A DNA stretch of 29,178 nucleotides, taken from positions 1-29,178 of IMG/VR virus record IMGVR_UViG_3300037070_001213; one strand, written 5' to 3'. Of the stretch, positions 1 to 29,178 are shown piece after piece. The stretch is from a virus. The number at the start of each line of letters is the position of its first letter. Position 1 is the first letter of the stretch. The position numbers and the translations under genes are program-made. The notes under the pieces were generated by a model, which saw nothing but the letters and a program-made list of their open reading frames with translations, was not told the origin of the DNA and did not search any database.

Positions 1-537
1 AAATCCGGTGTATAATTTCTGCCTTGTTGACATCTCAATTGCATGATCCGCCATTGCTTTCATCATTTCGCCCATGCTTTCCCATTCCTTTTTATCAACC
101 TCAAATTTGTGCAGTTCCGACAATTCATCCTGAATTTGCAATAGGTTTTCGGCCATATAGGTAGCGTCCTGAAAACTTGCCGCTAAGGTTTGCATCCTGC
201 GGTTTGCGTAGCATTCCCTAATAATAGCCGCATACCTGGTAGGGTTCTCTAATCCGGTTACGGGTGTAATAGTACTGGCAACCATGTAAGGGATATGGGT
301 ATTTAATGGCAGGATAAGCGGTTTCTTTTCATGCCTTTTTTGGAGTTGGTAGGATACGGTTAAAGCATCAATGGGGTATTTGCCAAACATGAATTTCAGG
401 CAGGCGTAAACAGTTTGGTTAAAATCATTGTAGAAATGCTTTGGTTCCAATAGGTTAAAAATATCCGGGATCACTTCATTTGGTTCCAGTATTGCCCGGC
501 CAATTAGTACAGTTTCAATATCAACGGCTTTTGTCAT
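1..537 (-). CDS. dnaB: Replicative DNA helicase, DnaB-type, N-terminal part (cut by window edge)
   Basis: This open frame has no listed start-to-stop ORF because it runs off the left edge; I read it by reverse complement from an ATG at 537. The 179 visible residues form a DnaB N-terminal helical domain: an early IETVLIGRAIL segment, HFYNDFNQTVYACL (the F.. .HQ.IF.A helix of the family), PIDALTVSYQL, then a helical linker ending in LYTGF exactly at the edge. In DnaB proteins TGF opens the RecA-like ATPase domain, so the Walker motifs lie outside the window. The role is unwinding phage DNA at the replication fork. It starts 15 bases after the DUF6291-type gene, consistent with one leftward replication operon. 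Confidence 0.85.
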   Translation of the reverse strand, partial: MTKAVDIETVLIGRAILEPNEVIPDIFNLLEPKHFYNDFNQTVYACLKFMFGKYPIDALTVSYQLQKRHEKKPLILPLNTHIPYMVASTITPVTGLENPTRYAAIIRECYANRRMQTLAASFQDATYMAENLLQIQDELSELHKFEVDKKEWESMGEMMKAMADHAIEMSTRQKLYTGF

Positions 538-551
538 TTGGTAAAGTTTAA

Positions 552-1145
552 TTATTTCTCACGGTTTGCCCATGTAACCAACCGCCTCGATATTTCAAAG
601 GTTTTTTCAAGCTGAAACCGCATCTTAGTTCCTGAGTGGTTTTTTTCAGTCCAGTAGCTATAAAAAGCATTCATCATTTTTACAGGGAATTGTCCGCCGT
701 GTTGCTGGCTAAATGGCTTTAGGTTTTCGATAAATTCATTTTTAGATTTTTCGAGCGCGGCTGCTTTAGCAGCAACACTATCTACTTTTTCCTTTACACT
801 ATCACTTACATTAACACTAACCTTTACCGTTGAATCCGTTGAACTTCGTTGACTATTTTCAACGTCCGTTAACGGTTGTTGATTTTGTTTCCTTTTTTCA
901 GCGGATGCTAAACCGGATTTCACCTTTTCCTCCCTGACATTTTCCCATTTTCTAAGATCGCGTTTAATGGTCTGCTTAATCGGCTCAAAGGAAATATCAA
1001 TAATTCGGTTAGGCGATTCAGGTTCAAGGTCGTTAACGTACCTGAAAAAGTGTTTAATTAGTTGGCCGGCCTCTTCGTCTGTAAGCTGTTCAAATAATGG
1101 ATGCCAGTCTTTATAGACTATTATTTTGTTTTTACCATCAGCCAT
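552..1145 (-). CDS. DUF6291-type phage replication protein (putative replisome organiser/helicase loader)
   Basis: A 197-residue protein. Residues 1-95 match the DUF6291 pattern I know from Bacteroidota and Firmicutes phages: IVYKDWHPLFEQLTDEEAGQ, then IKHFFRYVN, an acidic stretch, and a basic helix around DLRKWENVREEKV. A polar Gln/Ser/Thr-rich linker follows (about 85-125). The C-terminal block (about 135-197) contains MMNAFYSYWTEKNHSG and a final RRLVTWANREK, as in replication organiser proteins that bind or deliver helicase. Placement directly before DnaB supports a replication-initiation role, but the biochemical function is inferred from context. The ATG at 1145 follows a U-rich stretch after a leader hairpin (1151-1187). 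Confidence 0.7.
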   Translation of the reverse strand: MADGKNKIIVYKDWHPLFEQLTDEEAGQLIKHFFRYVNDLEPESPNRIIDISFEPIKQTIKRDLRKWENVREEKVKSGLASAEKRKQNQQPLTDVENSQRSSTDSTVKVSVNVSDSVKEKVDSVAAKAAALEKSKNEFIENLKPFSQQHGGQFPVKMMNAFYSYWTEKNHSGTKMRFQLEKTFEISRRLVTWANREK

Positions 1146-1187
1146 AAAAAGGAAACCCCCGAAACAGGTGGAAGACTGAAACGGGGG
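1146..1187 (-). terminator. Leader hairpin with U-rich tail directly before the replication operon
   Basis: On the minus strand CCCCCG (1187-1182) pairs with CGGGGG (1161-1156). Inside is a symmetric TTT/TTT loop and an inner CAG/CTG stem (1178-1176 with 1167-1165). The RNA then reads UUUCCUUUUU up to the AUG at 1145. It looks like a rho-independent terminator or attenuator in the leader of the replication genes. The loop is long, so efficiency is uncertain. Confidence 0.5.
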
Positions 1188-1207
1188 CGGTAAAGGTTAC
1201 CAATAAA

Positions 1208-1237
1208 TTCAGGTGGCACTTCCACATACTACCTGAA
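1208..1237 (-). promoter_or_regulatory. Inverted repeat in the leader of the replication operon
   Basis: TTCAGGT (1208-1214) and ACCTGAA (1231-1237) form a 7-bp inverted repeat separated by 16 bases, with a possible inner GTGG/CCAC stem. It lies upstream of the hairpin at 1151-1187, between the stop of the HTH gene and the DUF6291-type gene. It may be a protein-binding site in DNA or the first arm of a two-hairpin RNA switch; the sequence alone does not decide. Confidence 0.35.
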
Positions 1238-1278
1238 CTGTTCAACAAATATAATCAAAAGTAGGAATAATTTTTCAT

Positions 1279-1497
1279 TTAAGACAATCTTTCGTAAGGT
1301 GTTAAAATCTTAATCTTTTGTTCCCAACCGGGTTGCGCCTGCATAATCCATGCACATTTTGCACCTTCGCCGCTCTTTATTCCCGAAACGATACCGGGCG
1401 GCATTTCACCGTTCCTGAGCATTGCGGTAATTCTCTGCTTGACCATGCCGGATGCTTTGGAATATTGGTTAACCGTTACTATTTGCGTCTTTGCCAT
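1279..1497 (-). CDS. Small helix-turn-helix protein (excisionase/MerR-like fold suspected)
   Basis: A 72-residue basic protein. Residues 6-30 (VTVNQYSKASGMVKQRITAM) look like the first helices of an excisionase- or MerR-like HTH, followed by a wing-like turn LRNGEMPPGIVSGIK and a final strand CAWIMQA. The family resemblance is by fold pattern only; I cannot name an ortholog. It has its own host-type promoter ending four bases before the ATG, so the transcript would be leaderless or almost so. It probably regulates the neighbouring replication genes or a lysogeny decision, which is inference from size and position. Confidence 0.6.
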   Translation of the reverse strand: MAKTQIVTVNQYSKASGMVKQRITAMLRNGEMPPGIVSGIKSGEGAKCAWIMQAQPGWEQKIKILTPYERLS

Positions 1498-1501
1498 GCT
1501 G

Positions 1502-1533
1502 CAAAAATAGGCAAATAGTTTCTAATTAGCAAA
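1502..1533 (-). promoter_or_regulatory. Bacteroidota-type promoter for the small HTH gene
   Basis: Read on the minus strand, TTTG (1533-1530), a 20-base spacer and TATTTTTG (1509-1502) match the Bacteroidota consensus TTTG-N19-21-TAnnTTTG exactly. Only four bases (1501-1498) separate the -7 box from the ATG at 1497. The spacer starts with the palindromic core CTAATTAG, reminiscent of the palindrome seen in the two cassette promoters further right. Confidence 0.65.
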
Positions 1534-1546
1534 TTGTGTTAATAAT

Positions 1547-1657
1547 TTACCAACGATCTTTATCATTCGGCCAATCAGGGCTAACCCCAATTAAAGAAAG
1601 TAATCCAAGTAAAACGATTGCCCAAACGAATACGATTGATTTGAATATTTTTTTCAT
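1547..1657 (-). CDS. Single-pass membrane peptide, 36 residues
   Basis: A short frame on the minus strand, ATG at 1657 and TAA at 1549-1547. The product starts MKKIFKSIVF, continues through a hydrophobic helix (about residues 7-25, rich in V, L, I, A) and ends in a polar tail VSPDWPNDKDRW. The positive N-terminus, clean membrane segment and Asp-rich tail argue for a real small inner-membrane peptide with the tail outside the cytoplasm. Its reading direction agrees with both neighbours. No function can be assigned. Confidence 0.5.
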   Translation of the reverse strand: MKKIFKSIVFVWAIVLLGLLSLIGVSPDWPNDKDRW

Positions 1658-1713
1658 TTTGCTTTGTTTTAATTACTTGCATCGCGTGTGCAATGCTTAT
1701 TCTTTTGCCGGTG

Positions 1714-1905
1714 TTAACCGGGTGTGATGGTGGTTTTATTGGTTTCATATTGTTGTGATCTAAGTTTGGTAATTTCTTTTTTGATGGCGGATTTAATTGC
1801 TGGAATTTCACCAGGTCGGCAACGGTATGACCTTACAACCGTTTCGGCTTTCTTTGGGGCGCCTGCATTTTCACGCTTACCGCCTCTTTTCGGGGTATAA
1901 TTCAT
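1714..1905 (-). CDS. Small basic protein with GGKRENAGAPKK motif
   Basis: A 63-residue protein starting MNYTPKRGGKRENAGAPKK, a glycine/lysine/asparagine N-terminal motif frequent in small phage and plasmid DNA-binding proteins, followed by a strand (SYRCRPGE) and a helix (AIKSAIKKEITKLRSQQ) compatible with a ribbon-helix-helix-like unit. I chose the ATG at 1905, not the upstream TTG at 1932, because the ATG overlaps the stop of the preceding small gene in an ATGA arrangement, which suggests translational coupling. The target DNA is unknown. Confidence 0.65.
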   Translation of the reverse strand: MNYTPKRGGKRENAGAPKKAETVVRSYRCRPGEIPAIKSAIKKEITKLRSQQYETNKTTITPG

Positions 1906-2060
1906 TTTTTTATCTTTAACACTTGCTTCCAAATATCTTGCAAATACTTATTTATTTCAGATAAATGTTTTTTTGCATCTTCCTCTTTTACAATTGCGCC
2001 TAAGCAGCATATGTTTTCAATAGATTTTTGCGCTTCGTGTAAATCAATTTTAACTCTCAT
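1902..2060 (-). CDS. Small helical protein, 52 residues
   Basis: A short frame read from the minus strand, ATG at 2060, TGA at 1904-1902. The product begins MRVKIDLHEAQKSIENI, has two adjacent Cys (residues 18-19) and then a Lys/Glu-rich helix EEDAKKHLSEINKYLQDIW. It ends by ATGA overlap with the next gene, a strong sign that both are translated. The start lies immediately after a terminator-like hairpin (2061-2083), so expression may depend on read-through. I do not recognise a family. Confidence 0.55.
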   Translation of the reverse strand: MRVKIDLHEAQKSIENICCLGAIVKEEDAKKHLSEINKYLQDIWKQVLKIKK

Positions 2061-2083
2061 AAAAAAGCGCGTTACAGCCGCGC
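2061..2083 (-). terminator. Rho-independent terminator or attenuator
   Basis: On the minus strand GCGCG (2083-2079), a 7-base loop and CGCGC (2071-2067) are followed by six U residues (2066-2061). It lies just past the stop of the gene at 2094-2321. The next start codon (2060) directly follows the U-run, which suggests partial termination or attenuation. Confidence 0.65.
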
Positions 2084-2093
2084 CCCTGGTTTT

Positions 2094-2321
2094 TTATTTA
2101 ATAATCCAGCTTGATTCGTTTATCCATAATTCTGCTTTTCTTCTGGATGTAGTAAAAATTCTAATTAAGTTTTTATTTACCCTTAGTCCGTAACTGCCAT
2201 TTTCTGGAGTGTAGCTAACTTTTTTATCAGTAACAGTAACTAAAATGTGGTTACAATTTAAAGCCGGAGAGTATAAAATCATTCCGCTTTTTAATTCAAT
2301 TGAAGGTTGTGTATTTTTCAT
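2094..2321 (-). CDS. Hypothetical protein, 75 residues
   Basis: From the ATG at 2321 the product is MKNTQPSIELKSGMILYSPA... It is strand-rich: GMILYSPAL, HILVTVTDKKVSYTP, GLRVNKNLIRIFT, ending in a polar RRKAELWINESSWIIK helix. The upstream in-frame ATG at 2366 would place the start before the promoter -7 box, so the internal ATG is preferred. No family is recognised; the pattern suggests a compact beta-sheet domain. It is the last gene before a terminator. Confidence 0.55.
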   Translation of the reverse strand: MKNTQPSIELKSGMILYSPALNCNHILVTVTDKKVSYTPENGSYGLRVNKNLIRIFTTSRRKAELWINESSWIIK

Positions 2322-2340
2322 GTTTTCCGCTTTTGTCTTA

Positions 2341-2374
2341 CAAAGATAATGATTAATGTAATACAAAAATCAAA
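2341..2374 (-). promoter_or_regulatory. Host-type promoter for the 2094-2321 gene
   Basis: Minus-strand TATCTTTG (2348-2341) fits the Bacteroidota -7 box TAnnTTTG, with TTTG at 2374-2371 as a possible -33 element (22-base spacer, slightly long). The box is 19 bases upstream of the ATG at 2321. Confidence 0.5.
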
Positions 2375-2403
2375 ACAGGAAAATATTTTTTAATTATTTT
2401 TCT

Positions 2404-2676
2404 TTACTCATAAAACTCCTCCGTTTCAATTAAATGGTAGCTTTTATCCAGGGTATCCGAATGATCCAAATACTCAAATCCTTTGTCTTTACACCAGGAT
2501 TGCGAATATTTCAGCAGGTCGTAATTGTCCAATCCTGCCGGGAAAGATACCTCATATTCTGAATCGGTATTACCATCGCAGGCTAAAATGTAGTGGGCTG
2601 TCCAATTGGTTTTGCGCTCAATTTGATTCCAGGGTGCGGCTGAATCTGTAGCGGCGCCGGGTGGGTAGTTACTCAT
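2404..2676 (-). CDS. Hypothetical protein, 90 residues
   Basis: Starts MSNYPPGAATDSAAPWNQIE, a Pro/Ala/Asn-rich N-terminus followed by a beta-rich stretch (TAHYILACDGNTDSEYEVSF) and an acidic C-terminus (LIETEEFYE). I recall N-termini of the MSNYPPGAA type in small Bacteroidota phage early proteins, but no function is attached to them. The ATG at 2676 lies 22 bases after the stop of the upstream HTH gene, so they are probably co-transcribed. Confidence 0.55.
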   Translation of the reverse strand: MSNYPPGAATDSAAPWNQIERKTNWTAHYILACDGNTDSEYEVSFPAGLDNYDLLKYSQSWCKDKGFEYLDHSDTLDKSYHLIETEEFYE

Positions 2677-2698
2677 GATTGGTTGATTAAAAGGTTAA

Positions 2699-3013
2699 TT
2701 AAAACGGGCAGACAAACCCGCAAATACTGCACTTTGTAGTACCATCTCTAAGAGGCACCCAATCGCACTCGCCGGGGGCGCAAGGCTCATCTTTATCCTT
2801 GCTGGGTCCAATCATAAACAATTCCACCACTTCGCAATTAAGCACATAAGCAACTACTTCAATCGTACTTAATCGCGGGTTGGCTTCACCGCTTTCGAGT
2901 GCAGTCCATGTAGCGCGGCGGATACCGGCTGCCTTGGCTGCTTCGCTTTGTGACAATCCGGCACGTACCCGCTTATCCCTTATTGATCTGGCTAAGGTTA
3001 ATTTAGTCGGCAT
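2699..3013 (-). CDS. XRE/Cro-CI-type HTH regulator with Cys-rich C-terminal tail
   Basis: A 104-residue protein. Residues about 7-65 form a Cro/CI-type helix-turn-helix: IRDKRVRAGLSQSEAAKAAGI, recognition helix RRATWTALESGEANP, then LSTIEVVAYVLNCEVVELF. The tail carries C78, C83, C95, C98 and C102 with a CSIC pair, resembling a small zinc-binding knuckle. This lacks the LexA-type peptidase of large CI repressors, so control would not be by RecA-stimulated self-cleavage. It is a good candidate to bind the palindrome at 3598-3613. The start overlaps the upstream gene by 11 bases. Whether it acts as repressor or Cro-like switch is unknown. Confidence 0.8.
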   Translation of the reverse strand: MPTKLTLARSIRDKRVRAGLSQSEAAKAAGIRRATWTALESGEANPRLSTIEVVAYVLNCEVVELFMIGPSKDKDEPCAPGECDWVPLRDGTTKCSICGFVCPF

Positions 3014-3302
3014 AAGCTGTAACCTCCAAATTTAACGGCAAATGTTCGATGCCGCTTGCCTCGGAAATGCGGTTAATCGCTTTGCAGTAGGCTGTTATAA
3101 ATTCGTCCTGAGTGCATTCCATCCAGCCGGAATCCGAATCGAAAAGGTCATCTATACCGCCGATATGCTTTGGGTACTGTCGTATAGTAATATCCGTGCC
3201 GAAACCTTCAGCCATAACCTGAATAAACGAATCTTCCGAAAGAATGCGCCTTAAATGGCATCCGTTAGTCCAATACTGATTTGGGGAAACTTCTTGTTTC
3301 AT
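3003..3302 (-). CDS. Hypothetical protein, 99 residues
   Basis: Starts MKQEVSPNQYWTNGCHLRRI. It contains a strand VMAEGFGTDITIRQYP, a Gly-Gly turn and an acidic segment (DDLFDSDSGWMECTQDEF), then a helix FITAYCKAINRIS. The end overlaps the HTH regulator start, suggesting coupling. No family is recognised. Its position second in the leftward operon points to an early phage accessory role only. Confidence 0.55.
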   Translation of the reverse strand: MKQEVSPNQYWTNGCHLRRILSEDSFIQVMAEGFGTDITIRQYPKHIGGIDDLFDSDSGWMECTQDEFITAYCKAINRISEASGIEHLPLNLEVTAYAD

Positions 3303-3320
3303 CTTTTTTGATTTATTTGT

Positions 3321-3338
3321 GCAGCCTTACGGGGCTGC
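3321..3338 (-). other. Intergenic hairpin
   Basis: GCAGCC (3321-3326) and GGCTGC (3333-3338) form a 6-bp GC-rich hairpin between the first and second leftward genes. No U-run follows in the minus-strand reading, so it is more likely a transcript-processing or stability element than a terminator. Confidence 0.35.
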
Positions 3339-3352
3339 GGGTGGTTGGTTAA

Positions 3353-3568
3353 TTAAAGGTATAAAATGCCTTTGGTCTCTTTTTTTACACCAATGTAGGG
3401 GATCCCGGCTTTATCCATAGTCTCTTTGCAGTAAACGCCTGAAGGTATGCCACCGAGGTAATCTCCGTTTTCATTGGCACGGTATTGGGTTACACCAAAG
3501 TAAGCTCCGTAATGTTCATTATAAAAGTAGGCTACTGTTTCGTTAAGTAATTCTTGGAAAGTATTCAT
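3353..3568 (-). CDS. Hypothetical protein, 71 residues, first gene of the leftward operon
   Basis: From the ATG at 3568 the product starts MNTFQELLNETVAYFYNEHYGAYF and ends VKKETKGILYL. An in-frame ATG at 3616 lies inside the promoter and is rejected. Aromatic-rich helix and strand pattern (YFYNEHYGAYFGVTQYRA) with Gly turns; no recognised family. As first gene behind the main leftward promoter it should be among the earliest expressed. Confidence 0.55.
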   Translation of the reverse strand: MNTFQELLNETVAYFYNEHYGAYFGVTQYRANENGDYLGGIPSGVYCKETMDKAGIPYIGVKKETKGILYL

Positions 3569-3589
3569 ATCTTTTTGTTTTTGATAAAT

Positions 3590-3617
3590 CAAAGATAGTA
3601 CGATATACCGTACCAAA
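3590..3617 (-). promoter_or_regulatory. Leftward early promoter with operator-like palindrome
   Basis: On the minus strand a -7 box TATCTTTG (3597-3590) is preceded by the palindrome GTACG-N6-CGTAC (3613-3598) and by TTTG (3617-3614). The palindrome fills the space between the two boxes; the 16-base spacing is shorter than the usual 19-21, so the -33 assignment is tentative. A repressor bound here would block the leftward operon. Confidence 0.5.
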
Positions 3618-3706
3618 AATCAATTAAGCAAAGTATTTTTTCCAACAAACACAATTTTAACAGTTTTTAACATATTTGGGCTTTACCTTAGATTTTTAAC
3701 CGATAA

Positions 3707-4183
3707 ATGTCTGACCTGATTACGCAGCTTTATAACTCAAAAGATATTTCCGACTGCATCGGTTACCACTTTGACCCAGATTGTCAGCAAGATGTTAAGC
3801 AGGATTTGTTTGAATTGTTGATGTTACTGAAGCCTGGAACGCTGGAGGAAAAACAGGAACGGGGCAAATTAAAGGTGTATGTAGCGACCATAATTGCCAA
3901 CATGAAACGGCAACGATATGGCAAGGTTGCTAAGATGGTGAACAATTATACACGGTTCGAGGAATTGCCAACGCTCATAAATATTGCGGACGAATCAGGG
4001 GCGGATAAAGAGGAAATGTTTAATGAAGTTGAGGAAAAGTTAAACTGGTATCAACGTGGCATTTTTGAACTATACGCCAAATTAGGTAGCATCAGGGCAG
4101 TTAGCCGGGTTACAAATATTCCAATTCAAAGCATTAACTACACAATCCGGGAAGGACGCAAAACAATCAAAAAAGCATGGTAA
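3707..4183 (+). CDS. Phage sigma-70-like factor (late transcription regulator candidate)
   Basis: A 158-residue protein with the layout of a minimal sigma factor. Residues about 10-70 (SKDISDCIGYHF, DCQQDVKQDLFELLM, then KLKVYVATIIANMKRQ) mirror region 2: the D..DD..Q..F helix and the R-rich helix that contacts the -10. The C-terminal part (about 113-155: YQRGIFELYAKLGSIRAVSRVT, then SINYTIREGRKTIKK) has the region-4 helix-turn-helix pattern. Similar divergent proteins are common near terminase in Bacteroidota phages. It opens the rightward operon and overlaps the next gene by 7 bases. It is a plausible reader of the repeated CTACTCTTAAAGG element; that link is inference. Confidence 0.65.
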   Translation: MSDLITQLYNSKDISDCIGYHFDPDCQQDVKQDLFELLMLLKPGTLEEKQERGKLKVYVATIIANMKRQRYGKVAKMVNNYTRFEELPTLINIADESGADKEEMFNEVEEKLNWYQRGIFELYAKLGSIRAVSRVTNIPIQSINYTIREGRKTIKKAW

Positions 4184-5199
4184 ATGTTTTAGCACTATAT
4201 GACGGTTGCGGCCCTTCGTACCACAGGATATTTGTACCACTATCGGCAATGCCATCTATTAACGTGGTATTTACGAACCATATAGGCGAGGCAAGCCCGG
4301 TAAAAAGTTGCAATGGTTTTCATGTCGTTTTCGTTAATCGGCTGTTCCCGGCCAATAAGTTAAGCGATATAATTCAGCAAAGGGATCAATTAGGGTTTAA
4401 ACTGATTGTTGATTTGGATGACCATTGGGACCTTGACCCTCACCATATACTTTACGACCACTACAAAAAAACAAACCTTTCTACCTATATCCTTCACCTT
4501 GTCGAAATTGCGGACGGGGTTAGTGTAACACACGAAAGGTTAGCCGAATCAGTAAGCACCTATAATAAAAAGATTTGGGTTTTGCCCAATGCCATAGACA
4601 GCCAACATCCACAATTCAAACAGGAGCATACTCCGGGTGATAGAGTAAGGTTATTTTGGGCAGGCGGCGTAACACATCAAAGTGATATAGCCATTCTGCG
4701 CAACCCAATTAAGCGCCTTTATGCAGACTCTTACCTTCGCGACAAGTGCATGATGGTAATGGGTGGATTTCAACACAATGACCCTACATGGGCGGCAATG
4801 GCTTCATCTTACACCAATGGGCTGCAAATGCCCGGTACTTTACTGGAAGGTAGGCCGGTGGATAAATACTATGAACTTTACCAATATGCCGATATTTGCC
4901 TAATACCTTTGGAGGCAACCCGATTTAACAGGAACAAAAGCAACTTGAAAATATTGGAAGCGGCAAACATGGGCATCCCAGTTGTGGTTTCAGCGGTTGA
5001 CCCATACTTAGGATTTCCAAATGAATTGGTTAATTATGTACGGACGCAAACCGATTGGTATTTGCATATCAGGAAGCTGGTAAGGGATCGGGAATTTGCA
5101 AAGCAGCAAGGGCAGGCATTGAAGGAATATGTGGAGCAGGTTTATAACTTTGACAAAATTAATGAAGCGCGATTAAAAATGTTAACAAATGACAGATGA
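4177..5199 (+). CDS. GT4-type (GT-B fold) glycosyltransferase
   Basis: A 340-residue protein of normal length for a small GT-B glycosyltransferase. The N-terminal Rossmann half includes VDLDDHWDL (about 78-86) and ends near VLPNAID (135-141), the typical join between the halves. The C-terminal donor-binding half has FWAGGVTHQSD (160-170), a YYELYQYADICLIPL helix-strand (231-245), and KSNLKILEAANMGIPVV (254-270) with E261 in the place of the nucleotide-sugar-binding Glu of GT4 enzymes. It would transfer a sugar from a nucleotide-sugar donor in the cytoplasm. The acceptor is unknown: a virion protein, phage DNA base or host surface glycan precursor. It starts inside the sigma-like gene and overlaps the next start by 11 bases. 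Confidence 0.8.
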   Translation: MVNVLALYDGCGPSYHRIFVPLSAMPSINVVFTNHIGEASPVKSCNGFHVVFVNRLFPANKLSDIIQQRDQLGFKLIVDLDDHWDLDPHHILYDHYKKTNLSTYILHLVEIADGVSVTHERLAESVSTYNKKIWVLPNAIDSQHPQFKQEHTPGDRVRLFWAGGVTHQSDIAILRNPIKRLYADSYLRDKCMMVMGGFQHNDPTWAAMASSYTNGLQMPGTLLEGRPVDKYYELYQYADICLIPLEATRFNRNKSNLKILEAANMGIPVVVSAVDPYLGFPNELVNYVRTQTDWYLHIRKLVRDREFAKQQGQALKEYVEQVYNFDKINEARLKMLTNDR

Positions 5200-5458
5200 A
5201 AAGTTTTTACAAGCGGCTAAAATAAAGGACGAATTAGACTATTTAAAAACTGGGTTGGGTTTTGCCCCTATTCACAATTATAAAGATGTTTCAGAAAACA
5301 TTGAAGAGGTGGCCGTTTATTCTCCAAATGGGTCTTTTAAATTCCATCAAAAAGGTGCTACAAAATTATTTGAGTACGTAAAAACTTATCTTGGAAATAT
5401 GGAAATTGATAAGCAAAATAGGATTGTAGAGCTTGAAAAGCAATTTGCAGAATTATGA
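5189..5458 (+). CDS. Hypothetical protein, 89 residues
   Basis: Starts MTDEKFLQAAKIKDELDYLK, mainly helical at both ends with a central strand pair (EEVAVYSPNGSFKFHQKG). The final helix DKQNRIVELEKQFAEL is coiled-coil-like. Overlaps both neighbours (11 bases upstream, ATGA downstream), so it is translated as part of the glycan/terminase operon. No family recognised. Confidence 0.55.
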   Translation: MTDEKFLQAAKIKDELDYLKTGLGFAPIHNYKDVSENIEEVAVYSPNGSFKFHQKGATKLFEYVKTYLGNMEIDKQNRIVELEKQFAEL

Positions 5459-5715
5459 CTGAATCTAACCGGGCAAGAATATCCGACCATTACGCCGGGG
5501 TTTGGGAGGATTGGGAGATAGTGAAAGTTTGGCAGCCAACAATAGCAGAGCGGCACGAACTTTGGAAAATGTACTGCGAAGAGGTTAGGGCGGTTCCTGA
5601 TAATAGTTGGTGCGGTCCGTGCGTTATGGAATGGCTAAAGGAATTAATTGCCCTGTATAAGATAGATTGGCAAGAGAGGATTAAAAATAATAGTACCTGT
5701 TTAATAAAACCATAA
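5455..5715 (+). CDS. Hypothetical protein, 86 residues
   Basis: An 86-residue, Trp-rich protein (eight Trp) starting MTESNRARISDHYAGVWEDW with a NSWCGPCVMEWLKEL segment. The WCGPC sequence superficially resembles a thioredoxin active site, but the surrounding fold (no preceding beta strand, only about 50 residues before it) does not fit thioredoxin, so I do not call it one. Start overlaps the preceding stop by ATGA. Function unknown. Confidence 0.55.
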   Translation: MTESNRARISDHYAGVWEDWEIVKVWQPTIAERHELWKMYCEEVRAVPDNSWCGPCVMEWLKELIALYKIDWQERIKNNSTCLIKP

Positions 5716-5725
5716 CAAATAAATT

Positions 5726-5983
5726 ATGATAGCCGAAATACTGAGATTGCACAAATTCCTGCATTTAACGATGCCTGAAATAATTGCAGAAAATGAATTA
5801 CTTAAGCCAAAAGAAGTAGAAGTAAATAAATTCAATGCAACAGGGTGCTATGCATACCCACCAGAGTACGTTGCGCAATATGATTTTTCAATAATTTCAA
5901 ATGAAGTAGAAAGACTGCAAAAAGAAAATACTGAATTGAAATTGAAAAATATAAGGCTAAGAAAAAAAGCACAAGCAAAATGA
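5726..5983 (+). CDS. Hypothetical protein with C-terminal coiled coil
   Basis: An 85-residue protein: helix MIAEILRLHKFLHL, a middle segment with CYAYPPEYVAQYDFS, and a C-terminal heptad-like helix (SNEVERLQKENTELKLKNIR). It probably oligomerises. Its stop overlaps the start of the LpxA-like gene. AT-rich codons and Lys-rich C-terminus differ slightly from the neighbouring enzymes. No family recognised. Confidence 0.5.
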   Translation: MIAEILRLHKFLHLTMPEIIAENELLKPKEVEVNKFNATGCYAYPPEYVAQYDFSIISNEVERLQKENTELKLKNIRLRKKAQAK

Positions 5984-6480
5984 AAAACATACACAAAACA
6001 GCCTACGTACATCCAACGGCGGTATTGGGTGATTTCGTAACCATTGGTGAAAAATGCTACATCGGGCCGTTGTGCATTATCGGGTATCCTCCCGAATGGA
6101 AAGGCAAGGAGCATAACGATTGCGGCGTAATAATCGGGGCAGGCACAACCATAACAGGACTGGTTACCATTGACAGCGGAGCAATTGCACCCACGACAAT
6201 AGGCGAAAATTGTTATCTTATGAAACATGCACACGTAGGCCATGACGTGGCAATTGGGAACGATGTTACCATTTCATGCGGGGCAAAGATTGGCGGGCAT
6301 GTTGTTTTGCATGATGGTGTAAATGTTGGATTGAATGCCTGCATACATCAAAAGTTATCAATTCCGGCAGGTGTAATGATTGGGATGAACGCGGCAGTTA
6401 CCAAAAAAACGGAGTTGGTTCCTTACACAAAATTGGCGGGTGTACCTGCAAGAATTATAGGAGATAATAATCATGGCTAA
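5980..6480 (+). CDS. LpxA-like left-handed beta-helix acyltransferase
   Basis: A 166-residue hexapeptide-repeat protein. Repeats begin at HPTAVLGDFVTIGEKCYIG (11-29) and continue to the end. The segment HAHVGHDVAIGN (83-94) aligns with the catalytic region of LpxA-type UDP-GlcNAc acyltransferases, placing H88 at the position of E. coli LpxA His125 and H85 at His122. GACIHQ-like NACIHQ and IPAGVMIGMNAAVTK follow, as in the family. It lacks the C-terminal helical domain of full LpxA (262 residues), so an O- or N-acetyltransferase acting on a sugar nucleotide or glycan is more likely than true lipid A synthesis. Lies among glycosyltransferases and overlaps both neighbours. Confidence 0.8.
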   Translation: MKNIHKTAYVHPTAVLGDFVTIGEKCYIGPLCIIGYPPEWKGKEHNDCGVIIGAGTTITGLVTIDSGAIAPTTIGENCYLMKHAHVGHDVAIGNDVTISCGAKIGGHVVLHDGVNVGLNACIHQKLSIPAGVMIGMNAAVTKKTELVPYTKLAGVPARIIGDNNHG

Positions 6481-6847
6481 TGCAAATATTATTTTACAGG
6501 TTGCGGTCACTGGGTTAGAGGGCCTAATTCAAGGCCACAATAATCTTGTTTCTGATATAATAAGAAAGGCGGCAGAAAAGTTTGATTCACATTTAGAGTC
6601 ATACCTAAAAGAAAGTCTAAAGCAGTTTGGGTATGAGTTTGAATCACAAAGCGATTTTTATGAGTTTTGCAAAGCAAGGCTGCATAGAATCGGGTTTGGC
6701 CATAAGTCAAATTATTATGAGCTGTACCTTGATTATAAGGACGCAGAAAATAAAGGACCCTTAGTCGGGTGCTATTCGCATGATATTAGCCTTGATATGC
6801 AGGGAAATAAAATGACAATCACATTCGGGGGAAATAAAAACTTATGA
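6473..6847 (+). CDS. Hypothetical protein, 124 residues
   Basis: Starts MANANIILQVAVTGLEGLIQ. An N-terminal helix is followed by an amphipathic DIIRKAAEKFDSHLESYLKE segment and then a strand-rich, aromatic C-terminal half (KSNYYELYLDYKD, GCYSHDISLDMQGNKMTITF). No recognised domain. Overlaps the LpxA-like gene by 8 bases and the methyltransferase by ATGA, so it belongs to the same translationally coupled cassette. Confidence 0.55.
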   Translation: MANANIILQVAVTGLEGLIQGHNNLVSDIIRKAAEKFDSHLESYLKESLKQFGYEFESQSDFYEFCKARLHRIGFGHKSNYYELYLDYKDAENKGPLVGCYSHDISLDMQGNKMTITFGGNKNL

Positions 6848-7431
6848 CATTTAACGACTGGAGGCAACAATACGACTCAATGACATTTGAGCAACAACAG
6901 GATTACCACGACCATTTAGAGGGGTTGTATCCCGATCAGGCGCACTATGACATTGAGGCGGCTGCCCATGTTATGGCATGGTTAAAACCGCTTACTGTAA
7001 TTGAGGCCGGAGCGTGGAAGGGTAATTTAGCCCAAACTATTTTAAGCGTTGACCCTACTATTTATTCATGGGAGGCTTACGAACTTTGCCCGGCTGCAGT
7101 CCGCAAAACCGTTTGTAAAGATGTACGATTTATTTACAGGGATTTTAACCGCTTCGATTGGTGGAATGTAAAGCCGATTGTTTGCGATTTGTTTCTTGCA
7201 ACTCACTTTATTGAGCATCTTTCCTTTGCCCATTTATCCGAAATGGTTAAGGCAATTAGCGCAAAGCATATTTACTTCGAAGCACCTTTAACCGAAATGG
7301 GGGAGAATTGGAGTGATTTTCATGGTACGCACAAATTGGAAGTTGGATGGAATCGGGTAGCTGAATTGTTGGCTGAAAAAGGATATAAAAAAATTGACAT
7401 TACACACCATTGTAAATTGTTTGAAAGATGA
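6844..7431 (+). CDS. Class I SAM-dependent methyltransferase-like protein
   Basis: A 195-residue protein. Residues 52-61 (VIEAGAWKGN) are motif I, the Gly-rich SAM-binding loop after the first strand; E80 in WEAYEL sits where an acidic residue binds the ribose; D100 in FIYRDFNRFDW marks the adenine-side strand; and DLFLATHFIEHLS (115-127) is the motif IV region with the EHL signature common to small-molecule and sugar methyltransferases. It has no DPPY-type motif, so it is not a typical DNA adenine methyltransferase. The most likely substrate is a sugar or glycan made by the neighbouring enzymes, which is inference from context. Confidence 0.7.
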   Translation: MTFNDWRQQYDSMTFEQQQDYHDHLEGLYPDQAHYDIEAAAHVMAWLKPLTVIEAGAWKGNLAQTILSVDPTIYSWEAYELCPAAVRKTVCKDVRFIYRDFNRFDWWNVKPIVCDLFLATHFIEHLSFAHLSEMVKAISAKHIYFEAPLTEMGENWSDFHGTHKLEVGWNRVAELLAEKGYKKIDITHHCKLFER

Positions 7432-8030
7432 AAATTCTTATTAGTTGCCTTACTTACGGCACACGGCCAACCGATATACTTTACCGAAACATTGCCAAAG
7501 CGGGCTATCCGGCTACGTACATTGATACCAATGTGGAAGGTATTGCCAATGCTCAAAATCAGGCGGTTGATGCTTTTAAAGATGGGGGCTATCATGCTTT
7601 GGGGTTCCTGGCCAATGATATTGAAGAGCCTGAAGGTTGGCTGCGTACAAAACTTGAGGCATTAATAAACTACCCAGAAGCCGGCATTGTCGCAACCCCT
7701 TTGGACTGTACCCGCAACACTTTAACCAATGAACACGTTATAGGGAATTGGTTAATGAGCAAGGCGATAATTGACAAGGTAGGCTACTTCAATGAATCAA
7801 TGTTCCCGTATGGGCCGGTTGATTTGGATTACCTTGAAAGGGCATGGGCGGCTGAATTTAAGACTTATTACGCTTTAAACGCCTTAGCTTCACATACGCA
7901 CCCTCATGCTTCAGGCAATGAATACGGGTATGATAAATCAGAAATGGTTGCAAAGTATTGGGGAATTCATGTTGAAAATGCAGGGGCTTACAGGAATGGA
8001 AGTTTAAGTTATAAAAGGGAACGACAATGA
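7428..8030 (+). CDS. GT2-like (GT-A fold) glycosyltransferase
   Basis: A 200-residue, compact GT-A enzyme. It opens MKILISCLTYGTRP and carries the N-A-Q-N-Q-A segment typical of GT2 enzymes recruiting the donor (about 41-46). LANDIEEPEGWL (61-72) occupies the position of the DxD metal-binding motif, in a degenerate ANDIE form, and IGNWLMSKAIIDKVGYFNE (105-123) followed by YGPVDLDYLERA (128-139) is the acceptor-loop and catalytic-base region. The short length suggests a minimal enzyme. It overlaps the methyltransferase and the small terminase gene by ATGA, tying glycan genes directly to packaging genes. Confidence 0.75.
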   Translation: MKILISCLTYGTRPTDILYRNIAKAGYPATYIDTNVEGIANAQNQAVDAFKDGGYHALGFLANDIEEPEGWLRTKLEALINYPEAGIVATPLDCTRNTLTNEHVIGNWLMSKAIIDKVGYFNESMFPYGPVDLDYLERAWAAEFKTYYALNALASHTHPHASGNEYGYDKSEMVAKYWGIHVENAGAYRNGSLSYKRERQ

Positions 8031-8521
8031 CCGCGAAAATGGAAACATTTTGCCTTGAGTATCTTGTGGACCTGAATGCAACTCAGGCCGCAATAAGGGC
8101 GGGATATAGTCAAGATACGGCATGGAGTACGGGATGGGAAAACCTTAGGAAACCCGAAATCCGCGCACGAATAGCGGAAATGATGGACGCGCGAAGCAAA
8201 CGCACCCTTGTTGATGCTGATTTCGTGGTTAACAATCTTATCGAAGTTTCCCAAAGATGCCTGCAAAAAGTTCCTGTAATGGAATGGAACGGGGAGCTAA
8301 AGGCAATGGCTCAAAAGCAAGATGAAGCGGGTAACGATGTTTGGGAGTTTGATTCGCAGGGCGCAAACAGGGCTTTGGAGCTATTGGGCAAACACTTGAA
8401 AATGTACACAGACAAGGTAGAGGAAAGCGGTAGCAAGGAAATGAGTATAACTGTCAAATATGATAGAAAAGGTAATAACCCTGGCGGAGCCCCACAGCAG
8501 CCAACAGAAAGTACTGAATGA
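8027..8521 (+). CDS. terS: Terminase small subunit
   Basis: A 164-residue protein with the Terminase_2 pattern: MTAKMETFCLEYLVDLNATQAAIRAGYS at the N-terminus (the FCLEYL..NATQAAI.AGYS DNA-binding helix-turn-helix), then a helical oligomerisation region (about 60-125) with NRALELLGKHLKMY and a polar C-terminal tail. It forms a ring that recognises packaging-initiation DNA and stimulates the large subunit. The large-subunit gene starts inside its last 62 bases, a longer overlap than elsewhere in this operon. Confidence 0.9.
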   Translation: MTAKMETFCLEYLVDLNATQAAIRAGYSQDTAWSTGWENLRKPEIRARIAEMMDARSKRTLVDADFVVNNLIEVSQRCLQKVPVMEWNGELKAMAQKQDEAGNDVWEFDSQGANRALELLGKHLKMYTDKVEESGSKEMSITVKYDRKGNNPGGAPQQPTESTE

Positions 8522-9626
8522 GGCTTTGCGCTTCAATGTGCTTTGTTGCGGGCGAAGGTGGGGTAAAAGCGCAATGGCAACCAATCTACTTGCTGAAACA
8601 GCTTTAGACGGCGAACCGGCAGGGTATTTTGCACCTACTTACAAACTATTGGACGGAACTTATAACGAATGTTTAAATGACCTTGCCCCAATAATCAAAC
8701 GGAAAAACGATCACCAATTTATAGAATTGCAAACCGGGGGCAGGATTGAATTTTGGAGCCTTGAAAATGAATTGGCGGGTAGGTCCCGGAAGTATAAGCG
8801 GGCAATATTGGATGAGTGTGCATTTACTAAAGACTTATGGCAAAGGTGGACGGAAGGTATCAGGGCAACATTAACCGATTTAAAAGGGGATGCGTGGTTT
8901 TTGTCAACTCCGCGCGGTAAGAACGATTTTTACCGATTGCACCAACAAGCGAAGGACGGCAGGCCAGGTTGGATGGCATGGCAAATGTCAACGTACACTA
9001 ACCCATGTATTGACCCTTTCGAGATTGACGATGCCCGGCGTGATCTTCCTGCTTTGGCTTTCTCACAGGAATACTTAGCGGAGTTCAACGAAAACATAGC
9101 CAATCCATTCGGGATAGATTTCATTAAGCAATGTACCTACCCATTATCCAACCAACCCGCTATTTGTTACGGGGTGGATGTGGCACGTTCTTTTGACTGG
9201 ACGGTAATTATCGGGCTGGATAAAAATTGTCAGGTTTGCTACTTTGACAGGTTCCAAAGAGATTGGCGCCAAACTACACAGGCAATTTTAAACCTGCCAA
9301 ATGTACCGATTGCCATTGATGGGACTGGTGTAGGCGGTCCGATTGGCGAAGATGTGGGTAGGGTTAAAGATGTGGACATAGTGATATTCACGCAACGGAG
9401 CAAGCAGCAAATGATGGAGGCTTTGGCTTTGGCTATTCAGCAAAGAAAAATTACTTTTCCTGATGGAATAATTACGGATGAATTAAGTAACTTTGAGTAT
9501 GAATATAGCCAATCAGGTGTAAAGTATTCGGCACCATCCGGGCTTCATGATGATGCCGTGTGCGCTTTGGCTTTGGCCTTGACTAAATGGAAGGCGGGCG
9601 GAACGGGTGAGTATAGTTTAATTTAA
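8460..9626 (+). CDS. terL: Terminase large subunit (ATPase and nuclease)
   Basis: A 388-residue, complete protein. ATPase: Walker A GRRWGKS (31-37), Walker B AILDECA with D118 and E119, and coupling motif FLSTPRG (147-153). Nuclease (RNase H-like): D240 in YGVDVARSFDWTV, D287 in AIDGTGVGGP, and the D364-D365 pair in GLHDDAVCALAL. These residues are all intact, so the motor should be functional. It powers DNA packaging into the prohead and cuts the concatemer. The N-terminal ITLAEPHSSQQ fits the family start, supporting the ATG at 8460. The type of genome end (cos, pac) cannot be told from this. Confidence 0.95.
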   Translation: MIEKVITLAEPHSSQQKVLNEALRFNVLCCGRRWGKSAMATNLLAETALDGEPAGYFAPTYKLLDGTYNECLNDLAPIIKRKNDHQFIELQTGGRIEFWSLENELAGRSRKYKRAILDECAFTKDLWQRWTEGIRATLTDLKGDAWFLSTPRGKNDFYRLHQQAKDGRPGWMAWQMSTYTNPCIDPFEIDDARRDLPALAFSQEYLAEFNENIANPFGIDFIKQCTYPLSNQPAICYGVDVARSFDWTVIIGLDKNCQVCYFDRFQRDWRQTTQAILNLPNVPIAIDGTGVGGPIGEDVGRVKDVDIVIFTQRSKQQMMEALALAIQQRKITFPDGIITDELSNFEYEYSQSGVKYSAPSGLHDDAVCALALALTKWKAGGTGEYSLI

Positions 9627-9631
9627 AAAGT

Positions 9632-9811
9632 ATGGGCTTTTTTTCTGACATAGTAAGCGCAGTGGTTAAAACTGCTTTAACTCCAGTGGCAATAGTAAAG
9701 GATGTGGTTGCGGTGGTAAAAGATGAAGAACCGGAAAATACAAAGTCGCTTTTGGATTCAGCAGGCGAAGATTTATCAGACTCTTTAAATAAGCTAACAG
9801 GTCATTTGTAA
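9632..9811 (+). CDS. Small amphipathic protein, 59 residues
   Basis: A short frame I read directly: ATG at 9632, TAA at 9809-9811. It begins MGFFSDIVSAVVKTALTPVA, continues IVKDVVAVVKDEEPENTKS and ends in an acidic DSAGEDLSDSLNKLTGHL. The Val/Ala/Lys amphipathic N-terminal half and acidic tail resemble a group of small proteins that sit after terminase in other phages; none has a known function. Spacing to both neighbours is tight, 5 and 10 bases. Confidence 0.6.
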   Translation: MGFFSDIVSAVVKTALTPVAIVKDVVAVVKDEEPENTKSLLDSAGEDLSDSLNKLTGHL

Positions 9812-9821
9812 AAAATAGAAT

Positions 9822-10022
9822 ATGGAATGGAACGAAGTTGAAAAGGGAAAATTACCAGATGGGTGGGTTTTGACAGCGTGCTTCGATAGTGGAGCAAAAG
9901 AGTACAAGCAAAAAGTAATCGGGGAATTATTCTTATATAATGGGGTAGTTTGCGCGGCATGCGATGAGGGTGTATTTAAAAATGTAACCCATTACGTTGA
10001 CATTGATAAATTTGATTTATGA
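9822..10022 (+). CDS. Hypothetical protein, 66 residues
   Basis: Starts MEWNEVEKGKLPDGWVLTAC; mostly beta (VIGELFLYNGVVCAAC, VTHYVDIDKF). The LP..W.L start and the late VTHY segment faintly recall DUF551-type phage proteins, but the match is too weak to name. The stop overlaps the start of the next gene (ATGA), so it is coupled to the putative chaperone gene. Confidence 0.5.
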   Translation: MEWNEVEKGKLPDGWVLTACFDSGAKEYKQKVIGELFLYNGVVCAACDEGVFKNVTHYVDIDKFDL

Positions 10023-10621
10023 AAACCTGGCAAACAATTACAGTTTCCGAATGGATGCAAGCAATTGAAATTAAGGCTTCCTGCAAAGATGACCTCGAAA
10101 AAGATATTGCTTTTTGCGCCCTGATTTCGGGCAAGACTGAAGAGGAAATTGAAGCACTTGATTGGCGCGACTTTACCGAATTGAAACGGAAAGCTGATGA
10201 AGTTTACACCAAAGTACCCGATAGTACACCTTTATTCAGGTGGGGGAAATACCGCTTTGTTTACGATCCGTTGAAGATTAACGCGGGGCAATATGTTTCA
10301 ATTCAGTACTTTCTGAATGATGGCATTGAAAAGAACCTGCATAACCTTGCTGCCTGCATTGTAAAGCCTTTGGGCTTCTTTAAAAAGTACGATGCAAAGA
10401 AGCATCAGCAATATGCCAATGACCTGAAAAATGCACCATTGGCGGCAATAAGGGGTAGCATGGTTTTTTTTTGCAATCTCTTCCTACACCTAACGCGGGC
10501 AATAACGGAGGAGATAGAGAAGGACCCGAAGATGGTGAACAAAATGGAATTGCTGACCCTTTTGAGAAAAAATTTGGATGGCTTATCCATCTCGAACGGT
10601 TCGCTGATTACCAACGAATGA
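10019..10621 (+). CDS. Putative tail assembly chaperone, zero-frame product
   Basis: A 200-residue protein resembling a family seen in Bacteroidota siphophages: MKTWQTITVSEWMQ, a DLEKDIAFCALISGKTEEEIEAL helix pair, then GQYVSIQYFLND and NLAACIVKPLGFF in the middle. Codons 148-152 cross nine consecutive T residues (10464-10472), a T TTT TTT slippery site allowing a -1 shift into a second frame that stays open to 10734. The zero-frame tail after the site (LFLHLTRAITEEIEKD) also looks like real protein, so both products could be made, as in gpG/gpGT-type chaperones that coat the tape measure. The functional label is inferred from architecture and location. Confidence 0.55.
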   Translation: MKTWQTITVSEWMQAIEIKASCKDDLEKDIAFCALISGKTEEEIEALDWRDFTELKRKADEVYTKVPDSTPLFRWGKYRFVYDPLKINAGQYVSIQYFLNDGIEKNLHNLAACIVKPLGFFKKYDAKKHQQYANDLKNAPLAAIRGSMVFFCNLFLHLTRAITEEIEKDPKMVNKMELLTLLRKNLDGLSISNGSLITNE

Positions 10622-10734
10622 CGTTGAATGATGCAAGTGAACTATCTTGCATTGAATTTATTAACAGCCTGATGTACCTTTCGGGTAAAGCAGATTGGGA
10701 AGTACGAAGGGCAAAGCGGGCAAATATTTATTAA
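10471..10734 (+). CDS. Frameshift extension of the putative tail assembly chaperone
   Basis: This frame is -1 relative to 10019-10621 and its only upstream initiation option is a TTG inside the T-run, so independent initiation is unlikely. If ribosomes slip at 10465-10471 the fusion would be about 238 residues: 151 from the first frame plus these 87. The extension has a polar linker (PNAGNNGGDREGPEDGEQNG) and then a folded helical domain, FGWLIHLERFADYQRM, SCIEFINSLMYLSGKADWE, RRAKRANIY, which resembles a conserved domain found as the C-terminal part or separate neighbour of this family. It ends one base before the next gene. Confidence 0.55.
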   Translation: MQSLPTPNAGNNGGDREGPEDGEQNGIADPFEKKFGWLIHLERFADYQRMTLNDASELSCIEFINSLMYLSGKADWEVRRAKRANIY

Positions 10735-10735
10735 C

Positions 10736-10975
10736 ATGACAATTGAACAGGTCGTTATTTGCAAAGCGTTAGGGAGCGTTAGGTATTCTGCTGGGTCTTT
10801 TGACAAAAGATTTGGCAACAATCTTAGCGGGATAGCGGAGAATGACTCAGCCCGCGAACTAACCAACTCTCAAAATGAATGGATGTTTAGGCTTTTGTAT
10901 AAGTACCGAAATCAACTCCCTGCGCTGTATGAAAGATTTAAAGGCGTACCAGATTGCTCAAAAAAAGATAACTAA
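10736..10975 (+). CDS. Hypothetical protein, 79 residues
   Basis: Starts MTIEQVVICKALGSVRYSAGSF and has a helical core with the segment LTNSQNEWMFRLLYKYRNQLPALYERF. That L..Q..W...L..KYR.Q pattern recurs in small proteins of Bacteroidota and other phages between packaging and tail genes; its role is not established. Starts one base after the chaperone extension and ends two bases before the tail completion gene. Confidence 0.55.
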   Translation: MTIEQVVICKALGSVRYSAGSFDKRFGNNLSGIAENDSARELTNSQNEWMFRLLYKYRNQLPALYERFKGVPDCSKKDN

Positions 10976-10977
10976 CA

Positions 10978-11610
10978 ATGGCACTATCCTTTGCACAAGC
11001 ACAGCAGGCGCTATTAGGTAGCGGCGATTTGGATTCGTTAGGCGATAACCGTAACGACTTAGGGGTAAGCCTTGACCGGACAAATTCGGCTGTAATCAGG
11101 GCGGGTGCAAGGTTTGTAATTGATGCAAGGGATAATTTGCAAAAGGCGGATAAAATTAGTTCGGGGCATCTTGAAAGTAGCATTAAACCTAAGTTGGTTC
11201 AATTCGGGAACGGGGTAACCATCATTGATATTTACGTTGCCAATTATTACAAGTTCGTGGATGCAGGGGTTCAGGGCCTGCGGGGTGGCACTTCAACAAA
11301 AGGGTACAAATTCCGCAAACCAGGTGTAGGCGGTGCAATGTTGGCAAATATTAAAGCATGGGTACAGCATGAAAATATTACCTTTAAAAATACCAAAGTA
11401 GCTGTAACAACCAGGGAAAAGAAAAGGGCAACCCTGAAAGATGCAAGTACCAAAACGGCTTATGTTATTGCAAGGTCAATTAAAAGGAAGGGGTTGAAAC
11501 CGACTAACTTTTGGGCGGATGCTTTGCGGGAATTGGAAAAAGATATTGCCACAGGGGTAGCTACTGCACTCAGAATTGACGTACAGGAAACATTTGGCAG
11601 TTTCAAATAA
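10978..11610 (+). CDS. Putative tail completion / head-tail joining protein
   Basis: A 210-residue protein. An N-terminal helical part includes IRAGARFVIDARDNLQKAD, followed by a beta core with HLESSIKPKLVQFGNGVTII, YYKFVDAGVQGLRGG (the YA.fvdfGt-like strand of gp10/tail-completion proteins), and a C-terminal IARSIKRKGLKPTNFW stretch and helix typical of this group in Bacteroidota phages. Expected to cap the tail tube and join it to the head. The exact subfamily is uncertain; a minor tail role is an alternative. Confidence 0.55.
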   Translation: MALSFAQAQQALLGSGDLDSLGDNRNDLGVSLDRTNSAVIRAGARFVIDARDNLQKADKISSGHLESSIKPKLVQFGNGVTIIDIYVANYYKFVDAGVQGLRGGTSTKGYKFRKPGVGGAMLANIKAWVQHENITFKNTKVAVTTREKKRATLKDASTKTAYVIARSIKRKGLKPTNFWADALRELEKDIATGVATALRIDVQETFGSFK

Positions 11611-11626
11611 AGTATTACTTTTGATG

Positions 11627-11698
11627 CGTGGTGTGGCGCAGCGGTAGCGCGACGGGCTCATAATCCGTAGGTCATTGGTTCGATTCCAATCGCCGCAA
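11627..11698 (+). tRNA. tRNA with anticodon CAT, initiator-like features
   Basis: A 72-base cloverleaf: acceptor CGTGGTG (11627-11633) with CGCCGCA (11691-11697); D-arm GCGC/GCGC; anticodon stem ACGGG/TCCGT with loop CTCATAA (anticodon 11659-11661); variable loop of five; T-arm ATTGG-TTCGATT-CCAAT; A73. CCA is not fully encoded. The acceptor's first pair is C1 against A72, and the anticodon stem has G29-G30-G31, both marks of initiator tRNA, although position 11-24 is C-G as in elongators. It may be fMet-like, elongator Met, or Ile2 if C34 is modified. It sits between tail genes within the late operon. Confidence 0.85.
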
Positions 11699-11700
11699 CA

Positions 11701-11749
11701 GGAGGAGTGAAACGGGTTAACAATCGGGAGATTGCCGGAAGTCGCCTCC
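11701..11749 (+). other. Structured element directly after the tRNA
   Basis: Nested pairing is visible: outer GGAGG (11701-11705) with CCTCC (11745-11749), middle CGG (11713-11715) with CCG (11735-11737), inner CAATC-GGGA-GATTG (11721-11734) with a 4-base loop. It begins two bases after the tRNA 3' end and precedes a terminator. It could be a tRNA-processing partner or a separate small RNA; no known family is recognised. The outer strand GGAGG/CCTCC also contains SD/anti-SD-like sequence. Confidence 0.45.
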
Positions 11750-11758
11750 AATATAATT

Positions 11759-11784
11759 GGCCTCACAGAAATGTGGGGCTTTTT
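11759..11784 (+). terminator. Rho-independent terminator after the tRNA
   Basis: CCTCAC (11761-11766), loop AGAAAT and GTGGGG (11773-11778), extended by G11760-C11779, are followed by TTTTT (11780-11784). It closes the transcript carrying terminase, chaperone and tRNA, so the next gene needs read-through or a new start, consistent with the late motif at 11808. Confidence 0.75.
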
Positions 11785-11807
11785 GCATAACACATTTCCT
11801 GCCTGAC

Positions 11808-11820
11808 CTACTCTTAAAGG
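11808..11820 (+). promoter_or_regulatory. Repeated late-gene upstream element CTACTCTTAAAGG
   Basis: The 13-mer ends one base before the ATG at 11822. An identical copy lies at 21185-21197 and close variants at 17943-17956 and 18576-18588, each shortly upstream of a gene start. TACTCT could be a -10-like box and AAAGG a Shine-Dalgarno-like sequence. Confidence 0.5.
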
Positions 11821-11821
11821 T

Positions 11822-12892
11822 ATGGCTTATGCAATTACCACGGCTCCACCAAATTTAAGCAGCGCACATAATCCGGTTTACTTTACCGTGTTCGATTCGG
11901 TATTACCACAGGATCCGGTAACCTATCCAAACTTCAAATACATTGCGGATGTGTATGTTAATGCGGTATTTATTACACGGCTAAAAGGGTTCCCCGATCC
12001 TGATACCCTTGCTACCCAGTTCGACATTGGCCCGATTATTCGCAGCTATTTAACCAACAACTTCCCAACCGTTGCAGGTTCGGGGCAATACCAACCCTTC
12101 ATTTCAGCTCAGGTAAAGTTTGGTAATGATTGGGATGGCACGACCTACACCAACCTGATAACAGACAGCGAAAGGCAATATTACGATACCTACAAAGCAG
12201 GGCCATACACTTCAACGGTTACCATGGCGCTTAACACCTTCGCAACTGACCGGCCAACAATAGATGCAATTGAAAGTGCATGGTTACCCTGGTTTGCTCA
12301 AAGTTCGGGAACGCTTAATTATACCGAAAACGGGGCGGCCAAATCCATCCCTATAACTTACCCTTCCGGCATTGTGCATATACCTGTTACGGGGCTGGCA
12401 GGTAGTACCGTTGCTATTGTGGTAAGCGGACAAACTAAAACCATAACCTTTGGATGTGAACCGCGATTTCCTAACCGAAAACTTTCTTTCCTGAATAAAT
12501 ACGGTGGCTTTGATACATTCGACTTTACCCTTGTTAGCCGGGAAAGTATTCAGATTGAAAGGAAGTTATTTGAGCAAGCGCCTTTCAGGTTAGGGGTATC
12601 GGGTGCATTAAGTTATGCAACCAATAACGCGTACCATCAGGGCAAAACCGTATTTGCAACAAGGGCAAAGCAGCGGATTAAACTGACATCAAATTGGCTA
12701 ACTGATTCCGCTTTTGAATGGTTGGGGCAATTGGTAACCAGTCCTGAAGTATATTATTCGGATGGCAGTTATTGGATACCGGTACAGGTTACGGCGAACG
12801 AATACCAATACAACACGGCTGCTGCAGATCGGCTTAAATTGTTGGAATTAGATATTGAATTAAGTGGTGATTATAATACGCAATTCAGGTAA
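11822..12892 (+). CDS. Tail structural protein (distal tail / baseplate candidate)
   Basis: A 356-residue, beta-rich, Thr/Tyr/Asn-rich protein. The N-terminus MAYAITTAPPNLSSAHNPVY, then NFKYIADVYVNAVFITRLKG and TQFDIGPIIRSYL, matches a pattern I associate with virion proteins of Bacteroidota siphophages placed next to the tape measure. The middle has short Gly/Ser/Thr strands, and the C-terminus contains paired strands (DSAFEWLGQLVTSPEVYY). No enzymatic motif is visible. The TAA overlaps the following ATG by one base. The precise tail location is inferred. Confidence 0.55.
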   Translation: MAYAITTAPPNLSSAHNPVYFTVFDSVLPQDPVTYPNFKYIADVYVNAVFITRLKGFPDPDTLATQFDIGPIIRSYLTNNFPTVAGSGQYQPFISAQVKFGNDWDGTTYTNLITDSERQYYDTYKAGPYTSTVTMALNTFATDRPTIDAIESAWLPWFAQSSGTLNYTENGAAKSIPITYPSGIVHIPVTGLAGSTVAIVVSGQTKTITFGCEPRFPNRKLSFLNKYGGFDTFDFTLVSRESIQIERKLFEQAPFRLGVSGALSYATNNAYHQGKTVFATRAKQRIKLTSNWLTDSAFEWLGQLVTSPEVYYSDGSYWIPVQVTANEYQYNTAAADRLKLLELDIELSGDYNTQFR

Positions 12893-14943
12893 TGACAGAA
12901 GTATTCATTGAAGGATTAAAGGCAGATGCAACGCAGGGAATTAGTTCTTTGCTTACCCTTGCTTTGGATGACTTAAAAGACTTTGGCGCTCGAAATACTT
13001 CATTCAGCAAAACCATTGTGTTACCCGGCACTGCACGAAATAACAAACTGTTTGGATCCATTTTTGATGTTACAAGCGGCAATCCTTATGATGAAACGGA
13101 GCCTAATATTAACATCAATTTCAATGCTGCAAAGAAAGCGCGTTGCATGATTTTTCAAGACAGCGCTCAGGCTTTTAAGGGTGATATCAGGATGACAGGC
13201 ATAGTAATTGACGGCGGGGCGGTTGAGTATGAAGTAGTTGTTTTCGGCGAATTGTACGGGTTGGTAACTTCCATTGGTAGGGGCAGGTTACAGGATTTGG
13301 ACTTTAGCGATTACGATCACACCTATTCATGGGCGAACATTTCAGCAAGCTGGGCGAACGATAATGCAGGCGAAGGGTATTACTATCCATTGATAGACTA
13401 CGGCGGGTACAGCGCCTCGAAACTACATTGGGCGGTGGGTACATTTCGCCCTGCTTTGTTTTTGCGGGAATACTTAGTTAAGATATTTGAAGCAGCGGGC
13501 TACACTTACACTTGCGCCCTGTTTGATACTGACCGATTTAAGAGGCTTATAATTCCCCATAACCAAAAGATACTTAACATCTTTGAGTCTGGGGCTTTAG
13601 AGGCGTTAAAGATAGCAGATGAAACAGTATTGGATGACTTTACCAATTACGCTTTACTTTCCTTTGATACGGTTGATAGTACGGTTTTCACACCATCGGG
13701 CGGTAATACTGCATTTACTTATAATCAATCCAACCCACAGTCATTTATATTCGATTTCGTTTTGGTCGGCGCTTATGTGAGTAACGGCTATACAGATTTT
13801 CGGGTAAAGATATTTAAGAACGCAACGGAACTTTTTAGCAAAACCTTTGATGCAAATGGAACAAATGAAACCGGGGCAAACATTGATACTATTACGGACG
13901 CAACGCCGATTAATGTTTCCCTGGTATTAAATGATGTTATTACCGTTTCAGTTGAGGCGAACGGTTCGCCAATTAGCGGCACTTACTTTACTGTAAATGA
14001 GGCAAGGTTATACGGGTCGGCTTCGGTTCCTATTCAACAACCCGCAACTTTAGGAGATACCATTGCGCTCAATAATCAGATACCAAAGAACATACTGCAA
14101 AAGGATTTGCTGAGTAGTGTAATGAAGTTGTTTAACCTGTACATTTATGAAGACCCCGATATTGAGCGTCACGTAAACATTGCGCCTTATGTGGATTTTT
14201 ACGATGGCACTTCAATCAATTGGACGCAAAAGGTTGACAGGTCAAAGCCAATTCAGCTTACCCCAATGAGCCAATTAACGGCGCGGTTTTATGACTTCAA
14301 ATTTAAGGATGACAGCGATTATTATAATGACCTGTACAAAAAGAGGTATAATGAAACATACGGGCAATATTCATTCGATTCTGATTTTGACTTTGAGGAT
14401 GAAAGGCTAACCGTTGAATTGGCATTTTCACCAACTCCATTGGTAGGGCGATCAGGTGAGGATAAGATATTCAGTTCGATAATGAAAATTGAAAACCTTA
14501 TCGAATCGCAGGTGGATAGTAATATTAGATTATTGCAAGCTAAAACAGTAACAGGGGTAACGAGTTGGAATGTTACGGGGGTAGTTAGCGGATTGACAGA
14601 ATACCCTTATGCAGGCCATTATGATGACCCTGATGCACCAAGTAACGACATTCAGTTTGGTGTACCAAAGGAACTATTTTTTACCTTATTAGCGGGCGAT
14701 GTAAGTACGCACCAATTTAACATCTATTGGAGTTCTTACATGGCTGAAATTACGGATAAGGATAGCAGATTAATGCGGTGCAAAATGCGGTTATTGGTTA
14801 GCGATATTGCAACCCTTGACTTTGGTAAATTGATTTGGATTGATGGTGCGCTTTGGAGGCTGCATAAAATTACCGATTATAACATGAGCAGCCCCGATTT
14901 GTGCGAGGTACAATTATTAAAGGTCATCGAAATTGTCTATTGA
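12892..14943 (+). CDS. Large tail-tip/baseplate structural protein
   Basis: A 683-residue beta-rich protein. It starts MTEVFIEGLKADATQG and continues DDLKDFGARNTSFSKTIVLP and GTARNNKLFGSIFDV; the SFSKTI.LPGT..N..LFG pattern is typical of a Bacteroidota phage tail protein family. A long central section of Ig-like or jelly-roll-like strands (YVSNGYTDFRVKIFKNATEL and after) and a C-terminal part with YMAEITDKDSRLMRCKMRL follow. It probably forms a tail-tip or hub structure contacting the host. No hydrolase motif is evident, and function is inferred from position and size. Confidence 0.55.
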   Translation: MTEVFIEGLKADATQGISSLLTLALDDLKDFGARNTSFSKTIVLPGTARNNKLFGSIFDVTSGNPYDETEPNININFNAAKKARCMIFQDSAQAFKGDIRMTGIVIDGGAVEYEVVVFGELYGLVTSIGRGRLQDLDFSDYDHTYSWANISASWANDNAGEGYYYPLIDYGGYSASKLHWAVGTFRPALFLREYLVKIFEAAGYTYTCALFDTDRFKRLIIPHNQKILNIFESGALEALKIADETVLDDFTNYALLSFDTVDSTVFTPSGGNTAFTYNQSNPQSFIFDFVLVGAYVSNGYTDFRVKIFKNATELFSKTFDANGTNETGANIDTITDATPINVSLVLNDVITVSVEANGSPISGTYFTVNEARLYGSASVPIQQPATLGDTIALNNQIPKNILQKDLLSSVMKLFNLYIYEDPDIERHVNIAPYVDFYDGTSINWTQKVDRSKPIQLTPMSQLTARFYDFKFKDDSDYYNDLYKKRYNETYGQYSFDSDFDFEDERLTVELAFSPTPLVGRSGEDKIFSSIMKIENLIESQVDSNIRLLQAKTVTGVTSWNVTGVVSGLTEYPYAGHYDDPDAPSNDIQFGVPKELFFTLLAGDVSTHQFNIYWSSYMAEITDKDSRLMRCKMRLLVSDIATLDFGKLIWIDGALWRLHKITDYNMSSPDLCEVQLLKVIEIVY

Positions 14944-14957
14944 CGCATTATATTGTA

Positions 14958-14987
14958 GTTGTATTTGAGATAAAAATGTTATATTTG
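14958..14987 (+). promoter_or_regulatory. Host-type promoter of the HNH gene
   Basis: TATATTTG (14980-14987) matches TAnnTTTG, with GTTG (14958-14961) as a weak -33 element at 18 bases. Only four bases separate the box from the ATG at 14992, the same spacing as for the small HTH gene at 1497, suggesting a leaderless mRNA. Confidence 0.55.
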
Positions 14988-14991
14988 TAAC

Positions 14992-15612
14992 ATGGAAAAA
15001 TATAACAGATTGACAGTGTTGGAAGTTGTTGGACACGACAAAACACATAGAAAAATAGTAAGGTGTATCTGCGATTGCGGGAAAGAATATGTAGGGGATT
15101 ATTATAGGATAAAAACGGGGGGGACGGGGTCATGTGGGTGCTTAAGGCTCGGTCATAAACGGACGGTAAAACACGGGTTAATGCATTCCCCTATTTACAG
15201 GGTTTGGGCTTGTATGAAGCAAAGGTGTTACTATGAAAAGGCTGATAACTATTGTAATTATGGTGGGCGTGGAATTACTGTTTGCGGTGAATGGAGGAAT
15301 GATCCAAAATGCTTTTATGATTGGATGGTGGCGAATGGTTGGCGGGTGGGGCTGCAAATAGACAGGATTGACAATGAAAAAAACTATTGTCCTGAAAATT
15401 GCAGATTGGTTACACCAAAGGAAAATGCATTTAACAGGAGAGACACGATAAGGGTAGAAAAAGATGGGAAATGGTATTCACTTAAGAACTATTGTGAAAC
15501 ATTCGGGTTAAAGTATGAACCAATTATTCAAAGAATGTGTAGGCTGAATTGGTCAATTGAAAGGGCGTTGTCAACCCCTATTGAGAAGCGAACAAAAAGA
15601 AAAAAGGATTAG
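14992..15612 (+). CDS. Free-standing HNH homing endonuclease
   Basis: A 206-residue protein of a recognised phage layout. The N-terminal zinc-ribbon-like part has C25, C27 and C29 in VRCICDCG and C48/C50 in SCGC. The middle carries HGLMHSPIYRVWACMKQRC and YGGRGITVCGEW, and the HNH core QIDRIDNEKNYCPENCRLVT (122-141) with N148 in NAFNRR. A C-terminal helix-turn-helix-like segment (KNYCETFGLKYEPIIQRM) may help target binding. Such enzymes nick specific phage DNA and spread by homing. It has its own host-type promoter and sits between two tail genes that it does not interrupt. Confidence 0.85.
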   Translation: MEKYNRLTVLEVVGHDKTHRKIVRCICDCGKEYVGDYYRIKTGGTGSCGCLRLGHKRTVKHGLMHSPIYRVWACMKQRCYYEKADNYCNYGGRGITVCGEWRNDPKCFYDWMVANGWRVGLQIDRIDNEKNYCPENCRLVTPKENAFNRRDTIRVEKDGKWYSLKNYCETFGLKYEPIIQRMCRLNWSIERALSTPIEKRTKRKKD

Positions 15613-15614
15613 TT

Positions 15615-16286
15615 ATGGCAGATCAGGTAGTGGGTCTTAGGCTCCAATCACAAGGCGGTGAACAGGTAGCCAAAACGGTGGGGTCAATTAAAGCCGAGCT
15701 AAAGGCAGCGCAAAATGAAGCGATTGCTTTAGGCCGTTCCTTTGGCGAAATGTCACCACAGGCCGTTGAAGCTGCTAAAAAGGTAGCCTTGCTTCGCGAT
15801 GAAATAGGGGACGCAAATGCACGAATTAAACTATTCGATCCGGGCGCAAAGTTTCAGGCATTTGCGGGGGTGCTCAATACCGTTGCAGGGGGGTTTACTG
15901 CATTAACCGGCGCTGCATCTTTGTTAGGTTTGGAAGGTGAGGATTTGCAAAAAACGATGGTAAAGGTTCAATCCGCATTAGCACTCACACAGGGATTGAA
16001 CGCAATTGCGGATGCCGGGGATGCTTTCAAAAACTTTGGACTGATTGCCAAACAGGCATTGGCCGGGATAAAATCAGGTTTGGCAGCTACCGGAATAGGC
16101 TTGTTTGTTGTTGCATTGGGTACGATTGTAGCATATTGGGAAGATATAAAGGAATTGGTTAGCGGGGTAAGCGAGGAAAGCAAAAAGCTGAATGAATTAG
16201 CCAATGAAAATTTAGAGGCTGAAAATGCAAAAACTGACCAATTAGGCTATCAGGACGCTTTTCACTTTCGCAACGGATACCATTGA
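15615..16286 (+). CDS. Tape measure protein, N-terminal fragment (first frame)
   Basis: The 223-residue first frame shows a typical tape measure start: VGLRLQSQGGEQVAKTVGSI, KAELKAAQNEAIALGRSFGE and a long alpha-helical segment, then Gly/Ala-rich hydrophobic helices (GVLNTVAGGFTALTGAASLL, GIKSGLAATGIGLFVVALGT) that can insert into membranes during DNA entry. After about residue 214 the sequence turns into unrelated residues (FHFRNGYH) and stops at 16286, while another frame continues the coiled-coil tape-measure sequence. One extra T in TTTT at 16259-16262 would explain this. It measures tail length and probably helps DNA injection. Confidence 0.75.
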   Translation: MADQVVGLRLQSQGGEQVAKTVGSIKAELKAAQNEAIALGRSFGEMSPQAVEAAKKVALLRDEIGDANARIKLFDPGAKFQAFAGVLNTVAGGFTALTGAASLLGLEGEDLQKTMVKVQSALALTQGLNAIADAGDAFKNFGLIAKQALAGIKSGLAATGIGLFVVALGTIVAYWEDIKELVSGVSEESKKLNELANENLEAENAKTDQLGYQDAFHFRNGYH

Positions 16287-17244
16287 TGGCATTGTATCGG
16301 TTTTAAATAAGATTCCAGGGGTTGATATTGCCTTTAAGATTAACGGGAAGGAAGCTACCGAAAAGGCTAATAGCTGGGTTGCAGGTTTGATTTTTGACCC
16401 GGAGGAAACAAAGGCGGAAGGCGAAAAAGTAGCGGAGGAACAAAGAAAGGTTTTGCTTAAAATGCAAAATGACCGGGCGGGGTTGGTTCTTTCGAGTAAT
16501 GCCATTGCCAAAACAGAGGCGGATAAAAGGAAGGCGGATGCGGATAAAGAAAGGGAGGAAGCATTAAAAGCACACCAGGAATTTCTATCTGCTCAAAGGA
16601 AGATGAACAGCGAAAGCCAAAAAAGCGAAGCTGAAGAGTTTGCCGAATTTGAAAAGGCTTTTGCGGATCAAAAGGCGGCTAAGGATAAGCTGGCAAGGGA
16701 GCAAGAAATACAGGCCGAAAAATGGGCGGAGGAAAATGTAAAGAAAAAGCGCGAAGCTGAATTGGCGGCAATTGCTTTGGATCAGGCAAAGAAAGACCAA
16801 CAGATTGCAAACATCCAAATTGTTTCCGGTGCATTGGGTACGCTTGCCGATGTGGTAGGCAGGCAGACAGTTGCGGGCAAGGCTTTGGCAGTTGCTCAGG
16901 CTACTATTGATGGGTTTTTAGGGGTACAGAAAGCACTTGCAAGCGCACCACCTCCATTTAACTTTATCGCAGCGGCGGCGGTTGGTGCGGCTGCATTGAT
17001 TAATATTAAAAAGATTGTTTCCACAAAGATACCAGGTCAATCAGGCGGAGGCGGCGCGGTTCCGAACCTTGCACCTGCGGGCGCTCCACCAATACCACAG
17101 GCGCAGGTAAGTACAACGCAACTGGATTCCAATTCGCTCAATGCCATAGGTAATGCTGCCTATAAAACTTACGTGGTTTCCTCCGAGGTTTCATCGGATC
17201 AGGAAATGATACGAAGAGTCAACCGCGCAGCCCGGCTTTCGTGA
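16261..17244 (+). CDS. Tape measure protein, C-terminal fragment (second frame)
   Basis: This frame is +1 relative to the first fragment and open from about 16247. It has no ATG until the MQNDRAG codon around 16462; a TTG at 16387 is the only earlier standard option. Removing one base near 16259-16262 gives ...QDAFTFATDTIDGI, then VLNKIPGVDI, NSWVAGLIFDPEETK, a highly charged coiled coil (about EADKRKADADKEREEALKAH onwards), and a C-terminus with GKALAVAQATIDGFLGVQKA and AAALINIKKIVSTKIPG, characteristic of Bacteroidota tape measure proteins. Either a frameshift, a sequencing indel or a damaged gene. Confidence 0.7.
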   Translation, partial: FTFATDTIDGIVSVLNKIPGVDIAFKINGKEATEKANSWVAGLIFDPEETKAEGEKVAEEQRKVLLKMQNDRAGLVLSSNAIAKTEADKRKADADKEREEALKAHQEFLSAQRKMNSESQKSEAEEFAEFEKAFADQKAAKDKLAREQEIQAEKWAEENVKKKREAELAAIALDQAKKDQQIANIQIVSGALGTLADVVGRQTVAGKALAVAQATIDGFLGVQKALASAPPPFNFIAAAAVGAAALINIKKIVSTKIPGQSGGGGAVPNLAPAGAPPIPQAQVSTTQLDSNSLNAIGNAAYKTYVVSSEVSSDQEMIRRVNRAARLS

Positions 17245-17269
17245 GGTTAATATATTTTCCTTCTATTCC

Positions 17270-17300
17270 TTTCTAAATAGAAAAATATATCTTACCTTTG
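17270..17300 (+). promoter_or_regulatory. Cassette promoter with palindrome at -33 (plus strand)
   Basis: TTTC (17270-17273), 19 bases, TACCTTTG (17293-17300) form a host-type promoter. The -33 element is the left half of the perfect 14-base palindrome TTTCTAAATAGAAA (17270-17283). The 18-mer TTCTAAATAGAAAAATAT at 17271-17288 is repeated exactly at 21089-21106 in the promoter of the minus-strand cassette. Confidence 0.65.
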
Positions 17301-17316
17301 GCAAAACTATAAAAAC

Positions 17317-17547
17317 ATGATTACAGTAACACTTGGCGAAGTTAAACCTCAGGAAAAGGGTTTTCCTAAATTGATGAAAGGAAGTGACGGAAATATTTTT
17401 TACATGGTCAGGGAAAGGTATGGCCTCCCGTTGACGGATGCAGATGAAACGATATGGAGGTTTGCTAATAGCGATTTTGCAGATTTTAGCAAAAATTATA
17501 GAACCTTCACCGATTACGATCTTCCCATCACCATTCAAAATTCTTAA
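17317..17547 (+). CDS. Hypothetical protein, 76 residues (cassette gene 1)
   Basis: Starts MITVTLGEVKPQEKGFPKLM; short strands, an aromatic turn (GNIFYMVRERYGLPLTDADE) and a helix with IWRFANSDFADFSKNY, ending LPITIQNS. No family recognised. It is the first gene after the host-type promoter at 17270 and is followed one base later by the second cassette gene. It does not look like a virion protein. Position between tape measure and protease genes, with own promoter and terminator, makes it a moron-type accessory gene. Confidence 0.6.
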   Translation: MITVTLGEVKPQEKGFPKLMKGSDGNIFYMVRERYGLPLTDADETIWRFANSDFADFSKNYRTFTDYDLPITIQNS

Positions 17548-17548
17548 C

Positions 17549-17860
17549 ATGGCCAAATCCGAAAAAGTAATTGACCTGATTAATAAACACTTTGCCGAAG
17601 TAAAAGCCTGCTATTCAGATAAGATTTATGGTGTTGAAAAGTTGCTTACAGAAAGGATTGAACGAATTGAAGATAGGCTTTACGCCGTTTCTACTATGGC
17701 GCCAACCGAAAAAAAAGAATGGATTGTAATTTATACAAAACTTGGTAAGCAGTATTGCTTAGGCGATGTTTTTGAAAGCCCGGACTTAGCACATAAGGCG
17801 GCTGGCAATATGGGGGCGTATTATAATCCAACCGTTCACGAAATTACCATTATCGAGTAA
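17549..17860 (+). CDS. Hypothetical protein, 103 residues (cassette gene 2)
   Basis: From the ATG at 17549 the product is MAKSEKVIDLINKHFAEVKA..., with an amphipathic helix GVEKLLTERIERIEDRLYAV (about residues 28-48) and a mixed alpha/beta tail (EWIVIYTKLGKQYCLG, HKAAGNMGAYYNP, VHEITIIE). A longer frame from 17438 would overlap the previous gene in another frame and is rejected. The helix-plus-strand layout fits a small dimeric protein. No function known. A strong terminator follows 23 bases after the stop. Confidence 0.6.
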   Translation: MAKSEKVIDLINKHFAEVKACYSDKIYGVEKLLTERIERIEDRLYAVSTMAPTEKKEWIVIYTKLGKQYCLGDVFESPDLAHKAAGNMGAYYNPTVHEITIIE

Positions 17861-17883
17861 ACCAATACTACCCGCTTAAATGC

Positions 17884-17910
17884 ACCCCTGCCAATTCGGC
17901 GGGGGTTTTT
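17884..17910 (+). terminator. Strong rho-independent terminator closing the cassette
   Basis: ACCCCTGCC (17884-17892), loop AATTC, GGCGGGGGT (17898-17906) give a 9-bp stem followed by TTTTT (17906-17910). It ends the two-gene cassette. The next gene's true start at 17958 lies downstream, so an ATG at 17880 in that frame is rejected. Confidence 0.8.
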
Positions 17911-17942
17911 CATTTTCTACCTTAACCCAAACCACTACCTAC

Positions 17943-17956
17943 CTACTCTTAATGGG
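17943..17956 (+). promoter_or_regulatory. Late-gene upstream element (CTACTCTTAATGGG)
   Basis: One-mismatch variant of the repeated CTACTCTTAAAGG, ending one base before the ATG at 17958 and following a strong terminator, so transcription must restart here or read through. The upstream CCAAACC stretch, about 10 bases before TACTC, also resembles that at 21185. Confidence 0.45.
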
Positions 17957-17957
17957 T

Positions 17958-18548
17958 ATGGCGAAGGATTTACCCGTTTTTTTATTGGAAATTGACGAAG
18001 CCGGCGATTCGGATTTGGAAGTAAACTATGTGGCAATGGTGGATAAACCTGCCATTGAAAGTAACTGGACAGCCTTTACCGAGGCTATTCCTTTGGGCTT
18101 TGCCGTAACCAATGAAGATGAACAGATCCTAATCGGGGCGGCAATGATTCCCGATAAGCTAATTTACAGGAATGAACCGGGAATAGGTGAGTTCTTTGTA
18201 AAGTTTGACCGGCCTACCATTGAAAAGATAGCCCTGAAATTCTTTGAAAACGGTTACCAAAAGAATGTAAACCTGATGCACAGCGCCGACCATCAATTGC
18301 CGGGCGTTACTTTTTTCCAATCATTTATACAGGATAAAGCAAAAGGCGTACCCGGTATGCCCGGCGATTACCCGGATGGCACATGGTTTTTGGGCGCAAA
18401 GGTGAATAATCCGCAAGCCTGGCAGCTTGTAAAGGATGGCAAAGTAAAGGGCTGGAGCGTGGAAGGGATGTTTAAATACAAGCGCAAACAGCAAACCAAA
18501 GCCGAAATATTTGACCAAATCGGTTCACTACTTGAAAATATTTTATAA
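17958..18548 (+). CDS. XkdF-like prohead protease
   Basis: A 197-residue protein from the ATG at 17958. It follows the XkdF/Peptidase_S78-like pattern known from PBSX-type and Bacteroidota phages: EVNYVAMVDKPAIESNW (21-37), IGAAMIPDKLIYR (59-71), a central NLMHSADHQ (H108) that would supply the catalytic His, a short F-Q-S-F segment with S122 as candidate Ser, and GWSVEGMF (165-172) near the end. It probably trims the scaffold and capsid proteins during head maturation. It stands just before the scaffold-like and capsid genes. The catalytic assignments are by pattern only. Confidence 0.75.
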   Translation: MAKDLPVFLLEIDEAGDSDLEVNYVAMVDKPAIESNWTAFTEAIPLGFAVTNEDEQILIGAAMIPDKLIYRNEPGIGEFFVKFDRPTIEKIALKFFENGYQKNVNLMHSADHQLPGVTFFQSFIQDKAKGVPGMPGDYPDGTWFLGAKVNNPQAWQLVKDGKVKGWSVEGMFKYKRKQQTKAEIFDQIGSLLENIL

Positions 18549-18575
18549 ATCTATTTTAACCTATTCTCAATTTAT

Positions 18576-18588
18576 CAACTCTTTAAGG
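18576..18588 (+). promoter_or_regulatory. Late-gene upstream element (CAACTCTTTAAGG)
   Basis: Eleven of thirteen bases match CTACTCTTAAAGG, and the distance to the ATG at 18590 is the same as at 11822. It separates the protease gene from the scaffold-like gene. Confidence 0.4.
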
Positions 18589-18589
18589 T

Positions 18590-19129
18590 ATGGCAGAAAC
18601 TAAAAATGAAATTTTAAACAAAATCAAAGTCTTTTTAGGACTTGCTGAGGAAACATCACCAGCCTTCACTTTAGCCGATGGTACGCCGATTGAGGTTAGC
18701 GCCTTAGAAGTAGGCGGTACGGTTATGATTGGCGGCGCTGCTGCACCTGCCGGGGAATATACCCTATCCGATGGTCAAACATTGGTAGTTGATGAAACAG
18801 GGCTTATTACCGCTTTAAACGCATTGCCTACCGAAATGACAGAGCCACCCGCCGAAGAGGCCGCACCACCTGTATCACAGGCAACCATTGAGCAAATGGT
18901 AAAGGAAGCGGTAACCGCTGCGGTTGGTGCGCAAATGGAAAAATATACGGCTGCACTTGCCAAACAGGAAGGCGCAAATAAAATGTTAGTAGGATTGATG
19001 GAAGAGGTTTTAAAAACTCCAACCGTTGAGCCTGAAAAACCAAAGCAAACATTTACCAAAGCACAACCTGAAAGCAAAAATGAAAGGTTTGGCCGGATCG
19101 CAAAAACATTAGAAACACTTAAAAATTAA
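18590..19129 (+). CDS. Scaffold-like head assembly protein
   Basis: A 179-residue acidic protein. The N-terminal helix (EILNKIKVFLGLAEE) is followed by two short ADGT..V..LEVGG / LSDGQTLVVDETG strands, a repeat of the kind found near scaffolds of Bacteroidota phages. Then comes an Ala/Pro/Glu-rich linker and a helical tail (IEQMVKEAVTAAVGAQMEKY, MLVGLMEEVLK, RFGRIAKTLETLK). Position directly between the protease and the major capsid protein is where scaffold genes lie. Likely cleaved by the protease; the scaffold role is inferred. Confidence 0.6.
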   Translation: MAETKNEILNKIKVFLGLAEETSPAFTLADGTPIEVSALEVGGTVMIGGAAAPAGEYTLSDGQTLVVDETGLITALNALPTEMTEPPAEEAAPPVSQATIEQMVKEAVTAAVGAQMEKYTAALAKQEGANKMLVGLMEEVLKTPTVEPEKPKQTFTKAQPESKNERFGRIAKTLETLKN

Positions 19130-19134
19130 TAACG

Positions 19135-20100
19135 ATGGCATTTTCAGTAGGAACTTTAGCCGATTACACCAGGCAGAATGTTGATCTTCTTGTTTCCGCT
19201 TCGCACTTCGATGCGAAAACACAGCAACTCATTCTGAATGAGGGCAATGTAATGACTAAGGTAAAATCGTCCGAAACGATTAACATCCTTAGCAATACCC
19301 CATTTTTCCAGGCAGATACAACCTGCGGGTTTAATGCATCCGGAACAACTGCTATTACTCAAAGGGTGGTAACCGTTGGCCCGTGGAAAGTGCAGGAAGC
19401 CTTTTGCGAAAAAGACCTGAATGCAAAGTACACACAGGAAGCATTGAAGGCGGGCAGCTCAAATGAGGATTTGCCTTTTGAGGAAAAAATTACCGGCGAA
19501 ATTGCAAGCGGTATCGCAGAGGCTTTGGAAGTTGCAATTTGGCAAGCAGACACAGCAGGCAGCGCAGGTTCAAACGGCCTGATGAATAAGTTTGACGGGA
19601 TTTTGAAACTGCTTAATGCGGCTTCGGGTTCGGTTGTTCAAGCCAATGCAAGCGGTTATACCGGACTGGTTCCTGTAACCGGTGGCATCACAGCTTCAAA
19701 CGCCGTAGCCGTAACCAATGCAATGTGGAAAGCATTGCCCGCAAAAGTGAAAGGCAAATCGGATGTTCGCATTTTTGTTGGATGGGATGTATTTGAAACC
19801 TTAATCGGTGCGTACATTGCCCTTAACCTGTTTCATTACGATGCGGATCGTACTTCCGGGGAATTTATCATACCGGGTACAAATTACCGGATTACGGCGG
19901 TGCATGGTTTGGATAATACTAATCGCATGGTTGGTATAAGAATGTCAAACCTGTTTTTAGGTACGGACCTGGAAGGCGAGGAAAACAAGTTTAAGATTTG
20001 GTATTCGGATGATGACATGAACGTGAAACTTCATGCAGCCGCAAAAATCGGGGTTAACTTTGCTTTCCCTGGTGAGATTGTGAACTTTATTTTAGCTTAA
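19135..20100 (+). CDS. Major capsid protein
   Basis: A 321-residue protein of capsid-like size directly after the scaffold-like gene. It begins MAFSVGTLADYTRQNVDLLV and contains a long helix-rich section (EEKITGEIASGIAEALEVAI), a segment KGKSDVRIFVGWDVFETLIG, and an end AAKIGVNFAFPGEIVNFILA. This is the pattern of the HK97-like major capsid proteins of Bacteroidota phages as I recall them; the N-terminus is not obviously a removable delta domain. It is followed by a hairpin at 20107-20124. High abundance would fit its codon regularity, but this was not computed. Confidence 0.75.
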   Translation: MAFSVGTLADYTRQNVDLLVSASHFDAKTQQLILNEGNVMTKVKSSETINILSNTPFFQADTTCGFNASGTTAITQRVVTVGPWKVQEAFCEKDLNAKYTQEALKAGSSNEDLPFEEKITGEIASGIAEALEVAIWQADTAGSAGSNGLMNKFDGILKLLNAASGSVVQANASGYTGLVPVTGGITASNAVAVTNAMWKALPAKVKGKSDVRIFVGWDVFETLIGAYIALNLFHYDADRTSGEFIIPGTNYRITAVHGLDNTNRMVGIRMSNLFLGTDLEGEENKFKIWYSDDDMNVKLHAAAKIGVNFAFPGEIVNFILA

Positions 20101-20106
20101 TTAAAT

Positions 20107-20124
20107 GGCCGGGTAACTCCGGCC
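20107..20124 (+). other. GC-rich hairpin after the capsid gene
   Basis: GGCCGG (20107-20112), loop GTAACT, CCGGCC (20119-20124), a perfect 6-bp stem, followed by TTAATATCTTTT. It may act as a weak terminator or as a 3' stabiliser that raises capsid mRNA relative to the downstream gene. Confidence 0.55.
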
Positions 20125-20140
20125 TTAATATCTTTTCAAT

Positions 20141-20659
20141 ATGGCGTGTGCAATAACATCAGGAATAACGCTGGATTGCCGGGACTCAATGGGAGGGCTA
20201 AAGGAAGTTTACCTTATAGCACTTGCCGATGTTTCCAGCTTTGTAGTAGCTTCCGGCGTGGTGACAGGAATAACTAAGGCAAGCGGCAAAAGGTTCTATA
20301 AATTTGAACATCTGCCACAAACAGCGGATTACACAGACGAGCCAACCGGGTCAGATGAAAACGGTTCAATCTTCTTTGCGCAAACCCTGAACATGCAGCT
20401 CAATAAAATGAATGCTGCAACTCGCAACATGGTGAAACTATTGGCCGCAAACCGGGTAATAGCGATTACGCTTGACCGGAACGGAACCGCAATGATGTTG
20501 GGTGCAACAATGGGGCTTTCGACTAATAGCGGGCCTGGTGGTAGCGGACGGGCTTTCGGGGATCACAACGGTTACAAGCCGGTATTAACAGGGGCGGAAC
20601 CTGAACCTGCCTATGAGGTTAATTCAACGGTTTACAGCGCACTTGAAACACCGGGTTAA
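20141..20659 (+). CDS. Probable major tail tube protein or other abundant virion protein
   Basis: A 172-residue protein. It starts MACAITSGITLDCRDSMGGL, then KEVYLIALADVSSFVV, a beta-rich first half with GKRFYKFEHLPQTA and an asparagine-rich helix (QLNKMNAATRNMVKLLA), and ends with a Gly-rich segment. The IT.G..LDCRDS.GG.K.VYL start resembles abundant virion proteins annotated as tail tube in Bacteroidota phages. The location between capsid and portal is not the canonical place for a tail tube gene, so the assignment is uncertain. A terminator (20699-20733) follows. Confidence 0.55.
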   Translation: MACAITSGITLDCRDSMGGLKEVYLIALADVSSFVVASGVVTGITKASGKRFYKFEHLPQTADYTDEPTGSDENGSIFFAQTLNMQLNKMNAATRNMVKLLAANRVIAITLDRNGTAMMLGATMGLSTNSGPGGSGRAFGDHNGYKPVLTGAEPEPAYEVNSTVYSALETPG

Positions 20660-20698
20660 TTTGGTTTATAGTTTTAAAAGGGTTATAAGGAATATTTT

Positions 20699-20733
20699 AC
20701 CTCCTGCGTTTCTACGTGGGAGGTTTTGTTTTT
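20699..20733 (+). terminator. Rho-independent terminator (plus strand)
   Basis: ACCTCCTGCG (20699-20708), loop TTTCTA, CGTGGGAGGT (20715-20724) make a 10-bp stem (two G-T pairs), followed by TTTGTTTTT. Ends the capsid/tail-tube transcript and faces the terminator of the minus-strand gene at 20751. Confidence 0.8.
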
Positions 20734-20750
20734 AGGTGTTTCGCGCAAAC

Positions 20751-20779
20751 CAAAAACCCCTAACCTTTCGATTAGGGGT
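20751..20779 (-). terminator. Rho-independent terminator (minus strand)
   Basis: In minus-strand reading ACCCCTAA (20779-20772) pairs with TTAGGGGT (20763-20756) across an 8-base loop, followed by TTTTTG (from 20756 downward). An 8-bp perfect stem with a U-run ends the transcript of the gene at 20813-21031. Confidence 0.75.
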
Positions 20780-20812
20780 AAACCCTCAGACTTAGCGGGA
20801 ACTACGGGTTGT

Positions 20813-21031
20813 TTAATTATTTTGCAACTGTTGAAATCCTTCCCAATGTGCCAATACCCTTTCGCATGCGTACGCTTGCCCGCACTTACCTTTATTTGCA
20901 ATCATGTGTATTCCGGTCTTTTCGCTTATCATGTACCACAGGTATTCGCCTTTGCCAATAACTACATACATTTCGCAGCCATTGCCTCTTCCCCAAATAA
21001 GACCTTTTGATTTAATTTCTTGAGTTGTCAT
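20813..21031 (-). CDS. Minus-strand single-gene cassette, hypothetical protein of 72 residues
   Basis: Starts MTTQEIKSKGLIWGRGNGCE; strands MYVVIGKGEYLWYMIS and GIHMIANKGKC, then a helix YACERVLAHWEGFQQLQ. It has two Cys and six aromatic residues, likely a small globular domain. No family recognised. It lies against the direction of all surrounding late genes, with a host-type promoter on the far side (21072-21101) and its own terminator, the hallmark arrangement of a moron. It shares a promoter palindrome with the cassette at 17270. A role in lysogeny or superinfection exclusion is conceivable but unsupported by sequence. Confidence 0.65.
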   Translation of the reverse strand: MTTQEIKSKGLIWGRGNGCEMYVVIGKGEYLWYMISEKTGIHMIANKGKCGQAYACERVLAHWEGFQQLQNN

Positions 21032-21071
21032 TTTGCTAAGTTTTCGTTATCGCTTCATTGCTATAACAGTA

Positions 21072-21101
21072 CAAAGATAAGGGGATTATTCTAAATAGAA
21101 A
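21072..21101 (-). promoter_or_regulatory. Cassette promoter with palindrome at -33 (minus strand)
   Basis: Minus-strand TTTC (21101-21098), 18 bases, TATCTTTG (21079-21072). The -33 box overlaps the palindrome TTCTAAATAGAA (21089-21100), and the adjoining 18-mer TTCTAAATAGAAAAATAT (21089-21106) equals 17271-17288. Confidence 0.65.
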
Positions 21102-21184
21102 AATATTTAGGCAATTATTTTAGAACTATTTTTTACAACTGAAACAATGTTTCAAAATCTGTTTTTATCCAAAACCTCTTTTCT

Positions 21185-21197
21185 CTACTCTTAAAGG
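21185..21197 (+). promoter_or_regulatory. Repeated late-gene upstream element CTACTCTTAAAGG
   Basis: Exact copy of the 13-mer at 11808-11820, five bases before the ATG at 21203 and right after the minus-strand cassette. The surroundings (TCCAAAACC nine bases before TACTC) resemble those at 17943. Confidence 0.5.
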
Positions 21198-21202
21198 CAA
21201 GT

Positions 21203-21577
21203 ATGTTACATCTTCAGCAGGGCCAAACATCACAGTTTATAGTTTTGACGCTTCAGGAAAACCAAACCCTGACGGAAGATTATCTGTATAAATTTGTGTT
21301 TATTCATGGCACAACAAAGCGAAATGTAACATTCTTTAAAAGTAGCGCGGACGATAGTAGCACTTACCCTTCGCGGTATAATGAATTTGAAATAGATACC
21401 TCAGTGGTATTTGAGGATGAACCGCCGGGGGAATGGCTTTATACGGTTTATGAAACTACTAATTTGGAAGTGGTAACCGTACCCCTGGAATATGGCAAGA
21501 TGTATCTTTTAGAGGCAACAGAATTTGAACCAACAAAATATGAGCAAGCAACAACCTATACAGCCTACCAGCGATAA
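21203..21577 (+). CDS. Virion-associated hypothetical protein
   Basis: A 124-residue beta-rich protein starting MLHLQQGQTSQFIVLTLQEN, with YLYKFVFIHGTTKRNVTF, RYNEFEID and PGEWLYTVYE. This pattern (L..GQ...V.LT, ..Y.F.F...T....F, RYNEF, GEW.Y.VYE) recurs in small Ig-like proteins encoded beside structural genes in Bacteroidota phages; function is not established. It overlaps the portal gene by 38 bases. It probably decorates the virion or assists assembly. Confidence 0.6.
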   Translation: MLHLQQGQTSQFIVLTLQENQTLTEDYLYKFVFIHGTTKRNVTFFKSSADDSSTYPSRYNEFEIDTSVVFEDEPPGEWLYTVYETTNLEVVTVPLEYGKMYLLEATEFEPTKYEQATTYTAYQR

Positions 21578-22973
21578 CATAATTGTGTTCAAATTTGCGG
21601 ATAGCCGGGTTCCTGAATTTAAGGAACTGCCCGGAAAGGATGTTATTCAATTTGGGGAAGATAATGCCTACCCTCAATATTTGCTTTACCTCTACAATAA
21701 AAGCAGCAAGCACAACGCAATTATTAATGGCAAGGTTACGTATATCTACGGTAAGGGGCTGAAAATTGAAGGTGACCCAAAAGGGCAATACCTGATTTAC
21801 AAAGTCAATGGATTTGGTGAGGGGCTGAATGAATTAAGTTTTAAGGCGGTTACAGACGTTGAAATATTTGGCGGGTACTATTTGAAAGTGGTTTACGGGA
21901 TTGGTGGCGAGCCTCAAGAATTATACCACCTGCCTTTTCAAAATGTACGTGTTACAAAAGAGGGGAATTATGCAGTTAGGGAAGATTGGGAAAACCGATA
22001 TAAAAGAACCGACCCGGTAATTTATAGCGGGTTCAATCCTGATAAAGAAAAAGACCTTGACGAAAAAGGGCAAAAGAAACCACAGGTATTTTGTTACAAA
22101 GAGTACAGGCCAGGCGCTGAAAGTTACCCATTACCCGGCTACTTAGGCTCAATTAATTACATTGAAACCGATATCAGGATAAGCCAATACCACCTGAGCG
22201 CAATTAGTAACGGCATGTTCCCTTCAAAACTTATTCAGTTTTTCAACGGCGAGCCGAATGAGGAAGGTAAAAAGAAAATAGAAAGCCAATGGAAAGCAAA
22301 ATTCAACGGGGCTGAAAATGCGGGTAAAATAATCCTGTCATTTGCAACAGATCCAACTAAGGCAATTCAGATTAATGACCTTTCAGCTACCGAATTGGAT
22401 AAGCAATTTGTAATACTAAATGAAACAGTACAACAGGAAGTTTTTAGCGGGCATGGAATTACAACCCCTTCGCTTTTTGGTGTAATGACTTCGGGAAAAT
22501 TGGGTGAAAGTACACAGCTAAAAGAAGGCTTTGAAATCTTTAAAAACACCTATGTTGAAGTCAAGCAAAGCAGATTTGAGGAAAGTATAAACTACCTTGT
22601 AAAATTCATGGGCGTAAAACATGACTATGAATTGAAATCAGTTGATCCGATTGGTTTCCAATTAAGTGAAACCGGTTTACTTCAATTGGCCGCTTCAAAT
22701 CCGGCTGTACAAAAATGGTTGATTGAAAAGGCGGGCATTGAAATCGAAGTGCCTGAAGTTGTTCCCGGCCAACCTTTGCCCGGCGAACAGGCCATGACAA
22801 ATGACAGCCTTAAAAACTTAACAGGAAAGCAAATGCAAAACATTAGCCGGATAGTTAGGAAGTACGGCAAAGGCGAATTAACGCACCCACAAGCCTTGTT
22901 AATGTTGGAAAAAGGTTATGGCCTAAACCCGATTGATGCAGAAACATTTTTAAGCGGAGGCGAAGATGTGTAA
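21540..22973 (+). CDS. Portal protein
   Basis: A 477-residue protein from the ATG at 21540; the TTG at 21525 is a poorer start. The pattern is that of phage portals: an N-terminal ADSRVPEFKELPGKDVIQFG and YPQYLLYLYNKSSKHNAIIN, a stem region (YIYGKGLKIEGDPKG), EIFGGYYLKVVYGIGGEP, a central DIRISQYHLSAISNGMFPS, ending with a helical crown-like region (QMQNISRIVRKYGKGELTHP). It forms the dodecameric ring at the unique capsid vertex through which DNA enters and leaves. It lies over 11 kb downstream of the terminase gene, which is unusual. Confidence 0.8.
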   Translation: MSKQQPIQPTSDNIIVFKFADSRVPEFKELPGKDVIQFGEDNAYPQYLLYLYNKSSKHNAIINGKVTYIYGKGLKIEGDPKGQYLIYKVNGFGEGLNELSFKAVTDVEIFGGYYLKVVYGIGGEPQELYHLPFQNVRVTKEGNYAVREDWENRYKRTDPVIYSGFNPDKEKDLDEKGQKKPQVFCYKEYRPGAESYPLPGYLGSINYIETDIRISQYHLSAISNGMFPSKLIQFFNGEPNEEGKKKIESQWKAKFNGAENAGKIILSFATDPTKAIQINDLSATELDKQFVILNETVQQEVFSGHGITTPSLFGVMTSGKLGESTQLKEGFEIFKNTYVEVKQSRFEESINYLVKFMGVKHDYELKSVDPIGFQLSETGLLQLAASNPAVQKWLIEKAGIEIEVPEVVPGQPLPGEQAMTNDSLKNLTGKQMQNISRIVRKYGKGELTHPQALLMLEKGYGLNPIDAETFLSGGEDV

Positions 22974-23586
22974 CCAATCGCCATTCGGAGAATATCAGAC
23001 AGCGGATATGTTCGAGCATTGCGGGCAATTAAGGAAGGGTTACGAAGTCTTTGATAGGTTTCCCTTATCCTTTGCAGAAACTGCCACAGGTAAGGCTACG
23101 AAGGCCGATATATTGCACTTGCTAAAGAAAGATGCAACACTTACACCGGATGCAATCGCTAAGGCTTTGAATGTTACCCGCGAATGGGTAAGCCGGAACA
23201 TTGCGGAAATGGTTAAAGGCGGGGCAATTACCCAAACAAAAGAGCCGGACGGAAATATTAACAGGACAATTGAACCTTCGGCAGATGAAATTTTAAAGCG
23301 ATTGCCACCACCAAAAGTAACTGATATTATTTTGCGGTATAGTTACCAAAAAAGGGCGGAGGCAAGCGGGCCGGATTTGTTACCTACTTCACGGCCTTTC
23401 TGCAAAAAGTTGGTAGGGTTAGAAAAGGAAGGCAGGGTTTACAGCAGGGCAGATATTGAAAAAATAAGTGCAAGGGTTGGGTATGATGTTTTTACACGTA
23501 CCGGCGGATTTTGGAATAATGACGGAACTATTGAAATCCATTGCCGTCATTATTGGATGACTGAAATTTTAATTAAGGAAAAATGA
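22966..23586 (+). CDS. Minor head protein-like with internal winged HTH
   Basis: A 206-residue protein. Residues about 42-103 (TKADILHLLKKDATLTPDAI, AKALNVTREWVSRNIAEMVK, GGAITQTKEPDGNINRTIEP) form a MarR/wHTH-type unit. The C-terminal half (143-197: RPFCKKLVGLEKEGRVYSRA, DIEKIS, VGYDVF, GGFWNN, IHCRHYWMTEIL) matches a domain found after portal genes in Bacteroidota phages, ending in the CRHYW block that resembles minor head (Mu F-type) C-termini. Fusion of a DNA-binding-like domain with a head protein is odd. It overlaps the portal stop and the next start. Confidence 0.6.
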   Translation: MCNQSPFGEYQTADMFEHCGQLRKGYEVFDRFPLSFAETATGKATKADILHLLKKDATLTPDAIAKALNVTREWVSRNIAEMVKGGAITQTKEPDGNINRTIEPSADEILKRLPPPKVTDIILRYSYQKRAEASGPDLLPTSRPFCKKLVGLEKEGRVYSRADIEKISARVGYDVFTRTGGFWNNDGTIEIHCRHYWMTEILIKEK

Positions 23587-24164
23587 GCGCAAACATACTT
23601 TTCATATCCGATACAATTCTGATCGAACGCACAACCGTTCACGGGAATATAGACCCAAAATTGCTTTATCCTGAAATAAAAACGGCGCAGGATATGTACA
23701 TTTTACCAATCTTAGGAACGGCACTTTTTGACAAATTGCAGGCCGATATTGTTGCGGATACGGTAGCGGGGTATTACGACACGCTTTTGAATAACTACAT
23801 CATTGATACACTTATTCATTATGTGTTAATGGAATTGCCATTAACTACTTCCTTTCAGTTTTTCAATAAGGGGGTTTTACGGTCAGGTGGGCAAGATACT
23901 GAAGTACCTACCCTTTCGGATTTGGTTACCATTTCAGATAACTTTAAAAGGAAGGCTGAATATTATGCGGAGCGAATGAAAAAGTATTTAATTGAGGAGG
24001 GCAGCCGGGGTAATTTCCCTGAGTACATTAATCCGGGTAGCCGGGCGGATACAATCCATCCTTACGGCGGCACGTTTTCGCTTTCTGTTTATTTAGGCGA
24101 TTCAGATTGCGACAGGCGCAATCCATACAATCCACAGGAATATATAACACATTGTTGCAAATGA
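23583..24164 (+). CDS. DUF6712-like head completion/connector protein
   Basis: A 193-residue, mainly helical protein: NILFISDTILIERTTVHGNI, LLYPEIKTAQDMYILPILGT, LFDKLQADIV, then NNYIIDTLIHYVLMELPLTT and NFKRKAEYYAERMKKYLIEE. These blocks fit the DUF6712 group, placed just after portal and minor head genes, where head-tail connector (gp6-like) proteins lie. The C-terminus has a short Cys pair (THCCK). Likely forms a ring below the portal; the role is inferred from position and helical pattern. Confidence 0.65.
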   Translation: MSANILFISDTILIERTTVHGNIDPKLLYPEIKTAQDMYILPILGTALFDKLQADIVADTVAGYYDTLLNNYIIDTLIHYVLMELPLTTSFQFFNKGVLRSGGQDTEVPTLSDLVTISDNFKRKAEYYAERMKKYLIEEGSRGNFPEYINPGSRADTIHPYGGTFSLSVYLGDSDCDRRNPYNPQEYITHCCK

Positions 24165-24307
24165 ATATAGCAAGTAAAAAAAATCAGGAAAAACTAAAAG
24201 CAGCTTTGCAGGCACATGACATTAAACCAGGTAATAAACCGATTGAGCGCGATAGTAGGGGCGCACAAACAGTTAAGGTCGTTTGCTTACGTCCAAAGTG
24301 TAAGTGA
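24161..24307 (+). CDS. Possible 48-residue overlapping gene
   Basis: From the ATG at 24161, overlapping the previous stop (ATGA), the frame gives MNIASKKNQEKLKAALQAHD and ends IERDSRGAQTVKVVCLRPKC-K, strongly basic. It overlaps the first 92 bases of the next gene in another frame, so both would have to be coded at once. The coupling with the preceding stop and the coherent basic composition favour it; the heavy overlap argues against. I cannot say which is right. Confidence 0.35.
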   Translation: MNIASKKNQEKLKAALQAHDIKPGNKPIERDSRGAQTVKVVCLRPKCK

Positions 24308-24980
24308 ATACATTGCTGAAGGTGGCAAAAAAGTAACCTATCCGATTTGTGTAATTGAACACAATAGCGGGGCGCTGAGTAGTACCAATCACTTACTAAC
24401 GCACACATTCAGGTTTTATCTTTTGGATCTTGTAAACAGGGCAAATGAAACCAATCTGAATGAGCAGGATGTAATTAGTGATATGCACTCCATTGCGGAA
24501 GATATGGTTGCATTGGTTCGCGATCCTGCATATTCAGATACGTGGTTTACAGATGGCGATGCAGGGCTTACCGTTATAAGCGATTATACACAGGACTATG
24601 TTGCAGGGGTTGCTTTTGACTTAGGTATAAGCACTTACTTTTTGGGTGACCGTTGCGCGGTTCCTGCAAGCGAATTGCCAGCCGATACGGTGGAAATAAT
24701 CAGTACAGGCAGGGACTATATTTTAATCCAATTTGAAAACGAAACGGATAGCAATACTTTCACTTTAGCAACTCTAATAGGCAAAACTATCCTAACTTTA
24801 ATCAGGGAAGTTACGCCACAAGTACAGGTAACAGGTGTACCTGTGCCGGTGGCTGATTGGGTGGAAGGTGATACAATGATGACAAGGGAATTTAAACATA
24901 ACAGCACGACAGGGGCGGTAACGTGGGGCGTTGGTAATAATCTTTTTTCAGGCGAAGTAATAACAGCAATATGCAAGTAA
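24216..24980 (+). CDS. Head-tail connector/virion protein with C-terminal beta extension
   Basis: A 254-residue protein. The N-terminal part (MTLNQVINRLSAIVGAHKQL, RSFAYVQSVSEY, TYPICVIEHN, FRFYLLDLVNRANETNLNEQ, DVISDMHSIAEDMVALVRDP) follows a family of neck or tail-completion proteins in Bacteroidota phages that begin with the NQVI..L..I...H.Q..SF pattern. The last about 100 residues form an additional beta domain (ILIQFENETDSNTFTLATLI, WVEGDTMMTREFKH, LFSGEVITAICK) that may contact tail or fibre. Its stop overlaps the fibre-like gene start by 10 bases. Confidence 0.55.
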   Translation: MTLNQVINRLSAIVGAHKQLRSFAYVQSVSEYIAEGGKKVTYPICVIEHNSGALSSTNHLLTHTFRFYLLDLVNRANETNLNEQDVISDMHSIAEDMVALVRDPAYSDTWFTDGDAGLTVISDYTQDYVAGVAFDLGISTYFLGDRCAVPASELPADTVEIISTGRDYILIQFENETDSNTFTLATLIGKTILTLIREVTPQVQVTGVPVPVADWVEGDTMMTREFKHNSTTGAVTWGVGNNLFSGEVITAICK

Positions 24981-27900
24981 AATTATTAATCTGTTTTCTT
25001 TTGGCGGCGCTTGGTTTGCAGGCGCAAACATGGCAGGCAAATAACAGCCCTACCCAATTTTCAAAGGGCATCAAAGGCGATACCATCCTGATTATCCCGC
25101 GCGGTTGTGATACCATTGCAATGCCTGATATTAAGTACGGCAAATCCTCAATCGGGGCGCTATACTTTGATACGTGCGCGAATGCATTGTATGCAAAAGG
25201 ACAGTTCGGTTGGGTAGCGATTACCGGCGGTCTTGATAGTACGGATTTTACACCTGTAATTGATAGTACAGGCAATGCGAATTACCGCGTTTTGTTTGCG
25301 GTGGGCAATAGAATTTACGGAAGCAACAGGCTAATTTATGACTCAGTAAATTCTATTTTGCGGGTTAATTTTTATGCCACACTTGCAAGTTCCTTTGATC
25401 TTGGTGTAGGCGGCAGATCGTATTTTGGCGGGAAGGTTAGACTGAGCGATGTTGCGCAGGTGACAGATACAACAACTTATAAACCTTTAGCATGGGCATC
25501 TCCACAGGGCGATATTGTTGCGATGGATAGGTGGCCTGGGAGTGGCGGCGGCGGGATCGGCGGCACATTGAACGACAGCCGAATTGTATTCAGCGCAAAC
25601 GGGCAGGTCAAGGATACAAGTACATTGACTTACGACAGAACAAACGGCAATGTAGGCATTGGCATTGCATTACCTTTAGAAAAACTTCATGTTAATGGTA
25701 ACCTAAGGTTCTTATTTGAAACAGTAAATACTGGTATAAACGGGGTAAGTAACTTGGGGGCTAATATTTTCACGCTTTCCCGGCAGACGGTTGGCGGCAA
25801 TGGCTCCGCAGCAATTAACACATATGCCGCATTTGGCGTAAAGGCGGGCAATACGACAGGTACAAATTCTACAAGCTATGACCTTGTAGTTGCTCCTACG
25901 GGGGAGGTTGGCATAGGGTTGGCGGGCGTTCTGCCTTTGGATAAATTGCACGTTAATGGCTCTGCAAGTATTATTACTGCAAAAGTTCAAAATACTTTAG
26001 GTACAGGCGGCACGGCTAAGTTGCTGCTATCTCTATCGGGTAACACATCGAATAGTTCGGTAGGCAGTGAAATTTACTCTTACAGGACAGATGCGGGCGG
26101 AGGCGGTTCATCGGATTTGGTATTCGGCACAAGTCTTGCAACAACTATGACGGAAAGGATGCGGATATTAGCAAATGGCAATGTAGGCATTGGAACGGTA
26201 GCCCCCGTATCAACTGCAATTCTTGACCTTACAAGCACAACCAAAGGAGCGTTAATACCCCGTATGACATCCGTTCAAAGGGTAGCAATAAGCAGCCCTG
26301 CAACGGGGTTGCTTGTTTACGATACCGATAGCGGGCGGGTAATGCAAAGAACAGCATCGGCGTGGAAGGGGTATAAATTTACAGAGGAAGGTAGTTTAGA
26401 TGCTAATGTTATTTTAAACCAAGATGCTTACCAAACGGGTAAGCGGTTTTCGATTATGTCGGGGCGGCTTGATACAATTGGTGTAAGGACTTCGACAGGT
26501 CAGGCGCACGTAAACAGCAGCAATGCACCTATCGCATGGTATGGGTTAGGCGGCTCAACGGGGGCGGTATTCGCAGGGTTTACGGGGTATAATACCAATG
26601 TAGCTTCAACTTATACAACACGAAGTTTTACCGATAAAAATTATGTGGATAGTGTTGGAAATACAAAGGTTGGTGTTGATAGTATTGCCCTTTTAAGAAC
26701 AGGTTACAATGCCCGTAATATTCGCAGCTTCAATGCAGGAATGTTGACAACGGAAGCGGCTACCGTTAACCAAAGTGCTTTAGCTGATTCGGGCAATATT
26801 GCAGTAGGTTACCTAAGTCAATTGAGAGCGAGAACAGGTTACAGGAATATAGCAATAGGGGACAGGGCGCTTTACAGGAATACAACGGGCATTAACAACA
26901 TCGCGATTGGTTACGAGGCTATGGGCAACGGCACAACGGGGCCGGATTCATCAACATCCAACAATAATGTAGCAATAGGGGTAGGGGCTTTAAGGCGCAA
27001 TCAAACAGGGAACGCAAAGGTGGCGGTGGGTCAATCCGCTGGGTCGGGTAACACTACTGGCAGCAACTTTACAGCAGTCGGCAATTCCGCATTGAGTGGC
27101 AATACATCAGGGGCCGGCAACACAGCACTTGGCAGCCAATCAATGCAGGGCGTTACTTCGGGGGGCGATAATACGGGAGTTGGATTATCTGCTGGGGACT
27201 TAGCGGGCAATACGGATGGCGCAACTTATATAGGAGCAACTTCGGGGGTCGGCGCTACCGGGCATAGAGGGTCGGCGCTTGGATTCTATTCGTTGCGTGG
27301 GTCAACAGGGCGAAATAATACGGGGCTTGGATTTTATTCAGGCAGCAATGGTACAGCATCGGGCATGACGGGGGATAACAATACCGTTTTAGGCGCAGGG
27401 GCAAAACCAATGTCATTAAGTGGAAGTAACCAATTTGCGGTATGGGCAGGGGCAAGTACTTCAACTGGTGCGGGCGGTGGCGGTGGCGGGTATAATGTAC
27501 TTAGCCGAAACAGTAGCGGCCAATGGATTTTCAATACCACCACATCCGAGGTTACAAGTATCGCAAGCGGGGCGTATGTGGAAATAAACGGAACGGGTGG
27601 CGGGTTCAAAGGGCCATCAGGAACAAATGCACAAATGCAGGCCATTAGCAGCCCTGTTACGGGATTGCAATATTACAACACAGATAGCCTCGACCTATTC
27701 ACTTACAACGGTTCCGCATGGCGGCCAATGAGCAGGGTTGACAATATTTCAGTTCCCCTTACAGGTTCAAACGTAACAATGACAACTTCCTCAACTTGGT
27801 ACAGCGGGCCATCAGTTACACTTGGAGTTGGTACTTGGGATATAAGCGGCAACATTTCAATGACAGGTACAGCGGCATCAACGCACCTTTATGCAGCCCG

Positions 27901-28132
27901 AATTTACAACGGCACTACGGCTATTTCATCGGGGCATGGCGCAATACCAAACGCAGGGGATAGGCAGATAACTATAACTATGTCATCAACCCCCGTAACG
28001 ATTACAAGCGGAACGGTCACCTACACCATACAGGGCTATGCAAGCCAAAACTCGGCGGCAATAAATTACCTGACAGCAACGGCTTCGCAGCCAAATTGCA
28101 CATACATAACAGTAAAAAGACTTAGCAATTAA
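24971..28132 (+). CDS. Large fibre-like protein with N-terminal signal peptide and YadA-head-like repeats
   Basis: A 1053-residue protein. Residues 1-19 (MQVKLLICFLLAALGLQAQ) form a classic Sec signal peptide with a Bacteroidota-type ..LQAQ cleavage region, unexpected in a virion fibre. Then come GNVGIG-type elements (about 226, 312 as GEVGIG, 402) with KLHVNG, as in fibre shafts, a GALIPRMTS..R..I..PA.GLLVYDTD segment (about 426-450), a run of NIAIG-type repeats with GN/TG/SG steps (about 622-830) resembling YadA-head or trimeric autotransporter repeats, and a C-terminal beta domain (about 930-1053). It could be the tail fibre or a secreted surface protein; no S74 intramolecular chaperone motif was identified. 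Confidence 0.75.
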   Translation: MQVKLLICFLLAALGLQAQTWQANNSPTQFSKGIKGDTILIIPRGCDTIAMPDIKYGKSSIGALYFDTCANALYAKGQFGWVAITGGLDSTDFTPVIDSTGNANYRVLFAVGNRIYGSNRLIYDSVNSILRVNFYATLASSFDLGVGGRSYFGGKVRLSDVAQVTDTTTYKPLAWASPQGDIVAMDRWPGSGGGGIGGTLNDSRIVFSANGQVKDTSTLTYDRTNGNVGIGIALPLEKLHVNGNLRFLFETVNTGINGVSNLGANIFTLSRQTVGGNGSAAINTYAAFGVKAGNTTGTNSTSYDLVVAPTGEVGIGLAGVLPLDKLHVNGSASIITAKVQNTLGTGGTAKLLLSLSGNTSNSSVGSEIYSYRTDAGGGGSSDLVFGTSLATTMTERMRILANGNVGIGTVAPVSTAILDLTSTTKGALIPRMTSVQRVAISSPATGLLVYDTDSGRVMQRTASAWKGYKFTEEGSLDANVILNQDAYQTGKRFSIMSGRLDTIGVRTSTGQAHVNSSNAPIAWYGLGGSTGAVFAGFTGYNTNVASTYTTRSFTDKNYVDSVGNTKVGVDSIALLRTGYNARNIRSFNAGMLTTEAATVNQSALADSGNIAVGYLSQLRARTGYRNIAIGDRALYRNTTGINNIAIGYEAMGNGTTGPDSSTSNNNVAIGVGALRRNQTGNAKVAVGQSAGSGNTTGSNFTAVGNSALSGNTSGAGNTALGSQSMQGVTSGGDNTGVGLSAGDLAGNTDGATYIGATSGVGATGHRGSALGFYSLRGSTGRNNTGLGFYSGSNGTASGMTGDNNTVLGAGAKPMSLSGSNQFAVWAGASTSTGAGGGGGGYNVLSRNSSGQWIFNTTTSEVTSIASGAYVEINGTGGGFKGPSGTNAQMQAISSPVTGLQYYNTDSLDLFTYNGSAWRPMSRVDNISVPLTGSNVTMTTSSTWYSGPSVTLGVGTWDISGNISMTGTAASTHLYAARIYNGTTAISSGHGAIPNAGDRQITITMSSTPVTITSGTVTYTIQGYASQNSAAINYLTATASQPNCTYITVKRLSN

Positions 28133-28146
28133 TAAAACAAGCAAAC

Positions 28147-28644
28147 ATGAAAACCATAATCTTTCTACTTCTAATCAGCATCACAGCATCAGCCCAAACG
28201 GACAGCAGCAAGCTACCAATTACCTTAACCTTCAAAGAAAAGCACATCTACTTTATGGGTGACGTGCTAAGGCGAAATAACACCTTAGCAGATGCGGCAA
28301 CCCGGGACAGCCTTCGCCTATATTTAGGTGTTGGCAATGATTCGGCACGGGTAGTAACAACACGCCTTACAGCGGGCTTTATCGTCCGATTTTCAGAGGA
28401 ATTGATGAAGTTGGAAACAGGTACAGGGTACAATTATTTTAACGAATTGGCAACAGCTACAAGTCCCTGGCCGGGGTTGGTTGCGCAGCTTATAATTAAG
28501 AAAAGTCAGGCAGGGCCGGAAAAGTTAATCGCAACCTACCTGTATGACGAATTAGCGGAAAGGTTCGCGGCTAAGGGATTAGTGTTAACCGAAATGCTAT
28601 CAAGTGGCAGAACATGGTTGCTTAACCCGATTCAGCAAAATTAA
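28147..28644 (+). CDS. Exported protein with signal peptide, 165 residues
   Basis: Begins MKTIIFLLLISITASAQTDS, a clear Sec signal peptide with predicted cleavage near ..ASAQ-T. The mature part has no Cys near the cleavage site, so it is not a lipoprotein. It contains FKEKHIYFMGDVLRRNNTLA, DSLRLYLGVGNDSARVV, helical LTAGFIVRFSEELMKLET and LIATYLYDELAERFAAKGLV. No hydrolase motif is seen. It starts 14 bases after the fibre-like gene and lies just before a membrane/coiled-coil gene. It may be a periplasmic or surface factor made during late infection; function unknown. Confidence 0.65.
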   Translation: MKTIIFLLLISITASAQTDSSKLPITLTFKEKHIYFMGDVLRRNNTLADAATRDSLRLYLGVGNDSARVVTTRLTAGFIVRFSEELMKLETGTGYNYFNELATATSPWPGLVAQLIIKKSQAGPEKLIATYLYDELAERFAAKGLVLTEMLSSGRTWLLNPIQQN

Positions 28645-28674
28645 TTGTTACATACTTAAACACAGCGGCAACAA

Positions 28675-28944
28675 ATGGAAAGCAAGGAAATAAATACTGA
28701 GCATCGTAATGAAATGTTTAGAAACATTCAAACCGTTTTACAAAGTCTTACAGCCGCGCTGGTTATCGCCGCCTTTGGGTTCCTTTGGAATATAAACGGT
28801 GCGGTTATCCAGATGCGAACCGAAGGAACATTCAGAGATAAGGCATTGGAAGATGCAACGGAAATGCTAAAGGAAATACAGAAAAATTTGCAGTCTATTG
28901 AATCCAGGGTACAATATTTGGAATCGCTAAAAAATAAGAAATGA
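28675..28944 (+). CDS. Membrane/coiled-coil protein, lysis-associated candidate (holin or i-spanin)
   Basis: An 89-residue protein. A short polar N-terminus is followed by one transmembrane helix (about 21-41, VLQSLTAALVIAAFGFLWNI), then an extended charged segment and a C-terminal coiled coil (MLKEIQKNLQSIESRVQYLE). The N-in, single helix, periplasmic coiled-coil topology matches an i-spanin; a small holin-like or hemolysin XhlA-like protein is the alternative. No outer-membrane lipoprotein partner was found in view. Its stop overlaps the next gene by ATGA. Confidence 0.5.
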   Translation: MESKEINTEHRNEMFRNIQTVLQSLTAALVIAAFGFLWNINGAVIQMRTEGTFRDKALEDATEMLKEIQKNLQSIESRVQYLESLKNKK

Positions 28945-29153
28945 CGGAAGTAAAAGCATTGAAGCTGGCACGAAAGGCAAGCGAAATTGCCAGGGAGTTG
29001 AACGATTACAACGAAGCTAAAATTGCCGCTAAATTATCAGGGGCGGAAGATCCGGAAGGCGAAGATTTCAGGCCGCCCATTCTGCCATGTACCACAATCA
29101 TAAACGGGTATGTGGTTAATATCAATTGCAAAACAGGGGAGATTATACCATGA
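28941..29153 (+). CDS. Hypothetical protein, 70 residues
   Basis: Starts MTEVKALKLARKASEIAREL, a basic amphipathic helix, then an acidic EDPEGEDFRPPILPC stretch and strands INGYVVNINCKTGEIIP. Two Cys (50 and 62) lie in the C-terminal beta part. No recognised family. It overlaps both the membrane-protein gene and the next start (ATGA), so it belongs to the same late lysis-region operon. Confidence 0.5.
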   Translation: MTEVKALKLARKASEIARELNDYNEAKIAAKLSGAEDPEGEDFRPPILPCTTIINGYVVNINCKTGEIIP

Positions 29154-29178
29154 TGAAAAGTATATTAAAAAGATTACT
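29150..29178 (+). CDS. Start of a further gene, cut by the right edge
   Basis: Only 29 bases are visible, reading MMKSILKRL (or MKSILKRL from the ATG at 29153). Overlap with the preceding stop suggests it is the next gene of the operon. A basic N-terminus like this is compatible with a membrane or lysis protein, but nothing more can be said. Confidence 0.35.

Follow-up and report, generated by a model that had tools for sequence, protein, structure and literature searches.

Two small gene units interrupt the structural region of an environmental Bacteroidota phage, read in opposite directions, and carry the same 18-base sequence at their promoters. Are they independent passengers, or a set that is switched together, and if so by which protein?

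Two accessory cassettes at junctions of the structural region

The window analysed here (the whole stretch of DNA, a 29,178-base virus record) is probably a fragment; related records are longer, at 33-39 kb. Its head and tail genes are conserved and run rightward, with small leftward genes at the left end. Relatives were collected through their capsid and portal proteins, and the gene order common to them is tape measure, protease, scaffold, MCP, g172, g124, portal. Between these genes the window carries two additional units, laid out as follows.

17270-17300, plus strand: cassette 1 host-type promoter, TTTC-19-TACCTTTG (TTTC at 17270-17273, -7 box at 17293-17300)
17271-17282: putative operator copy 1, TTCTAAATAGAA, with the dyad TTCTA-N2-TAGAA overlapping the -33 box
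17317-17547, plus strand: cassette 1 gene p1, 76 aa, matching phrog_34898 (an unknown-function family; E 1.2e-6)
17549-17860, plus strand: cassette 1 gene p2, 103 aa, no family match
17884-17906, plus strand: cassette 1 intrinsic terminator, predicted from sequence
20699-20724, plus strand: terminator closing the capsid operon
20756-20779, minus strand: cassette 2 intrinsic terminator, predicted from sequence
20813-21031, minus strand: cassette 2 gene (mg), 72 aa, an ORF with homologues in four contigs
21072-21101, minus strand: cassette 2 host-type promoter, TTTC-18-TATCTTTG (TTTC at 21101-21098, -7 box at 21079-21072)
21089-21100: putative operator copy 2, the same dyad as copy 1, overlapping the -33 box

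The p2 gene likely starts at 17549, the longer frame at 17438-17860 being an over-extension. The first-pass annotation had proposed that such units would be present or absent as wholes in related phages, and this is what the comparison returned: relatives L003 and L004 lack both, with the flanking genes conserved. The tape measure-protease junction, which holds cassette 1, spans about 40 bases in L003 and L004 against about 700 in the window, and the g172-g124 junction, which holds cassette 2, spans 62 and 98 bases in L003 and L004, respectively, against 544. The second unit is likewise absent from L009, and p1 from the gene-order relatives. In L008, whose portal is the most similar among the relatives (70% identity), the second junction is occupied by other minus-strand genes under their own TATCTTTG promoter, and several distant relatives have other inserts at this junction or nearby ones. 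The capsid-operon terminator has a counterpart at the same junction in the relatives examined. The cassettes, whose genes are short, have a GC content of 0.38-0.40, and the capsid block one of 0.45. Because relatives lack both units and L008 has different genes at the same place, the two are, as judged from sequence comparison, inserted accessory cassettes at a docking point in use.

In the distant relatives L039, L055, L061 and L078, the protease-scaffold junction also holds an insert, about 2-2.7 kb long and containing minus-strand ORFs. Within the window, an HNH endonuclease gene (14980-15612) sits between two structural genes under its own TATATTTG promoter and is probably another inserted unit.

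Searches offer few clues to what the cassettes encode. Neither p1 nor p2 has relatives in the viral contigs or phages searched. The cassette 2 protein has none in phages or genome contigs, no significant fold match (best E 0.18) and no match to a defence family. Its gene has homologues in L005-L007 (66-68% identity) and L210 (73%), which all lie in other gene contexts, each under a TATATTTG-type promoter of its own. In L210, an inverted repeat resembling an integron attC site lies upstream of the homologue, at about 2728-2855.

How the cassettes are transcribed relative to their neighbours can be judged from elements that precede the late genes.

11616-11699: tRNA-Met unit, with the gene at 11627-11699 and its own host-type promoter, TTTG-19-TACTTTTG
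11809-11820: late element copy, upstream half weak
17944-17955, plus strand: phage-type late element TACTCTTAATGG, before the protease gene and directly 3' of cassette 1
21186-21197, plus strand: phage-type late element TACTCTTAAAGG, before gene 21203 and directly 3' of the cassette 2 slot

The late element TACTCTTAANGG thus occurs three times in the window (at 11809, 17944 and 21186; 0.01 expected), each time directly before a late gene and twice just downstream of a cassette slot. A CCYAAAMC motif lies 10-11 bases further upstream, and the two together recur before the same genes in L004, at 2908 and 5718, and in L008, at 2181. The extended element, CCYAAAMC-N10-TACTCTTA(ANGG), stands 13-17 bases 5' of late-gene start codons and would be a phage-type late promoter rather than a host-type one, giving very short or absent leaders. 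Downstream of the tRNA-Met gene, of each window cassette and of the L008 cassette there is one such element, which supports separate transcription of the inserts. Furthermore, since each cassette has its own host-type promoter and its own terminator, it is predicted to be transcribed apart from the structural operons. The terminators described as strong in the first-pass annotation are present for both units, at 17884-17906 on the plus strand and 20779-20756 on the minus strand.

A short dyad in register at three promoters

The Bacteroidota promoter consensus is TTTG / TAHHTTTG, with transcription starting 4-5 bases downstream (PMC6847099). The -7 boxes of both cassettes, TACCTTTG and TATCTTTG, fit TAHHTTTG, and the proposed pair of Bacteroidota-type promoters, reading in opposite directions at the two 18-mer copies, holds as a consensus match at both. 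Exact copies of the 18-mer TTCTAAATAGAAAAATAT do stand at 17271-17288 and 21089-21106. The window has no longer exact repeat, and no further site at up to three mismatches (0.06 expected). Nonetheless, some exact 18-mer repeat arose in 5 of 60 first-order Markov shuffles of the window, so repetition alone is weak evidence and the position at promoters is what matters.

Position narrows the shared element. The AAAATAT tail of the 18-mer follows the dyad in one promoter and precedes it in the other, and only the dyad therefore keeps a common promoter register. Within TTCTAAATAGAA, the perfect dyad is TTCTA-N2-TAGAA only (10 of 12 positions). Of the earlier proposal of a palindrome common to both -33 regions, the in-register 12-bp dyad stands, while the full 18-mer is not shared in promoter orientation. 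A scan of the whole window, which had been suggested as a check, located two perfect sites and one with a single mismatch, all at host-type promoters. The third, overlooked in the first-pass annotation and the only one-mismatch copy in the window, lies at a small gene near the left end.

1279-1497, minus strand: 72-aa putative DNA-binding protein, candidate regulator (weak Phage_Cox match, E 0.016; phrog_575, Cox-like, E 0.029)
1502-1533, minus strand: host-type promoter of this HTH gene, TTTG-20-TATTTTTG (consensus match)
1520-1531: putative operator copy 3, TTCTAATTAGCA, one mismatch, in the same register as copies 1 and 2

On the minus strand, the third site reads TGCTAATTAGAA, then 10 bases, then TATTTTTG. 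Between dyad and -7 box there are accordingly 10, 9 and 10 bases in the promoters with boxes at 17293, 21079 and 1509. In simulations, two of the seven host-type promoters had the same perfect 5-N2-5 dyad in register with a probability of about 1.8e-4, and a third promoter carried the dyad at no more than one mismatch, also in register, with one of about 3e-3; these are post hoc figures for seven promoters of one genome and an A+T-rich dyad. Because the three promoters share one short palindrome, the dyad is probably an operator common to them, and the cassettes and the HTH gene would be switched together.

The operator appears to belong to this phage and not to the gene family, since the dyad is missing from the promoters of the cassette 2 gene homologues in L005-L007 and L210. 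Viral contigs were also scanned with the pattern TTCTAnnTAGAA-N8-11-TAnnTTTG. Among the matches listed, most were coding, and the intergenic ones favoured a spacing of 10 and came from few gene families (L093/L171; L102/L156/L160). In these five contigs, TTCTAnnTAGAA-N10-TAnnTTTG stands before genes and inside larger dyads, for example TATTTAGAA-N3-TTCTAAATA in L160. We do not count these matches as support, because few families are involved and their dyad forms part of a longer one.

A candidate regulator

Two phage HTH genes, at 1279-1497 and 2699-3013, had been put forward as possible regulators, and only the former fits the palindrome. The promoter of the 1279-1497 gene carries it, whereas the leftward operon promoter of the 104-aa HTH gene (2699-3013) has a different palindrome, GTACGATATACCGTAC at 3598-3613, in the spacer that separates its -33 box from its -7 box. 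This second sequence has no other copy in the window and is probably the putative operator of the 104-aa protein itself. The different palindrome makes the 104-aa protein the less likely regulator. Together with the site at its own promoter, this leaves the 72-aa protein as the leading candidate for binding TTCTA-N2-TAGAA, and the third site would give it an autoregulation logic.

The 72-aa protein resembles Cox/excisionase-type regulators (PF10743, phrog_575) in its size, its weak profile match and the putative operator at its own promoter. It departs from them in that its matches fall below curated cut-offs (15.5 bits against PF10743, Phage_Cox, for a cut-off of 27.5) and in that no integrase was found in the fragment. 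No relatives of the protein were detected in viral contigs, phages or plasmids, and its single-sequence structure model (pLDDT 43) is unusable. Under the consensus rule, the transcript start coincides with the ATG at 1497, which predicts a leaderless mRNA, a type that is unusual in Flavobacterium (PMC6847099).

The integrase result also bears on lifestyle. Expression of the cassettes in a lysogen, as earlier suggested, is unsupported: the window has no integrase, and 15 of the 17 longer relatives are without one (it is present in 2 of 17). A temperate lifestyle may still be compatible with these data, because the record is a fragment.

An SOS box at a sister cassette

The L008 cassette (1246-2195) comprises minus-strand ORFs of 66, 133 and 60 aa, and its promoter holds CTAAACTATTTAG on its own strand, an exact CTAA-N5-TTAG. 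This sequence and GGA-N5-TCC are SOS boxes of the Bacteroidota non-canonical LexA (PMC8565304). Across 880 kb of related loci plus the window, the L008 box is the only CTAA-N5-TTAG in an intergenic host-type promoter; the other matches fall mostly at one conserved place in the portal coding sequence. The window itself has no CTAA-N5-TTAG, and its GGA-N5-TCC matches lie only at 19663 and 24047, none at the three dyad promoters.

Like the sites of the LexA regulon (PMC8565304), the window dyad is short, A+T-rich and overlaps a TAnnTTTG promoter, and the L008 cassette, which occupies the same slot, carries the SOS box itself. Unlike them, TTCTA-N2-TAGAA has its own sequence and spacing. Given this different spacing and the lack of SOS boxes at the cassettes, we do not file the dyad under SOS.

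Discussion

We propose that two accessory (moron) cassettes have entered the structural region at junctions between operons, and that each would be transcribed by the main sigma factor of the host, apart from the structural operons at their phage-type element. At each of three promoters, a dimeric regulator would cover the -33 box and spacer by binding TTCTA-N2-TAGAA. A dyad in this position is typical of a repressor. The first-pass annotation had left repressor and activator side by side; the shared in-register palindrome stands, and its overlap with the -33 box favours repression, so the regulator is probably a repressor. In the simplest model, the 72-aa Cox-like HTH protein would repress its own gene and both cassettes, whose products would then appear in a burst when that protein is lacking, as just after infection, or has been displaced, and would not form part of late expression. 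While the insertions, the consensus promoters and terminators and the in-register dyad can be read directly from the DNA, the binding of a protein to the dyad, its identity with the 72-aa product and repression as the outcome are what we infer from them. For the model as a whole, co-regulation of host-sigma moron cassettes with the HTH gene through the dyad and with the 72-aa repressor as simplest regulator, we see roughly an even chance.

The same operator could instead answer to a host repressor, or to a phage protein encoded beyond the 29-kb fragment, with the cassettes still morons. The host SOS box of the sister cassette in L008 is a precedent for host control (PMC8565304), the record is shorter than its 33-39 kb relatives, and the 72-aa protein is without detectable relatives. 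Yet the dyad is neither of the known Bacteroidota SOS boxes and its third site falls at a regulator-like gene of the phage itself, and we regard an outside regulator as somewhat unlikely. If chance alone had given A+T-rich spacers a common palindrome, the cassettes would be independent, unregulated morons. Exact 18-mers do recur in shuffled windows, as noted above, and the same region of F. johnsoniae promoters tends to hold A+T-rich tracts, at -18 and -28 (PMC6847099). The simulated probabilities of in-register sharing and the absence of any other site within one mismatch in the window nonetheless make coincidence distinctly improbable. Hardest to sustain is a recombination or boundary seam, in which the 18-mer would be a direct repeat at the ends of an exchanged block of 17.3-21.1 kb. 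On the plus strand the 18-mer does have the same orientation at both sites in spite of the opposed genes, and the position of its AAAATAT tail relative to the promoter differs between the two. However, similarity stops at the 18-mer on both sides, relatives show no break between the capsid block and its flanks, and the third site, 16 kb away, is again at a promoter and in register, all of which renders a seam very improbable.

The units come close to known morons, accessory loci with their own promoter and terminator (Juhala 2000 and Cumby 2012, as cited in PMC7067206). Like morons, the cassettes add small genes between conserved structural ones, are missing from relatives and have host-type promoters and terminators by consensus match, and one lies antisense to lytic genes. 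Unlike morons, two separate cassettes appear to share an operator with a third, regulator-like gene. The units are thus ordinary in kind, the sequence supports the shared operator well, and a three-unit regulon is plausible: a modest but testable extension of the moron idea. A broader version, in which a small HTH protein of the phage runs a dispersed regulon of cassettes with host-type promoters, captured at late-operon junctions, through a phage-specific operator while the sister-phage cassette of the same slot is wired to the host SOS box, is speculative, and we are inclined to doubt it; if true, accessory genes gated by stress or by a regulator could be exchanged at such junction slots.

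In this little-studied group, one or two proteins and short DNA fragments are enough for a direct test of whether accessory genes are expressed under regulation. The SOS box in L008 suggests that occupants of the slot can, if it is functional, be gated by host DNA damage. If our model is true, the structural-region junction works as an exchangeable slot, and the accessory genes of an environmental Bacteroidota phage would be co-regulated as a set and not merely constitutive passengers.
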